Source of the DNA: Burkholderiaceae bacterium
GTDB lineage: Bacteria > Pseudomonadota > Gammaproteobacteria > Burkholderiales > Burkholderiaceae_C
Direction: 5' to 3'
Length of the DNA stretch: 64,000 nt
Assembly: GCA_024710165.1 (NCBI GenBank)
Contig: JANJVG010000207.1
Span: forward strand, 1 to 64,000
Position numbers and translations under genes: made by a program. Under the pieces are notes generated by a model. The model saw only the letters and a list, made by a program, of their open reading frames with translations, was not told where the DNA came from and did no database searches. Positions within the stretch are counted from its first letter, which is position 1. Every line of letters starts with the position of its first letter. This document shows positions 1 through 64,000 of the stretch, in pieces.

Positions 1-8
1 TCACCATT

Positions 9-26
9 TGGTAATATCAATTACCA
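9..26. promoter_or_regulatory. Inverted repeat overlapping the tetR-type start codon, operator candidate
   Basis: TGGTAAT, four bases, ATTACCA: perfect 7-bp arms whose last base is the A of the ATG at 26. TetR proteins usually bind palindromes at their own promoter, so this is a candidate autoregulatory operator. That it is bound by this protein is inference. Confidence 0.5.
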
Positions 27-691
27 TGTCGGAAAGCCATCGTCCCGAAGCCAGCCCAGGCACCACAGAGTTCTCCCCCAAGGCACCCCTGACTGCCATG
101 CGCAGCGACACGCTCGCCCGCGTGGAAAAAGCGGTGCTGGATCTGTTCTCCAGCCGCGACTTCCACGAAGTGAGCCTGCACGACGTGGCCCGCAGCGCCA
201 ACGTATCGCTGCAGACCATCTACAAATACTTCGGGAGCAAGGAAGCGCTGGTGTACAGCATGCTCGACATCATGCTGGGACGCCTGGCCGAGCGCATGAT
301 CGACCACCTGCAGGGCATCGACGACGCGCGCGAGCGCCTGCGCAAGACCTGCTGGGTCACGCTGGACTACATGGACAAACACCCCGCCGTCATGCTGCTG
401 ATGTTCACCGCCGTGCCCGTGTCACGGCACAAGAACATCGGCATTTACGAGAGCCCGGAGCTGATGAGCGCCTTTCTGGGCGTGTTCAAGGACGGCCAGG
501 CACGCGGCGTGCTGAACGACCGGGTGTCCAGCAAGGTGTTGCTGGACGTGTTCATGGGCATCGTCGGTCGCGTGGTGCTGATGCACATCGTGCGTGGCGA
601 AAAGCAACCGCTGACCGGACAATTCAATGAACTGTTCCACATCCTGTGGCGTGCCATGTCGGCTGATGACACGCGGAACAGCCAGCGATGA
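26..691 (+). CDS. TetR/AcrR family transcriptional regulator
   Basis: Predicted one-component DNA-binding repressor of 221 residues. The N-terminal third carries a TetR-type helix-turn-helix around residues 30-75 (ending in TIYKYFGSKEAL, the classic recognition-helix and tail pattern); the rest is a helical ligand domain whose ligand I cannot infer. I chose the ATG at 26; an in-frame TTG at 8 exists, but no ribosome-binding site is visible for either because the window starts here. The start codon is embedded in an inverted repeat, so autoregulation is plausible. Its targets probably lie to the left, outside the window. The family call is firm; the function is unknown. Confidence 0.85.
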   Translation: MSESHRPEASPGTTEFSPKAPLTAMRSDTLARVEKAVLDLFSSRDFHEVSLHDVARSANVSLQTIYKYFGSKEALVYSMLDIMLGRLAERMIDHLQGIDDARERLRKTCWVTLDYMDKHPAVMLLMFTAVPVSRHKNIGIYESPELMSAFLGVFKDGQARGVLNDRVSSKVLLDVFMGIVGRVVLMHIVRGEKQPLTGQFNELFHILWRAMSADDTRNSQR

Positions 692-702
692 GAAAGAGTG
701 AA

Positions 703-778
703 TGGTGGGTCCTGACGGTCTCGAACCGCCGACCTACTCCGTGTAAAGGAGCCGCTCTACCAACTGAGCTAAGGACCC
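703..778 (-). tRNA. tRNA-Val (anticodon TAC)
   Basis: The minus strand folds as a 76-nt tRNA. The acceptor stem GGGTCCT pairs with AGGACCC, the D-arm is AGCTCAGTTGGTAGAGC, the anticodon loop TTTACAC gives TAC at positions 34-36, the T-loop is GTTCGAGAC, and the 3' CCA is encoded. It is separated by a terminator from the two upstream tRNA-Val(CAC) genes. Confidence 0.95.
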
Positions 779-781
779 AAC

Positions 782-802
782 AAAAAACCCAGCAACGCTG
801 GG
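782..802 (-). terminator. Rho-independent terminator downstream of the tRNA-Val(CAC) pair
   Basis: On the minus strand a CCCAGC / GCTGGG stem with a 3-nt loop is followed by six T. It lies just 3' of the tRNA at 813-887 and before the next tRNA gene, so it would end or attenuate the transcript of the two CAC copies. Confidence 0.75.
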
Positions 803-812
803 TATTTGAAAA

Positions 813-887
813 TGGTGGGTGATACATGGATCGAACATGTGACCCCTGCCGTGTGAAGGCAGTGCTCTACCGCTGAGCTAATCACCC
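813..887 (-). tRNA. tRNA-Val (anticodon CAC), copy 2
   Basis: A 75-nt cloverleaf on the minus strand. The acceptor GGGTGAT pairs with ATCACCC, the anticodon stem CTGCC/GGCAG encloses TTCACAC (anticodon CAC), the T-arm loop is TTCGATC, and CCA is encoded. The sequence is identical to the copy at 928-1002. Confidence 0.95.
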
Positions 888-927
888 GTCGCCACCCCAT
901 AAGGGCTTGCGATGCTGTCGGCCAACG

Positions 928-1002
928 TGGTGGGTGATACATGGATCGAACATGTGACCCCTGCCGTGTGAAGGCAGTGCTCTACCGCTGAGCTAATCAC
1001 CC
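928..1002 (-). tRNA. tRNA-Val (anticodon CAC), copy 1
   Basis: First of two identical tandem 75-nt tRNA-Val(CAC) genes, separated by about 40 nt. It has the same stems, anticodon CAC and encoded CCA as the copy at 813-887. It lies just downstream of dnaQ on the same strand. Confidence 0.95.
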
Positions 1003-1039
1003 GATGCCGTTGCGACAGCCCTCAATTATGACACAGCTT

Positions 1040-1750
1040 TCAACCCGCCTGAACGGCTCGCCAAATTGTTTTGCCTCCACTGGCCTTGTCGATCTGTTTC
1101 AGGATCTCCTCGTGCGCGCTCAGTTCCTGATCGTTGGCCTGCAAAACCTGCAAAACAATACTGCGCAAATCCACACTGGCGACGACCGGGCCGGATGAAC
1201 TATCGGACGCCTCATCCAGGCTCAGCAGTGGATCCTGTCCGCGGGTCAGGTTGATGTAAACATCCGCAAGCAGCTCGGCGTCAAGCAAGGCACCGTGCAG
1301 CGTGCGGCTGGAGTTGTCCACACCCAGACGATCGCACAGGGCATCAAGCGAATTGCGCTTGCCCGGATACAGTTCCTTGGCCATCGCCAGGGTGTCGGTG
1401 ATCGTGGCCACAAAGGTCCGAAATGCCGGACGACCGGTCAGCTCGAGCTCTTTGTTGAGAAAACTGACGTCGAAGGCCGCATTGTGGATGATGATCTCAG
1501 CACCCTGCAGGTAGTCCAGCAGTTCATCTGCCACCGCCTCAAACCGGGGCTTGTCACGCAGGAACTCATTGCTGATGCCGTGCACCTTCAAAGCATCTTC
1601 ATGGCTGTCGCGCCCGGGGTTCAGGTAGTAATGACGGTTGTTCCCCGTAAGTTTGCGCGCAACCAACTCCACGCAGCCAATCTCGATGATCCGGTCACCG
1701 CTGTCCGCGGAAAGACCGGTGGTTTCTGTGTCCAGAACAATCTGGCGCAT
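1040..1750 (-). CDS. dnaQ: DNA polymerase III epsilon subunit (3'-5' proofreading exonuclease)
   Basis: Proofreading exonuclease of the replicative polymerase, 236 residues. The DEDDh catalytic set is visible: D7 and E9 in LDTETTG (Exo I), D94 in HNAAFD (Exo II), H152 and D157 in HGALLDAE (Exo III). The C-terminal tail after about residue 180 is where the family binds the alpha subunit. The start ATG shares one base with the stop of the ferredoxin gene (TGATG), so dnaQ is translationally coupled to the end of the isc operon. Coupling of proofreading to Fe-S genes is an observation of layout only. Confidence 0.97.
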   Translation of the reverse strand: MRQIVLDTETTGLSADSGDRIIEIGCVELVARKLTGNNRHYYLNPGRDSHEDALKVHGISNEFLRDKPRFEAVADELLDYLQGAEIIIHNAAFDVSFLNKELELTGRPAFRTFVATITDTLAMAKELYPGKRNSLDALCDRLGVDNSSRTLHGALLDAELLADVYINLTRGQDPLLSLDEASDSSSGPVVASVDLRSIVLQVLQANDQELSAHEEILKQIDKASGGKTIWRAVQAG

Positions 1751-2088
1751 CAGTGGTTTTCCTTGGCGTGGTTGATCGTGTACTTGGGTATTTCAATGGT
1801 CACATCCTTGGCTGCCAGGATGGCTTGACAACTCAGACGCGACTGTGGCTCCAGGCCCCAGGCGCGGTCCAGCAGATCCTCCTCCTCGTCTTCGGCCTCG
1901 TTGAGGGAAGCGAAGCCTTCGCGCACGATCACGTGGCAAGTGGTGCAGGCGCAACTCATGTCGCAGGCATGCTCGATATTGATGTGGTGTTCCAGAAGGG
2001 CTTCGCAGATCGAGGTGCCGGCAGGCGCATTGATTTCGGCGCCCTGCGGGCAGTACTCGGCGTGGGGCAGTATCTTGATGACTGGCAT
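1750..2088 (-). CDS. fdx: ISC-type [2Fe-2S] ferredoxin
   Basis: Adrenodoxin-like ferredoxin of 112 residues that supplies electrons for Fe-S cluster assembly. Cluster ligands are C42, C48, C51 (C-x5-C-x2-C) and C87; an extra C46 sits inside the loop. The acidic stretch EAEDEEED around residues 64-71 matches the partner-binding helix of this family. It is the last isc gene before dnaQ, which it overlaps by one base; hscA ends 21 bp upstream. No iscX follows, unlike in E. coli. Confidence 0.95.
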   Translation of the reverse strand: MPVIKILPHAEYCPQGAEINAPAGTSICEALLEHHINIEHACDMSCACTTCHVIVREGFASLNEAEDEEEDLLDRAWGLEPQSRLSCQAILAAKDVTIEIPKYTINHAKENH

Positions 2089-2109
2089 AACTCGGTCGGG
2101 TGTGTGGGG

Positions 2110-3978
2110 TCAAAGGGTCTGCACGGCTTTACCTGCCAGTGCCTGGCGGATACCCCGGTTCATGCGCTGTGCAGCAAAAAACTCCGTGGCCTGCGCAAGC
2201 GTCTGTGTGGCGGCCTCCAGGTCTGCGGCCTCGCAAGTGGTAGACATCAGGATCCGCAGGGACTCCATGCGCGCATCAATCGCAGCCCGGTCGTCCTCGG
2301 TCAGAAGGTCGGCATCGGCGTCAAGCGCGCTTTGGGTGGCGATCAGCATACGGTCAGCATCCACACGCGCTTCGACCAATGCGCGCGCCTGCATGTCCTG
2401 AGCCGCAGTGGCAAAACCCTCCTGCAACATGCGCGCAATCTGCTCGTCGCTGAGGCCGTAGCTGGGCTTGACGGCGATCTGCGCCTCCACACCGCTGATC
2501 TGTTCACGCGCATTTACGCTCAGCAGCCCGTCGGCATCCACGGTGAAAGTGACTCGGATGCGGGCTGCACCCGCCGCCATGGGCGGAATGCCGCGCAGCT
2601 CGAAACGCGCAAGGCTGCGGCAGTCCTGCACCAGATCACGCTCCCCCTGCACCACATGCAGCGCCAACGCAGTCTGGCCGTCTTTGTAGGTCGTGAAGTC
2701 CTGCGCCTTGGCAGTGGGTAGGGTTTCATTGCGGGCCACGATGCGCTCGACCAGGCCACCCATGGTCTCGATGCCCAGTGAAAGCGGAATCACGTCCAGC
2801 AACAGCAGGTCACCCGCCATGTTGTTGCCAGCCAGCTGATTGGCCTGAATGGCGGCTCCCAGCGCCACCACTTCGTCCGGGTTCAAATTGGTGAGCGGTT
2901 CGCGGCCAAAAAAGTCGGCTACTGCCCGCCGCACCTGCGGCATGCGCGTGGAACCGCCCACCATGACAACGCCCTGCACGTCATCGCGCGCAAGCTGAGC
3001 GTCACGCAGTGTGCGGCGTACCACCGCCAGGGAGCGGGCCGTCAGATCGGCCGTGACCGCATCAAAGTCACTGCGTTTCACGTCAAATCGCACTTCAACG
3101 CCCGCCAGTCGGGCGCTAAAAGCTACTTTTTCTGTAGCAGTCAAGGCCTCTTTGCAGGCCCGTGCGGCCAGGCGCGCAGCGGTCTTGTCGGTGGCCGTCT
3201 CTGCCTCGAGCCCCAGTTGGCCCAGCACCCAGTCGGAGAGCAGCGCGTCGTAGTCATCACCGCCCAGGGCCGAATCGCCCCCCGTGGCCAGCACCTCGAA
3301 GACGCCCTGTGTCAGCCGCAGGATGGAAATATCAAACGTTCCACCGCCCAGGTCGTACACGGCGTAAATGCCCTCGCTGGCGTTGTCCAGGCCATAGGCG
3401 ATGGCAGCGGCTGTCGGCTCGTTGATGAGGCGCAAAAGATGAATGCCCGCCAGTTGTGCTGCATCCTTGGTGGCCTGACGCTGGGCATCGTCGAAATACG
3501 CCGGTACGGTGATCACGGCACCGTACAAGTCGTCGTTGAAAGTGTCTTCGGCTCGGTAGCGCAGCGTTACCAGTATCTCGGCGCTCACTTCGACCGGCGA
3601 TTTGAGGCCACCCAGGGTGTCGATACTGACCATGCCACCACCCGCGTCACTGCCTACCAGGTCATAGGGCAGCTTGCCGGGCAGGGCAATGTCGGCGAGC
3701 CCGCGGCCCATGAAACGCTTGACCGAAGCGATGGTGTTGCGCGCATCGGTGTGCTGCATGGCAGCAGCGTCATGGCCGATCTGGCGACCACCGCCAGCCA
3801 GGTAGCGCACCACGGATGGAAGCAGCACCCGGCCCTCACCGTCGGGAAGACACTCGGCAACGCCATTGCGCACCGCAGCCACCAGTGAATGCGTGGTCCC
3901 CAGATCGATGCCCACGGCAATACGCCGCTGGTGGGGGTTGGGGGACTGGCCGGGTTCGGAAATCTGCAGCAGCGCCAT
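2110..3978 (-). CDS. hscA: Fe-S cluster assembly chaperone HscA (Hsp70 family)
   Basis: Specialised Hsp70 that, with HscB, releases the cluster from IscU to acceptor proteins. The predicted protein has 622 residues. The N-terminal ATPase domain carries the phosphate loop IDLGTTHS near residue 30 and [11 protein letters not shown] near residue 215; a substrate-binding domain and helical lid follow. I start at the ATG at 3978, preceded by AGGAA at good spacing; an in-frame ATG at 4026 would add 16 residues without homology. The coding region contains a short stem-loop (3117-3165) resembling the interspersed repeat found elsewhere in the window. Confidence 0.95.
3117..3165 (-). repeat. Possible degenerate copy of the interspersed repeat, inside hscA
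   Basis: GCTAC-TTTTTCT-GTAGC hairpin followed by AGTCAAGG and a GC-rich tail, resembling the A/T-loop end of the repeat family. The central arms are poorly kept, so this may be chance similarity. It is read in frame within hscA. Confidence 0.35.
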
Positions 3979-4044
3979 GGGTTCCTGTCGTGTCGGGATC
4001 TGTGCCTGCACAAGCAAGGCACGCAAATGCGGTGATTCGGGACT

Positions 4045-4563
4045 CTATTGTCCCAGTTGCTCCAGCCGTCGCTCAATATCGATTGCAAAACGCGCAATGA
4101 ACATGAGGGCTCTGACCTGACGGGCTGCGCCTGCAAAGTCCTGCTGTTGATCGATGAGTTCAGCACAACGCTCCAAGGCCGCACGCCGTGCCTGGTGAAC
4201 CTCGTTCTCCAGGGCCTGCACCTGTGCCAGCTGATCGGCCTCTTCCAGCGCCTCGCGCCACTCCATCTGCTGCATCAGGAACTCGCCTGGCATCGCGGTG
4301 TTGTCTTCGGCGCGGACAGGCGCGCCATGCAGCTCGCACAGGTACGCCGCACGGCGCAGCGGGTCCTTGATGCGCTGGTAGCCCTCGTTGATGCGAACGG
4401 ACCACTGCATGGCCTGGCGTTGTACTGCGGCGCTACCGGAGGTATGGCGATCGGGATGGGCTTCGCGCTGGAGTTCCTTCCAGCGGGCATCCAGTTCACT
4501 GCGGTCCTGAACAAAACGCCGGGGCACACCAAACAGTTCGAAATCGTCAGATTGAAGGTTCAT
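4045..4563 (-). CDS. hscB: Fe-S assembly co-chaperone HscB (J-protein)
   Basis: DnaJ-type co-chaperone of 172 residues that delivers IscU to HscA and stimulates its ATPase. The N-terminal J domain has the HPD motif at residues 36-38; the C-terminal helical half is the IscU-binding part of the family. It stands between iscA and hscA in the usual order. A stem-loop with a T run lies just upstream, between iscA and this gene, and may lower expression of the chaperone half of the operon. Confidence 0.95.
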   Translation of the reverse strand: MNLQSDDFELFGVPRRFVQDRSELDARWKELQREAHPDRHTSGSAAVQRQAMQWSVRINEGYQRIKDPLRRAAYLCELHGAPVRAEDNTAMPGEFLMQQMEWREALEEADQLAQVQALENEVHQARRAALERCAELIDQQQDFAGAARQVRALMFIARFAIDIERRLEQLGQ

Positions 4564-4569
4564 TTCAGC

Positions 4570-4603
4570 AAAAAACCGCCAACACAGTGCGCGATGGCGG
4601 TTT
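4570..4603 (-). terminator. Intra-operon attenuator/terminator between iscA and hscB
   Basis: On the minus strand AAACCGCCA pairs with TGGCGGTTT around a 13-nt loop, followed directly by T residues. It sits in the 63-bp iscA-hscB gap, so it is a candidate partial terminator that sets different levels of iscSUA and hscBA-fdx. Confidence 0.6.
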
Positions 4604-4626
4604 CGAAAAGTGGAGAACAGAAGGCA

Positions 4627-4950
4627 TCAGACCCGGAAGCTCTCTCCGCAGCCGCAACGGTCGCGCTCGTTCGGATTACTGAAACGAAAGCCTTCGTTCA
4701 GGCCCTCGCGCACAAAATCGAGCTCGGTACCGTCGATATAGGCCAAACTTTTTGGATCAATGAGCACCTTGACGCCGTAATTTTCAAACACGATGTCTTC
4801 TGGCTCGGCCTCGTCCACGTATTCCAGTTTGTAGGCCAGGCCCGAGCAACCACTGGTCTTGACGCCCAGACGCACTCCCAGGCCCTTGCCGCGCCGCGAC
4901 AGGTAACGGCTGACATGCCGGGCTGCCGCTTCGGTCAGGGTAATTGCCAT
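4627..4950 (-). CDS. iscA: A-type Fe-S carrier protein IscA
   Basis: Carrier or scaffold of 107 residues for Fe-S clusters. The three conserved cysteines are present: C35 in SGCSG, and C99 and C101 in CGCGE near the C-terminus. The start at 4950 gives the family's usual length and lies four bases after the iscU stop; an upstream in-frame extension would run back into iscU and is rejected. Confidence 0.96.
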
Positions 4951-4954
4951 GATT

Positions 4955-5353
4955 TCAGACGGTCGCTGCACTACCGTGTTTGGTCTTGTAGTCGTTGACA
5001 GCCGCCTTGATGGCGTCCTCGGCGAGGATGGAGCAGTGGATCTTGACCGGCGGCAACGCAAGCTCTTCAGCAATCTCGCTGTTTTTAAGCGCAGCCGCTT
5101 CATCCAGCGTCTTGCCCTTCACCCATTCGGTCACGAGCGAAGAAGAAGCGATGGCCGAGCCGCAGCCGTAGGTCTTGAAGCGTGCGTCCTCGATCACCCC
5201 GGTGGTGGGGTTGACCTTGATCTGCAGCTTCATCACATCGCCACAGGCCGGCGCGCCCACCATGCCGGTGCCCACCGTATCGTCACCCTTTTCGAAGGAA
5301 CCGACATTGCGGGGGTTTTCGTAGTGGTCAATGACTTTGTCGGAATAGGCCAT
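4955..5353 (-). CDS. iscU: Fe-S cluster assembly scaffold IscU
   Basis: Scaffold of 132 residues on which the cluster is built from sulfur given by IscS. It has the ligand set C37, D39, C64 and C107 and the LPPVK motif at residues 100-104 that HscA recognises. A good ribosome-binding site (AAGGAG) precedes the ATG; it lies at the edge of an interspersed repeat that fills the iscS-iscU gap. Confidence 0.97.
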
Positions 5354-5363
5354 GATTTACTCC

Positions 5364-5412
5364 TTTTTTAGTAGCTGCCTCCCCTTGTAAAACAAGGGCT
5401 AGAAGCCAATTT
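5364..5412 (-). repeat. Interspersed repeat copy in the iscS-iscU gap
   Basis: Read on the minus strand it runs AAATTGGCTTCTAGCCCTTG, then a short loop, CAAGGGG, GGCAGCTAC and an A-rich end. This matches the family skeleton GGCnTC-nAGC-SCTT, loop, AAGCGC, AGCAGCTAT, A/T loop, ATAGCA. It abuts the iscU ribosome-binding site and could form a hairpin in the iscSU transcript. Confidence 0.75.
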
Positions 5413-5422
5413 GATTCATTTC

Positions 5423-6643
5423 TTAGTGGGCCGCCCACTGAATGGTGCTCAGATCGACGCCGTCTTTGTACATCTCCCACAAGGGGCTGAGTTCGCGTAG
5501 CTTGGCCACCTTTTCGCGGATCGTGGCAATGGCGTAGTCGATCTCTTCCTCGGTAGTGAACCGACCGATGGTCATGCGCAGGCTGCTGTGCGCCAATTCG
5601 TCGCTGCGGCCGAGCGCACGTAACACATAGCTGGGCTCAAGGCTGGCCGAGGTGCAGGCCGAGCCCGAGGAGACGGCCAAGCCCTTGATGCCCATGATCA
5701 GCGACTCGCCCTCGACGTAGTTGAAACTGATGTTCAGGTTGTGCGGAACGCGCTGCTGCATGTCGCCATTGATGAAGACCTGCTCCATGTCGGTCAGGCC
5801 GTCGAGCAGGCGCTTTTGAAGGTGCCGGGCCTTTTCCTGTTCCTGGGCCATTTCTTCGCGGGCGATGCGAAAGGCCTCGCCCATACCCACGATCTGGTGC
5901 GTGGGCAGCGTGCCCGAACGCATGCCGCGCTCATGACCACCGCCGTGCATCTGCGCCTCCAACCGCACGCGCGGCTTGCGGCGCACATACAGCGCGCCAA
6001 TGCCCTTGGGCCCATAGCTCTTGTGCGATGCCAGGCTCATCAGATCGACGGGTAGGCTCGCCAAATCGATCTCGATCTTGCCGGTAGCCTGAGCGGCATC
6101 CACATGGAAAATAATGCCCTTCTCCCGGCACAAGGCGCCAATGGCCGGGATATCCTGAATCACGCCGATTTCGTTGTTCACGAACATCACGCTGATCAGG
6201 ATGGTGTCGGGGCGGATGGCGGCCTTGAGCACTTCGAAATCGAGCAGACCATCGGGTTTGACATCCAGATAGCTGACCTCGAAACCCTGGCGCTCCATTT
6301 CGCGCATGGTGTCCAGCACCGCCTTGTGCTCGGTCTTCACCGTGATCAGGTGCTTGCCCTTGCCCTTGTAGAAATGGCCTGCGCCCTTGATGGCCAGATT
6401 GTTGGATTCGGTGGCGCCGCTGGTCCAGACGATTTCGCGCGGGTCGGCGCCAATCAGTTCTGCCACCTGGGTGCGGGCTTTCTCGACTGCTTCTTCGGCC
6501 TCCCAGCCCCAGGCATGGCTGCGCGAGGCAGGGTTGCCGAAATGCTCGCGCAACCACGGGATCATTGCGTCCACAACGCGCGGATCGACCGGCGTGGTGG
6601 CACCGTAATCAAGATAAATGGGGAAATGCGGGGTCATGTCCAT
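5423..6643 (-). CDS. iscS: Cysteine desulfurase IscS
   Basis: PLP enzyme that takes sulfur from L-cysteine and passes it to IscU and to tRNA thiolation enzymes. The predicted protein is 406 residues. The PLP lysine lies in [12 protein letters not shown] and the catalytic loop cysteine in [10 protein letters not shown] near the C-terminus. Start at 6643 ([14 protein letters not shown]) fits group I desulfurases; a start at 6673 would add ten unconserved residues. It is followed by iscU after a gap filled by a repeat copy. Confidence 0.96.
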
Positions 6644-6757
6644 GGCTGGCTCGGTGGGTATTCGGGCTGGCAATTGCAGTACGTAAGTCGATAGCTTGCC
6701 GCAAACAGGCGCCGCACGCCGTTCGGTGCGCAGCCGCCCTCGTCCCGATCAGGGTCT

Positions 6758-7294
6758 TCAGGACTTGGCGAATACGTTGCCCAAGGCGAAGACCGAATTG
6801 GGTGCATTCACGCGGATGGGTTTAACCACCGGCGTCGTCGAAATGGCGCGACGGACCATGGGTTTCTCCTCGATCTGCAGGCCCTTGGCCAACTGTTCGT
6901 CCACCAGCTTTTGCAGCGTGACGGAATCAAGGAACTCCACCACGCGCTGGTTCAGTGTGGCCCACAGATCGTGCGTCATGCAACGGCCGGAGTCTCCAAG
7001 GCAGTTTTCCTTGCCTCCGCACTGCGTCGCGTCAATCGGCTCATCGACCGACACGATGATGTCGGCGATGGTGATGTCGGCGGCCTTGCGCGCCAGCGTG
7101 TAGCCGCCTCCCGGGCCGCGGGTGGATTCCACCAGCTCGTGCCGGCGCAGTTTGCCAAACAATTGCTCCAAGTACGACAGCGAAATCCGCTGACGCTGGC
7201 TGATGGCGGCCAGCGTGACCGGCCCGTTGTTCTGGCGCAGGGCCAGGTCGATCATGGCAGTGACCGCAAAACGGCCTTTGGTTGTGAGACGCAT
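6758..7294 (-). CDS. iscR: Rrf2-family Fe-S cluster regulator IscR
   Basis: Transcription factor of 178 residues that senses Fe-S sufficiency and represses the isc operon when loaded with [2Fe-2S]. The N-terminal winged helix spans about residues 1-70; cluster ligands C92, C98 and C105 with H108 nearby are present. The C-terminal extension after about residue 130 is typical of betaproteobacterial members. AAGGAG precedes the ATG. It is the first gene of the isc operon, behind a leader of about 120 nt from the predicted promoter. Confidence 0.96.
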   Translation of the reverse strand: MRLTTKGRFAVTAMIDLALRQNNGPVTLAAISQRQRISLSYLEQLFGKLRRHELVESTRGPGGGYTLARKAADITIADIIVSVDEPIDATQCGGKENCLGDSGRCMTHDLWATLNQRVVEFLDSVTLQKLVDEQLAKGLQIEEKPMVRRAISTTPVVKPIRVNAPNSVFALGNVFAKS

Positions 7295-7423
7295 CGCAAG
7301 CTCCTTAGTCTGGCTTGTTGGTTCATGAAACGCCTGAATGGTTCAGATCCACCAGGTCACCGTCTCCACCCGTACCTGCCGCAGCAGGCCCTTCATCGAG
7401 AGGTCTTGTAGTTTTGTGGCATT

Positions 7424-7452
7424 AGTGTAGCACAAACCATATTAATTTTGTC
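7424..7452 (-). promoter_or_regulatory. Predicted iscR-isc operon promoter
   Basis: On the minus strand an extended -10 (TGC-TACACT, 7424-7429) sits 17 bp after GACAAA (7447-7452; a CCGACA reading gives spacing 19). The spacer contains TATGG and the upstream side has a C..A pattern that partly matches the type 2 IscR site; the match is weak. No clear type 1 site is seen. Confidence 0.5.
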
Positions 7453-7510
7453 GGGTAAACAAACTCTGTGGTCACGATTACATCTGACAAGTTCCAAAAA
7501 CCCCTCATCC

Positions 7511-9610
7511 CTAGCGTGACGTAGGGATATTATCAGCTCCGTGCGCGCCAAACGCCATGTCCTTGAGGCGTGCCAGCTGGTCGCGCACCCGCGCTGCCTG
7601 CTCGAACTCCAGGTTGCGCGCGTGCTCCAACATCTGTTTTTCCAGGCGCTTGATCTCCCGGGCCATGTCTTTTTCCGACATGTCCTCGGCCTTGGCCCGC
7701 TGCATTGCCTCTTGCTCCAGACGCTCGGCGTCCTTGCCCGCCTTCTCGCTGTACACCCCGTCGATCAGGTCGCGCACCTGCTTGACGATGCTGCGCGGCG
7801 TGATGCCATGCTCGGTGTTGAAGGCGATCTGCCGCGCGCGGCGTCGCTCGGTTTCGCCGATGGCCCGCGCCATGGAGTCGGTCACCCGGTCGGCATACAG
7901 AATCGCCTTGCCCGACAGGTTGCGCGCCGCGCGCCCGATGGTCTGGATCAGGCTGCGTTCGGAGCGCAAAAAACCCTCCTTGTCCGCATCCAGAATGGCG
8001 ACCAGTGACACCTCGGGTATGTCCAGACCCTCGCGCAGCAGGTTGATGCCCACCAGCACGTCAAAAGCGCCCAGGCGCAAGTCACGAATGATCTCCACGC
8101 GCTCCACGGTGTCCACGTCGGAGTGCAGATAGCGCACCTTCACGCCGTTGTCGGTGAGGTAGTCGGTCAGCTGCTCGGCCATGCGCTTGGTCAGCGTGGT
8201 CACGAGCACGCGCTCGTGCAGGTCGGAGCGGAGGCGGATTTCCTGCAGCACATCGTCCACCTGGTGGGTGGCGGGGCGCACCTCTACCAGCGGATCGACC
8301 AGGCCTGTGGGACGCACCACCTGCTCGACCACCTGGCCAGCGTGCTGCTTCTCGTAGTCGGCCGGTGTGGCCGATACAAATACCACCTGGCGCATGCGCT
8401 GCTCGAACTCCTCGAACTTGAGCGGGCGGTTATCCAGCGCACTGGGCAGCCGGAAGCCGTATTCCACCAGCGTGGTCTTGCGCTGGCGGTCGCCGTTGTA
8501 CATGGCGTTGAGCTGGCCGATCATCTGGTGGCTCTCGTCCAGGAACATGATTGCGTCGCGCGGCAAATAGTCGGTCAGGGTGCTCGGTGGCTCGCCCTCG
8601 GCTGTGCCCGCCAGGTGGCGCGAGTAGTTCTCGATGCCCTTGCAATGCCCCACCTCGCTGAGCATTTCCAGGTCGAAGCGCGTGCGCTGCTCCAGCCGTT
8701 GCGCCTCCACCAACTTGCCCTCGGCCACGAAGAACTTGAGCCGCTCGTCCAGTTCCTGCTTGATGGTCTCCACGGCCGCGAGCACCTTGTCGCGCGGCGT
8801 CACGTAATGGCTGCTGGGGTACACCGTGAAGCGCGGGATTTTTTGCTGGATACGCCCCGTGAGCGGGTCGAACAGCTGCAGGCTTTCCACCTCGTCGTCG
8901 AACAGTTCGATGCGCACCGCCAGCTCGGAATGCTCGGCAGGGAACACATCGATGGTGTCGCCACGCACGCGGAACTTGCCCCGGCTGAAGTCCTGCTCGT
9001 TGCGCTGGTACTGCATGCGGATCAGCTGCGCGATCGCGTCACGCTGGCTCAGCTGGTCACCCACGCGCAGCGTCATGATCATGCGGTGGTAGCTCTCGGG
9101 CTCGCCAATGCCGTAGATGGCCGACACCGTAGCCACGATGACCACATCGCGCCGCTCCAGCAAGCTCTTGGTGCACGACAGGCGCATCTGCTCGATGTGC
9201 TCGTTGATGGCGCTGTCCTTCTCGATGAACAGGTCGCGCTGAGGCACATAGGCCTCGGGCTGGTAGTAGTCGTAGTAGCTCACGAAGTACTCCACGGCGT
9301 TCTTGGGAAAGAACTCGCGGAACTCGCTGTACAGCTGTGCGGCCAGCGTCTTGTTGGGCGCGAAGATGATGGCCGGCAGTCCCAGGCGGGCGATCACGTT
9401 CGCCATGGTGACGGTCTTGCCCGAGCCCGTCACCCCCAGCAGGGTCTGGAACACCTCGCCGTCCTGCACGCCCTCCACCAGCTTGGCGATGGCCTCGGGC
9501 TGATCACCGGCGGGCGGGTATGGCTGGTACAACGAAAAGGGCGAACCTGGAAACTGGACGAACTGCCCGTCCGCCGCGCCAGCGGCCGGCTCAGAGGTGA
9601 CTTCATGCAT
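7511..9610 (-). CDS. uvrB: Excinuclease ABC subunit B
   Basis: Damage-verifying helicase-like subunit of nucleotide excision repair, 699 residues. Walker A GVTGSGKT is at residues 59-66, the beta-hairpin aromatic stretch [12 protein letters not shown] follows, helicase motif VI is seen in QTIGRAARN, and a UVR motif (UvrC contact) ends the protein. An open frame continues upstream but is antisense to the aminotransferase gene, so the ATG at 9610 is the start. Divergent from the aminotransferase with about 108 bp between the start codons; I see no LexA box there. Confidence 0.97.
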
Positions 9611-9718
9611 GGCGGAGGTAAACGGCGCGCGGAGGCGGCCGTTAAAATCAAGAGTGGACCGAAAGCCTACCGTAGGTGAGGTCCCGTCGTCAGATTTCCA
9701 TCCCCTCAAGGACTTTTC

Positions 9719-10915
9719 ATGTCTCTGTTCACCGCCGTCGAAATGGCTCCCCGCGACCCGATCCTGGGTCTCAACGAACAATACGCCGCCGACCCCAATC
9801 CAGCCAAGGTCAACCTGGGCGTGGGCGTGTACTTCGACGACAACGGCAAGCTGCCCCTGCTGCAGTGCGTGCAGGCGGCCGAAAAGGCCATGATGGACAA
9901 GCCCGCTGCGCGCGGCTATCTGCCCATCGACGGCATCGCCGCCTATGACAGCGCGGTCAAGGCCCTGGTGTTCGGCGCGGAGTCCGACGTCGTCAAGGCC
10001 GGCCGCGTGGCCACGGTGCAGGCCATTGGCGGCACGGGCGGCCTGAAGATCGGCGCAGATTTCCTCAAGAAGATCAGCCCGAACGCGAAGGTGCTGATCT
10101 CCGACCCGAGCTGGGAAAACCACCGCGCCATCTTCACCAACGCCGGCTTCGAGGTGGGCAGCTACCGCTACTACGACGCCGCCAACCGCAAGGTGGACTT
10201 CGACGGCATGCTGGCGGACCTGAACGCCGCCGCGCCCGGCACCATCGTGGTGCTGCATGCCTGCTGCCACAACCCCACGGGCTACGACATCACCGCCGCG
10301 CAGTGGGAGCAGGTGATCGCCGCCGTGAAGGCCAAGGGCCTGGTGGCCTTCCTCGACATGGCCTACCAGGGCTTCGGCCACGGTATTGCCGAGGACGGCG
10401 CCGTGATCGGCAAGTTCGTCGCGGCCGGCCTGAACATTTTTGTGTCCACCTCGTTCTCCAAGAGCTTCAGCCTGTACGGCGAGCGCGTGGGCGCGCTGTC
10501 CGTGGTGGCCAACGACAAGGACGAGGCCGCGCGCGTGCTCTCGCAGCTCAAGATCGTGATCCGCACCAACTACAGCAACCCTCCCACGCACGGTGGCGCC
10601 GTGGTGGCCGCAGTGCTGAATAACCCCGAGCTGCGCGCCCTGTGGGAAAAGGAACTGGGCGAGATGCGCGTGCGCATCAAGGCCATGCGCCAGAAGCTGG
10701 TCGACGGCCTGAAAGCCGCCGGAGTGCAGCAGGACATGTCCTTCATGACCCAGCAGATCGGCATGTTCAGCTACTCGGGCCTGAGCAAAGACCAGATGGT
10801 GCGCCTGCGCAGCGAGTTTGGCGTGTACGGCACCGACACCGGCCGCATTTGCGTGGCCGCACTCAACAGCAAGAACATCGACTACGTCTGCCAGGCCATC
10901 GCCAAGGTGATGTAA
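9719..10915 (+). CDS. Aromatic amino acid / aspartate aminotransferase (PLP, class I)
   Basis: Class I aminotransferase of 398 residues, TyrB/AspC type, moving the amino group between aspartate or aromatic amino acids and 2-oxoglutarate. PLP-site residues: N185 in CHNPTG, D213 and Y216, and lysine K248 in [13 protein letters not shown] clear AAGGA ribosome-binding site precedes the ATG. A strong terminator follows, so it is transcribed alone. Sequence alone does not settle tyrosine versus aspartate preference, so I give no symbol. Confidence 0.9.
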
Positions 10916-10999
10916 GCCTTCCCGGCCCCGGCCCCATGAAGACCCGGGGTGCACTGCACGGCGAGCCCACGACTAGGACAGCCTTGCACTGAAAGCCCG

Positions 11000-11023
11000 C
11001 CGCCCTTCAGGGCGGTTTTTTTT
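11000..11023 (+). terminator. Rho-independent terminator after the aminotransferase
   Basis: CCGCCC-TTCA-GGGCGG stem-loop followed by eight T: a textbook intrinsic terminator about 85 bp after the stop codon. Confidence 0.92.
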
Positions 11024-11130
11024 GGGCGCACAGGCGCAGCGGCGCCCGTCATGCTCTGGTTACAAATCCTTGCATAATCCCGACACGTTTTTGTCCACTC
11101 CCACCCTAACTCTTCCCGCAACAGCGCACC

Positions 11131-12906
11131 ATGAACCATCTCAAAATCTCGACCCGCCTGATGCTGCTGATCGGACTGATGTCCGTTTTGCTGCTGATCG
11201 TCGGAGGTATTGGCCTGTATGGCACTGACCAGACCAAGGATGGCTTGCGCACCGTGTACGAAGATCGCGCCGTTCCGCTGGGTCAACTGGCGCAGATTCA
11301 GGCCAATCTGCTGGAAAATCGCCTCTCGCTGACCAATGCCATTGCCAGCTTCACACCCGAAGAAGTGAAACGCGTCAGCACCGATATCGAAAAAACCCTT
11401 GCCGACACCGGAAAGCTCTGGAGCGAGTTCATGGCCACCAACCTGACCGTCAAGGAGAAGCAGCTGGCCAGCACCTTCGAGGCCGACCGCGCCCGGTTCA
11501 TGAAAGAGGCGCTCCAACCCACCCTGGCGGCCTTGCAGGCAGGTGATTACGACAAGGCAAAAGCCCTGAACGACACCGTTGTGCGCCCGGGGTACAACCC
11601 CCTTCGGGAGGGCATCAGTGCCCTGGTCACACTGCAGCTGGACGAAGCCAAGGCCGAGTTCCAGGCCGCCAACAGCCGTTACAACTCGATGCGTGCACTG
11701 TCCATCGGGTCCATCGTTTTCGGCATTGCGTTTGGTGTCCTGTTTGGCCTGACCGTGATGCGCAATATCAGCCGCTCGCTGAAAGATGCCGTGGAAGCTG
11801 CCGACGCCGTGGCCCAGGGCGACCTCAGCCGCAGCATTCCGGTCCATGGCAAGGATGAACTCTCCCTGTTGCTGCGCTCGCTCGCGGCCATGCAGCAATC
11901 GCTGGCCCAGGTGGTGCAGCGCGTTCGGCATGGTTCTGAATCCGTGTCCCTGGCCAGCGCCGAAATTGCTCAGGGCAACCAGGATCTCTCGGGTCGCACC
12001 GAAAGCCAGGCCAGCGCACTCGAAGAAACCGCTGCCAGCATGGAGCAGCTGGGCTCAACCGTGCGTCAGAACGCCGACAACGCCCGCGCAGCCAACCAGC
12101 TGGCCCAAAGTGCCAGCACCGTGGCCGTTCAGGGCGGGCAGGTGGTGGCCCAGGTGGTGGACACCATGAAGGGCATCAACGACAGCAGCAAGAAGATTGC
12201 AGACATCATCAGCGTCATTGATGGCATTGCCTTCCAGACCAACATCCTGGCCCTGAATGCGGCCGTGGAAGCCGCCCGCGCGGGCGAACAGGGCCGCGGC
12301 TTTGCCGTGGTGGCCAGCGAAGTGCGCAGTCTGGCCGGGCGCAGCGCCGAAGCCGCCAAGGAAATCAAGGGCCTCATCACCGACAGCGTCAACCGCGTGG
12401 AGGCCGGTAGCGCTCTGGTGGATCAGGCCGGCATCACCATGCAGGAGGTGGTGGGCTCCATTCGCCGTGTAACCGACATTGTTGGTGAAATCAGTGCCGC
12501 CAGCTCCGAGCAGAGTGCGGGCGTATCGCAAGTGGGCGAAGCCGTCACGCAAATGGACCAGGCCACGCAACAGAACGCAGCGCTGGTCGAGGAAATGGCG
12601 GCGGCTGCCAACAGCCTCAGCAGCCAAGCGGCAGAGCTGGTGAGCACGGTGGCCGTGTTCAAGCTCGGATCACAGGAGGCAAACGTGGCCCGAGTGCACC
12701 GCACGCCCACGCCGGCCCCAGCCGCACGCCCGGCCACACCCGTGCCTGCCCCCGCGGCCCGCCCTGCACTGCACAACGCCGGCGCACGGCCTGCACCCCG
12801 CCCCTCTGCACCGGTCAAGACCGCCAAGGTGGCTGCACTCCCCTCCAGCCCGAACAAACCCGCCCCAGCCAATACCGGCAAGGACGACGACTGGGAGTCC
12901 TTCTGA
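11131..12906 (+). CDS. Methyl-accepting chemotaxis protein
   Basis: Inner-membrane chemoreceptor of 591 residues. Layout: TM1 about residues 10-30, a periplasmic four-helix-bundle type sensor to about 188, TM2 about 190-210, HAMP to about 265, then the cytoplasmic signalling coiled coil with the hairpin tip around [21 protein letters not shown] Pro/Ala-rich linker of about 70 residues ends in DWESF, which fits the xWxxF pentapeptide that tethers CheR/CheB in other receptors. The ligand is unknown. The next gene begins 2 bp after the stop. Confidence 0.95.
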
Positions 12907-12908
12907 TC

Positions 12909-13787
12909 ATGACCATGCCACTGGCCGACACCCGCATCCTGAGCCTCGCCCTCAACCTGCCAGGCCCCGCCGCGCTGCTGCGCTGCGCCCAACTGGGTGC
13001 GCAGTGCACCAAACTGGAGCCGCCGCCTGCGCCAGGCCACCCGAGTGCTGACCCTATGGGCCTCTATAGCCCGGCTGCCTATGGCGAACTGCACCAGGGC
13101 GTGCGCGTGCTGCACGCCCACCTCAAGACCGACGAAGGCCAGGCCGCGCTGCATGTCGAGCTGGCCCACACCGACGTGCTGATCACCTCGTTTCGCCCCT
13201 CGGCGCTGGCCAAACTCGGTCTGGCCTGGGACGCCCTGCACGCACGCTATCCGCGTCTTTCCCTCGTGCGTATTGTGGGCGCCCTGGGCGAACGCGCCGA
13301 AGAGCCCGGCCATGACCTCACCTACCAGGCCGACGCAGGTCTGGTGGCAGGCGTGCAAATGCCCCCGACCCTGTTTGCCGACATGGCTGGCGCGCTGATG
13401 GCCAGCGAGGCCGTGCTGCAAGCCCTGTTGACCCGGGCCCGGACAGGCACCGGTGTGTGCCTCGACATCGGCCTGGCCGAGGCAGCGCAGTGGCTGGCCC
13501 TGCCGCACATCTGGGGCCTGACCACGCCCGACGGCGACGTGGGCGGTGCGCATGCCGGCTATCGCATCTACCCCTGCGCCGACGGGCGCGTCGCCGTGGC
13601 CGCTCTCGAGCCACATTTCGCAACGCGCCTGTGTGAAGCCGCAGGCCTGGAGGCTCGCGGCGACGCAGAGTATCTGCGCGCACCAGCCACCCACGAGGCC
13701 ATTGCCAGCTTCCTTCAGGCCCAGACCCGTGCACAACTCCAAGCGCTGGCCGAGGCGCGCGATATTCCGCTGCACGCACTGCATTGA
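12909..13787 (+). CDS. Short CaiB/BaiF (family III) CoA-transferase/racemase-like protein
   Basis: 292 residues, shorter than the usual 360-400 of the family. The pattern is closest to alpha-methylacyl-CoA racemase: GHDLTY with H135 and FADMAGALM with D158 match the racemase acid/base pair. The protein therefore may epimerise 2-methylacyl-CoA rather than transfer CoA, but the N-terminal glycine-rich part is degenerate (LALNLPGPAA) and the C-terminal domain is trimmed. It starts 2 bp after the chemoreceptor gene (an alternative ATG is at 12915), yet no functional link is obvious. The family is fairly sure, the activity uncertain. Confidence 0.75.
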   Translation: MTMPLADTRILSLALNLPGPAALLRCAQLGAQCTKLEPPPAPGHPSADPMGLYSPAAYGELHQGVRVLHAHLKTDEGQAALHVELAHTDVLITSFRPSALAKLGLAWDALHARYPRLSLVRIVGALGERAEEPGHDLTYQADAGLVAGVQMPPTLFADMAGALMASEAVLQALLTRARTGTGVCLDIGLAEAAQWLALPHIWGLTTPDGDVGGAHAGYRIYPCADGRVAVAALEPHFATRLCEAAGLEARGDAEYLRAPATHEAIASFLQAQTRAQLQALAEARDIPLHALH

Positions 13788-14016
13788 TCGACCGCTGCAA
13801 GCCAGCACCGATTTGCACCCCGCACAACCCCATTCAGCGCTGAAACACGGCCCCGGATGCTGGCTTTGTTCTGGCAGGCACCGGCTGGGCTGCTGCACTG
13901 GCGTCGGGCTGTCCTGCCCGCCTGCGTTGCTGCGCCTAACCCCGTTCACGCGGCTTACCTTGTCGCTGCACTGAACCACCACGCTGTGCAGTTCATGCTG
14001 CAGATGGTGCTTTTAG

Positions 14017-14074
14017 TGCTATTTTTTGTATAGCTACAAGTGCTTTATCCGCTTGGGCATGAACTCTAAAAGCC
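14017..14074 (-). repeat. Interspersed repeat copy upstream of the biotin-carrier operon
   Basis: Read on the minus strand: GGCTTTTAGAGTTC, then CCAAGCGGATAAAGCACTTG, TAGCTAT, an A-rich loop and ATAGCA. The terminal TAGCTAT/ATAGCA hairpin is well kept, the central arms less so. Confidence 0.65.
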
Positions 14075-14173
14075 TCATATTTCCACGGGATGCAATTTCT
14101 CTTGCGCGCTACCGTGGCGCGCGATGGCTCGTGTCATGGCATCCCTTTTGCTGAGGGTTTTCCCTGTATTTCT

Positions 14174-14203
14174 TTGGACTCATATTGTTAACAATCTGAA
14201 TAT
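14174..14203 (+). promoter_or_regulatory. Possible promoter with palindromic operator for the GntR-controlled operon
   Basis: A TTGGAC -35 candidate at 14174-14179 is followed, about 17-18 bp later, by a weak -10. Between them lies the perfect palindrome ATTGTTAACAAT (14184-14195). Its TTGT-n2-ACAA core fits the GT...AC pattern bound by FadR-type GntR regulators, and a regulator of that class is the second gene of the operon. The palindrome is certain; binding is inferred. Confidence 0.55.
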
Positions 14204-14218
14204 CAACAGAGGAAAACC

Positions 14219-14431
14219 ATGCACAAAGTTCTTTCAGATGTCACGGGGACCGTATGGAAAGTCGAGGTCCAGCCGCAGCAGCAAGTTGCTGCAGGCGAGA
14301 CCTTGCTGATCGTTGAGTCCATGAAGATGGAGATCCCGATCAGTGCGCCCCGTGCGGGCGTCGTACGGGAAATCTTTTTCGCCGAAGGTGAAATCATCGA
14401 AGACGGCCAGGTAGTGGCCCTGCTGGGTTGA
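14219..14431 (+). CDS. Free-standing biotinyl (biotin carboxyl carrier) domain protein
   Basis: A 70-residue biotinyl/lipoyl-domain protein. The biotinylation motif ESMKME places the modified lysine at K36, with VVALLG closing the half-barrel. It is much shorter than AccB (about 150 residues) because the N-terminal part is absent; it is a bare carrier domain. AGAGG lies upstream of the ATG. It is the first gene of a six-gene operon with an acyl-CoA carboxyltransferase, the likely partner that takes or gives the carboxyl group. Confidence 0.9.
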   Translation: MHKVLSDVTGTVWKVEVQPQQQVAAGETLLIVESMKMEIPISAPRAGVVREIFFAEGEIIEDGQVVALLG

Positions 14432-14436
14432 TCGGC

Positions 14437-15183
14437 ATGCGACCATCCGATACCCCCATCGATACCTTCACTGCCCTTGAAGGTGCCGTGGCCTTCCGGC
14501 TATTCGCCGACAAGACCGACCCCACCCTCACGGTGCCGGAGCAGATTGCAGCCCGCATCGGGGAGCGCATCCTCGACGACCGGATGCCCAGCGGATCGCG
14601 CATCGGCGAGCAGGAGCTGGCCGATGAATTCAGCGTCAGCCGAGGTCCAATCCGGGAGGCGCTGCGCATCCTGGAGCGCGAAGGCCTGGTCACCATCCTG
14701 GCCCGCCGCGGGGCCATTGTCAGCGAACTAAGCGCCGCCGAACTGCGTGAACTGCAGGAAATCCGCGCCGGTCTCTTTGAAATCGTTGTACGCAAGCTGG
14801 TGGCACGATCACACCCCGACCTGATGGGACTGCTCAGGGCCGGTACACGGCGTCTCATGGAGCAGGCGGGCATGCCCAACGGCGGTGACGCCTATGCGGA
14901 AACGACCTACCGCCTGCTGATCCTGTGCGCCGGGCTCACGGGCAACCAGCGCCTGCAGCGAATGCTCACCGCCTTGTCTCTGCAAACACTGCGCTACAGC
15001 AAGCTGGGGCTGGCATCCGCCGAGCGGCGGCAACGTTCAGCGCAGCTATGGGTCCAGGCTACCGAGGCCCTGGAACAGGGCGATGTGGAGCGCATGGTGT
15101 CCCTCACACGCCAGCGCATCGAGGAATCCGGCGAAGAAGCCATCCGCCAGCTCCAGCCACGTACCCCGGGAACTGCCGCATGA
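14437..15183 (+). CDS. GntR family regulator, FadR/FCD subfamily
   Basis: 248 residues. The winged helix spans about residues 25-90 (GEQELADEFSVSRGPIREAL is the HTH), followed by an all-helical FCD ligand domain. Members sense small carboxylic acids and usually repress the operon they sit in. I start at the ATG at 14437; an in-frame TTG at 14428 overlaps the previous stop. The stop overlaps the next start as ATGA. The palindrome upstream of the operon is its likely operator. Confidence 0.9.
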   Translation: MRPSDTPIDTFTALEGAVAFRLFADKTDPTLTVPEQIAARIGERILDDRMPSGSRIGEQELADEFSVSRGPIREALRILEREGLVTILARRGAIVSELSAAELRELQEIRAGLFEIVVRKLVARSHPDLMGLLRAGTRRLMEQAGMPNGGDAYAETTYRLLILCAGLTGNQRLQRMLTALSLQTLRYSKLGLASAERRQRSAQLWVQATEALEQGDVERMVSLTRQRIEESGEEAIRQLQPRTPGTAA

Positions 15184-16430
15184 CATCCACCACCCCCCAG
15201 GCCGCTGGCCCCCTCGCCGGCATCAAAGTCATCGAGATCTGTTCGACCATTGCCGGTCCGGCCTGCACGCGTCTGCTGGCGGACTTTGGCGCCGATGTCA
15301 TCAAGATCGAGCCACCCGATGGTGACCCGGTGCGCCAGATGGGCCAGCATGTCGGCGATATCTCGCTCTACGCAGCCTCCATCCTGCGCAACAAACGCTC
15401 CATTGCTCTGGACCTTAAGACCGATCAGGGCCGCGCGATCGCTGCCGCCCTGATCGACCACGCCGATATCCTCGTGGAGAACAACCGTCCCGGCGTGATG
15501 GAGCGCCTGGGTCTGGATTACGAGGCTATCTCGGCGCGCAATCCCGGCATTGTCATGGTGCGCATCAGCGGATACGGCCAGACCGGCCCTTATTCCGAAC
15601 GTCCCGGTTACGGCGCCATCTGCGAGGCCGTGGGCGGGGTGCGCCACATGACGGGCGACCCTGACCGCCCGCCGGCGCGCGTGGCACTGGCCACCACCGA
15701 CTACCTCTCCTCGGTCTATGCCGCCTTCGGCGCCCTGGCCGCTATCCATGCACGAGCTTCCACGGGCCGAGGACAGGTGGTGGATGTGGCTCTCTACGAG
15801 ACTGCATTCACCCAGATGGAGCCTGTCGTCCCTGCGTTCGAGAAAATGGGCACCATTCCCAAGCGGGAGGGGCCCAACCTGCCGTCCATGGCGCCCAACA
15901 GCCTGTACCCCACCCGCGATGGCAGCTGGGTGCTGATTGCCGCCAACAGCAACCCGACCTGGAAGCGCCTCGTCGGCCTGATGGAACAGCCCGAACTCCT
16001 GACCGACCCGCGCTTTGCCACTATCCAGCAGCGCGGCCGCCCCGAGAACATGGTGGCCATCGACGCCATCGTGGCACAGTGGACTCGAAAGTTCGACGCC
16101 GAACCGCTGGAAGCCCTGCTGCGCCGGGGCGAAGTGCCTGCATCGCGCGTCTACACCATTGCGGACATCTACGCGGACCCGCACTTCAAGGCACGGGAGA
16201 TGCTGCAGACCGTACCCCATCCGGTGCTGGGGCACACCACACAGGCCGGTGTCGTCCCCCGTCTGTCCTCCACCCCCGGACGCATCCACCGCACCGGGCC
16301 GGACCTGGGCGCAGACGGTCAGGACGTGCTGGAGCACGTGCTCGGCCTGGATGCGTCGCAAATCGACACCCTGGTCAGCGCAGGAGCCGTGCGGCTCCCG
16401 GGCACCCCTCAACCAGCAACGCAAGGATGA
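15180..16430 (+). CDS. Family III CoA-transferase (CaiB/BaiF)
   Basis: 416 residues, full length for the family. N-terminal fold is seen in ICSTIAGPACTRLLADFGADV and IKIEP; the catalytic aspartate that forms the acyl anhydride is D174 in ATTDYLSS. It would move CoA from a donor such as succinyl-CoA to a carboxylic acid, activating the operon's substrate. Overlaps gntR by ATGA; the next gene starts 4 bp after its stop. The substrate is unknown; the neighbouring carboxyltransferase suggests a dicarboxylate or carboxylated acyl-CoA. Confidence 0.9.
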   Translation: MTSTTPQAAGPLAGIKVIEICSTIAGPACTRLLADFGADVIKIEPPDGDPVRQMGQHVGDISLYAASILRNKRSIALDLKTDQGRAIAAALIDHADILVENNRPGVMERLGLDYEAISARNPGIVMVRISGYGQTGPYSERPGYGAICEAVGGVRHMTGDPDRPPARVALATTDYLSSVYAAFGALAAIHARASTGRGQVVDVALYETAFTQMEPVVPAFEKMGTIPKREGPNLPSMAPNSLYPTRDGSWVLIAANSNPTWKRLVGLMEQPELLTDPRFATIQQRGRPENMVAIDAIVAQWTRKFDAEPLEALLRRGEVPASRVYTIADIYADPHFKAREMLQTVPHPVLGHTTQAGVVPRLSSTPGRIHRTGPDLGADGQDVLEHVLGLDASQIDTLVSAGAVRLPGTPQPATQG

Positions 16431-16434
16431 CGCC

Positions 16435-17439
16435 ATGAACCACCCTTCAATGGACCGCCGCCAGGCGCTCGGCCTGATCGCGGGCTCTGCCCTGTTTCCC
16501 GCACTGGCCCATGCGCAGGCCGAAGCCTGGAAGCCAAGCCAGTCACTGACCTACAACATCGGCGTCGCCGCAGGGGGATCGGTCGACCTGTATGCGCGCG
16601 GCATCAAGACCGGTCTGGAATCGCTCGGCCTGCTCAACGGCCAGGCCATGCTGACGGACAACAAGCCCGGCGCGGCCGGTCTGTTGTCGCTGCAGCAACT
16701 GCAACGCAACACCGGCAATGCCCACCACCTGGGCACCTTCCACACCGGCAGCATCGCAGGGCAGGCCACCGGCATTCTGAAGGCCGATATGCGCCTGTTC
16801 ACACCCGTGGCCATGCTGGTGGAAGAGACCACGCTGGTGGCGGTGCGCGAGGATTCTCCGCTGCGCAGCGCCAAGGACCTGATCGAGGCGCTGCGCAGCG
16901 ACCCTACTTCGCTGAAGATCGCCGTGGCACCGCTGCGGGGTCTGAACATCCACCTGGCCATCGTCAAACCGCTCAAGGCGGCCGGCGTGGACGTGGCGCG
17001 GCTGACCATCGCCCCTTTCCGCTCCTCGGGCGAGTCAATGACCGCGCTGCTCGGCGGCCATGTCGATGTGGTCTCGGCCACAGGCCCCACCGTCGTGCCC
17101 ATGGTGCAGGGCGGCAAGGTGCGCATGATCGCCAGCGCGGCCCCCGTGCGCGGCACTGGTCCGCTGGCGGGCGTGGCCACCTGGCGCGAGCAGGGCGTGC
17201 CGGCCGACTACGTGAGCTACAACGGTGTGCTGCTGCCGCCCGGCGTAAACGCCGACCAGATCCGTTACTGGGAAAACGCGCTGCGCAAGGTGTCCGAAAC
17301 GCCCGACTGGATCGCACTGGTCGAAAAGTCGGGCAACAAGCCCATGTTCAAGGGCTACGTGGACTCGCACCGCTACCTGCAATCTGAATTCACAGCCACC
17401 CAGGCCCTCGTGGCCCAACTGGGACAGGATGCCAAATGA
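16435..17439 (+). CDS. Bug/TctC family periplasmic solute-binding protein
   Basis: 334 residues with an N-terminal export signal: DRRQALGLIAGSALFPALAHAQA, which could be Sec or Tat because of the paired arginines. The rest is the two-lobed Bug fold typical of Burkholderiales, where such proteins bind carboxylates or amides. No TctA/TctB membrane partners are in the window, so it either serves a distant transporter or acts as a sensor-type binder. The stop overlaps the carboxyltransferase start (ATGA), so it is co-translated with enzymes that probably use its ligand. Confidence 0.9.
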   Translation: MNHPSMDRRQALGLIAGSALFPALAHAQAEAWKPSQSLTYNIGVAAGGSVDLYARGIKTGLESLGLLNGQAMLTDNKPGAAGLLSLQQLQRNTGNAHHLGTFHTGSIAGQATGILKADMRLFTPVAMLVEETTLVAVREDSPLRSAKDLIEALRSDPTSLKIAVAPLRGLNIHLAIVKPLKAAGVDVARLTIAPFRSSGESMTALLGGHVDVVSATGPTVVPMVQGGKVRMIASAAPVRGTGPLAGVATWREQGVPADYVSYNGVLLPPGVNADQIRYWENALRKVSETPDWIALVEKSGNKPMFKGYVDSHRYLQSEFTATQALVAQLGQDAK

Positions 17440-19034
17440 ACGCAAACCACCCTACCCCGCGCAACCTTCCCGGCACCTTCGAACCTGCAGGCGAATGGCA
17501 GGCCGAACTCACCGAACTGCAGCAGCGCCGGGCCCATGCCCTGGCCATGGGAGGCCCCGAGGCGCTGGCCAAGTTCAAGGCCGGCGGTCGCATGAACGCA
17601 CGCGAGCGCATCGACCAGCTGCTCGATGCAGACACGTTCCGTGAGGTAGGTCGCATCGCCGGCAAGGGCCACTACAGCCAGGACGGCCACTTCACGCGGC
17701 TGGACCCGACCAACGCCATCACCGGCACCGGCCGCATCGAGGGCCGCAAGGTGGCCCTGCATGTGGACGACTTCAGCATCCGGGCAGGCTCGTCCGAGGC
17801 CACCATCGCCGACAAGTGGATCTACATCGAGCGCATGGCGCACCAGCTGCGTATGCCGCTGATCCGGCTGGTCGATTCGGCCGGCGGCAGCGTCAAGCTG
17901 CTCATGCAGATCGGCGGCACCAAGATCCCGGAATATCCCAGCTGGCCCGCCAACGAACTGCTCAAGACCGTACCCGTGGTGGGCGTGGCGCTGGGGGCCT
18001 GCGCAGGCCAGGGCGCGATCAAAGTGCTTTCGTCCCATTTCTCCGTGATGGTGCGCGAACAGGCCCAGGTCATGGCGGCCGGCCCCCATGTGGTGCGTCA
18101 GGCCTACGGCACCGATGTGGACAAGAACGACCTGGGCGGCCACTCCGTGCACCGCAAGAGCGCACTGGTGCACAACGAGGCCGAGGACGAGGCAGACGCC
18201 CTGACGCAGGTACGCCGCTTCCTGTCGTACCTGCCGCGCAGCATCTACCACCTGCCCCCGGTCACCCCGGCCACCGACGAACCGCACCGCGCCGACGATT
18301 GGCTCAAGGACGCCATTCCCCACGACCGCCGCAAAATCTACGACCCACGCCGCATCATCGCTGCGGTCCTGGACCAGGACTCGGTGTTCGAGATTGGCCG
18401 CTGGCAAGGCGGCTCGGTGATCACGGCACTCGCGCGTCTGCGGGGCATCCCGGTGGGCGTGATTGCCAACGACCCCAAGGTCCAGGGCGGCGCCATGACC
18501 ACCCAGGCCGCCTACAAGATGGAGCGACACATCCAGCTGTGCAGCCAGTTCGGCCTGCCGGTGGTCAACTTCGTCGACCAGCCAGGCAACCAGACCGGTA
18601 TCGAGGCGGAACTCGGCGGCACCCTGCTGGGTGCCACGCGGGTCTCGCATGCCTTACACGAATGCCAATCGCCCTGGATGTCCATCCTGATCCGGCGCTG
18701 CTTCGGCATGGCGGGCGCGCTGCACGCCCCCAAATACGGCGAAGCACTCAACCTGCGCTACGCCTGGCCATCGGCTCGCTGGGGATCCATCCCGATCGAG
18801 GGCGGCGTCATGGCGGCACACAAGGCCGAGATCGAAGCCGCACCCGACCCCGCAGCCAAGCGCGCCGAGCTGGAGGCGTTCTATCTGAACATGACCTCGC
18901 CGTTCCGCACAGCGGAGAAGTTCGGGATCCTCGACATCATCGATCCGCGCGAGACCCGCTCCATTCTGTGCGACTGGATCGAGGACGCCTGGGAACGCGT
19001 GCGCACCGACCGTCTGGAACCCACAGGCGCTTGA
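17436..19034 (+). CDS. Acyl-CoA carboxylase carboxyltransferase (beta) subunit
   Basis: 532 residues with two crotonase-like halves, as in the beta subunits of propionyl-, methylcrotonyl- and geranyl-CoA carboxylases. Seen: GGRMNARERIDQLLD near the start, AGSSEATIADKWIYIERMAH and VDSAGGSV in the N-terminal half, and GACAGQGA for the oxyanion turn. It moves a carboxyl group between biotin on a carrier domain and an acyl-CoA. The operon has a biotinyl carrier but no biotin carboxylase, so it either borrows one or works as a transcarboxylase/decarboxylase half-reaction. Substrate not predictable from sequence. Confidence 0.9.
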   Translation: MNANHPTPRNLPGTFEPAGEWQAELTELQQRRAHALAMGGPEALAKFKAGGRMNARERIDQLLDADTFREVGRIAGKGHYSQDGHFTRLDPTNAITGTGRIEGRKVALHVDDFSIRAGSSEATIADKWIYIERMAHQLRMPLIRLVDSAGGSVKLLMQIGGTKIPEYPSWPANELLKTVPVVGVALGACAGQGAIKVLSSHFSVMVREQAQVMAAGPHVVRQAYGTDVDKNDLGGHSVHRKSALVHNEAEDEADALTQVRRFLSYLPRSIYHLPPVTPATDEPHRADDWLKDAIPHDRRKIYDPRRIIAAVLDQDSVFEIGRWQGGSVITALARLRGIPVGVIANDPKVQGGAMTTQAAYKMERHIQLCSQFGLPVVNFVDQPGNQTGIEAELGGTLLGATRVSHALHECQSPWMSILIRRCFGMAGALHAPKYGEALNLRYAWPSARWGSIPIEGGVMAAHKAEIEAAPDPAAKRAELEAFYLNMTSPFRTAEKFGILDIIDPRETRSILCDWIEDAWERVRTDRLEPTGA

Positions 19035-19040
19035 TCTTCC

Positions 19041-20054
19041 ATGCTGAACGCTGCCACCCGCTGGACACGGAGCCAGGCACGGGGCGTCATGCTGTGCGCC
19101 ATGCTGGCAGTCACAGCCATGTTCGTTTCCCAAAACCATGGGGGGCCTCAGCTGCTGTACGCGCTGTTGCTGGGGCTGGCCTTCCATTTTCTGTCGCAGG
19201 ACGATAGGCTGCGCCCGGGCATCGACTTTTGTTCGCGCACCCTGCTGCGTGCAGGCGTGGCGCTGCTGGGGCTGCGCATCACCCTGGCACAGGTGGCAGA
19301 TCTGGGCTGGCATGCCGGGGGTACGGCTGTTCTCTGTGTGGTGCTGACCATCACGCTGGGCGTGCTGCTGGCACGCTGGCTGCGGCGACCCGTGACCGAG
19401 GGACTGGTGTCCGGCGCATCGGTCGGGATTTGCGGCGCATCGGCGGCACTGGCGGTGTCCTCTGTGCTGCCGCAAACACCCGGGAACGAGCGATTCACGC
19501 TGCTCACGGTCGTTGGCGTGACGCTGATGTCCACCGCTGCCATGGTGCTGTACCCGCTGATGCTCAAGGCAGGCGGAGTCCCGCTGCAGCAGGCAGGTGT
19601 TTTTCTCGGCGCCACGGTGCACGACGTGGCCCAGGTGGTGGCGGCCGGCATGCTGCTGTCCACCCCGGGGGAAACGGCTGCAGTGGACAGCGCTACGGTG
19701 GTCAAGCTGCTGCGCGTGGCCATGCTCATGCCCGTGGTTCTGATCATCGCTGCCCTGTACGGGCGTTCTGGCACCCGCCGCAACGGCGCGGCCGCAGGAT
19801 CGAGCCTGGTCCCGGGCTTTCTGATTGCCTTCATTGCTTTCATGCTGCTGTCCAGTTCGGGCTGGATCAGCCCGGCGCTGGTACAGACCGCCGGCGATGC
19901 CTCGCGCATCCTGCTGGTCATGGCCATTGCCGCCGCCGGCGTCAAAACATCTTTTGCGGATCTGCTTCAACTCGGCTGGGCACCGGTGATGATGCTGGCC
20001 GCCGAGACGGCATTCATCGCACTCGTCGCAGCCACCAGCCTGGCGCTGGCCTGA
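19041..20054 (+). CDS. YeiH family (UPF0324) inner-membrane permease
   Basis: 337 residues, about ten transmembrane segments, with the family's GASVGICGASAALAVSS and GATVHDVAQVVAAG motifs in the two central hairpins. The family is often labelled a putative sulfate or anion exporter, without firm proof. It starts 6 bp after the carboxyltransferase, so it belongs to the same operon and may export an end product or import the substrate. It ends 29 bp from the convergent antiporter gene. Confidence 0.88.
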   Translation: MLNAATRWTRSQARGVMLCAMLAVTAMFVSQNHGGPQLLYALLLGLAFHFLSQDDRLRPGIDFCSRTLLRAGVALLGLRITLAQVADLGWHAGGTAVLCVVLTITLGVLLARWLRRPVTEGLVSGASVGICGASAALAVSSVLPQTPGNERFTLLTVVGVTLMSTAAMVLYPLMLKAGGVPLQQAGVFLGATVHDVAQVVAAGMLLSTPGETAAVDSATVVKLLRVAMLMPVVLIIAALYGRSGTRRNGAAAGSSLVPGFLIAFIAFMLLSSSGWISPALVQTAGDASRILLVMAIAAAGVKTSFADLLQLGWAPVMMLAAETAFIALVAATSLALA

Positions 20055-20083
20055 ACCTTGCCCGAACCCGGGGTAGACCGGTT

Positions 20084-21793
20084 TCACGCTTGCGGTGTTG
20101 CAGGCCTGAAACGATCGATCACATACCTGCTCATGCCCTTGGCCAGCTCTTGCTCGCCATGGAACACTGTGCCCAGGCCTTCCATGCGCAGCATCTGCGA
20201 TTCGGTCTCGCTGTGGGTTCGCAGCACGATTTCGATGTCGGGGTTCAGTGCACGGGCGGTCTCCACCATCTGGCGCACGTTCAACGGGTCGGGCGTGGCC
20301 ACCACCAGCATGGCAGCGTCGGCGATATGGGCCTGGATGAGCACGGCAGGGTCGGCCGCATTGCCTGACACCGCCGCCATACCCCGCTTGCGCAGGTCTT
20401 CGACCAGTTCGCGGTTCTGCTCCGCCACCACATAGGGAATGCCGCCTTCATCGAGCGAGCGGGCGATGCGGCGGCCCACCCGCCCATAGCCCACCAGAAC
20501 CACCTGGCCCTGCAGGTATTTGCGTTCGGTGCTCATGGGCAGCTCGGCGTAAGGGTCGTCCCGCTGCTCCAGGCGGCGGGCCAGGTCGGAGCGCACCAGA
20601 ACCCAGCGGCGCACCGGCTCCACCGCGGCAAACAGGAAAGGATTGAGCGCAATCGATATCAGCGCGCCCGCCAGCACCAGGCTCATGCCCTCACGGGGCA
20701 GCAGACCCAGCGACAACCCCAGACCTGCCAGAATGAACGAGAACTCCCCAATCTGCGCGAGGCTTGCCGCCACCGTGAGGGCGGTATTGAGCGGGTAGCG
20801 CAAGGCCAGCACCAGGCACAGCGCGGCAATCGACTTGCCGACGATGATGATGCCCACCACGCCAAGCACACGGGTGGGTTCATCCAGCACAATCTGCGGC
20901 TCAAAGAGCATGCCCACCGACACAAAAAACAGCACCGAAAACGCATCGCGCAGCGGCAACGACTCCTGCGCCGCCCGGTGGCTGAACTGGGATTCGCGCA
21001 TCACCATGCCTGCAAAAAAGGCACCCAGGGCAAACGACACGCTGAACAGGCCGGCTGCGCCATAGGCAATACCGATAGCGCAGGCCACCACAGACAGCGT
21101 GAACAACTCGCGCGAGCCGGTTTTGGCCACTTGCCACAGCAGCCAGGGCAAGGCGCGCCGACCAAAAACAAGCATCAGCGCAATGAAGGCCGAGACCTGC
21201 AGCAGGGTCTGGCCGATGGTTTGCCACAACGGCTGATCAGGCATGGCGCCTGCGGGCACCGGTCCGCCCAGCATTCCGGCCAGCGGGGGCAGCAGCACCA
21301 GCACCAGCACGGTGGCCAGGTCCTCAACCACCAGCCAGCCCACGGCAATGCGCCCGTTCATGCTGTCAAGCACGCCCCGCGACTCCAGCGCCTTCAGCAA
21401 TACCACCGTGCTGGCACACGACAGCGACACCCCGAACACCAGCCCCTGCCCCCAGGTCCAGCCCCACAACGAAGCCAAGCCCATGCCCAACAGCGTGGCC
21501 AGGCCCATCTGCACCACAGCCCCCGGGATGGCAATGCGCTTGACCGCCATCAAATCGCTGAGCGAGAAGTGCAGGCCCACGCCAAACATCAGCAGCATCA
21601 CGCCGATCTCGGAGAGCTGCGCAGCGATGTGCACATCGGCCACAAAACCCGGCGTGGCCGGGCCGATGATGATGCCCGCGATCAGGTAGCCCACCAGCGC
21701 CGGCAGCTTGACCCGCTCGGCAACAAAGCCCAGCACCAGTGCGATGCCAAAGCCTGCCGCAAGCGTCGTGATCAGGGGAAAGTTGTGTTCCAT
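20084..21793 (-). CDS. ybaL: YbaL-like cation:proton antiporter with TrkA-N domain
   Basis: 569 residues. The N-terminal CPA2 antiporter domain has about 12 transmembrane segments (LVGYLIAGIIIGP, GVGLHFSLSDLMAVK, STVVLLKALES). A C-terminal Rossmann RCK/TrkA-N domain starts near residue 410 (VVLVGYGRVGRRIA) and would bind nucleotides to gate transport. Length and motifs fit E. coli YbaL better than KefB/KefC; there is no glutathione-gating subunit nearby. I start at 21793; an in-frame start at 21844 adds 17 unconserved residues. Confidence 0.9.
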   Translation of the reverse strand: MEHNFPLITTLAAGFGIALVLGFVAERVKLPALVGYLIAGIIIGPATPGFVADVHIAAQLSEIGVMLLMFGVGLHFSLSDLMAVKRIAIPGAVVQMGLATLLGMGLASLWGWTWGQGLVFGVSLSCASTVVLLKALESRGVLDSMNGRIAVGWLVVEDLATVLVLVLLPPLAGMLGGPVPAGAMPDQPLWQTIGQTLLQVSAFIALMLVFGRRALPWLLWQVAKTGSRELFTLSVVACAIGIAYGAAGLFSVSFALGAFFAGMVMRESQFSHRAAQESLPLRDAFSVLFFVSVGMLFEPQIVLDEPTRVLGVVGIIIVGKSIAALCLVLALRYPLNTALTVAASLAQIGEFSFILAGLGLSLGLLPREGMSLVLAGALISIALNPFLFAAVEPVRRWVLVRSDLARRLEQRDDPYAELPMSTERKYLQGQVVLVGYGRVGRRIARSLDEGGIPYVVAEQNRELVEDLRKRGMAAVSGNAADPAVLIQAHIADAAMLVVATPDPLNVRQMVETARALNPDIEIVLRTHSETESQMLRMEGLGTVFHGEQELAKGMSRYVIDRFRPATPQA

Positions 21794-21930
21794 GGCGTCC
21801 AGGGACGAGACGGGGCGGACCCATGACGCGGCCGATGCACGCATACACCAAGCCCATCGTCATCAGGATGGGCTCATTCTGTGGGACTTGGCGTTCTTCT
21901 TCAACCCAGGTTTCCCCATGAACCGCACCG

Positions 21931-21964
21931 AAAAAAGCGCCCCATGAACTGGGGGAGTGCGCCC
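21931..21964 (-). terminator. Candidate terminator downstream of ygiQ
   Basis: On the minus strand GCGC and CCCC blocks pair with GGGG and GCGC around an 8-nt loop, followed by TTTTTT. It lies about 30 bp after the ygiQ stop and before the antiporter gene. The stem has a 3-nt bulge. Confidence 0.55.
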
Positions 21965-21993
21965 ATGCGCCAAAGCGCACGCCGGGCGCACGC

Positions 21994-24375
<2,382 letters not shown>

Positions 24376-24576
24376 GGGGGGGTGGGCGGCCTGGGTGAAA
24401 GGGCGGCGGCCGGTTGGGGGAGGCCGTGATTTTACGATGCCCCCCCGGAATTTCGCACCCAGCAGGGCTTGCCCCCACGCGGTGCGGGTCTTGGCCCGGG
24501 ACGTAGGCAGCCCGCCAGGGCCATGATCGACTGCTATGCTGGAATCACCCCCCGCTGTTGTCACGCCCGAACCGCC

Positions 24577-25173
24577 ATGAAACGCATCTCCCAGTACTTC
24601 TTCCGTGGCCTCATCGCCTTTCTGCCCGTAGCCCTCACGGTGTATGTGCTGATCCTCTTCGTCACCTGGACCGAGCGCTCCGCCATGGCGCTGATCCGCC
24701 CCATCACCGGTGATTTTTACCTGCCCGGCCTGGGCATTGCGCTCGGTGCACTGCTGATCGTGGCGCTGGGCGTGCTGATCTCGCTGCCGATTGCCTCACG
24801 ACTGCTGTCGTGGGTGGAACTGCCCTTCACCAACCTGCCGGTGGTGAAAAGCATTTACTCGTCGCTGAAGAACTTTGCCGACTATTTCGCGCCGCACGAG
24901 CAGGATGCGCAACAGGTAGTGCTGCTCAAGATGCCGGGCAACGATCTGGGCATCATCGGCCTGGTCACCCGCCAGAGCATGAAAGGCCTGCCCCGGGGCA
25001 TCGGCGATCTGGAAGACCAGGTAGCCGTCTACCTGCCCATGGGGTACATGATCGGCGGCTACACCGTGTTTGTGCCGCGCAACTGGACAGTGCCGGTGGA
25101 CATGACGGTCGAAGAAGCCATGCGCATGGCCTTGATTGCCTTCATGGCATCGGGCAAAGGCAAAGTGGAGTGA
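24577..25173 (+). CDS. DUF502 family inner-membrane protein
   Basis: 198 residues. Two transmembrane segments in the first third ([21 protein letters not shown] and [19 protein letters not shown]), then a soluble domain with the family pattern [16 protein letters not shown] and [14 protein letters not shown]. Function unknown. Start at 24577 chosen because it gives the family's N-terminus; an upstream frame extension overlaps ygiQ on the other strand. Convergent with the araC-type gene that follows. Confidence 0.88.
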
Positions 25174-25213
25174 GCCAGTCGCGCGCCCCTGCGTCCATGC
25201 CACCCTGACAAGG

Positions 25214-26248
25214 TCAGGAGCCTCGCCACCCCCGGTACTGCCCCGGCCCCACCCCCTGCCACTGCTTGAACGCATGGTGAAAAGCCGATGGCTCCTGGTA
25301 GCCCAGCAGGTAGCCCACCTCGGTGATGGGCATGTCCGAATGGGCCAGGTAGTGGCAGGCCAGTTCGTGGCGTGTGGCGTCCAGCAGGGTCTGGAAGGCT
25401 ACACCCGCATCCATCAGGCGGCGCTGCAGGGTGCGGGTGGACAGGTGCAGGTCGTCGGCCACGTCGGCCAGCTTGACGGCGCCCAGCCCCAGCCGGGCCG
25501 AGATACGCTGGCGCACCTGGGCCACGATGCCGGTGTCGCGCGGGTGGCGCGCCTGCAGCAGTTCGTCGGCATGGCGCTGCAGCAGCGGCAGCAGGGCCTT
25601 GTTGGCCTGGGGAATGGGCAGGTCCAGCAGCGCCGCCGGAAAGATGGCGCGGTGCGCCGCACCACCCCAGCGCAACTGCGCGCCGCTGGCCTGGGCGATG
25701 GCCTGGGCCGTGGCCTCGTCGCGCGTGTGGGCGAACTCCAGCACAAAACCGCTGATGGGCTGGCCCACCAGCCACTGCGCGCAGGTCTGGATGCCTGCGA
25801 ACACCGACTCGGCCAGCGCATCGGCCGCCGGGTGGGTGGCCCAGTCGTTGCGCCAGGCGTACTCCACCGTGTCGCCCTGCCGCGCAAAGGACGAGCGCCC
25901 CAAATCGTGCACCAGCGACTCGAAGCGCAGCACCTGCGCCAGCGCCTCACCCAGCGTGGGGCAGGCCAGCAACAGGATGCCATTGACGCCGTAGGTGGTG
26001 GGCTTGACACTGCTGCCGAGGCGCCAGCCAAAGCCCGGCCCCGCGTGCGCCAACGCCTGCTGCAGCAGGGCGAGGTAGGCGGTGACGGGCATGTCGTCCT
26101 CGCCCGGCGCGTCGTGGCCCAGGGCTTGCGCCAGGGCGGCAGCGGGCACACCCTCGGCGCGCGCGGCGTCCCACAGCGTGCGCGCGTAGGGGGCCACAAC
26201 CCGGGGCGCGGGCGTGTTTGGCGTGATGGAACAATCGGTTGGCGGCAT
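25214..26248 (-). CDS. AraC family transcriptional regulator
   Basis: 344 residues: an N-terminal arabinose-binding-like domain of the OruR/ArgR-type AraC class (about residues 20-210) and two C-terminal helix-turn-helix motifs (LADVADDLHLSTRTLQRRL and ITEVGYLLGYQEPSAFHHAF). It is divergent from the oxidase-dehydrogenase-kinase operon with about 60 bp between the start codons, so it is the likely regulator of those genes. The effector is unknown, plausibly a glycerol derivative or lipid precursor. Confidence 0.9.
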   Translation of the reverse strand: MPPTDCSITPNTPAPRVVAPYARTLWDAARAEGVPAAALAQALGHDAPGEDDMPVTAYLALLQQALAHAGPGFGWRLGSSVKPTTYGVNGILLLACPTLGEALAQVLRFESLVHDLGRSSFARQGDTVEYAWRNDWATHPAADALAESVFAGIQTCAQWLVGQPISGFVLEFAHTRDEATAQAIAQASGAQLRWGGAAHRAIFPAALLDLPIPQANKALLPLLQRHADELLQARHPRDTGIVAQVRQRISARLGLGAVKLADVADDLHLSTRTLQRRLMDAGVAFQTLLDATRHELACHYLAHSDMPITEVGYLLGYQEPSAFHHAFKQWQGVGPGQYRGWRGS

Positions 26249-26307
26249 TGCGAAATGGCAAACGGGCGCCCCATCCCTACAGTAGCGCCCATTGTTGGGA
26301 GTATGTC

Positions 26308-27924
26308 ATGCGACGCTGGAACGGCTGGGGCGACGACGCCACCGCGATGAACCTGGGCGAAGGCGCCCGTGCCATGCTGGCCGAGCGGCTCGGCCCGGGC
26401 CACCCTGCGCAGGACGCGCGGCGCGAGGACCTGCTGGCGCACATCCCGCCCTCGCGCCTGCCCGAGCACCCCTTGATCGACCGCAGCCCCGAGGCGCGCC
26501 TCCCCGTGGCCTGGGGCGAGAGCTATGCCGACTGGATCCGCAAGCGCCTGGGCCACCTGCCGCCGGTGCCCGATGGCGTGGCCTTTGTGGAATCGGGCGA
26601 GCAGGTGCGCGCACTGCTTCATCTCGCGCACGCGCAGCGCTGGGTAGTGATTCCGTTCGCGGGCGGCACCAGCGTGTCGGGCCACCTGGACTGCCCCGCG
26701 GGCGAGCGGCCCGTGCTCTCCCTGCACCTGGGGCGCCTGAACCGCCTGCTGCACCTGGACAAGACCAGCCAGCTCGCCACCTTCGGTGCGGGCACGCCCG
26801 GGCCGCTGGTCGAATCGCAGTTGCGCGCCCAGGGCTACACGCTGGGGCATTTTCCGCAGTCGTTCGAATACTCCACCGTGGGCGGCTGGGTGGTCACGCG
26901 CTCCAGCGGGCAGCAGTCGCTGCGTTACGGGCGCATCGAGCAGCTTTTTGCCGGGGGCCGCATGGAGACGCCCGTGGGCACGCTCACCCTGCCCACCCTG
27001 CCCGCCGCCAGTGCCGGGCCGGACCTGCGCGAGATCGTGCTCGGCTCCGAAGGGCGCTTGGGCGTGCTGACCGAGGCCACCGTGCGCGTCTCGCCCCTGC
27101 CGGGGCACGAGAGCTTTCACGCCCTCTTCCTGCCCGGCTGGGACGCCGCCGAGGCCGCCGTGCGCGCGCTGGTGCAAGAGCGCCTGCCGCTGTCCATGCT
27201 GCGGCTGTCCAACGGCATCGAAACCGAGACCAACCTGCGCCTGGCAGGCCATGAGCGCCAGATCGCGCTGCTGGAGCGCTACCTGGGCTGGCGCGGCTGC
27301 GGCCAGGGCAAATGCCTGCTGACCCTGGGCGTGACCGCCGCCCCCGCCACCGCGCGCCACGCCCTGCGCGCCGCGCGCAAGCTGCTGGCGCGGCATGGCG
27401 CGGTGTACATCGGCCCGGCCCTGGGCAGCAAATGGGCGGCCAACCGCTTCAAGGGCCCCTACCTGCGCAACACCCTGTGGGAGCTGGGCTACAGCGTGGA
27501 CACCATCGAGACCGCCGTGGACTGGCCCCAGGTCAAGCCGCTGATGTTGGCCATGGAACAGGCCGCGCGCGATGCCTTCGCGCCCTTCGGCACGCCCGTG
27601 CACGCCTTCACCCACCTCTCGCACCTGTACCCGCAGGGCAGCAGCATCTATGCGCAATACGTCTGGCCCACGGCACCGGGCGGCTTTGCGCCCAACTTTG
27701 CGCGCTGGCAGGCGCTCAAAAAAGCCGTGGCCGCACAGATTGCCGCGCACGGCGGCACCGTGAGCCACCAGCACGGCGTGGGGCGCGACCATGCCGCGCA
27801 CCTGGCACAGGAGAAAGGCCCGCTGGGCATGGCAACGCTGGCCGGGCTGTGCCGCCAGTTCGACCCGCACGGCATCATGAACCCCGGCAAGCTTTTGCAG
27901 GATGGCGGACCATGGAGGGACTGA
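26308..27924 (+). CDS. FAD-binding oxidase of the alkyl-dihydroxyacetonephosphate synthase type
   Basis: 538 residues, VAO/FAD_binding_4 family. FAD-binding turn in PFAGGTSVSGHL; the segment FEYSTVGGWVVTRSSGQQS matches the active-site signature of alkyl-DHAP synthase, and HQHGVGRDH near the C-terminus matches its His-rich motif. The eukaryotic enzyme swaps the acyl chain of acyl-DHAP for a fatty alcohol to make ether lipids. TTGGGAG precedes the ATG at 26308. The next gene, a glycerol-3-phosphate dehydrogenase that makes DHAP, overlaps it by 13 bp. Enzyme class is sure; the true substrate is inferred. Confidence 0.85.
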   Translation: MRRWNGWGDDATAMNLGEGARAMLAERLGPGHPAQDARREDLLAHIPPSRLPEHPLIDRSPEARLPVAWGESYADWIRKRLGHLPPVPDGVAFVESGEQVRALLHLAHAQRWVVIPFAGGTSVSGHLDCPAGERPVLSLHLGRLNRLLHLDKTSQLATFGAGTPGPLVESQLRAQGYTLGHFPQSFEYSTVGGWVVTRSSGQQSLRYGRIEQLFAGGRMETPVGTLTLPTLPAASAGPDLREIVLGSEGRLGVLTEATVRVSPLPGHESFHALFLPGWDAAEAAVRALVQERLPLSMLRLSNGIETETNLRLAGHERQIALLERYLGWRGCGQGKCLLTLGVTAAPATARHALRAARKLLARHGAVYIGPALGSKWAANRFKGPYLRNTLWELGYSVDTIETAVDWPQVKPLMLAMEQAARDAFAPFGTPVHAFTHLSHLYPQGSSIYAQYVWPTAPGGFAPNFARWQALKKAVAAQIAAHGGTVSHQHGVGRDHAAHLAQEKGPLGMATLAGLCRQFDPHGIMNPGKLLQDGGPWRD

Positions 27925-29534
27925 ACGGCGCACTCCCCCCCGGCGCATTCCCGCCGCGCGCCCAGGCGCTGGCACGGCTCACCGCGCAGGAATGGGACCT
28001 GGCCGTCATCGGCGGCGGCATCACCGGCGCGGGCGTGGCGCAGCAGGCCGCGGCCCAGGGCTGGCGCGTGCTGCTGGTGGAGCAGCGCGACTTTGCCTGG
28101 GGCACGTCGAGCCGTTCATCCAAACTGGTGCACGGCGGGCTGCGCTACCTGAAGCAAGGCGACCTGAAGACCACCCTGCATTCGGTGCGCGAGCGCAAGC
28201 GCCTGCTGCGGGAAGCCCCGGGCCTGGTGGAGCCGCAGAGCTTTCTGTTCGCCGACTGCGCGGGCCGCAAGCCGGGGCGCTGGCTCATGCAGACCGGCCT
28301 GGCGGTGTACGACCTGATGGCGGGAAACCATCGGGCACGTGGCAGCCACTACCACGCAGACCTGGCAGCCACGCAGATGCTCGCGCCCGGCCTGGCACCG
28401 CCCGGCCTGCGCGGCGCGCTGGTCTTCCAGGATGCCAAGACCGACGACGCCCGCCTGGTGCTGCGCGTGTTGCAGGAGGCGCGGCGGCTGGGCGCCACCA
28501 CGCTCAATTACCTGGCGGCCCAGGGCCTGCAGACCGAACAAGGCCGCGTGGCGGGCCTGGAGCTGCAGGATGCCCTGGAGGGGCAGCGCTACACCGTGCG
28601 CGCGCGCTGCGTGGTCAACGCCACCGGTGCCTGGGCCGACCGGCTGCGCACCGGCACGGGCGCCCGGCCCCTGCTGCGCCCATTGCGCGGCAGCCATCTT
28701 GTCGTGCCCTTCTGGCGCCTGCCGGTGGCGCAGAGCATCAGCTTTATGCACCCGCAGGACGGGCGCCCGGTCTTCCTCTACCCGTGGGAAGGCGCCACGC
28801 TCATCGGCACCACCGACCTGGACCACCACGCACCGCTCGACGCCGAGGCGAGCATCACGGCCGCCGAGGTGGACTATCTGCTGGACGCCGTGAACGACCA
28901 GTTCCCCGCCACGCACCTGCGAGCAGCCGACGTGATCGCCTGCTACGCCGGCGTGCGCCCGGTGCTCGACGACGGCCAGAAGGACGCCTCGAAAGCCACG
29001 CGCGACCATGTGGTGCGCGACGAAGCGGGCCTCATCACGCTGACGGGCGGCAAACTGACCACCTTCCGCCTCATGGCGCAGGACGCGCTGGCCCTGGCCG
29101 CGCCGCATGTGGGCCAGCCGTTTGCGCGCAGCGATGCGCCCTTGTTCACCCCCGCCAGCCCGCTGGACCCACGCTGGAGCCCCGCCGTGCGCCAGCGCCT
29201 GCAGGCGCGCTACGGCAGCCTGGCCTCCGCGCTGTGCGCCAGTGCGAACCGCGACGACCTGGAGTGCATTCCCGGCACGCAGACGCTGTGGATCGAGCTG
29301 CCCCTGGCCGCCCGCCACGAGGCCGTGGAGCACCTGGACGACCTGCTGCTGCGCCGCACTCGGCTGGGCATTCTGCTGCCGCAAGGCGCACTGGAACACC
29401 TGCCGCGCATCCGCGCGCTGTGCGCACCGCACCTGGGCTGGAGCGATGCGCGCTGGGAGGCGGAAATCGCCCGCTACCGCGCACTGGTGCACACCCACTA
29501 TCAGCTGCCGAATTTAGAAAAAATTGGCATCTAA
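27912..29534 (+). CDS. Glycerol-3-phosphate dehydrogenase, FAD-dependent (GlpD-like)
   Basis: 540 residues. N-terminal FAD fold IGGGITGAGVAQQAAAQG; substrate/FAD region SSRSSKLVHGGLRYL; TGGKLTTFR near residue 375 closes the FAD site; a C-terminal helical domain follows. It oxidises sn-glycerol-3-phosphate to DHAP and feeds electrons to quinone at the membrane. The last seven codons and the TAA stop lie at or inside an interspersed repeat, so the repeat appears to set the C-terminus. Overlaps the oxidase gene by 13 bp; the kinase follows after 60 bp. Confidence 0.9.
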   Translation: MEGLNGALPPGAFPPRAQALARLTAQEWDLAVIGGGITGAGVAQQAAAQGWRVLLVEQRDFAWGTSSRSSKLVHGGLRYLKQGDLKTTLHSVRERKRLLREAPGLVEPQSFLFADCAGRKPGRWLMQTGLAVYDLMAGNHRARGSHYHADLAATQMLAPGLAPPGLRGALVFQDAKTDDARLVLRVLQEARRLGATTLNYLAAQGLQTEQGRVAGLELQDALEGQRYTVRARCVVNATGAWADRLRTGTGARPLLRPLRGSHLVVPFWRLPVAQSISFMHPQDGRPVFLYPWEGATLIGTTDLDHHAPLDAEASITAAEVDYLLDAVNDQFPATHLRAADVIACYAGVRPVLDDGQKDASKATRDHVVRDEAGLITLTGGKLTTFRLMAQDALALAAPHVGQPFARSDAPLFTPASPLDPRWSPAVRQRLQARYGSLASALCASANRDDLECIPGTQTLWIELPLAARHEAVEHLDDLLLRRTRLGILLPQGALEHLPRIRALCAPHLGWSDARWEAEIARYRALVHTHYQLPNLEKIGI

Positions 29535-29577
29535 CGCTTATCCATATTGCGTAAGCAGCTATCAAAACAATAGCATT
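29519..29577 (+). repeat. Interspersed repeat copy at the glpD-like 3' end / kinase leader
   Basis: Plus strand: AAATTGGCATCTAACGCTTA, TCCATATTGCGT, AAGCAGCTATC, AAAACA, ATAGCATT. It is one of the best copies and shows all three conserved blocks. It contains the stop codon of the upstream gene and ends about 17 bp before the kinase start, just upstream of its ribosome-binding site. Confidence 0.88.
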
Positions 29578-29594
29578 TGACTCCAGGAGACCCC

Positions 29595-31157
29595 ATGACC
29601 CAGCCCTACCTGCTGGCCATAGACAACGGCACCCAGAGCGTGCGGGCCCTGCTGTTCGATCTGCACGGCAACCTGGTGGACAAGGCACAGGTGCCCATCA
29701 CCACCTACCAGTCGCCCCAGCCCGGCTGGATGGAGAACGACCCCGAGGCCTTCTGGCAAACGCTGTGCCAGGCCTGTCAGCGCCTGTGGGCCAGCACGGC
29801 GGTGCCCAAGGAGGCGATTGCCGGCGTGGTCGTCACCACGCAGCGCGGCACCACGGTGTCGCTGGGGGCCGACGGGCAGCCGCTGCGCCCCTCCATGATC
29901 TGGCTGGACCAGCGCCGCGCCGAGCTGGCCCCGCGCCTGCCCTGGTGGTGGGAGGCGGCCTTTGCCGCCATCGGCATGCAGGGCACCGTGCGCCACTTCC
30001 AGCGCGAGGCCGAGGCCAACTGGATCGCCCAGCACCAGCCCGACCTCTGGGCGCGCACCGACAAGTTTTTGCTGCTCTCGGGCTACCTGCACTGGCGCCT
30101 GGCGGGGCGCATGGTCGATTCGGTGGCCTCGCAGGTCGGCTATGTGCCCTTTGATTACAAAAAAGGCCGCTGGGCGCCGCCGCACGACTGGAAGTGGCAC
30201 GCCCTGCCCGTGCGCCCGTCCATGCTGCCCGAGCTGGTGCAGCCGGGCACGGTGATCGGCACCGTCACCCCCCAGGCCGCGCAGGACACCGGCATCCCCG
30301 CCGGCCTGCCCGTCGTGGCGGGCGCGGCCGACAAAGCCTGCGAGGTCATCGGCGCGGGCTGCCTCACACCCGAGATCGCCTGCCTGTCCTACGGCACGGC
30401 CGCCACCATCAATACCACCACGCCGCGCTACCTGGAGGCCACGCCCTTCATCCCGCCCTACCAGGCCGCCGTGCCGGGGCACTACAACACCGAGGTGCAG
30501 ATCACGCGCGGCTTCTGGATGGTGAGCTGGTTCAGGGAACAGTTCGGCCAGCACGAGGAGCGGCTGGCGCGAGAGCGCGGCGTGCCGCCCGAAAGCCTGT
30601 TCGATGAACTGGTCAACGCCGTGCCCCCCGGCGCGCAGGGCCTGATGCTGCAGCCCTTCTGGAACCCCGGCATCAAGGTGCCCGGCCCCGAGGCCAAGGG
30701 CGCCGTGATCGGCTTTGGCGACGTTCACACCCGCGCCCACCTGTACCGCGCCATCCTCGAAGGGCTGGCCTACGCGCTGCGCGAGGCCAAGGAGCGCATC
30801 GAAAAGCGCGGCGGCGCGCCCATCGAGCGCGTGCGCGTCTCGGGCGGCGGCTCGCAGAGCGACGCGGCCATGCAGATCACCGCCAACATCTTCAACCTTC
30901 CCTGCGAGCGCCCGCACCTCTACGAAACCAGCGGCCTGGGCGCGGCCATCATTGCCAGCGTGGGCCTGGGGCTGCACCCCGACTTCGCCACCGCCGTGCG
31001 CGCCATGACGCGCATCGGCCAGATGTTCCAGCCCGAGCCAGAGCACGCGCGCACCTACGAGCAGCTCTACCGCCGCGTCTATTGCCGCATGTACGAAAGG
31101 TTGCAGCCCCTGTACCGCGACATCCGCGCCATCACCGGCTACCCTTCGCAAGACTGA
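29595..31157 (+). CDS. FGGY family carbohydrate kinase (glycerol-kinase-like)
   Basis: 520 residues with the two FGGY domains: AIDNGTQSVRALLFD phosphate loop at the N-terminus, the substrate loop MIWLDQRR, and GGGSQSDAAMQ in the C-terminal ATP domain. It phosphorylates a polyol or sugar; its place after a GlpD-like dehydrogenase suggests glycerol or a related triol. It differs from canonical GlpK in the substrate loop, so I give no symbol. AGGAGA precedes the ATG at 29595. Confidence 0.85.
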   Translation: MTQPYLLAIDNGTQSVRALLFDLHGNLVDKAQVPITTYQSPQPGWMENDPEAFWQTLCQACQRLWASTAVPKEAIAGVVVTTQRGTTVSLGADGQPLRPSMIWLDQRRAELAPRLPWWWEAAFAAIGMQGTVRHFQREAEANWIAQHQPDLWARTDKFLLLSGYLHWRLAGRMVDSVASQVGYVPFDYKKGRWAPPHDWKWHALPVRPSMLPELVQPGTVIGTVTPQAAQDTGIPAGLPVVAGAADKACEVIGAGCLTPEIACLSYGTAATINTTTPRYLEATPFIPPYQAAVPGHYNTEVQITRGFWMVSWFREQFGQHEERLARERGVPPESLFDELVNAVPPGAQGLMLQPFWNPGIKVPGPEAKGAVIGFGDVHTRAHLYRAILEGLAYALREAKERIEKRGGAPIERVRVSGGGSQSDAAMQITANIFNLPCERPHLYETSGLGAAIIASVGLGLHPDFATAVRAMTRIGQMFQPEPEHARTYEQLYRRVYCRMYERLQPLYRDIRAITGYPSQD

Positions 31158-31176
31158 AACCGCACAAGGCACCCCC

Positions 31177-32532
31177 GTGAAACGCCTCCTCATCACCACC
31201 CTGCTGGCCGTCAGCGCCACCAGCCCCGCGTGGGCCTGGAGCAACCACGCCCTGGCCAACTACCGCGCCTTCGAGGTCCTGCCCGAAGTCGCCCAGGCCG
31301 CCGCCGTGCCCGCCGAGCCTCTCGAAAGCTTTCTGGCTGCGCAGGCCCAGCCCATCGCCGCCCTGCTGGACAGCCAGGACGCCTGGGCCCGGGCCCACAT
31401 CGCGCACTACCCGCCCCTGCCCGCCGCACTGCGCTTTGATGCCCAGGTGGCGCAGCAAGGCCCGCAGGCGCTGCGCAAGGCCTTTTTGACGGCACTGCGC
31501 GTCTCGCCCGAAAGCCGCCTGGCGCTCTATGTGCAACCCGATCCCTGGGCACCGGCCCCCGACCCCGCCACGCGGCTGGAGCACGATGTCGTCAGCGCCC
31601 TGCCCGCACGCGACAAGGACGGCGGCGGCCACACCTTCGTGCGCCTGCGCGCGGGTGACAGCGTGGCGCCCCTGGCCGTGCTCGCCTCGGCCAGCGACGA
31701 ACCCGACTACGGCATGGACCTGAACCTGTGGGAAGATAGCCCCTCCGACTGGGGCCCGCGCTACGGCTTCGGCAAGATTCCCTTCGGCAACCCGAACCTC
31801 AGCTTCTCCACCCAGGCGCCCTTCCACATGGGCTACCACCATGAATCCAGTGTCATCTACATGGCGGCGGGGTTCTTGAAGCGCACCTACCCGCTGCTGC
31901 GCATCCACCAGTACGCAGGGCTGTCGGAACTGGCGTTTCGCACCGGGCACCCCTACTGGGGCTGGCGCTTTGCCGGGCTGGCGCTGCACTACCTGCAGGA
32001 CCTGACCCAGCCCTACCATGCCAGCCTGGCGCCGGGTTTCTCGTCCACGCGGCTCATCGGCATCAACCTGATGGCCATGCTGGGCATGCCCGGCGCCAAG
32101 AACGACATGGTCATCCTGCTGTCCAACCGCCACTTCGTGCTGGAACGCTATGAAAGCCAGATGATCCAGGCCAGCGCCCTGGCCCGCCAGAGCGGCAGCG
32201 TGGACCAGGCCCTGCGCGACACCAGCACCGACGCCAGCCACCCCACCTGGAGCGAAACCTACGCCCGCCACACCGTCGCCCGGCAGGCCCACGCCCTGGG
32301 CCCCGCCGTGACCGAGCAAATGCTGGCCAGCGTGCAGCCCGGCTACGTCAACGACCCCAGCTTCGACTTCGGCGTGCACGCCAAGGACATCGACCTGGTG
32401 GCCGAAGTCGCCAGCCAGGGCGAAGCGCAGCGCCAGGTGCTGGAATCCACCATCGCCACCCTGATGCGCAACTTTGGCGCGCACAGCCGCAACATGCTGC
32501 GCGGCATCCTGGGAGAGACCACCCCGCCCTGA
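31177..32532 (+). CDS. Exported zinc phospholipase C / S1-P1 nuclease-like protein
   Basis: 451 residues with a Sec signal peptide ending at AWA, so the mature chain would begin with tryptophan (WSNHAL). In zinc-dependent phospholipase C and S1/P1 nucleases, Trp1 is itself a zinc ligand. Further metal-ligand-like groups follow: RLEHD, FHMGYHHES and ALHYLQDLTQPYH, the last close to the family's H-x3-D-x4-H motif. It starts 19 bp after the kinase gene. An exported phospholipase releasing glycerol phosphates fits the cluster, but the family call rests on motifs alone. Confidence 0.6.
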   Translation: MKRLLITTLLAVSATSPAWAWSNHALANYRAFEVLPEVAQAAAVPAEPLESFLAAQAQPIAALLDSQDAWARAHIAHYPPLPAALRFDAQVAQQGPQALRKAFLTALRVSPESRLALYVQPDPWAPAPDPATRLEHDVVSALPARDKDGGGHTFVRLRAGDSVAPLAVLASASDEPDYGMDLNLWEDSPSDWGPRYGFGKIPFGNPNLSFSTQAPFHMGYHHESSVIYMAAGFLKRTYPLLRIHQYAGLSELAFRTGHPYWGWRFAGLALHYLQDLTQPYHASLAPGFSSTRLIGINLMAMLGMPGAKNDMVILLSNRHFVLERYESQMIQASALARQSGSVDQALRDTSTDASHPTWSETYARHTVARQAHALGPAVTEQMLASVQPGYVNDPSFDFGVHAKDIDLVAEVASQGEAQRQVLESTIATLMRNFGAHSRNMLRGILGETTPP

Positions 32533-32564
32533 CCCGGTGCACGCCCGGGTAAGCTATTGCCCCC

Positions 32565-33158
32565 ATGCCCCAGACCCTCGCCGCCCCCGCGCACAGCGAA
32601 CTCATCATCAAAAAGAGCCGCTTCATCGGCTGCGTGCAACCCATGCCCGACCGCGCCAGCGCCCAGGCGCATGTCGATGCGCTGTGGAAAGAACACCCCG
32701 GCGCCGCCCACATCTGCTGGGCGCTGCTGGCGGGGGGCCAGTCTGCCGCCGTGGACGATGGCGAACCCGGCGGCACGGCCGGCCGCCCCATGCTCGACGT
32801 GCTGCGCCACCAGGACCTCGAAGGCGTGCTGGCCACCGTGGTGCGCTACTTTGGCGGCGTCAAGCTGGGCGCAGGCGGCCTGGTGCGCGCCTACACCGAC
32901 ACCGTGGCCCAGGCCCTGCTGACGGCGCCCAAGGTGCAGCTACAGCGCATGAAAACCCTGCAATGCCTGGTGCCCTACGCGCAAGAAGGCCTGCTGCGCC
33001 GCGAGATCGACGCCGCCGGGGCCGAGCTGGTGGACGTGCAGCACGGCACCTTGGTCACCCTGCGCCTGCGCCTGCCCGAAGCCCAAGCCGCCGCTTTTGT
33101 GCAGCGCATCAACGACATCGGCCAGGGCCGCGTGGGCTGGGAAGACGCCACCGGCTGA
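32565..33158 (+). CDS. YigZ/IMPACT family protein
   Basis: 197 residues. N-terminal UPF0029 (Impact) domain with KKSRFIG, DDGEPGGTAGRPML and VRYFGGVKLGAGGLVRAY, then a ferredoxin-like C-terminal domain. Related to yeast YIH1/IMPACT; the bacterial role is not settled, though a link to ribosomes or translation has been proposed. No obvious operon partner. Confidence 0.9.
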   Translation: MPQTLAAPAHSELIIKKSRFIGCVQPMPDRASAQAHVDALWKEHPGAAHICWALLAGGQSAAVDDGEPGGTAGRPMLDVLRHQDLEGVLATVVRYFGGVKLGAGGLVRAYTDTVAQALLTAPKVQLQRMKTLQCLVPYAQEGLLRREIDAAGAELVDVQHGTLVTLRLRLPEAQAAAFVQRINDIGQGRVGWEDATG

Positions 33159-33226
33159 ACCGCTGCCGATTACAGAAACCGCTGCGCGAGCCGATAACCA
33201 GGGAATCCCCTGCCCGGAGTTCCACC

Positions 33227-33442
33227 ATGGACGTTTCCCTCGCCAACAGCATCGTCAACACCGCCACCACGCTGGCCAGCGCCAAAACGTCCGACGCCGT
33301 CAACATCACCATGCTGAAAAAAGCGCTGGACATGCAGGAAGCCACCGCCACGATCATGATCGACGCCATGGCGCAATCCGTGCCCCAGCCCCAGTTGGCC
33401 ACCTCGGGCACGCTGGGGACGCAGGTCAATACCTACGCCTGA
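33227..33442 (+). CDS. Small YjfB-like putative motility protein
   Basis: 71 residues. The pattern MDVSLANSIV, then KTSDAVNITMLKKALDMQE and a tail with LGTQVNTYA is typical of the YjfB family of small proteins annotated as putative motility factors. The preceding GGAG lies at usable spacing from the ATG at 33227. It stands alone, away from flagellar genes, and is too short for many gene finders. Function unproven. Confidence 0.75.
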   Translation: MDVSLANSIVNTATTLASAKTSDAVNITMLKKALDMQEATATIMIDAMAQSVPQPQLATSGTLGTQVNTYA

Positions 33443-33537
33443 AGCCCCATCGCTGGCTGCGCCAACACACGCAGCCAAAGGCCTGAACTGCGCGCGCCGG
33501 TTATAGAACATAGTCAATGAATGTTGTGTAGCTCCCC

Positions 33538-33717
33538 ATGCGCCCCGCATCCACCGCCCGCCTTGCCTCCGCCCTGATGCAACTGGGCACTGCTATGTGC
33601 CTGCTGCCCGTTGTGGCCGTGGTGCTGCTGCGCACCGGTGCGCTGCTGCCGCTCCTTCCCTGGGGTGCGGGCGTCGCGGTACTGGGCATGGCGATCGGGC
33701 TGAGCGCTCGCGACTGA
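33538..33717 (+). CDS. Hypothetical small membrane protein
   Basis: 59 residues encoded from an ATG at 33538: a basic start, then two hydrophobic stretches, TAMCLLPVVAVVLL and a second around LLPLLPWGAGVAVLGMAIGL, suggesting a two-helix membrane hairpin. No family recognised. It ends 23 bp before the restriction-modification gene on the same strand, so the two may share a transcript. GC-rich DNA gives many such frames; the hydrophobic pattern is the only support. Confidence 0.4.
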   Translation: MRPASTARLASALMQLGTAMCLLPVVAVVLLRTGALLPLLPWGAGVAVLGMAIGLSARD

Positions 33718-33740
33718 CACCCCCCGCTATCATCTCCCGC

Positions 33741-36700
33741 ATGGGAGACAACCACACCGCCACAGGCACCCAAGCGCCCGCCGACCACGCCGCCGCCACC
33801 GCCACCGCCGCCCACGCCTTCATCCAGCGCTGGAGCGGCACCACCGCCAGCGAGCTGGCCACTGCGCAAAGCTTTGTGATGGACCTGTGCCAGCTGCTCG
33901 GTGTGGACAAACCCCACCCCACGCCCGAGCAAAGCTACATGTTCGAGCGCCCCGTCACCTTCACGCATGGCGACGGCAGCGCCAGCAGCGGGCGCATTGA
34001 CTGCTACCGGCGCGGCCACTTTGTGCTGGAGGCCAAAAAGCTCAAGGCCGGCAGCCACACCAAGGGTTTTGACGACGGCCTGCTGCGCGCCCGCAGCCAG
34101 GGCGAGGCCTACGCCCGCGCCCTGCCCGCGCAAGAGGGCCGCCCGCCCTTCGTGCTGGTGGTGGACGTGGGCACGGTGATTGAGGTGTATGCCGAGTTCA
34201 GCCGCAGCGGCGGCACCTACACCCCCTACCCCGACCCGCGCAGCCACCGCCTGCAGCTCGCCGACCTGGCCCGGCCCGAGGTGCAAGACCGCCTGCGCCG
34301 CATCTGGACCGACCCCGAAAGCCTCAACCCCGCACGCATCAGCGCCCAGGTCACGCGCGACGTGGCCGCGCTGCTGGCGCGGCTGTCGCAGTCGCTGGAG
34401 GGCGGAGGCAACGCAAATACCAAGCAAAATCAGCTTCAAGCCCTTGTCAATCAAGCGCCAGTAGCTCCTGACATCGTAGCAGCCTACCTCACCCGCTGCC
34501 TGTTTTCAATGTTTGCCGAAGACGTGGAGCTGCTGCCCAAAGGCGCCTTTCTGGGCCTGCTGCAAACCCACCGCGACGACCCCGCCACGCTGCAGCACAT
34601 GCTGCGCATTTTGTGGACCGACATGGACCGGGGCGGCTTTTCTGCCGCGCTGGCAAGAGAAGTGCTGCACTTCAACGGCAAGCTGTTCAAAGGCGCGGGG
34701 AAAGACGGCTACAGCCTGCGGCTCACGCCCGAGCAGGTGGACCTGCTCATAGCAGCCGCCCGCGCCAACTGGCGCGAGGTCGAGCCCGCCATCTTCGGCA
34801 CCCTGCTGGAGCGCGCGCTCGACCCCGCCGAGCGCCACGCCCTGGGCGCGCACTACACGCCCCGCGCCTATGTAGAGCGGCTGGTGCTGCCCACCGTCAT
34901 CGAACCCCTGCGCGCCGACTGGGCCAACGCCCAGGCCGCCGCCCTGGTGCTGGCCCACGAAGCCGCCGCGCTGCAAGGCAAGGCGGCAGACGCCAAACTG
35001 GCCGAAGCCCGCGCCGAGGTCAAAAAATTCCACCATCAGCTGTGCACCACCCGCGTGCTCGACCCAGCCTGCGGCAGCGCCAACTTTTTGTACGTGACGC
35101 TGGAGCACCTGAAGCGCCTGGAGGGCGAAGTCGTCAACCAGTTGGAGGAACTCGGCCACACGCAAGACCAGCTCGGCTTTGAAGGCGAAACCGTCACCCT
35201 GCAGCAACTGCGCGGCATCGAGCTGAACGAACGCGCCGCCGCCCTGGCCGAACTCGTGCTGTGGATTGGCTACCTGCAATGGCACATCCGCACCCGGGGC
35301 GCCGCCAGCGTGGCCGAACCCGTGGTGCACAACTACGGCAACATCGAATGCCGCGACGCCGTGCTGGCCTGGGACGCGCAGGAAGTGGCGTACGACGCCC
35401 ACGGCCAGTTGCTCAGCCGCTGGGACGGCACCACGTTCAAAACGCACCCTGTCACCGGCGAACAGGTGCCCGACGAAGCCGCCCAGGTGCCCCAATGGCG
35501 CTACGCGGGTGCCCGCCAGGCGCAGTGGCCGCAGGCGGATTTCATTGTGGGGAACCCGCCGTTCATTGGCGCCGCCAGCATGCGCGCTGCCCTGGGCGAC
35601 GGCTACGTGCAAGCACTGCGCGGCGCCTGGCCCGAGGTTCCGGAAAGCGCCGACTTTGTGATGTTCTGGTGGCACCACGCCGCCGCCCAAGTGGCCGCAG
35701 GTCACACGCGCCGCATGGGCTTGATCACCACCAACAGCCTGCGCCAGACGTTCAACCGGCGCGTGGTGCAGGCCGCGCTGGACAAGGGCTGCCACCTGCT
35801 CATGGCGATTCCCGACCATCCGTGGGTGGATAGCGCCAACGGTGCTGCCGTGCGCATTGCCATGACGGTAGCCGCGCCCGGTGCGGGCGAAGGGCAGTTG
35901 TTCACGGTAAGGGACGAGCAGCCCGGCGAGCATGGAGAGATGGCCGTCACACTGTCAGAGAGCACGGGCGTAGTTCACGCCGACCTCAGCAGCGGTGCCA
36001 ATGTGGCCAGCGCACTTGGATTGCGCGCCAATGAAAACCTCAGCAATCGGGGCGTACAGCTTTTTGGCGCGGGCTTTATCGTCACACCGGAAGAGGCCAA
36101 CGCACTGCATAGCCCACAACTCATACGCGACTATCGCAACGGGCGCGATCTCACCGCAGAGTCGCGCAATGTGATGGTGATTGATGCCTTTGGCGTGTCC
36201 GCCGAACAACTGCGTGCGCAACATCCCGCCGTCTATCAATGGCTGCTGGAAAAAGTCAAACCCGAGCGCGACCAAAACAACCGTGAGAGCCGCCGCAAAA
36301 ACTGGTGGCTTTTTGGCGAAACCAACCCAAAGCTGCGCAAACAGCTAGCAGGACTGCCCCGCTACATCGCTACCGTCGAAACCGCTAAACACCGCACCTT
36401 TCAATTCCTCGACGCCAGCATCCTGCCGGACAACATGCTGGTCGCCATTGCGGTGAATGACGCTTACACATTGGGCGTGCTCTCCAGCCAATTGCACATC
36501 GAATGGGCGCTCGCAACCGGTGGCACGCTGGAAGACCGCCCCCGCTACAACAAATCCCGCTGCTTCGAAACTTTCCCCTTCCCCGACGAAGACACCGGCC
36601 TGACCCCGCCACTGCGCGAGCGCATCGCCCACCTGGCCGAGCAGATCGACCAGCACCGCAAGCGCGTGCTCGCCCCCGAATCCGGCAACACCGGCCTCAC

Positions 36701-37292
36701 CCTCACCGGCCTCTACAACGTGCTGGCAGCCCTGCGCGAAGGCCGGGCGCTCACGGCCAAAGAGAAAACCCAGCACACCCAGGGCCTGGTGGGCGTGCTG
36801 CGCGAGCTGCACGACGAGCTGGACGCGGCTGTGCTGGCCGCCTACGGCTTGAGCGCCACGGCGGGCACCGACGACATCCTGGCCCACCTGGTGCAGCTCA
36901 ACACCCAGCGCGCGGCAGAAGAGGCCCAGGGCCGCGTGCGCTGGCTGCGGCCCGACTTTCAAAATCCGCAAAATTCACTGCAAAAACAGGAGCTGCTGGC
37001 GCACGAGGATCAAGCGCTGGATGCCTATTCGGATGGTGAAAAACCACTATCAAAACCAGAGCAAACCAAGCCCCAGCAACTCCCCTGGCCTGCCACCTTG
37101 CCCGAGCAGGTGCGCGCCGTGGCCGCCGTGCTAGCCGCCAGCCCCGCGCCGCTCACATTGAGCGCCATCGAAGCGCGCTTCAAAGGCCGTGGCCCCTGGA
37201 AAAAGGGCCTGCCCACGCTGCTGCAAACGCTGGAGGCGCTGGGCCGGGCGCAGGCGGTGCCCACCGGGGGCGAAGTGGCCTGGCGCGGCTGA
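33741..37292 (+). CDS. Single-chain restriction-modification enzyme, MmeI-like (type IIL/IIG)
   Basis: 1183 residues. An N-terminal PD-(D/E)xK nuclease is suggested by [17 protein letters not shown] (D87, E97, K99). A helical spacer with [23 protein letters not shown] leads to the gamma-class N6-adenine methyltransferase: SAM motif [11 protein letters not shown] near residue 440 and catalytic NPPF near residue 604. A target-recognition region and FPFPD near residue 945 follow; the C-terminal 90 residues look like a winged helix. One protein would both cut and methylate, with one recognition region setting specificity. Two interspersed repeats are translated inside it (residues about 228-247 and 1079-1097). 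Confidence 0.85.
34426..34482 (+). repeat. Interspersed repeat copy inside the MmeI-like gene (first)
   Basis: Plus strand: AAAATCAGCTTCAAGCCCTT, GTCAAT, CAAGCGCCAGTAGCTCC and ATCGTAGCA. Reads in frame as [17 protein letters not shown], in the same frame as the copy inside gluQ. Confidence 0.82.
36979..37029 (-). repeat. Interspersed repeat copy inside the MmeI-like gene (second)
   Basis: Read on the minus strand: AATAGGCATCCAGCGCTTGA, TCCTCG, TGCGCCAGCAGCTCCTG, TTTTTGCA. Opposite orientation to the first copy in the same gene; translated on the plus strand as [16 protein letters not shown] in the linker before the C-terminal winged-helix region. Confidence 0.78.
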
Positions 37293-37371
37293 CGCCCCCG
37301 GGCCGGGGTGCCGGCGGTGCCGGGCAAGGCCCCACCCCGGCGTTTTCTGCGTGAACTTGCTACCATGGCCC

Positions 37372-38463
37372 ATGACTTCCATGCCCCCGAAGCCTGCCGA
37401 TGAAGCCCAGATTCAGGCCGCGCTCAGCGACCCCCGGCGTCTGGCCGCAGTGCGCGACACCGGCTTGCTGGACACCCCCGCCGAAGAAAGCTTTGACCGG
37501 CTGACCCGTCTGGCGGCCAAGCTCACCGGGGCGCCCGTCACTTTCGTGTCGCTGGTGGACGCAGACCGCGATTTCTACAAGAGCGCCTATGGCATGGGCG
37601 AGCCTTTGCGCAGCACGCGCGAGCTGACGGGGCGCACGTTCTGCCACTATGCCCTGGCGTCCGGAGAGGCGCTGATCCTGGAGGACGTGACGCAACTGCC
37701 GGTGTTCAGTGACGTTCCTACGGTCGGGTCGCTGGGGGTGCGGGCCTATGCAGGCGTTCCGCTGCGCACCGAAGACGGAGAAGTGCTGGGGAGTTTCTGC
37801 GCGGTGGATTTCAAGCCCAAACAGTGGACCGAGCAGGACATCGAGGTGCTCGTCGAGCTGGCGCACTCGGCCCTGCGCGAAATCCGGCTGCGCCAGGCGC
37901 TGCAGAACGCCGATGCGCTCAACCAGCAGTTGCTGACGCAGCTGCAAAAGGTCGATGAACTCAACCGGGCATTGAGCGAGCTGGCAACCACCGACGCCCT
38001 GACCGGGCTGCGCAACCGGCGGGCGTTCGACCACAGCCTGCAACTCGAACTGGCCATTGTGGACCGCCGGGATGCCCCGCTGAGCCTGCTCATGCTGGAC
38101 GTGGACCATTTCAAGCGCATCAACGACACCCTGGGCCACGAGGCGGGCGACAAGGTGCTGCTGGCGATCGCCCGGTTGCTCAGCGGCTGTGCCCGGGTCA
38201 TCGACGTCGTTGCCCGCGTGGGCGGCGAAGAGTTTGCCGTGATTCTGCCGAACACCGATGCCCAGGGCGCCCTGGAAGTGGCCGAGCGCATGCGCATCGC
38301 GGTGGCACAGGCCCACTGGCTGGGGCACCCGACAACCATCAGCCTGGGTGTGGCAACGCTGCAGGAGAAGGAAGACGCTGGCGGCCTTTACGCCCGGGCC
38401 GATGCCGCGCTGTACGCTGCCAAAACAGCCGGTCGAAACCGGGTGGTGAGCGCCGAGGGGTGA
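37372..38463 (+). CDS. GAF-GGDEF diguanylate cyclase
   Basis: 363 residues. A GAF sensor domain covers about residues 25-170 (FVSLVDADRDFYKSAYG, CHYALASGEALILED), a coiled coil about 175-205, then a GGDEF domain with active-site GGEEF. The inhibitory site RVID (RxxD) sits five residues before GGEEF, so the enzyme should be subject to product inhibition by c-di-GMP. The GAF signal is unknown. Start at 37372 chosen from the alignment of the GAF N-terminus; a neighbouring ATG at 37364 is in another frame. Confidence 0.93.
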   Translation: MTSMPPKPADEAQIQAALSDPRRLAAVRDTGLLDTPAEESFDRLTRLAAKLTGAPVTFVSLVDADRDFYKSAYGMGEPLRSTRELTGRTFCHYALASGEALILEDVTQLPVFSDVPTVGSLGVRAYAGVPLRTEDGEVLGSFCAVDFKPKQWTEQDIEVLVELAHSALREIRLRQALQNADALNQQLLTQLQKVDELNRALSELATTDALTGLRNRRAFDHSLQLELAIVDRRDAPLSLLMLDVDHFKRINDTLGHEAGDKVLLAIARLLSGCARVIDVVARVGGEEFAVILPNTDAQGALEVAERMRIAVAQAHWLGHPTTISLGVATLQEKEDAGGLYARADAALYAAKTAGRNRVVSAEG

Positions 38464-38568
38464 AGCGGCCCCCGGATGCCTTTTGGGTGGCCGACAGTGC
38501 TTGTCAGCAAAGCGCGAAAGCTTTTGCGGGCTGAAGCACCCGAAGCGGGTGTGCGCCGCAGGGGCGCC

Positions 38569-39414
38569 TCACCCGCCCACGCAGGTCTGCACCTGCTCAC
38601 CCAGCCCGGTGGCGCCCAGGCGCAGCACGTCGCCCGGTTGCAGGAACCAGGGCGCAGGCTTCTGGCCCAGGCCCACGCCGGCGGGGGTGCCGGTGAGCAC
38701 GATGTCGCCGGGCTCCAGCGTCATGAACTGGCTGATATAGGCCAGCACCGTGGGCACGCCGAAGATGAAGTTGCGCGTGCTGCCGCTTTGCACACGTTGG
38801 CCGTTCACCTCCAGCCACAGATCAATGGCGTGCGGGTCGGGCACCTCATCGGCCGTGAGCAGCCACGGGCCGATGGGAGCGAAGCTGTCGTAGCTCTTGC
38901 CCTTGTCCCATTGGCCGCCACGCTCGATCTGGTAGGAGCGCTCGGACACGTCGTTGGCCAGCACATAGCCCGCCACATGGCGCAGCGCCTGGGCCTGTGG
39001 CACATGGCGAGCGCGCGTGCCAATGACAATGCCCAGCTCCACCTCCCAGTCGGTCTTGAGCGCGCCGGGCGGGATCTGCAGGGGGTCATTCGGGCCGCTC
39101 AGCGCGGTCACGGCCTTCATGAACAGCACCGGCTCGGCGGGCGGCTGCATGCCGGCTTCGAGCGCGTGGTCGCGGTAGTTCAGGCCCACGCAGACGATCT
39201 TGCCCACGCCGCCCACCGGGCAGCCCAGGCGCGGCAGGCCCTCGATGGCGGGCAGGCGCGCGGCATCAAGGGCGGCCAGAGCCGCCAGGGTGCGGGGGTT
39301 GAGCTGCGCCGGACCGATGTCGGCGAGCAGCATGGAGAGGTCGCGCAGCACGCCCTGGGAATCAACAATGCCCGGGCGCTCGGCACCAGGCTGGCCATAG
39401 CGGATGAGTTTCAT
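38569..39414 (-). CDS. Fumarylacetoacetate hydrolase (FAH) family protein
   Basis: 281 residues. FAH fold with the metal-binding set in DWEVELGIVIG and the closing GDIVLTGTPAGVG; CVGLNYRDHALEAG marks the start of the catalytic domain. Such enzymes hydrolyse, decarboxylate or isomerise 2,4-diketo acids or catechol meta-cleavage products, and substrate cannot be told from sequence. Start at 39414 (MKLIRYG), with AGGAA upstream; the in-frame 39435 start is rejected. No pathway partners adjacent. Confidence 0.88.
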   Translation of the reverse strand: MKLIRYGQPGAERPGIVDSQGVLRDLSMLLADIGPAQLNPRTLAALAALDAARLPAIEGLPRLGCPVGGVGKIVCVGLNYRDHALEAGMQPPAEPVLFMKAVTALSGPNDPLQIPPGALKTDWEVELGIVIGTRARHVPQAQALRHVAGYVLANDVSERSYQIERGGQWDKGKSYDSFAPIGPWLLTADEVPDPHAIDLWLEVNGQRVQSGSTRNFIFGVPTVLAYISQFMTLEPGDIVLTGTPAGVGLGQKPAPWFLQPGDVLRLGATGLGEQVQTCVGG

Positions 39415-39569
39415 GGAGATATTCCTGCAAGCCAAAGGGCGTCAGCACAGCTGGCGGATGTGTGCAAGCGTACCATCGGGGCACTTGGAACTTGCCCGCA
39501 AATAAGCGGGGCGGCCGACGGCCTGCCTCAACCCGCCTATTGACGGACCAGTTCGTGGCATTCAATTAA

Positions 39570-39626
39570 ATGCTCTTACATTTGTAGCTATTTGCGCTTG
39601 ATCCATGGGCGCAAAGGCCATTTTTG
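39570..39626 (-). repeat. Interspersed repeat copy at the chrA start
   Basis: Read on the minus strand: CAAAAATGGCCTTTGCGCCC, ATGGAT, CAAGCGCAAATAGCTAC and AAGAGCAT. It covers the region just before and at the first possible start codon of the chrA gene (39605). Confidence 0.78.
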
Positions 39627-39637
39627 TGTTGAAAACC

Positions 39638-40225
39638 ATGGCACACCACCCCTTGCCTCCCGAACTCCGCCCCCGACCCCGACCCCGCAACCCTGCCGAC
39701 CTGTTCTGGTCCTTTACCTGGCTGGCCCTGCAGGGCTTTGGCGGCGTGGTGGCCGTGGTGCAGCGCGAGCTGGTGGAAAAAAAGCGCTGGATGACGAACG
39801 AGGAGTTTCTGGAAGACTGGGCCGTGGCCCAGGTGATGCCCGGGCCCAACGTGGTGAACCTCTCCATCATGATTGGCGACCGGCATTTTGGCCTGCGTGG
39901 CGCGCTGGCCGCGCTGGCGGGCATGCTGTCGTTCCCGCTGGCGATTGCACTGGCGGTGGCGCTGGTCTATGCCCAGTGGGCCAGCCACCCGGCCATGGCA
40001 GGCGCGCTGCGCGGCATGGGCGCCGTGGCGGCGGGGCTGATTGGCGGCATGGGCCTCAAGCTGGCGATGGCCTTGCGAACGCACCCGCTGGGCCCTGCGC
40101 TGTGCGCGGCAATTGCGGCCCTGTCGTTTGCGGCCATCGTCTGGCTGCGCGTGCCGCTGTATGCGCTGCTGCTGGTGGTGGGCGGCGGCGCCTGCGTTCT
40201 GACCTGGCGAAAGCTGGCCCCATGA
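39638..40225 (+). CDS. Chromate transporter ChrA, N-terminal-type half
   Basis: 195 residues if started at 39638 (MAHHPLPPEL); an earlier in-frame ATG at 39605 lies inside an interspersed repeat and would give 206. It is a short-chain CHR protein of about six transmembrane segments with LQGFGGVVAVVQREL and VAQVMPGPNVVNLS, the conserved CHR motifs. Works with the second half encoded next; the two overlap by ATGA. Pairs of short CHR proteins act together to expel chromate in other bacteria; whether this pair does so is inference. Confidence 0.88.
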   Translation: MAHHPLPPELRPRPRPRNPADLFWSFTWLALQGFGGVVAVVQRELVEKKRWMTNEEFLEDWAVAQVMPGPNVVNLSIMIGDRHFGLRGALAALAGMLSFPLAIALAVALVYAQWASHPAMAGALRGMGAVAAGLIGGMGLKLAMALRTHPLGPALCAAIAALSFAAIVWLRVPLYALLLVVGGGACVLTWRKLAP

Positions 40226-40815
40226 CGCACGCCATCACGCTGCAGCCGCTCGACTGGCTGAACCTGTTTCTGTATTACCTGTCGATCTCGCTGCTGGCAG
40301 TGGGTGGCGCCATTGCCACGGCGCCCGACATGCACCGGTTTCTGGTGGATCGCACGGCCTGGCTGACCGACATGCAGTTCAATGCCAGCATCGCCATTGC
40401 CCAGGCCGCACCGGGCCCCAATGTGCTGTTCATCGCCCTGCTGGGCTGGCATGTGGGCCTGAACGCGGGTGGCCCGGGCGCCACAGGCTGGGCCTACGGG
40501 CTGCTGGGCGCAGCGTTGAGCATGCTCGGGATCATGCTGCCCAGCGCCACGCTGACCTGGGTGGCCACACGCTGGGCACATCGCAACCGCGAGCGGCGCG
40601 CGGTGCGGGCGTTCCGCCAGGGCATGGCGCCGCTGGTCATCGGCCTCTTGATGGCGGCCACCTGGGTGCTGGGCCGCGCCCAGGGCCAGCCCGCCACCGA
40701 CGGGCCCCTGTGGCTGCTGACAGCCGCCACCGCGCTGCTGGTGTGGCGCACCCGGCTCCACCTGCTCTGGATGCTGGGCGCGGGCGCCTTGCTGGGAGTA
40801 CTGGGCTGGGTGTGA
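40222..40815 (+). CDS. Chromate transporter ChrA, C-terminal-type half
   Basis: 197 residues, about six transmembrane segments, with the CHR motif IAIAQAAPGPNVLFIALLGW. The start overlaps the first half's stop (ATGA), so the two are translationally coupled and most likely form one heterodimeric carrier, equal to a long-chain ChrA cut in two. Confidence 0.88.
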   Translation: MTHAITLQPLDWLNLFLYYLSISLLAVGGAIATAPDMHRFLVDRTAWLTDMQFNASIAIAQAAPGPNVLFIALLGWHVGLNAGGPGATGWAYGLLGAALSMLGIMLPSATLTWVATRWAHRNRERRAVRAFRQGMAPLVIGLLMAATWVLGRAQGQPATDGPLWLLTAATALLVWRTRLHLLWMLGAGALLGVLGWV

Positions 40816-41027
40816 CATCGGGTTCACCGCCCGTTGCCTGGACATTCCCCGGTCAAGGGTTGCGTAAGTCTTTTTCCCTTCAAAACAGGCCGGACGAGGC
40901 GCCGCCTTGATCCAGCGCAGTGGCCGGGCGCTTTCTGGAACGTCGCCCGGTCAAACCGCGTATGCTTTTTCCGCAGAAACGCGGCGGTGGCATTGTTGCC
41001 CGACCGCCTGCGCCACGGAGACATGCA

Positions 41028-41936
41028 ATGGAACCCCAGGCGACCATTTTGGTGGTGGACGACTCCCCCGAGAACCTGCAGGTGATCTCGGCCGTGCTGA
41101 AGGAGCACTACAAGGTCAAGATCGCCATCAACGGCGAACGGGCGCTGGCCCTGGCGACATCGGCCGATCCCCCCGACCTGATTTTGCTGGACGTGATGAT
41201 GCCCGGCATGGATGGTTACGAGGTGTGCAGCCGCCTCAAGGCCCACCCGGCCACGGCACGCATTCCGGTGCTGTTCGTATCCTCACGCGACGAAGAAGAA
41301 GACGAGGCGCGCGGCCTGTCCCTGGGCGCCATCGACTACCTCGTCAAGCCCATTCGCCCGTCCATCGTGCAGGCCCGGGTGCGCAACCACATCGAACTCA
41401 AGCGCAGCCGCGATCTGCTTGAGCGCCTGACCACGCAAGACCACCTGACCGACATCAGCAACCGGCGCCGTTTTGACGAGTTTCTGGCCATGGAATGGGG
41501 CCGCGCAACGCGCGAGCAGTCGCCACTGTCCCTGATCGCCATCGACATCGACCACTTCAAGGCTTTCAACGACCACTACGGCCACCCCCAGGGCGACCAG
41601 TGCCTGATCCAGGTAGCCCGGGCGCTGGCGGCCAGCGTCACACGGCCCACCGATCTGGTGGCACGCTGCGGCGGTGAAGAATTTGCAGCCGTACTGCCCG
41701 GCACCGACAGCGCAGGCGCCACCCGCCTGGCCGAGCAGATGCGCACAGGCGTGCTGGCGCAGGGCCTGGCACACGCACATTCGGCCACACACAGCCACGT
41801 CACCATCAGCCTGGGCGTGGCCACCCTGGTGCCCCGGGCCGACGAGAGCGTGCAAGCGCTGGCCGACATGGCGGACGCCGCCCTGTACGAGGCCAAGAGC
41901 GCCGGGCGCAACCGCTTCGTGGCCCGGCAGCGCTGA
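41028..41936 (+). CDS. Response regulator with GGDEF output (REC-GGDEF diguanylate cyclase)
   Basis: 302 residues. REC domain: acid pair DD in VVDDSPENL, phospho-acceptor aspartate in LILLDVMMPGMDGYEV, lysine in DYLVKPI. GGDEF domain: active GGEEF with the inhibitory RPTD (RxxD) five residues before. Phosphorylation should switch on c-di-GMP synthesis. It ends 11 bp from the convergent hybrid kinase gene, which is a reasonable but unproven partner. Start at 41028; an ATG at 41023 is in another frame. Confidence 0.94.
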   Translation: MEPQATILVVDDSPENLQVISAVLKEHYKVKIAINGERALALATSADPPDLILLDVMMPGMDGYEVCSRLKAHPATARIPVLFVSSRDEEEDEARGLSLGAIDYLVKPIRPSIVQARVRNHIELKRSRDLLERLTTQDHLTDISNRRRFDEFLAMEWGRATREQSPLSLIAIDIDHFKAFNDHYGHPQGDQCLIQVARALAASVTRPTDLVARCGGEEFAAVLPGTDSAGATRLAEQMRTGVLAQGLAHAHSATHSHVTISLGVATLVPRADESVQALADMADAALYEAKSAGRNRFVARQR

Positions 41937-41947
41937 ACGCTGCGGCG

Positions 41948-44900
41948 CTACACAGCGCTGGCACGCATCAGCCCGAGTGCGGCTTCAAAGTCAAAGCCCT
42001 CGATCGCCCGCTCGATCGCCGCGTGTTGCGCCGGGCAGGCTGCGGCCAACAGCACCCCCCGGTCTTCGCTGATCAGGTCCAGGCACTCTGAATCGCCCAC
42101 GGCCAGCAGGTCAAGCAGTTGCTCCCGAAACGCTGCCACCCGCGCCGGGTCGGGTGCAGGCCCGGGCGCGGCCTGGGTATCGGGCGCGGGCTCGCCAGTC
42201 GCCAAGAGCCAGGCCAGACCAGCGAGCACCGGGGCCAGCTCGGCCACCACCTGGTCTGCCAGGGCGTCGATGCGCTGCGCGGGCTCGGCGGCGCGGCAGG
42301 CGCGCTCCAGTTCGGCTGCGGCCGCCTGCACGCCGCGCGCACCCACACTGCCGGCCACCGATTTGAGGGTGTGCGCCACCCGCTCGGGCGCGGTGGCATC
42401 ACCTTGTGCGCGCGCGGTGCGAAAAGTCTCCGCAAACGACACCTGCCCTGCATGGAACTTGGCCAGCAAGGAGCGATAGAGCGCCTCGTTGTGCATGGTG
42501 GTGGTGAGCCCGGCGCGGGTGTCAATGCCCGGCAGCGGTGGCAGGGGCAGTGCGGCTGATGCCGGCGGCTGCACGGGCGCCGCGGTGCAGGCATCCTGCA
42601 ATCCGGTGGCCTGCGGGGCTGCATCGGCCTGCCCCACCCAGCGTGCAATCGTGCAAAACATGCTGCCCACATCGAGCGGCTTGGCGATGTAGTCGTTCAT
42701 GCCGATGGCCAGCGCACGCTCGCGGTCGCCCGCCATGGCGTTCGCAGTCATGGCAATGATGGGCAGCGCCCGGAGTGCGGGTTGGGCACGGATGTGCTGC
42801 GTGGCCTCGTAGCCGTCCATGACGGGCATCTGGCAGTCCATCAGCACACAGTCGAAGCGGGCATCGTGCTCCAGCCGATCGAGCGCCTCACGGCCATTGG
42901 TGGCCAGCACAGCCTCGACCCTGGCGTTGCGCAGCAGTTCCAGCGCCAGTTCCTGGTTGATTTCGTTGTCTTCCACCAGCAGCATGCGCTTGCCGGCGAG
43001 ATGGCGCATGGCGTTCTGGCTGTCCTGGGCCATGGCGGTGCTGCGGTGCCCGGTGAGCCCCTTGCGATCGATGGCGCAGCCGATGGCTTCGAGCAGCTGG
43101 CTGGCCATGACCGGCTTGGTGAGCACTGATTTGAGCGCAACGCCCTGGCGTTCGGCCGCTCCCAGGGCCTCTTCGCGGCCGTAGGCGGTGACCATGATGG
43201 TGGCTGGCACCTGGAGCTGCTGCACATCGTGCATGTGCCGCAGGGTTTGAATGCCGTCCATCAGCGGCATCTTCCAGTCGATCAGCACCAGGTCGTAGGG
43301 CTTTTGGCACTGCTGGGCGGCGGCCACGGCGGTCAGGGCCTGCGGGCCGTCGGCGGCGGTATCCACCTGCAGGCCCAGGCTTTGGGCCATGCGGGCCGTG
43401 ATTTCGCGGGCACAGGCGTTGTCGTCCACCACCAGCACCCGCATCGCCTGCAGCGCCTCACGCCCCGGCGTGCGGCCGGTGGCCACCGGGCTCTGCAGGC
43501 CCAGTCGCACCGTGAAGTGAAACACCGAGCCCTTGCCGGGCGTGCTCTCCACCCAGATGCGGCCGTGCATCTGTTCTACCAGCGCCTTGGAAATGGCCAG
43601 GCCCAGACCGGTGCCCCCGTAGCGGCGCGTGGTCGAGCTGTCGGCCTGGCTGAAGGGCTGAAAGAGCTTGTCGCACTGCTCGGGCGTCATGCCGATGCCG
43701 GTGTCGCGCACCCAGAAGTGCAATTCAATGCCCTGGTCATCTTCGGGCCCTTTTTCAATGCCGATGACCACCTCGCCCTGCTCGGTGAACTTGACGGCGT
43801 TGTTGCCCAGGTTGACCAGGATCTGCCCCAGGCGCAGCGGGTCGCCCACCAGGCGGGCGGGAATGTCGGGGGGCACATTGAACAGCAGCTCCAGGCCCTT
43901 GTCTTCGGTCTTGAGGCCGATGAGATTGGAGAGATGGTCCATGACCTCATCGAGCTGGAAGCCCGTCTGCTCCAGCACCATCTTGCCAGCCTCGACCTTC
44001 GAGAAATCAAGGATGTCGTTGATGATGCCCAGCAGGCTGACGGCCGAGCGGTGCGCCTTCTCCACGTAGTTGCGCTGGCGGGCGTCCAGTTCGGTCTGCA
44101 GCGCCAGGTGCGCCATACCGATGATGGCGTTCATGGGTGTACGGATTTCGTGGCTCATGTTGGCCAGAAATTCGCTTTTCGCCTGGGCCGCCTCTTCAGC
44201 CACGCGGCGCGCCTCGGCCATGGCACGCTCGGTGGCCTTGCGCTCGGCGATGTCTTCAAACACCCAGATGGTCACCTTGCGGTGCTCGGCCGCGTGGATG
44301 GCGCGCCCGGACACCTGGGCCACGAAGTTGCCCCGGTCCTTGCGTGCAAAGTCCCACTCCACGTTCACGTCCTTGCCCGTGCCCAGCAGCGGGCCCACCA
44401 GGGCGCCAAACCGGGCGTAGTGCTCGTGCGAGTGGTAAATCACGCTTCCAGGCTGCCCGATCAATTCTTCCGGCTGGTAGCCCAGAAATTCGCCCATGCG
44501 GCGGTTGACCCGCAGGATCACGCCGTCGGCGGTGTAGATGATGCCGTTGGGGGCATTGTCAAAAATCATCTGCTGTTCGGCCAGCAGGTTGCGGTTGTAG
44601 GCCTCGCTGGCGCGCAGGCTGGCCTCGGCGGCCTTCTGCTCGGTGATGTCCTGGTTGATGCCCACCAGCCGGCGCGGGCAGCCATCGGGCCCGCGCAGGG
44701 CGGCGTGCCCGATGTCGAGAATCCAGCGCCAGTCGCCAATGGCCGTACGCATGCGGAAGGTTTCGGTGTGGTCCGGCATTTCGTTGACCAGAAAGCTGCG
44801 CAGGCGCGCCTTGACCCGTGCCACGTCGTCGGGATGAATCAGGTCCTCCCAGCAGGCCATGTGGTTGGGATACCGGGCCAGCAGCGCTTGTTTGTCATAG

Positions 44901-46312
44901 CCCAGCATTTCTGCCCAGATGTCGTTGACGGCCACGTCCACGATCTCGTGGTGCTCGTCGATGGCGCAGTCGTACATGCCCAGGTTGGCGCCGCGCAACG
45001 CGAGGTTCAGGCGTTCTTCGCTGCGGGCAATGCGCTGCTCGACGATCTGCCGCTCGGTGATGTCGTACAACCACGAGACCAGGTGCCGACCATCGGAGAA
45101 ATCGAGCAAGATGGACGACAGCAGCACCGTGATGGGGGTGCCGTCGGTACGCACAAATTCGGCCTGGTAGCCCTTGACTGCGCCGTCGCGGCGCAGCAAG
45201 GCCAGGAAATGCGCACGATCGGCCGGGTTGCGCCAGGAGCGGCTGGCATGGTGCGATGCCAGGTCCTCGGTTTTTACACCCAGCATTTCGGCATGCTGGC
45301 GGTTGGCAAAGAGCAGGTGCCCTTCCTCGGTGCCAATGGCCACACCCACGGGGCTGTTCTCCAGAATGCGGCGCAGGCGCTCCTCGTTTTGCTGGCGGTC
45401 GCGTTCGAGCTGTTTGCGCTCCGTGATGTCTTCGTAGACCCACACGGCAGAGCGCTCAAAACCGGGAATGCTGATGCCCTGGCCCGACACCATGGCCACA
45501 AAAAGGGAGCCGTCGTCGCGCTGGTATTCCCACTCGGTGCGCACCTCCTTGCCGGCACTCAGGAGCGGCGCGGCAACTTCGGCAAACGCGCGGTAGCTGT
45601 CTTCGGTGCGGAACATGCGACGGGATGCGGGTTGGCCGATCACCTCGTCGTGCCGCAACCCGAGGTTTTCGCACAGGCGCTTGTTGGCGCGCAGGATGAT
45701 GCCGTCGGCGGTGTAACAGATGCCGTTGGGCGCGTTCTCGAAGATCACCTGCTGCTCTTCCAGCAGTTTGCGGATTTCGGCCTGCTGGCGGTCGATTTCA
45801 TCGCGGGCGCGGCGCTTTTCCGACACATCATCGACCGTGAAGCGCAGCAGAATGCGCCCGCCGCAGTCAAAGGCCATGAGGTTGACCTCGGCATCGAAAA
45901 TTTCCCCGGTGGCACGGCGTGCACGCCACAGAAAATTGGCAATGCCGTGCTCGAAAATGGCCCGTGTGATCTCCTCGCCGGCCGTTTGCGTGTCGGTGCC
46001 GTCGTACTGGACCGGTGCAGAAAAGTCCAGCGGCATCTTGCCCAGCACCTCCTCGCGCGAGGAAAACCCGTAAATGCGCACCGCTGCCTGGTTGCAGTCG
46101 ATGATGCCGATGGCCGGGTCGATGATGACGATGGGCACCGGAGCATCCTGGTACACCCGCTGGTTGTAGGCCGCACTGCGGGCCAGCGTGGCACGGGCGT
46201 GCTCCAGCGCCTGCTGGCTATCGGCCAGTTCGGCCTGCAGGGTCTGGTGGGCCTGCTGCAGGCGTGCCAGCTCCTGCTGCAGGGCGGCTGCGGTTTCGGG
46301 GGGGTGCGGCAT
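41948..46312 (-). CDS. Multi-PAS hybrid sensor histidine kinase
   Basis: 1454 residues, no clear transmembrane segment, so probably cytoplasmic. Order: N-terminal coiled coil; about five PAS/PAC domains in tandem (about residues 70-700); HisKA with the phospho-histidine in [12 protein letters not shown] near 720; HATPase ([20 protein letters not shown]); two REC domains with aspartates in [11 protein letters not shown] near 1012 and [11 protein letters not shown] near 1159; and an HPt with histidine in [10 protein letters not shown] near 1312. Two PAS segments repeat the phrase NAPNGI and look like internal duplicates. AGGAGA precedes the chosen ATG at 46312. Input signal unknown. Confidence 0.93.
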
Positions 46313-46458
46313 CACGTCTCCTGGGTCCTGGTGCCGCAGCACCGGCACGGAGCATTCCGCTTGCCTGGTCCACGGTCTGGCGCAGTATCCACAGCCCGAT
46401 CGGGGGGCGTCAACGCGGCAAACCAGCATCCGGGACGCCGAAACCGGCGGTGTTTGAG

Positions 46459-47208
46459 CTATCGCAAGCTGTCTGCCCCGAACAGCGCCGGCAGGACCTG
46501 CGCAGCGCGACCGCGCAGCACGGCATGGGCCACGTAGTCGAGCTCACTCGGAGCGGTGTTCACCACCACCACCCGGGCACCTGCGGCGCGTGCGCTGTGT
46601 GCCAGGCCGGCCGCCGGGTAGACGGCGCCGGCGGTGCCAACCACCAGCATCAGGTCACAGCCACGGGCGGCCTGCTGGGCTGCTTCGAGCACAGCCCAAG
46701 GCAGCGGCTCGCCAAACCACACCACCCCCGGCCGCAGCAGGTTGCCGCAGCGCGGACAGTGCGGCGGGCTGCCCGCCTTCACGGTATCGGGGTGGCAGCA
46801 CGGACGCGGCAGGTCAAGAAAGCGGTCTTCCATCAGGTCGCCGTGCAGACACAGCACCTCCGCACTGCCCGCACGCTGGTGCAGGCCATCGACGTTCTGG
46901 GTGATCAGGGTGATGCGCCCCGGATGCTTCTGCGCACAGTCGGCCAGCGCGCGGTGCCCGGCGTTGGGCTGCACGTCCGCCAGCATCTGGCGGCGGTGCT
47001 GGTACCAGCCCCATACCCGCGCCGGGTGGGCCCGAAAGCCCTCCTCGGTGGCCATGTCTTCGGCACGGAACTGCGCCCAGTAGCCGGTTTGCGCATCGCG
47101 AAAGGTGGGCACACCCGATTCGGCACTGATGCCGGCCCCGGTGAGCACGGCGATATGGCGGGCCTCACGCAACCAGCCTTGCACGGTTTCCAGCGCGGCG
47201 CCTTCCAT
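46459..47208 (-). CDS. Sir2 family NAD-dependent protein deacylase
   Basis: 249 residues. Rossmann GAGIS at residue 25, catalytic QNVDGLH and HGDL, zinc cysteines in CCHPDTV and CPRCG. The tyrosine and arginine of class III sirtuins (WYQHRR) appear, suggesting removal of succinyl or malonyl groups besides acetyl. It follows rlmB by 15 bp on the same strand and shares a transcript with it. Symbol cobB would be by analogy only. Confidence 0.92.
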
Positions 47209-47223
47209 GCCGGTTCCAGCCTC

Positions 47224-47976
47224 TCAGACGGGGGTGCGCTGGCGCAGGGCCTCGTACAGGCACACGCCGCTGGCCACGGAGACATTCAGGCTCTCGACCG
47301 CGCCCTTCATGGGAATGCTGACCAGCGCATCGCAGGTTTTCCGCGTGAGCTGGCGCATGCCGTCGCCCTCGGCGCCCAGGACCAGGGCCACGGGGCCTTT
47401 CAGGTCGGTCTGGTAGATGGTTTTGGGTGCATCGTCGCTGGTGCCGATGATCCAGATGTTGCGCTCCTTCAGCTCGTTCAGCGTGCGTGCCAGGTTGGTC
47501 ACCATGAAGTACGGCATGGTCTCGGCGGCGCCGCTGGCCACCTTGGCCACGGTGGCATTGATGCCCGAGGCATGGTCCTTGGGGGCGATGACGGCATGCG
47601 CGCCCGCGCCGTCGGCCACGCGCAGGCAGGCGCCCAGGTTGTGCGGGTCGGTCACCCCGTCGAGCACCAGCAGCAGGGGCTGCTCCACGCCATTGGCTTC
47701 CAGGTTTTCCAGCAGTTCGTCGAGCGAGGTGATCTGGGCCACGGGCTCCACGCGTGCGGCCACGCCCTGGTGGCCGTGGCTGCCGGCCAGCTTGGCAATG
47801 CGCAGGCTGTCGGCCTCGATCAGCCGGGCACCCGCCTCCTTGGCACGGTCGAGAAACTGGCGCATGCGCGCATCGCGCCGTGTGGCCTCGTAATAGATTT
47901 CGATGATGGATTGCGGCGCGGTTTTCAGGCGCACGCCCACGGCATGGAAGCCGAAGAGGACTTTGGGGCTGGACAT
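47224..47976 (-). CDS. rlmB: 23S rRNA (guanosine-2'-O)-methyltransferase RlmB
   Basis: 250 residues, SPOUT/TrmH family. N-terminal L30e-like substrate domain (VLFGFHAVGVRL), then the knotted SAM domain with motif 1 DPHNLGACLRVADGAG, motif 2 LVLGAEGDGM and motif 3 IPMKGAVESLNVSVA. It methylates G2251 in the peptidyl-transferase P loop. A repeat copy lies between it and the upstream ABC ATPase gene. Confidence 0.94.
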   Translation of the reverse strand: MSSPKVLFGFHAVGVRLKTAPQSIIEIYYEATRRDARMRQFLDRAKEAGARLIEADSLRIAKLAGSHGHQGVAARVEPVAQITSLDELLENLEANGVEQPLLLVLDGVTDPHNLGACLRVADGAGAHAVIAPKDHASGINATVAKVASGAAETMPYFMVTNLARTLNELKERNIWIIGTSDDAPKTIYQTDLKGPVALVLGAEGDGMRQLTRKTCDALVSIPMKGAVESLNVSVASGVCLYEALRQRTPV

Positions 47977-48000
47977 GGAGCGATTATCCGCTGCGCCTCA

Positions 48001-48056
48001 TTGCTATTTTATTGATAGCTACTAGCTTTTATAAATAAAGGGCTAGAGGCCAAAAA
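48001..48056 (-). repeat. Interspersed repeat copy upstream of rlmB
   Basis: Read on the minus strand: TTTTTGGCCTCTAGCCCTTT, ATTTATAAAAGCTAG, TAGCTATCAA, TAAAATAGCAA. All blocks of the family are recognisable and the terminal TAGCTAT/ATAGCA hairpin is intact. It fills the 92-bp gap between the ABC ATPase stop and the rlmB start. Confidence 0.88.
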
Positions 48057-48068
48057 CATCCAAAATCA

Positions 48069-48764
48069 TCACAGACCTGCCACACGCCCGGCCTCGATGG
48101 TGATGCAGCGCTCGCAGCGCTGGGCAATGCCCCGGTCGTGGGTGACCAGCACCAGCGTGGTGCCCTGCTCGCGGTTGAGGTCGAACATGAGCTGCATGAT
48201 GGTCTCGCCCGTGGCGAAGTCCAGGCTCCCTGTGGGCTCGTCGGCCAGCAGCACCGCAGGCTGCACCACGAAGGCCCGCGCCAGCGCCACGCGCTGCTGC
48301 TCCCCGCCCGACAGCACCTTGGGGTAGTGCCCCAGGCGCTGGCCCAGGCCCACATGCTCCAGCATCTGGGTGGCGCGCTGGCGTGCGTCGCGCTGCTGGG
48401 CCAACTCCAGCGGCAGCATGACGTTCTCCAGCGCCGTGAGGTTGCCCATGAGCTGGAAGCTCTGGAACACGAAACCCACCTTCTGCGCACGCAGCGCGGC
48501 GCGGTCGTCCTCGTTCAGGGCGAACAGGTCTTGCCCGCCCAGGCGTACCGTGCCGCGCGTGGGGGTGTCGAGCCCGGCGATGATGGACAGCAGCGTGCTT
48601 TTGCCCGAGCCGGAAGCACCCACAATGGCCACGGTTTCCCTTGGCGCCAGCTGGAAATCAATGTCGCGCAGAATGTCAAGCGTGCCGGTCGAATCGGTCA
48701 CCGACTTGAACACATGCTCCACGGCAATGATCGGCGGCACAGGCGAAGAAGGAGTTTCGGACAT
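48069..48764 (-). CDS. ABC transporter ATP-binding protein, YbbA/LolD type
   Basis: 231 residues. Walker A GASGSGKST, Q-loop FQSFQLMGNLTALENVMLP, signature LSGGEQQRVALARA, Walker B LLADEPTGSLD: complete and active-looking. Class MacB/LolD; the position head-to-head with a tesA gene recalls E. coli ybbA-tesA, where ybbA pairs with the permease ybbP, but no permease is in this window. Start at 48764 (MSETPSS); an upstream in-frame ATG at 48806 would overlap tesA. Confidence 0.9.
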   Translation of the reverse strand: MSETPSSPVPPIIAVEHVFKSVTDSTGTLDILRDIDFQLAPRETVAIVGASGSGKSTLLSIIAGLDTPTRGTVRLGGQDLFALNEDDRAALRAQKVGFVFQSFQLMGNLTALENVMLPLELAQQRDARQRATQMLEHVGLGQRLGHYPKVLSGGEQQRVALARAFVVQPAVLLADEPTGSLDFATGETIMQLMFDLNREQGTTLVLVTHDRGIAQRCERCITIEAGRVAGL

Positions 48765-48782
48765 GAAAGGCTTTTGTTTGTG

Positions 48783-49436
48783 ATGACAGATCGGCTTCGG
48801 CGCCACTTTATCCTGACCGCAACGGTCGGAGCACTCGCGGGGCTTTGTGGCCTACCGGCCTTGGCAACATCCAAGGCACCCCGCTCCATTCTGGTACTCG
48901 GCGATTCGCTCAGTGCCGAATACGGCCTGGCACGTGGCACGGGCTGGGTCGCCTTGCTGGAAAAGCGCCTTGCCGCCGAGAAACTGAGCGCCACCGTGGT
49001 CAACGCCAGCGTGAGCGGCGACACCACATCGGGGGGGCGTGCCCGCCTGCCTGCGCTGCTGGCGCAGCACCGGCCGGGGGTGGTGGTGATCGAACTGGGG
49101 GGCAACGACGCGCTGCGGGGCTTGCCCATCAAGAACACCGAGGACAACCTGGCTGCCATGGTGCAGGCGGCGCAAAAAGCCGGAGCCCAGGTGCTGCTGG
49201 TGGGCATGCAGGTGCCGCCCAACTACGGTGGCGAGTACACCCGGCGCTTTGCCGCGGTTTTTGAAACGGTGGCACGCAAGCACAAGACGGCGCTGGTGCC
49301 ATTTTTGCTGGAAGGCGTGGCCAACGGCGCCGACGCAACCCGACTGTTTCAGCCCGACCGCATCCACCCGAATGCGCAGGCCCACCCGATCATGCTGGAC
49401 AACGTCTGGCCGGTGATGCGCACGTTGTTGCGTTAA
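48783..49436 (+). CDS. tesA: TesA-like SGNH/GDSL esterase (thioesterase I / lysophospholipase)
   Basis: 217 residues with an N-terminal signal peptide (ILTATVGALAGLCGLPALA), so periplasmic. SGNH blocks: GDSLSAEYG (nucleophile Ser), GGNDALRG (Asn) and DRIHPN (Asp, His). E. coli TesA cleaves acyl-CoA and lysophospholipids. The start codon is only 18 bp from the divergent ABC ATPase start, so each promoter must lie inside the other gene or be shared. Confidence 0.93.
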   Translation: MTDRLRRHFILTATVGALAGLCGLPALATSKAPRSILVLGDSLSAEYGLARGTGWVALLEKRLAAEKLSATVVNASVSGDTTSGGRARLPALLAQHRPGVVVIELGGNDALRGLPIKNTEDNLAAMVQAAQKAGAQVLLVGMQVPPNYGGEYTRRFAAVFETVARKHKTALVPFLLEGVANGADATRLFQPDRIHPNAQAHPIMLDNVWPVMRTLLR

Positions 49437-49496
49437 AACATCAGCCGCTGCGCTGCGGCGAGGGCGTGTTCCGCAGGCCTGGAGGTGTCAGGTTTG

Positions 49497-49679
49497 CTAT
49501 GCAGCCGCATCGGTAGCCGGGCTGGCTTCACCGGCCTGGGTGTCAGGCACCCCCTCAGGAGCATCCGCAGAAGAATCGTGGCGTGCGCCGGAGGCTTTGG
49601 CGCGCAATTTTTCTTCTTTTTTCTTTTTCTTGGCGAGCTCGCGCTGGCGCTTTTCGTATCCGTAGTTGGGGGTTGCCAA
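49497..49679 (-). CDS. Small conserved basic protein
   Basis: 60 residues: MATPNYGYEKRQRELAKKK then a Lys/Glu-rich helix and an Ala/Asp-rich tail. I recall similar short MATPNY-YEKRQRELAKK proteins as common in Burkholderiales genomes, function unknown. Its base use is unusual for the window because the Lys run makes it A-rich on the coding strand. It ends 60 bp after the convergent tesA gene. Confidence 0.7.
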   Translation of the reverse strand: MATPNYGYEKRQRELAKKKKKEEKLRAKASGARHDSSADAPEGVPDTQAGEASPATDAAA

Positions 49680-49734
49680 GGTGTGTGCTTTCTAAAGTTG
49701 AGACCCACTGTAACAGCTTGGCCAAGCCCCCGCG

Positions 49735-50520
49735 TCAAACCCCGGTCGGCTCGGGTGGCCTGACCGCTGCCCGGTAGGCATGCCAGCTGGCATGCCCCAG
49801 CAGGGGGCCCACCAGCAACAACCCGGCCCCGAAGGCCCACAGCGACAAGACCACCAGCACGGTGATCATTGCGCCCCACAGGACCATCACGGCCGTGTTG
49901 TCCAGCACCACCCGGATGCTGGTGATGCCGGCGGTCAGGGCATCGGTGTCACGGTCCAGGATCATCGGGATCGACACCACGCTGGTGGAGAACACCAGCG
50001 CAGCAAACACCCCGCCCACCAAGGTGTAGACCGCAACAAAACTCCAGTTCTGCGGGTTGAAGATCGCCTCCATCACCCCCGTGGTGGAGGGCATGCCGGT
50101 GTTGAAGAACACGGCAAACACCACCAGCGACGCCCGGCCCCAGAGCAGTTCGAGGACCACCAGCACCAACACCAGCATGCCCATGCTGCCCAGGTGCCGG
50201 TCCCAGCAGGTGACGGACTGCCCCAAATCCGGAGCCAGGCCGGCCTCGCGGCGGCGGCTGGTGTCGTACAGGCCCATCGCCAGAAACGGACCCACCAGCA
50301 GGCAGCCGCTGGCCAGCGACATGACGTACTCCGGCTGCGACCGGAACACCCAGCCCAGCACCAGCGCCATGGCCCAGAAACAGGCACCGTAAAACAGGGT
50401 GATCCCGGGGGCGGCCCGCATGTCGGCCCAGCCCATGCGCAGCCAGCGCCAGGGGTCAGACCAGCGCAGAGGCTGCAGGGCAATCGACTGCGGGGAGGAG
50501 TTGGCGGTGGTTGTGTTCAT
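49735..50520 (-). CDS. DUF2189 family inner-membrane protein
   Basis: 261 residues, six predicted transmembrane segments (for example LFYGACFWAMALVLGWVF, SLASGCLLVGPFLAMGLYD, LVGGVFAALVFSTSVVSIP and a C-terminal LLLVGPLLGHASWHAYR). GLYDTSRRREAG after TM2 and DRDTDALTAGITS are the family's conserved loops. Function unknown. No obvious operon partner. Confidence 0.85.
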   Translation of the reverse strand: MNTTTANSSPQSIALQPLRWSDPWRWLRMGWADMRAAPGITLFYGACFWAMALVLGWVFRSQPEYVMSLASGCLLVGPFLAMGLYDTSRRREAGLAPDLGQSVTCWDRHLGSMGMLVLVLVVLELLWGRASLVVFAVFFNTGMPSTTGVMEAIFNPQNWSFVAVYTLVGGVFAALVFSTSVVSIPMILDRDTDALTAGITSIRVVLDNTAVMVLWGAMITVLVVLSLWAFGAGLLLVGPLLGHASWHAYRAAVRPPEPTGV

Positions 50521-50602
50521 AGGGCGTCGGGTTTGAACCCACTGTATGTCGCCCTGTCACTGATTGATCCAGCTCAAGCCAATATCCAACTCTTATCGTC
50601 GG

Positions 50603-51856
50603 TTATCGGTGCCCTCCGGTGGCACTTGCGCCAAACGCCTGCTGCAGAGACTGGTGCAGGTCGGCCTGCAGGTCCTCGACGGCCTCCAGCCCGATGGAGA
50701 AGCGCACCACGGTGCCCGGCCGCAGGTGGGGCGCCGGACGGCTGCGCATGCTGCCCAGGTCGTAGGGCACCACCAGGCTCATCGGCCCGCCCCAGCTGTA
50801 ACCGAGCTTGAACAGGCGCAAGCCATCGCAGAAGGCATCGACCTGGGCCTGACTGTAGCGCGGATCCAGCACCACACTGAACAGCCCGGCTGCGATGCCC
50901 GGCCCGCCGTCGGCCGCACCGCACAGTGCATGCCAGTGCGCATGGCCGGGCGACTCGGGCAGCGCCGGATGCAGCACCTGCACCACCGGCGCCTGTTGCT
51001 GCAACCATTGCGCCAAGGTGCGCGCGGCTTGGTCGTGGGTGCGGTAGCGCAGGCCGATGCTGGGCAGGGCCCTCAACACGGCTTCGGCATCGTTGGCCCC
51101 CACGCCCAGACCCAGGTGCATGTGCAGCAGCTTGATCTTCATGTGCAGGACCGGGTCGCGCGTGATGACGCTGCCCATGAGCACATCGCCGCCGCCGCTG
51201 GGATATTTGGTCAGTGCGTGAATGGACACATCCACGCCCAGGGTTCCATCACCGACCAGGTCGAACGGAGCAAACGCCAGGCCCGCACCCCAGGTGTTGT
51301 CCAGCGCCGTGGTCACGCCGCGCGCTCGGCAGATGCGCACAAGTTCGCACAGATCGGGAAACTCCATCGTGACAGAGCCCGGGGCTTCGAGCCACACTAA
51401 ACGCGTGGCGGGCGTGATGCGCGCGGCCAGGTCGGCCGGGTCGAGCGCGTCATAAAGCCCGGTGCGGATGCCGAACTGCGCCAGCGTGGATGCGCTCATC
51501 GCCTTGTTGGGGCCATAGGCGTTGTCGGGCACCAACACCTCGTCGCCGGTCTTCAGCAGCGCCAGGGAGGCCGTGCCGATGGCGGCCAGGCCGCTGGGCA
51601 CCAGCACGCATTGCAGGCCGCCTTCCAGCGCGCACAGGCGCTCTTCAAGGATGAAGGTGGTGGGAGTGCCGTGCAGCCCGTAGGTGTAGCCGCTTTTGTC
51701 CTTCCACTCGCGTGAGCGCATGGCCGCCACGTTCGGGAAGATGACGGTGGAGGCCTTGAACACGCCCGGCTGCGGGGCCAGAAAGCCCTGGGGGGGCTGG
51801 TAGTCGTGGTGAATGAGACGGGTGGACGGATCCATGGCAGGGTCAAGATCTTTCAT
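50603..51856 (-). CDS. metC: Cystathionine beta-lyase-like (Cys/Met metabolism PLP enzyme)
   Basis: 417 residues. PLP lysine in SIHALTKYPSGGGD; the cofactor tyrosine region GYTYGLHGTPT is close to the beta-lyase branch. It would split cystathionine to homocysteine, pyruvate and ammonia in methionine synthesis; related gamma-lyases cannot be fully excluded. Start is uncertain: in-frame ATGs at 51889, 51865, 51856 and 51835, with no clear ribosome-binding site; I chose 51856. Divergent from the SulP gene, with very little space between them. Confidence 0.85.
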   Translation of the reverse strand: MKDLDPAMDPSTRLIHHDYQPPQGFLAPQPGVFKASTVIFPNVAAMRSREWKDKSGYTYGLHGTPTTFILEERLCALEGGLQCVLVPSGLAAIGTASLALLKTGDEVLVPDNAYGPNKAMSASTLAQFGIRTGLYDALDPADLAARITPATRLVWLEAPGSVTMEFPDLCELVRICRARGVTTALDNTWGAGLAFAPFDLVGDGTLGVDVSIHALTKYPSGGGDVLMGSVITRDPVLHMKIKLLHMHLGLGVGANDAEAVLRALPSIGLRYRTHDQAARTLAQWLQQQAPVVQVLHPALPESPGHAHWHALCGAADGGPGIAAGLFSVVLDPRYSQAQVDAFCDGLRLFKLGYSWGGPMSLVVPYDLGSMRSRPAPHLRPGTVVRFSIGLEAVEDLQADLHQSLQQAFGASATGGHR

Positions 51857-51895
51857 AGGCGGCATGGTACAGCGCGCCCCGGCGCACACGCGACA

Positions 51896-53590
51896 ATGGC
51901 GCCCATGTCTGCTTCTGTCATTTCCCGCTGGTTCCCCTTTCTTGCCTGGCCGCGGCCCGATGCCTCCTTGTTGCGGGGCGAATTCTGGGCTGGCCTGACG
52001 GTGGGCCTGATGCTGGTGCCCCAGGGCATGGCCTACGCCGCACTGGCGGGCATGCCGGTGGTGACCGGCATTTACGCCTCACTGCTGCCCGCAGTGGTGG
52101 CCGCACTGTGGGGGTCCTCATCGCGGCTGAGCGTGGGCCCCACCGCGCTGACCAGCCTGCTCATCGGCGCCTCGCTCAACGGCCTGGCCGAGCCGGGCAG
52201 CACGCAATGGGTGGCGCTGGCTGCCTGGCTGGCGCTACTCACCGGTGCGCTGCAGCTGCTGCTGGGGCTGATGCGCTTTGGCTGGCTGCTCAACCTGGTC
52301 ACCTCACCCGTGCTCAGCGGCTTCACGCAGGCCGCAGCGCTGCTGATTCTGCTATCCCAGCTGCCGGCGCTCACGGGCCTGCAGGTGCCGTTGGCCACGC
52401 TGGCAGCCCATCCGGGGCTGGAGGCCTTCGACCTGCCGGGGGCCGCCATGGGGCTGGGCAGCATTGCTGCGCTGGTGCTTGCCAAACGCTGGTGGCCGGG
52501 TTTTCCGGCCGTCATCGTGGTGATGGGCGTAGCCGCTCTGGTCAGCCACGCGCTGGGCTACGCCGAGTCGGGCGGCGCCGTGGTGGGCACGGTGCCCAAC
52601 GGCCTGCCACAGCTGTACTGGCCCGGCGCCCTGCCCTGGAGCACGCTCAGTGCCCTCATCATGCCGGTGCTGGTGATCACCCTGGTGAGTTTTCTGGAGA
52701 CCGCTTCAAGTGCCCAGATCGAGCACCGGGACAGTGGCACGCGATGGAACGAGAACCAGGACCTGCTGGCCCAGGGACTGGCCAAAATCAGCTCGGGGCT
52801 GTGCGGCAGCTTTGCCACCAGTTCGTCTTTTTCACGCTCGGCCGTCAACCTGTATGCGGGCGCGCGCAGCGGCTGGGCCACGCTTTTTGCCTGCGCCCTG
52901 GTGCTGGTGGCCCTGCTGTGGCTCACGCCCGCGCTGCACCATGTGCCCCAGTCGGTTCTGGCAGCAGTGGTGGTGACGGCAATCACCGGCCTGATCAAGC
53001 CAGCCTTGCTGCCCCAGCTATGGCGCATCTCGCGTGCAGAGGCCCTGATGGGCGCCCTGACATTCATCGTGACGCTGGCGGCCGCACCCAACCTGTATTG
53101 GGGCGTCCTGGCGGGCTTGGTGGTGAACCTGAGCCAATTCCTGTACCAGCGCTTGCACCCGCGGATCATCGAGGTGGGACTGCACCCCGACGGCAGCCTG
53201 CGTGACCGACACCTGTGGAACCTGCCCCCGCTGGCACCGCGTCTGCTGGCCCTGCGCATGGATGCCGAGCTGGACTTTGCCTCGGCCAGTGCACTGGAGC
53301 GCACCCTCACCGAGCGCATGGCCGACTGTCCCGACCTGGCCCATGTCTGCCTCTTCGCCCAGCCGATCAATCGCATCGACGTCACGGGCGTGGAAACCTT
53401 CGCACGGATCATGGCCCTGGTGCAGCGGCGCGGCTGCACCCTGCACCTCAGCGGCATCAAACTGCCGGTGGAGCAAGTTCTGGAGCGGGCAGGTGTGCTC
53501 GTCCCCGGGCCGCGGCTATGCACCTACCGCACCGACACCGAGGCAATGAACGCGCTGCAAGGCATACGCAGCCGCCCTGAAACGGCCTGA
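51896..53590 (+). CDS. SulP family anion transporter with STAS domain
   Basis: 564 residues (561 if the ATG at 51905 is used). N-terminal SulP domain with VPQGMAYAALAGMPVVTGIY and ATSSSFSRSAVN, about 11-14 transmembrane segments; cytoplasmic STAS domain from about residue 440 to 550. Transports sulfate, bicarbonate or a dicarboxylate; substrate not told by sequence. Next to a sulfur amino-acid gene, which is suggestive of sulfate but weak evidence. Confidence 0.9.
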   Translation: MAPMSASVISRWFPFLAWPRPDASLLRGEFWAGLTVGLMLVPQGMAYAALAGMPVVTGIYASLLPAVVAALWGSSSRLSVGPTALTSLLIGASLNGLAEPGSTQWVALAAWLALLTGALQLLLGLMRFGWLLNLVTSPVLSGFTQAAALLILLSQLPALTGLQVPLATLAAHPGLEAFDLPGAAMGLGSIAALVLAKRWWPGFPAVIVVMGVAALVSHALGYAESGGAVVGTVPNGLPQLYWPGALPWSTLSALIMPVLVITLVSFLETASSAQIEHRDSGTRWNENQDLLAQGLAKISSGLCGSFATSSSFSRSAVNLYAGARSGWATLFACALVLVALLWLTPALHHVPQSVLAAVVVTAITGLIKPALLPQLWRISRAEALMGALTFIVTLAAAPNLYWGVLAGLVVNLSQFLYQRLHPRIIEVGLHPDGSLRDRHLWNLPPLAPRLLALRMDAELDFASASALERTLTERMADCPDLAHVCLFAQPINRIDVTGVETFARIMALVQRRGCTLHLSGIKLPVEQVLERAGVLVPGPRLCTYRTDTEAMNALQGIRSRPETA

Positions 53591-53599
53591 TGGCGACCG

Positions 53600-54427
53600 A
53601 TGCGCCACGCGCGCGAGTTACACTTCTGCCCAGCCCTCAATCCCCTCAATCCCCTCAATCCCCTTCGCTCTGTGTCCTCATCACTCGTCGATCTGCGCGA
53701 CCTGCGCCTGGAAACAGCCCTCTCGCTGGTCGGCACTGCGGTCACGGCACCGACCCCGGGGACCACGAACACGCCAGCCCACTACCTGCAGCGGCTGATC
53801 GACGGCCTCTGCGAGCTCTCGCTGCGGGACCCGCTGACCGGCCTGGCCAACCGCCGGCATTTCCAGTCTGTCCTCGAAAGCGAGATCGACCGCGTGACGC
53901 GCTCGGGCGAAGCCGCCCTGCTGCTGATGCTGGACATCGACCGCTTCAAGCAGGTCAATGACACCTACGGACACCTGGTCGGCGACCAGGTTCTGCAGGC
54001 CGTCGCCCAAACCCTGACCCAATGCGTGCGCCCCATGGATACGCTGGCCCGCTACGGCGGTGAAGAGTTCGCCGTGGTGCTGCCGGCCTGCCAGGCAGCC
54101 TTTGGCAAGGCTGTGGCCGAGCGCATCCGGCGCACGGTGGCCTCTACGCCCATCCGCATCGACAGCAGCACGGTGCTGGATGTGACCATCAGCATCGGTG
54201 GCGCCTTTGCCCTGCAATGGATCCGATCGACCACCCTGCTGTGGACCGACCGGGCCGACCACCAGCTCTACCGTGCCAAAGCAGAGGGCCGCAACCGTGT
54301 CTGCATTGAAGAGCAGCCCGACAGCACCGTCACGGCCGAAGAAAAGGGCATGCTGTTCGGCCCCCTCTACACCCCGTCGGGCTGGGGCGATCTGACTTCC
54401 ATGAATTTCAACGACAGCGCCCACTGA
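53600..54427 (+). CDS. GGDEF diguanylate cyclase with tandem 9-bp repeat at its 5' end
   Basis: 275 residues from the ATG at 53600, or 251 from an in-frame GTG at 53672. A short N-terminal region without a known sensor domain is followed by a GGDEF domain (about residues 75-240): DPLTGLANRRHF, LMLDIDRFKQVNDTYGH, active GGEEF and inhibitory RPMD five residues before. Codons 14-22 are a tandem repeat giving NPLNPLNPL; if the GTG is the true start, this repeat lies in the leader. It begins 9 bp after the SulP stop, and the MinD-like gene follows after 10 bp. Confidence 0.88.
   Translation: MRHARELHFCPALNPLNPLNPLRSVSSSLVDLRDLRLETALSLVGTAVTAPTPGTTNTPAHYLQRLIDGLCELSLRDPLTGLANRRHFQSVLESEIDRVTRSGEAALLLMLDIDRFKQVNDTYGHLVGDQVLQAVAQTLTQCVRPMDTLARYGGEEFAVVLPACQAAFGKAVAERIRRTVASTPIRIDSSTVLDVTISIGGAFALQWIRSTTLLWTDRADHQLYRAKAEGRNRVCIEEQPDSTVTAEEKGMLFGPLYTPSGWGDLTSMNFNDSAH
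53634..53667 (+). repeat. Tandem 9-bp microsatellite (TCCCCTCAA)
   Basis: Two exact TCCCCTCAA units (53641-53658) flanked by a partial unit on each side. The unit length of nine keeps frame, so copy-number change would lengthen an Asn-Pro-Leu stretch or alter leader spacing. Confidence 0.8.
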
Positions 54428-54437
54428 AAGCAAAGAG

Positions 54438-55274
54438 ATGAGCGACGCGCCGTCCCCCTCCCCCAGCCTGACCACAGCCCCCCCTGCAACGAACCTGCAG
54501 GGGGCGCGCATCATTGCCATCACCAGCGGCAAAGGCGGTGTCGGCAAGACCTTTGTCTCCGCGAACCTGGCGGCCGCCCTGACCCGCCGGGGCCAGCGCG
54601 TGCTGGTGCTCGATGCCGACCTGGGCCTCGCCAACCTCGATGTGGTGCTCAACCTGCATCCCAAAATCACGCTGCACGACGTCTTTACCGGAAAGGCTGG
54701 TCTGGAGCAGGCCGTGATCGCCGCTCCGGGCGGTTTCTCGGTCGTGCTGGCAGGTTCGGGCATGGTCGAATACTCGCGCCTGACGCCCGAGGTGCGCAAC
54801 CAGTTCCTGAACGTCATCCAGACCCTGGCGCCACGCTACGACGTGATCTTGCTGGACACCGGTGCAGGCATTTCCGACGTGGTGCTGTTTTCGGTGTCGC
54901 TGGCCTCCGAGGTGCTGATCGTGGCCACACCCGAGCCGACCTCTCTCACCGACGCTTACGCCGCCATCAAGGTGCTGGCCATGCAACAAAAGCGCCAGCA
55001 TGTGCGCATGGTGGTCAACCAGGCGGCACGCCCGGGCGACGGCCGGGCCATCACCAGCCAGTTGCAACAGGTATTGGAGCGCTTCGTCACCACCGACTCC
55101 GGTCGCCCGCTGCGCCTCATTCACATGGGCGATATTCCGGCCGACCTGGCCGTGCGCGACGCCGTGATGCGACGCCAGCTGCTGCTGCTCAACACGCCCG
55201 GCTGCCCGGCCGCACTGGCCATTTCGCAGCTGGCCGGCAAAATCGAAGAAACGCTGCTGACCCGCGCGGGCTGA
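54438..55274 (+). CDS. MinD/ParA-family ATPase, FlhG/FleN-like
   Basis: 278 residues. Deviant Walker A ITSGKGGVGKT near residue 30, switch I/II DADLGLANLDVVL and LLDTGAGISD. The domain size and QVLEISP-less tail fit the FlhG/FleN (YlxH) group, which limits flagellar number and, in some bacteria, binds c-di-GMP or its effectors. It is not in a flagellar operon here but follows a diguanylate cyclase gene by 10 bp, so the two are likely co-expressed. Confidence 0.85.
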   Translation: MSDAPSPSPSLTTAPPATNLQGARIIAITSGKGGVGKTFVSANLAAALTRRGQRVLVLDADLGLANLDVVLNLHPKITLHDVFTGKAGLEQAVIAAPGGFSVVLAGSGMVEYSRLTPEVRNQFLNVIQTLAPRYDVILLDTGAGISDVVLFSVSLASEVLIVATPEPTSLTDAYAAIKVLAMQQKRQHVRMVVNQAARPGDGRAITSQLQQVLERFVTTDSGRPLRLIHMGDIPADLAVRDAVMRRQLLLLNTPGCPAALAISQLAGKIEETLLTRAG

Positions 55275-55291
55275 GCCTCGGGGCCTGGCTT

Positions 55292-55993
55292 TCAGGGCTG
55301 CAGGTCGAACACCAGCACCTCGGCAGCATCACCCTGGTCCAGCACCAGGTGCGACTCCTGCACCAGCAGGGCTGCATCGCCTGCCGCCAGGGGTTGGCCG
55401 TTGGCCTGCACGGAACCACGGACCAGGTGCACGTAGTACCGGCGTTCTGGCTGCAGTGCCAGGTCGGCACGCTCGTCGGCATCGAACAGCCCGGCATACA
55501 GGCGGGCATCGGCATGGATGGTGACCGACCCCTGCGCACCATCGGGCGAAGCGACCAGCCGTAAGCGCCCGCGTTTTTCCGCCTCGGCAAACGCCCTTTG
55601 CTCGTAGCCCGGGGCCACGCCTCGGCGGTCGGGCACGATCCAGATCTGCAGGAAGTGGGTGGTCTGCCCCTGGGCGTGGTTGAACTCGCTGTGCATCACA
55701 CCGGTGCCTGCGCTCATGCGTTGCACCTCGCCGGGCGGGATGGTGACCACATTGCCTATGCTGTCCTTGTGGGCCAGTTCGCCCGACAGCACGTAGCTGA
55801 TGATCTCCATGTCGCGATGGCCGTGCGTGCCAAAACCTGTGCCCGGCGCAATGCGGTCCTCATTGATGACACGCAGGTTGCCAAAGCCCATGTGGCGCGG
55901 ATCGTGGTAACCCGCAAACGAAAAACTGTGAAACGACTGCAGCCAGCCATGGTCGGCATAGCCACGGTCCTGTGATTTTCGAACGGTCAGCAT
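55292..55993 (-). CDS. Pirin family protein (YhhW-like)
   Basis: 233 residues of the bicupin pirin family. Metal-binding residues of the N-terminal cupin are visible in GFGTHGHRDMEI and in GVMHSEFNH; the C-terminal cupin is degenerate. Some members act as quercetinase or redox regulators; the role here is unknown. GAGGAAA precedes the ATG at 55993. Divergent from a LysR gene about 100 bp away, the likely regulator. Confidence 0.92.
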   Translation of the reverse strand: MLTVRKSQDRGYADHGWLQSFHSFSFAGYHDPRHMGFGNLRVINEDRIAPGTGFGTHGHRDMEIISYVLSGELAHKDSIGNVVTIPPGEVQRMSAGTGVMHSEFNHAQGQTTHFLQIWIVPDRRGVAPGYEQRAFAEAEKRGRLRLVASPDGAQGSVTIHADARLYAGLFDADERADLALQPERRYYVHLVRGSVQANGQPLAAGDAALLVQESHLVLDQGDAAEVLVFDLQP

Positions 55994-56053
55994 GGTGGTT
56001 TCCTCTCGTGCCTTCACTGTAAAACCCCGCTCCCGCGGGATGGGGCAAGCGTA

Positions 56054-56070
56054 TTGATGGAACAATTCAA
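56054..56070. promoter_or_regulatory. Possible LysR operator between pirin and lysR-type genes
   Basis: Inverted repeat TTGA-n9-TCAA in an A/T-rich stretch about 27 bp upstream of the LysR start codon and in the divergent pirin promoter region. Shape and position fit a LysR-type box; the arms are short, so chance is possible. Confidence 0.35.
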
Positions 56071-56096
56071 AATATCTGAACCCACAGGGGCCCGTC

Positions 56097-57035
56097 ATGC
56101 AAGACCTCCGCAATGCCCTCACCCCCGAGAACCTCGCCATGCTCCAGGTCATCGCCGAGGCCGGCAGCTTTGCAGCGGCCGCCAGGCACCTGGGGCTGGT
56201 GCCCAGTGCCCTCACTTACCGCGTACGCCAGATCGAAGATGCGCTCGATGTGCTGCTGTTTGACCGCAGCGCACGCCAGGCCCGCCCCACCGAGGCCGGG
56301 GCGGAACTGCTGCGCGAAGGCGCACGGCTGCTGCGCGACGTGGACGCAGTGGCCCACCGTGTGCGGCGCGTTGCCACCGGCTGGGAGCCACAGCTGACCA
56401 TTTCTGTCGATGGCGTCATCTCGCCCCACACCATGCTGGAGCTGGTGGAGGCCTTTTACGCGCTCGCACCCCCCACACAACTGAAGCTGTCCGACGGCAT
56501 CATGAGCGGCACGCTCGAAGCGCTCACTTCGGGCCGGGCCGATCTGGCCATTGGCGTCTCGGCCGCCAGCACCAGCGTGCCCGGCCTGCAGCAGGCTCCG
56601 CTGGGCGACCTGCTGTTCATCTACGTGGTGGCGCCCCACCACCCGCTGGCCAGAGCCCCCGAGCCGATCACCGATGCCACCTTGCTGGAACACCGCGCCG
56701 TGGCCGTAGCCGACTCCGCCCAGCGCGACGGCATGACCATGGGGCTGCTGGGCGGTCAGGATGTGCTGACCGTCGACACCATGCAGGCCAAGGTGCAGGT
56801 GCAACTGCGCGGCCTGGGTGGTGGCTTTCTGCCCGAGCCGATGGTGCGCCCCTATGTCGAGGCCGGCCACCTGGTGCAGCGCAAGGTGGCACGGCCCGAG
56901 CGCAGCATCCGCACGCATTACGCCTGGGGTGGCCCCGGTTTCACCGTGCCCGGACAGGCCTTGCAATGGTGGCTGAACCAGTTACAGAGCACCGCCACGC
57001 GCCGGGCACTGCTGGAAAACCACCACCACTTTTGA
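56097..57035 (+). CDS. LysR family transcriptional regulator
   Basis: 312 residues. N-terminal winged HTH, about residues 10-65 (MLQVIAEAGSFAAAARHLGL then VPSALTYRVRQIEDAL), followed by a type 2 periplasmic-binding-like effector domain. Divergent from the pirin gene, which is the standard layout for a LysR regulator and its target. Effector unknown. Confidence 0.93.
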   Translation: MQDLRNALTPENLAMLQVIAEAGSFAAAARHLGLVPSALTYRVRQIEDALDVLLFDRSARQARPTEAGAELLREGARLLRDVDAVAHRVRRVATGWEPQLTISVDGVISPHTMLELVEAFYALAPPTQLKLSDGIMSGTLEALTSGRADLAIGVSAASTSVPGLQQAPLGDLLFIYVVAPHHPLARAPEPITDATLLEHRAVAVADSAQRDGMTMGLLGGQDVLTVDTMQAKVQVQLRGLGGGFLPEPMVRPYVEAGHLVQRKVARPERSIRTHYAWGGPGFTVPGQALQWWLNQLQSTATRRALLENHHHF

Positions 57036-57113
57036 TGTGCGGGCCGCCGCCGGGCGTGTAGAGTGCATGCATCGTCCCCCTACTCCAATGGCTCCTGCCC
57101 GAAAGACCTGCAC

Positions 57114-58208
57114 ATGCCCCCCAGCAACACCACCCGCGCCCCCCGATCCCGCAGCCCACGCGCCGCCAAGGCGCCCCGCAGCATCGCCGTGCTGGGTGCC
57201 GGCATGGCCGGCGTGGCCTGCGCACGCACCCTGATGCAGGCCGGCCACCAGGTGAGCGTTTTCGAAAAGGCCGATCATCCAGGCGGACGCACCACCACGC
57301 TACAAACCCCCTTTGGCGGCTTTGATGCCGGCGCCCAGTATTTCACGGTGCGGGACGACCGCTTCACCCAGGCCTTGGCCACAGTGCCCGACATGTGCCG
57401 CCCCTGGAGCGCCAACACCGTGCGCGTGCTCGATGCCACCGGCAAGGTCGTCGCCGCCAGCCCGCTGCCCAAAGACGCGCACTGGGTTGCCCGCCCCGGC
57501 ATGGGCAGCCTGGTAGACGCCTGGGCCCAGCCGCTGCAGCAGGCCGGCTGCCTGCACACTGGCACCCATGTGCTGCGCATCGAACCCGACCGCCTTGCCC
57601 CGCAGCGCTGGCAGGTGTGTACCGAGTCTGCCGCAGGAGAACAGCATGTGTTTGCCGGTTTTGATGCCGTGCTGCTGGCCCTGCCCGCCCCGCCCGCCCG
57701 GGCGCTGCTTGACAACAGCGGCGTAGGCGCAAACCTGGCCCAGGCCATGGCACACGTGACGATGGCCCCTTGCTGGACCCTGATGCTTGCGTTTCCCCAG
57801 GCGGTACGCCCGGACCTGACCACGCTGGGGCCGCAATGGAACGCTGCCCGCAGCACACACCACCGCATCGCCTGGCTGGCCCGCGAATCGTCCAAGCCTG
57901 CACGCAGCATCATCGAACGCTGGACCGTGCAGGCCAGCGCCGACTGGTCCGCCGAGCACCTGGAGGACGACGCCGAACGTGTGCAGGCCAAGCTGAGCAA
58001 GGCGTTCTCCGAAGTCACGGGCATCCGCGCCGAACCGGCACACGCGCAAGTGCACCGCTGGCGCCATGCACAAACCCTTGAGCCTCTGGGGCGCAGCCAC
58101 CTGTGGGACGCACAGGCGGGCATCGGTGTCTGCGGCGACTGGTGCCTGGGCCACCGCGTTGAAGACGCCTTTATTTCCGGTCTGGAACTGGCACTCACCG
58201 TGGCATGA
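57114..58208 (+). CDS. FAD/NAD(P)-dependent oxidoreductase (renalase-like)
   Basis: 364 residues. N-terminal dinucleotide-binding fold [30 protein letters not shown]-like loop [12 protein letters not shown] and [12 protein letters not shown] are typical of the amine-oxidase/renalase branch; the C-terminal [19 protein letters not shown] completes the FAD site. Substrate unknown. Start at 57114 (MPPSNTT); the in-frame ATG at 57063 is less likely. Its stop overlaps gluQ's start (ATGA). Confidence 0.88.
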
Positions 58209-59179
58209 CGGCACAGGGCTACATCGGCCGGTTCGCGCCCTCGCCCACCGGGCCGCTGCATGCCGGATCGCTGGTGGCGGCCCTGGCCAGCTGGCTCGAT
58301 GCGCGGGCCTGGAACGGGGGGCGCGGCGGCCGCTGGCTGGTGCGCATCGAAGACATTGACACCCCGCGCTGCAGCACCGGGGCGGCCGAGCGCATCCTGG
58401 CCCAGCTGGCCATCTGCGGCATGCTCCCGGACGAGCCTCCCGTCTGGCAGTCGCAGCGCAGCCCGCTGTACCAACGGGCGCTGGACGCTCTGGTGGCCCG
58501 CCAGCTGGCCTACCCCTGCGCCTGCTCGCGCAAAGACATCGAGGCGGCCCATGCGGCCGCAGGCGAGGCGCGCCAGCGCCACACGGAGCTGCCCTACCCC
58601 GGCACCTGCCGCAACGGGCTGCAGGGCCGGCCAGCCCGTGCCTGGCGCTTCGCCACCACCCACTACATACAAAAAGCGCATCAAGCCCTTGCCAGTCAAG
58701 CGCAAGCAGCTATGTTTTTTATAGTTGATAACACGCTGTGCTGGCACGATCGCCGCCTGGGCGCACAACAGCAGGATGTGGTGCACCGCGTGGGCGATTT
58801 TGTGTTGCGACGCGCCGACGGGCTGTGGGCCTACCAGCTCGCGGTGGTGGTGGACGACGGCGCACAAGGCATCACGCACATCGTTCGCGGGGAAGATCTG
58901 GCCGACAATACCCATCGCCAGCTGCTGTTGCAGCAGGCCCTGGGTCTGAGCCCGCCCCGCTACCTGCACACCCCGCTGGTGCGGGGTGCGGATGGTGAAA
59001 AGCTCTCCAAGCAGCATGGTGCCGCACCGCTGGAGCTTGCCCGGCCTGTGCAAGCCCTGCAGGCAGCGGCCGCCGTGCTGGGCCTGCCCGAACTGCAGCA
59101 TCCCTGCAACACCCGCCCCAGCGAGGCACTGGCCCAATGGGTCAAGGCCTGGATGCATCTCTACAATCAGATACCGTGA
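58205..59179 (+). CDS. gluQ: Glutamyl-Q tRNA(Asp) synthetase
   Basis: 324 residues, somewhat longer than the usual 290-310. It attaches glutamate to the queuosine at position 34 of tRNA-Asp. HIGH-equivalent in [17 protein letters not shown]-equivalent in GEKLSKQ, and zinc-site cysteines in CACSRKDIE with PYPGTC. The anticodon-binding part of GluRS is absent, as expected. Odd: residues about 154-174 ([18 protein letters not shown]) are encoded by an interspersed repeat inserted in frame. Coupled to the oxidoreductase upstream (ATGA) and trmB downstream (GTGA). Confidence 0.93.
58669..58724 (+). repeat. Interspersed repeat copy inside gluQ
   Basis: Plus strand: AAAAAGCGCATCAAGCCCTT, GCCAGT, CAAGCGCAAGCAGCTATG, T run, ATAG. 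Same orientation and same reading frame as the first copy inside the MmeI-like gene, giving QAL..QA..A in both proteins. Confidence 0.85.
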
Positions 59180-59952
59180 CAGAACAGCCCTTTACCGCGC
59201 GCGCCCCCGGCGACGCCTCCCCTCCCCGACCACCCGAAGACGCACCCCGCCCACCTGCGGGACGGGCGCCCGAGGGCGTGGCCCATCCCAAAACCATCAA
59301 GAGCTTTGTGCGCCGTGCCGGCCGCACCACCATCGGGCAGGCCAAGGCCTTTGAAGACCTCGGGCCTCGTTTCATCGTGCCCTATGCAGCCCGCCCCCTG
59401 GACGCCAGTGCCACCTTCGGACGCAGCGCGCCGCTGGTGCTCGAAATCGGCTTCGGCATGGGCGAGGCTACCGCCCACATCGCTCGCGTGCGCCCACAAG
59501 ACAATTTTCTGTGCTGTGAGGTGCATGAACCCGGCGTGGGCGCTCTGCTCAAGCGCATTGGCGAACAGGGCCAGACCAACATCCGCATCCTGCAGCACGA
59601 CGCTGTCGAGGTGATCGACCACATGCTGGCTCCGGGCTGCCTGGACGGCGTGCACATCTTCTTTCCCGATCCCTGGCACAAGAAGAAGCACAACAAGCGC
59701 CGCCTGATCCAGCCACCGCTGGTGGCCAAGCTGGCGGCGCGGCTCAAGCCCGGTGGCTACATCCACTGCGCCACCGACTGGGAGCCCTATGCCGTGCAGA
59801 TGCTGCAGGTGCTCAGCGCAGAACCCCTGCTGGCCAACACCGCCGAGGCCTATGCGCCGCAGCCCGACTACCGGCCACTCACCAAGTTTGAAAACCGGGG
59901 GCTCAAGCTCGGACATGGTGTGTGGGACCTGGTCTTCCGGCGCCGCCCCTGA
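59176..59952 (+). CDS. trmB: tRNA (guanine-N7-)-methyltransferase TrmB
   Basis: 258 residues. SAM motif [13 protein letters not shown] near residue 90 and the TrmB signature [15 protein letters not shown] near residue 160. It makes m7G46 in tRNA. The GTG start at 59176 overlaps the gluQ stop (GTGA); a Pro-rich N-terminal tail of about 40 residues precedes the fold. Co-translated with gluQ, so two tRNA-modifying enzymes form one unit. Confidence 0.94.
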
Positions 59953-59972
59953 TTTCCCAACACGGCAAGCTG

Positions 59973-60992
59973 ATGAAACCCATTCTGCAAAACCTGGTAG
60001 AGATGACCGGTCACCGCGATCATTTGCGGCTGGAGGTGTCGGTGCTTTCCACGCTGCAGGCGCTCAGCAGCATCGTGCAGGTGCGTGCCCTGGAAGTATT
60101 TTCCAAGGACGATGTGGAGCACATCCGGCCGCGCACCTGGATGGACAAAGGCGAGTGGCACAGCGCAGAAACCGAGGCGGCCCTCGACTCCGCAAGCCAG
60201 CCCGTTGCACAGATTGCCGCACTACACGACTGCATTCAAGAGCGCAGCCCGCATGCGATTGCCACTTTGGGTAAGGGCCGCTACTGCATGTGGCTGCCGC
60301 TGTGGGTGCATGAAAAAGTCACGTCCTGCCTCGAAATTGTCCAGTCGCGGCCTTTTTCGGCGCAAAAAATCGACGTCATCACCCACGTCTTTCACGTCTA
60401 CAAAAATTACCAGAGCCTGCTCGACTACAGCGAGCGAGATGCCCTGACCGGCCTGTTCAACCGCAAGACCTTCGATGAGCAGTTCTCACGCTTCACCGCA
60501 CCCGAGCGCACGCCATCCACCGAAACGGCAGACACGGGCGACGCAGCTCATCAGTGGCTGGCCGTCGTCGACATCGACCATTTCAAACAGGTCAACGACC
60601 GCTTTGGACACCTGTACGGCGACGAGGTGCTGATTCTGGTAGCCAACATCCTGCGCTCCTCGTTTCGCAGCCACGACAAAATCTTCCGCTTTGGCGGGGA
60701 GGAATTCGTGGTGCTTCTGCGCTCGACCAGCCTGCCCACGGCGCACAAGGTGTTCAACCGCTTTCGCAAGAACGTGGAAGACTATTATTTCCCCCAGGTC
60801 GGGCAGGTCACGGTCAGCGTGGGTTTTGTATCCACCGCGCACGGCTCGCCGGTCGAAATTCTGGGCCAGGCCGACCAGGCCCTCTATTTCGCCAAGGAAA
60901 ACGGCCGCAACCAGGTGCGCTACTACAACGACCTCGTCGCCGAAGGCCACCTCCAGACCAAGATCAGCAACGACGACGTCGAGCTGTTCTGA
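59973..60992 (+). CDS. GGDEF diguanylate cyclase with N-terminal GAF-like region
   Basis: 339 residues. The first 150 resemble a divergent GAF-like sensor (WMDKGEWHSAETE, GRYCMWLPLWVHEKVTSCLEI); the rest is GGDEF with DALTGLFNRKTFD, VDIDHFKQVNDRFGH, active GGEEF and inhibitory RSHD five residues before. Start at 59973. The gene directly abuts, stop to stop, the convergent HD-GYP gene (TGA and TCA form TGATCA). Confidence 0.9.
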   Translation: MKPILQNLVEMTGHRDHLRLEVSVLSTLQALSSIVQVRALEVFSKDDVEHIRPRTWMDKGEWHSAETEAALDSASQPVAQIAALHDCIQERSPHAIATLGKGRYCMWLPLWVHEKVTSCLEIVQSRPFSAQKIDVITHVFHVYKNYQSLLDYSERDALTGLFNRKTFDEQFSRFTAPERTPSTETADTGDAAHQWLAVVDIDHFKQVNDRFGHLYGDEVLILVANILRSSFRSHDKIFRFGGEEFVVLLRSTSLPTAHKVFNRFRKNVEDYYFPQVGQVTVSVGFVSTAHGSPVEILGQADQALYFAKENGRNQVRYYNDLVAEGHLQTKISNDDVELF

Positions 60993-63935
60993 TCAATCCA
61001 GCGCCTGCTCCAGCGCCTGCACGTCCACGGCATCGCGCTGCAGCGGGCCCAGGTAGCGCTGCGCGTAGTCGTGCCACACACCGCTGTGCAGGAAGAAACG
61101 GAACACCTCGGCGTCGATATGCTGCTCTTTCACCATGCCCACCATGATGGACAGGGCCTGCGACAGGGTTTTGGGTGGCTTGTAAGGGCGATCCGAAGCG
61201 GTGAGTGCCTCAAAAATGTCCGACAGCGTCATCACCCGATCCGCCAGCGAGAGCTGATCACCCCGCAGCCGTCGCGGGTAGCCGGTGCCATCGAGTTTCT
61301 CGTGGTGCGAACCCGCAATGGCCGGCACCCGAGCCAGGTGCGGCGGAAACGGCAGGCCACTGAGCATGATGATGGTCTGCACGATGTGGTCGTTGATCTT
61401 GAAACGGTCCTCGTCCGTCAGCGTGCCCCGGCGCACCGACAGGTTGTGCAACTCTCCCAGGTGCAGGGCCTGGGGCGGCAACGCCATGTCAAAACCCCAG
61501 TGGTTGGCCGGATTGCCAGCCTCCACCGGCGGGCGGCGGGCGCCCCAGGGCACGATGTGCTCGGGCCGGTCGGCCAGCAATCGCTCCTGCACCGGCAAGG
61601 CTGGGCGCGGCACACCCAAGAGCCGCTCGTGCTCGGCGTGCGACAGGCCCAATCGATCGTCAAAATGGCGCATCCAGCCCGTGGCAGCAATGGCGTGCAG
61701 GCGCTGCACATCGACATCGGCCATGGATTCGCACCCCACGTTGCATTGCGCCACAAAGGCAAAATCAGCCTGCAATTGCTCTTGTTTTTGTAGCAATTCG
61801 CACTTGATCTGCAATGGCTCCATGCCCAAAGCACGCTTATTCCAGTAGTCCAGTTCGGCATCACGCCAGAGCACCTCGAAACGCAGGCGCACTTCGTGGA
61901 TGCGGTTGTAGAGCGTCTCGAGTTTGGTGGCCTTGTCGATGATGTGCTCGGGGCTGGTGACCTTGCCGCAGTCGTGCAGCCAGGCACCGAGGCGAAACTC
62001 GTACATCTCGGCCTCGGTCATGGCGACGCTGGCAAACGGCCCTTCACGGGCATCGCACAGGCGCTGCATCAGGGCCTCGGCCAGTTGCGGAACCCGCTCG
62101 CAGTGGCCACCGGTATAGGGGCTCTTGGCATCAATGGTGTCGGCCAGCACGCGGATGACGGCATCAAACAGCTTGCGCTGCCCCTCGATGAGGTTGCGCG
62201 TTTCAATGGCTACCGACAGGGTGCCCGAGAGGTTTTCGACAAAGGTCCGGAAATGCCCTTCACTCTGGCGCTGATCCTGCACGTAGCGCAGCACCAGCAG
62301 CCCCAGGGGCTGGCCTCCGCGCGTGCGCAGTGGTACACGCAGCACGGGCTGCAGGGGGGCATCGGGTGCGCCCGGCATGTCGTCCAGGGGGTGCGCCTCG
62401 TAGTTGATGAAATGCGCCATGCCCAGTTGCTCGGGGTACAGCGCCTGGTCTTGCGGATCGTCGCAGTAGCGGGCGGTACGCTGCAGGTGCTGGCTGTCGC
62501 CGTCCACCAGGTACACCGCGCCGCTGGTGCCAATGCTGGCCTGCACCAGTTCGTACAGCACGCTGGACAGCATCACGTCCAGGCGTGATTCGGCACTGAT
62601 GTGGCGGCTGATGCGCAGAAAATCCTGGATGGTGTCGGACATGCGGTCCATGACCAGCCCCAGCTCGCGCACCTCGCGCACGGGTGACGCACGGCGCGCC
62701 GGCCTGCTGAAGTCGAACTGTGCCAGCGCATGGGCCTGGCTGGTGAGGCTGGCAAGACTGCGCCCCACGCGCCGCCCGGCGATCCAGCCCAGGGGCAGCA
62801 GCAGTCCGATGAGCCCCAGCGACAGCCACATCTGGCGACGCAGGTCACGGTTCAGACCCGAGAGCAGCTCCGCACTCGGAATGGCCAGCAGCAGACGCAG
62901 ATCGCGCCAGCGCATCGATTCGAGCAGATACACCTGTCCCAGCCATTCTTCACCCTGGGCCTGGTAATTGCGCGACTGGCCCGGCTCGAGCTCCAGCGCG
63001 TGCAGCGCGTTCAGGCTGGGCACCCCCAGCTCGTGCAGGGGGCGCATGCGGGTCTGGTCGCCCTCGCGCTGGAGCACACGCGACATGTCAGGGTACGCCA
63101 GCACCTGCTGGTCTTTGTCGAGCACGGCAATTTCGGTGCGGTGTACCAGGCGCAGGCTGTCGATCTCGCGGCCCAGGTCGGTCAGCGCCACGTCCAGGCC
63201 CAGAACGGCGCCGCCCTCTTCGCTGGGCTGGCTCAGCGTCACGCCCACCTCCTGGGTGGTGAAGAACACGTAGGGAGCAGTAAGGATCTGGGTGCGGTTC
63301 TGCTGCGCCTCGGCATACCAGGGCCGGGTGCGCGGATCAAACCGGTAGTCGGGCCGCACGGCGCTGCCGAGCCGATTCAACTGCGCGTCGTAAAAGCTGA
63401 AGCGCCCCACCAGCGGCTTACGGCGCCCGTTCTCCCGGGCCAGGGACTGCAGCAAAAAAGCCGCCGTGGGTGGCGCACCCACGCGCTCGCGCACCTGCGC
63501 ACTGCGCAGGGGGCGCACCAACAGAAACTGACCGTCGGGATAACCCACATACACCGCCGACAATAGCTGGTTTTGCTCCAGCAGACGCACCAGCACGGGC
63601 AGGCGGCGCAAGCGCTGAGCCAAGCTGCTGGCGGTGGTCACGGGGTCGAACGCCAGCAGCCGCAAGGTGGCATCGGCCGGGTCAACGATGCGGTGCACGC
63701 GCTCGCTGATCTGCAGGCTGATGCGCCGCGCGCTGTCACCGGAGGCCACCAGCACCGCCTCACGGGTGCGGGTGCCGATCTGGTAGGTGACCAGGGCGGT
63801 CAGCAGCAGCATGGTCAGCACCACGACCGATGCGGTCAGTACCTCGAAGCGCACGGTGACGCTTTGCCACCAGCGCGAAGGCGACGCCACCCGCGCCGAA
63901 GGCGGTGCCAGGTCTGGGGTGCTTCGTTGTTCCAT
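60993..63935 (-). CDS. Membrane HD-GYP phosphodiesterase with sensor, HAMP and GAF domains
   Basis: 980 residues. One TM near 28-52, a periplasmic double-Cache-like sensor (PDYRFDPRTRPWYAEA), a second TM near 365-390, HAMP, a GAF-like domain about 450-600, then HD-GYP: HD in LHDCGKV near 653 and the GYP part in HHEKLDGTGYPRRLRGDQLS near 883. Between the two lies an insert of about 170 residues that splits the usual compact domain; part of it is encoded by an interspersed repeat. It should degrade c-di-GMP in response to an outside signal. Predicted start ATG at 63935. Confidence 0.88.
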   Translation of the reverse strand: MEQRSTPDLAPPSARVASPSRWWQSVTVRFEVLTASVVVLTMLLLTALVTYQIGTRTREAVLVASGDSARRISLQISERVHRIVDPADATLRLLAFDPVTTASSLAQRLRRLPVLVRLLEQNQLLSAVYVGYPDGQFLLVRPLRSAQVRERVGAPPTAAFLLQSLARENGRRKPLVGRFSFYDAQLNRLGSAVRPDYRFDPRTRPWYAEAQQNRTQILTAPYVFFTTQEVGVTLSQPSEEGGAVLGLDVALTDLGREIDSLRLVHRTEIAVLDKDQQVLAYPDMSRVLQREGDQTRMRPLHELGVPSLNALHALELEPGQSRNYQAQGEEWLGQVYLLESMRWRDLRLLLAIPSAELLSGLNRDLRRQMWLSLGLIGLLLPLGWIAGRRVGRSLASLTSQAHALAQFDFSRPARRASPVREVRELGLVMDRMSDTIQDFLRISRHISAESRLDVMLSSVLYELVQASIGTSGAVYLVDGDSQHLQRTARYCDDPQDQALYPEQLGMAHFINYEAHPLDDMPGAPDAPLQPVLRVPLRTRGGQPLGLLVLRYVQDQRQSEGHFRTFVENLSGTLSVAIETRNLIEGQRKLFDAVIRVLADTIDAKSPYTGGHCERVPQLAEALMQRLCDAREGPFASVAMTEAEMYEFRLGAWLHDCGKVTSPEHIIDKATKLETLYNRIHEVRLRFEVLWRDAELDYWNKRALGMEPLQIKCELLQKQEQLQADFAFVAQCNVGCESMADVDVQRLHAIAATGWMRHFDDRLGLSHAEHERLLGVPRPALPVQERLLADRPEHIVPWGARRPPVEAGNPANHWGFDMALPPQALHLGELHNLSVRRGTLTDEDRFKINDHIVQTIIMLSGLPFPPHLARVPAIAGSHHEKLDGTGYPRRLRGDQLSLADRVMTLSDIFEALTASDRPYKPPKTLSQALSIMVGMVKEQHIDAEVFRFFLHSGVWHDYAQRYLGPLQRDAVDVQALEQALD
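61775..61832 (-). repeat. Interspersed repeat copy inside the HD-GYP gene
   Basis: Read on the minus strand (sense to the gene): GCTTTGGGCATGGAGCCATT, GCAGATCAAGTGCG, AATTGCTAC, AAAAACA, AGAGCAAT. Read in a different frame from the gluQ copy, giving PLQIKCELLQKQEQLQ in the split of the HD-GYP domain. Confidence 0.68.
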
Positions 63936-64000
63936 GGGCCCTATGGTAGGGCCAGCTTGCCGCCAGGAGTCTTTCGGCTTCAGACTTTCTGGGTGACCCA

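Follow-up and report, generated by a model that had tools for sequence, protein, structure and literature searches.

MmeI (5hr4; PMC4833311) joins a nuclease, a spacer, a gamma-class methyltransferase, a target recognition domain (TRD) and a helical bundle in one chain, and a residue code that links amino acids of the TRD to the bases of the target has been described for it (PMC4833311). In the portions of the sources consulted, Rickettsia palindromic elements (RPE) and REPs are described as lying in frame within functional protein genes (PMC10969869, PMC3733652). In the Burkholderiales, the short interspersed repeat BRE is sometimes found wholly within coding sequences (PMC3110155). The DNA analysed here, a stretch of 64,000 nucleotides from a Burkholderiaceae bacterium (the window), carries on its plus strand, at positions 33741-37292, a gene for a single-chain restriction-modification protein of the MmeI family with 1183 amino acids, assigned by its ORF, Pfam, PADLOC and a fold match. 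The order of its parts is like that of MmeI. Judged from its sequence, the enzyme is a further representative of this family (Type IIL, a form of Type IIG), not previously known. Taking into account the evidence below, we consider it very probable that the gene encodes an intact MmeI-family restriction-modification enzyme with a predicted target ending in CGAC, whose linkers tolerate decayed copies of a Comamonadaceae repeat.

The frame can start at ATG 33741, which was the start used in the preliminary description of this DNA, and is open further 5' from GTG 33597. Four Pfam domains were over the cut-off in this single ORF, all of them on the plus strand as are the features that follow them: MmeI_N (E 6e-23) for the N-terminal PD-(D/E)xK endonuclease, residues 24-220 (33810-34400); MmeI_hel (E 9e-14) for the helical spacer, residues 246-316 (34476-34688); MmeI_Mtase (E 2e-31), together with motif conservation, for the gamma-class N6-adenine methyltransferase, residues 422-707 (35004-35861); and MmeI_TRD (E 2e-13), together with alignment to MmeI and covariation, for the TRD, residues 791-949 (36111-36587). 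The C-terminal helical bundle, residues 956-1062 (36606-36926), was assigned as MmeI_C-like from its predicted helices, since the Pfam MmeI_C match had an E of 0.03-0.11 and was under the Pfam cut-off. The PADLOC profile REase_MTase_IIG (PDLC03627) covered residues 24-1172 with 1416 bits.

Residues D70, E80 and K82 of the MmeI nuclease correspond to D87, E97 and K99 here, which were kept in 49 of 49 distant relatives and which, with DPACG, N448 and NPP, were essentially invariant in 81 aligned relatives. The motifs DPACGSANF, NPPF (motif IV) and FPFPD are located at residues 441-449, 605-608 and 945-949. The preliminary description had placed nuclease, methyltransferase and TRD in one MmeI-like chain, as Pfam and PADLOC now do in one ORF, and the nuclease residues, the SAM motif and FPFPD are where it had located them. 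It was also right that in the SAM motif (ACGSAN, motif I) Ala replaces the second Gly, which it regarded as unusual; the residue was seen in 20 of the 32 burkholderial relatives and in 4 of 49 others, and is therefore a variant of the clade and not an oddity.

The AlphaFold2 model of the 1183-residue protein had a mean pLDDT of 82, and the closest fold found by Foldseek was MmeI 5hr4 (E 1e-29, TMt 0.64), which was also the sole solved relative turned up by sequence. MmeI is shorter, with 919 residues against 1183, and of these two proteins only the one studied here has the winged helix and the two repeat-derived linkers. The predicted winged helix, residues 1111-1183 (37071-37289), was supported by a model pLDDT of 88, by fold matches and by subfamily conservation. 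Its matches in the PDB were mostly winged-helix domains, the best with a TM of about 0.67 and none with E <0.001. The domain, of about 73 residues, had been anticipated as an extra one at the C-terminus. It is kept throughout the subfamily, Bacteroidota and Verrucomicrobiota included, and is therefore extra only in relation to MmeI itself. It may take part in DNA or partner binding.

Considering that the residue code of MmeI (PMC4833311) could be applied by alignment, we read the specificity residues of the TRD, which are the pairs E880/N898, M899/R935, T881/L930 and E931/R933; their counterparts in MmeI are E751/N773, A774/R810, T752/L805 and E806/R808. All of these match except Ala774, whose place is taken here by the bulky Met899, so that G and not R would be predicted at position 4. 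The read-out would thus be C:G at position 3 (E880/N898), G:C at position 4 (M899 with R935), methylated A at position 5 (T881/L930) and C:G at position 6 (E931/R933), and the target predicted from the code has CGAC at its end. The specificity positions covary in the family (EN, MR or KV, EDR or GND), which supports the assignment of residues to bases. The read-out spans positions 3-6, and MmeI residues 642/645, which correspond to bases 1-2, fall in a gapped stretch of the alignment. The preliminary description had given the target as unknown; because the code is readable at positions 3-6, the target can be predicted in part, the first two or three bases excepted. In the TRD (residues 690-945) pS was 0.64, about twice the 0.25-0.34 of the other domains, as would be expected if TRDs are swapped by recombination, and this suggests exchange of TRDs among relatives.

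The two inserts of the protein are located in linkers that contain repeat-derived sequence. Linker 1, residues 223-240 (34407-34460, plus strand), connects the nuclease to the spacer, and linker 2, residues 1077-1110 (36969-37070, plus strand), connects the helical bundle to the winged helix. Both have low pLDDT, and the inserts lie where the model has its two longest internal stretches of low confidence, residues 223-237 and 1077-1110, with pLDDT <50. To study the repeat, 15 copies that all lie outside the gene were aligned and made into a covariance model (R1), which comprises 56 positions around GCTGCTNGCGCTTGATNGATAAGCGCTNGAGGC. Of the two copies in the gene that R1 found, copy 1 (46.3 bits, E 1.1e-10) lies at 34425-34480 and is antisense to the gene, on the minus strand, and copy 2 (25.4 bits, E 6.9e-5) lies at 36977-37032 on the gene strand. 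The two opposed repeats proposed in the linkers were thus recovered by an independent model. The edge of copy 1 overlaps the codons of the conserved APDIVAA stretch, and by BLAST this copy matched 6 other sites of the genome; the element of copy 2 recurs at linker 2 in more than 10 related genomes.

Across the window R1 had eight copies at E <1e-4, two of which are those inside the gene. In the whole genome, where 150 of about 3000 candidates were scored, all 150 matched, which gives at least 150 copies. In 351 kb of burkholderial loci there were 69 matches, a number of which are a single palindrome counted on both strands, and in 596 kb of loci from other groups R1 found nothing at E <0.3. 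The ~56-nt palindromic repeat is confined to Comamonadaceae. When lower-ranked genomic copies were sampled, 4 of 40 were within likely genes, according to a coding-potential test that gives a rough estimate; the sampled copies are mostly intergenic and therefore, on the same rough estimate, two copies in one gene are unusual. Repeat copies were also seen in other likely genes of the window, at 58670-58725 (ORF 58205-59179, plus strand) and at 3083-3138 (ORF 2110-4026, minus strand). A repeat finder also listed short direct and inverted repeats inside the gene; these were discarded, being mostly of low identity and typical of GC-rich coding DNA.

By comparison with 14 related genes, pN/pS was 1.11 for insert 1 and 0.67 for insert 2 (residues 1079-1100), compared with 0.22-0.36 in the domains, and the inserts are therefore under little or no constraint. 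In 49 distant relatives linker 1 is empty, and SLE and VAA are just a few residues apart; an example of an empty linker 1 is SLEASGHAPQHVAAY of Thiomonas (L069). It could be argued that the inserts are ordinary variable linkers that resemble the genomic repeat by chance, since linker 2 also varies in length among distant relatives and the score of copy 2 is modest (25 bits). We regard this as highly improbable: R1, an independent model, detects both copies with E of 1e-10 and 7e-5 over 64 kb, the same elements are present at both linkers in many related genomes, and BLAST matches them to genomic copies. The orientations are the same throughout the clade, which could be due to a single ancestral insertion of each copy or to a use of the repeats that has gone unrecognised. 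We considered homologous inversion between the opposed copies, about 2.5 kb apart, and rejected it, as the copies are ~56 nt long and diverged and the gene would be destroyed.

The preliminary description missed a wider pattern, which is that in related species linker 1 takes unrelated repeats and also frame-shifting tandem repeats. In Acidovorax soli (L008) it contains an in-frame REP-like element that matches 10 other places of the genome, and in Comamonas badia (L080) an in-frame element with about 40 further matches, many of which are both strands of one place. In another relative (L022) a short in-frame element of the ATTCCCGCGCAGGCGGGAATCC type adjoins a degenerate copy of the ~56-nt repeat. 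It was also possible to see tandem repeats in the same linker, namely CAGAA x16 in L092, where the gene is on the minus strand, GACGG x4 in L013 and at least 11 units of GTCCAGCA in L015 (L015:1-95), running up to the contig end. These units, of 5 or 8 nt, are frame-shifting, and the bacteria that carry them are Acidovorax-like. Linker 1 is thus a recurrent landing site, where no fewer than four repeat families, besides three tandem repeats, occupy the same few codons. At the linker after the TRD, around codon 1014, one relative (L016) has a (GCCACA)x12 array that lengthens the protein in frame, and other relatives have long Ala/Pro/Thr-rich inserts in the same place. Our literature search, of partial coverage, found no description of the ~56-nt repeat or of one linker gathering several repeat families.

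These arrays raise the question of whether linker 1 is a hypervariable phase-variation switch, in which captured repeats and tandem arrays between the nuclease and the methyltransferase would let frameshifts turn the gene off and on, and of which the insert of the present gene would be a remnant fixed in the ON state. Phase variation has been described for Type IIG enzymes (PMC4889913), the frame-shifting arrays of L092, L015 and L013 are at precisely this linker, and the gain or loss of one CAGAA unit in L092 ends the frame at residue 274 or 511 and not at 1218, so that phase variation is possible in that relative. However, the gene studied here has no tandem repeat at linker 1 and its frame is open throughout, and most relatives have inserts that are not tandem, which makes a remnant of a switch a doubtful reading of its insert. 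That linker 1 of the Comamonadaceae is at once hypervariable and put to use, by on/off switching or by a changed reach of the tethered nuclease, we likewise consider unlikely. We favour tolerated insertions into a flexible linker.

The protein might also be the methylation-only part of BREX (PglX) or DISARM (DrmMI) and not a restriction enzyme, taking into account the weak PglX and partial DrmMI profile matches and the RefSeq name of the plasmid relatives, just 'DNA methyltransferase'. The PD-ExK nuclease domain is conserved, however, and the IIG profile, matched in full length, scored 1416 bits, far ahead of the 228 bits of DrmMI. No gene of BREX or DISARM was recognised in those neighbours that were looked at, and the upstream genes that were compared are conserved in related genomes. 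Such an identity is thus very hard to credit, and the reading as a restriction-modification enzyme is retained in what follows. The chromosomal setting is stable, with the upstream genes likewise beside the gene in three related loci (L009, L016 and L024). In one related genome (G014; L160, G014:C39:46000-54000) only the last ~135 codons are left at the same site, repeat copy 2 included, and this remnant is the scar of a lost copy of the enzyme.

When 150 related genomes were sampled, 51 had a relative of the enzyme at any similarity. Relatives were also found on 46 plasmids, and among phage records there was none at the threshold used. Many Comamonadaceae and Rhodocyclaceae have a relative, as do Pontibacter, Rhodobacter and Verrucomicrobia, among further groups. 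The same genome has a second MmeI-family gene, a frame of 1041 codons on the minus strand (L162:3067-6189, G000:C185), whose linker also contains an in-frame copy of the repeat (L162:3431-3486, 58.8 bits) that is missing from several relatives. A weak repeat-like match in this second gene (L162:5046-5101, 18.6 bits) was not accepted, as the gene has the same length there as in its relatives and the match may be due to chance.

Based on the likeness to MmeI, the mechanism that we propose is the following. An asymmetric site, probably with 5'-CGAC-3' at its end, would be presented by the single TRD to the methyltransferase, and in the DNA of the host itself the adenine of one strand would thereby be methylated. 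Foreign DNA that lacks the modification would be cut: the N-terminal nuclease, held by a flexible tether, would pair with the nuclease of a second bound molecule, and the cuts would fall about two helical turns downstream, the MmeI family being characterised by cleavage at about 20/18. The repeat copies, now decayed, would have inserted in frame into the unstructured linkers that flank the spacer-methyltransferase-TRD core, and their persistence would be due to the capacity of both linkers to accommodate additional residues, which implies tolerance and not benefit. Linker 1 is the counterpart of the nuclease tether, which would explain its tolerance of repeats.

The partial CGAC target allows the reach of the MmeI code into the longer, winged-helix subfamily to be tested. 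Linker 1, in turn, is a natural record of repeat insertion in a single linker of one enzyme, and it is suited to studying how short repeats enter genes while sparing them and whether such insertions ever turn into switches. By comparison with the PADLOC profile PDLC03627, the protein belongs to the same subfamily and does not differ in kind, the profile length of 1136 being close to that of the protein without its N-terminal tail. As with the RPE, a dispersed palindromic repeat lies inside a reading frame and is absent from the gene copies of relatives. RPE and REPs are similar, as far as the consulted portions of those sources go, in that short palindromic repeats are in frame inside genes; they are of a different family, the repeat described here being exclusive to Comamonadaceae and mainly intergenic where sampled, and those portions make no mention of several repeat families recurring in one linker of a single enzyme (PMC10969869, PMC3733652). 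BRE is about 75-91 bp long with 69% GC (PMC3110155), whereas the Comamonadaceae repeat has ~56 nt, mostly 32-55% GC in the sampled genomic copies, and is much more abundant than BRE.
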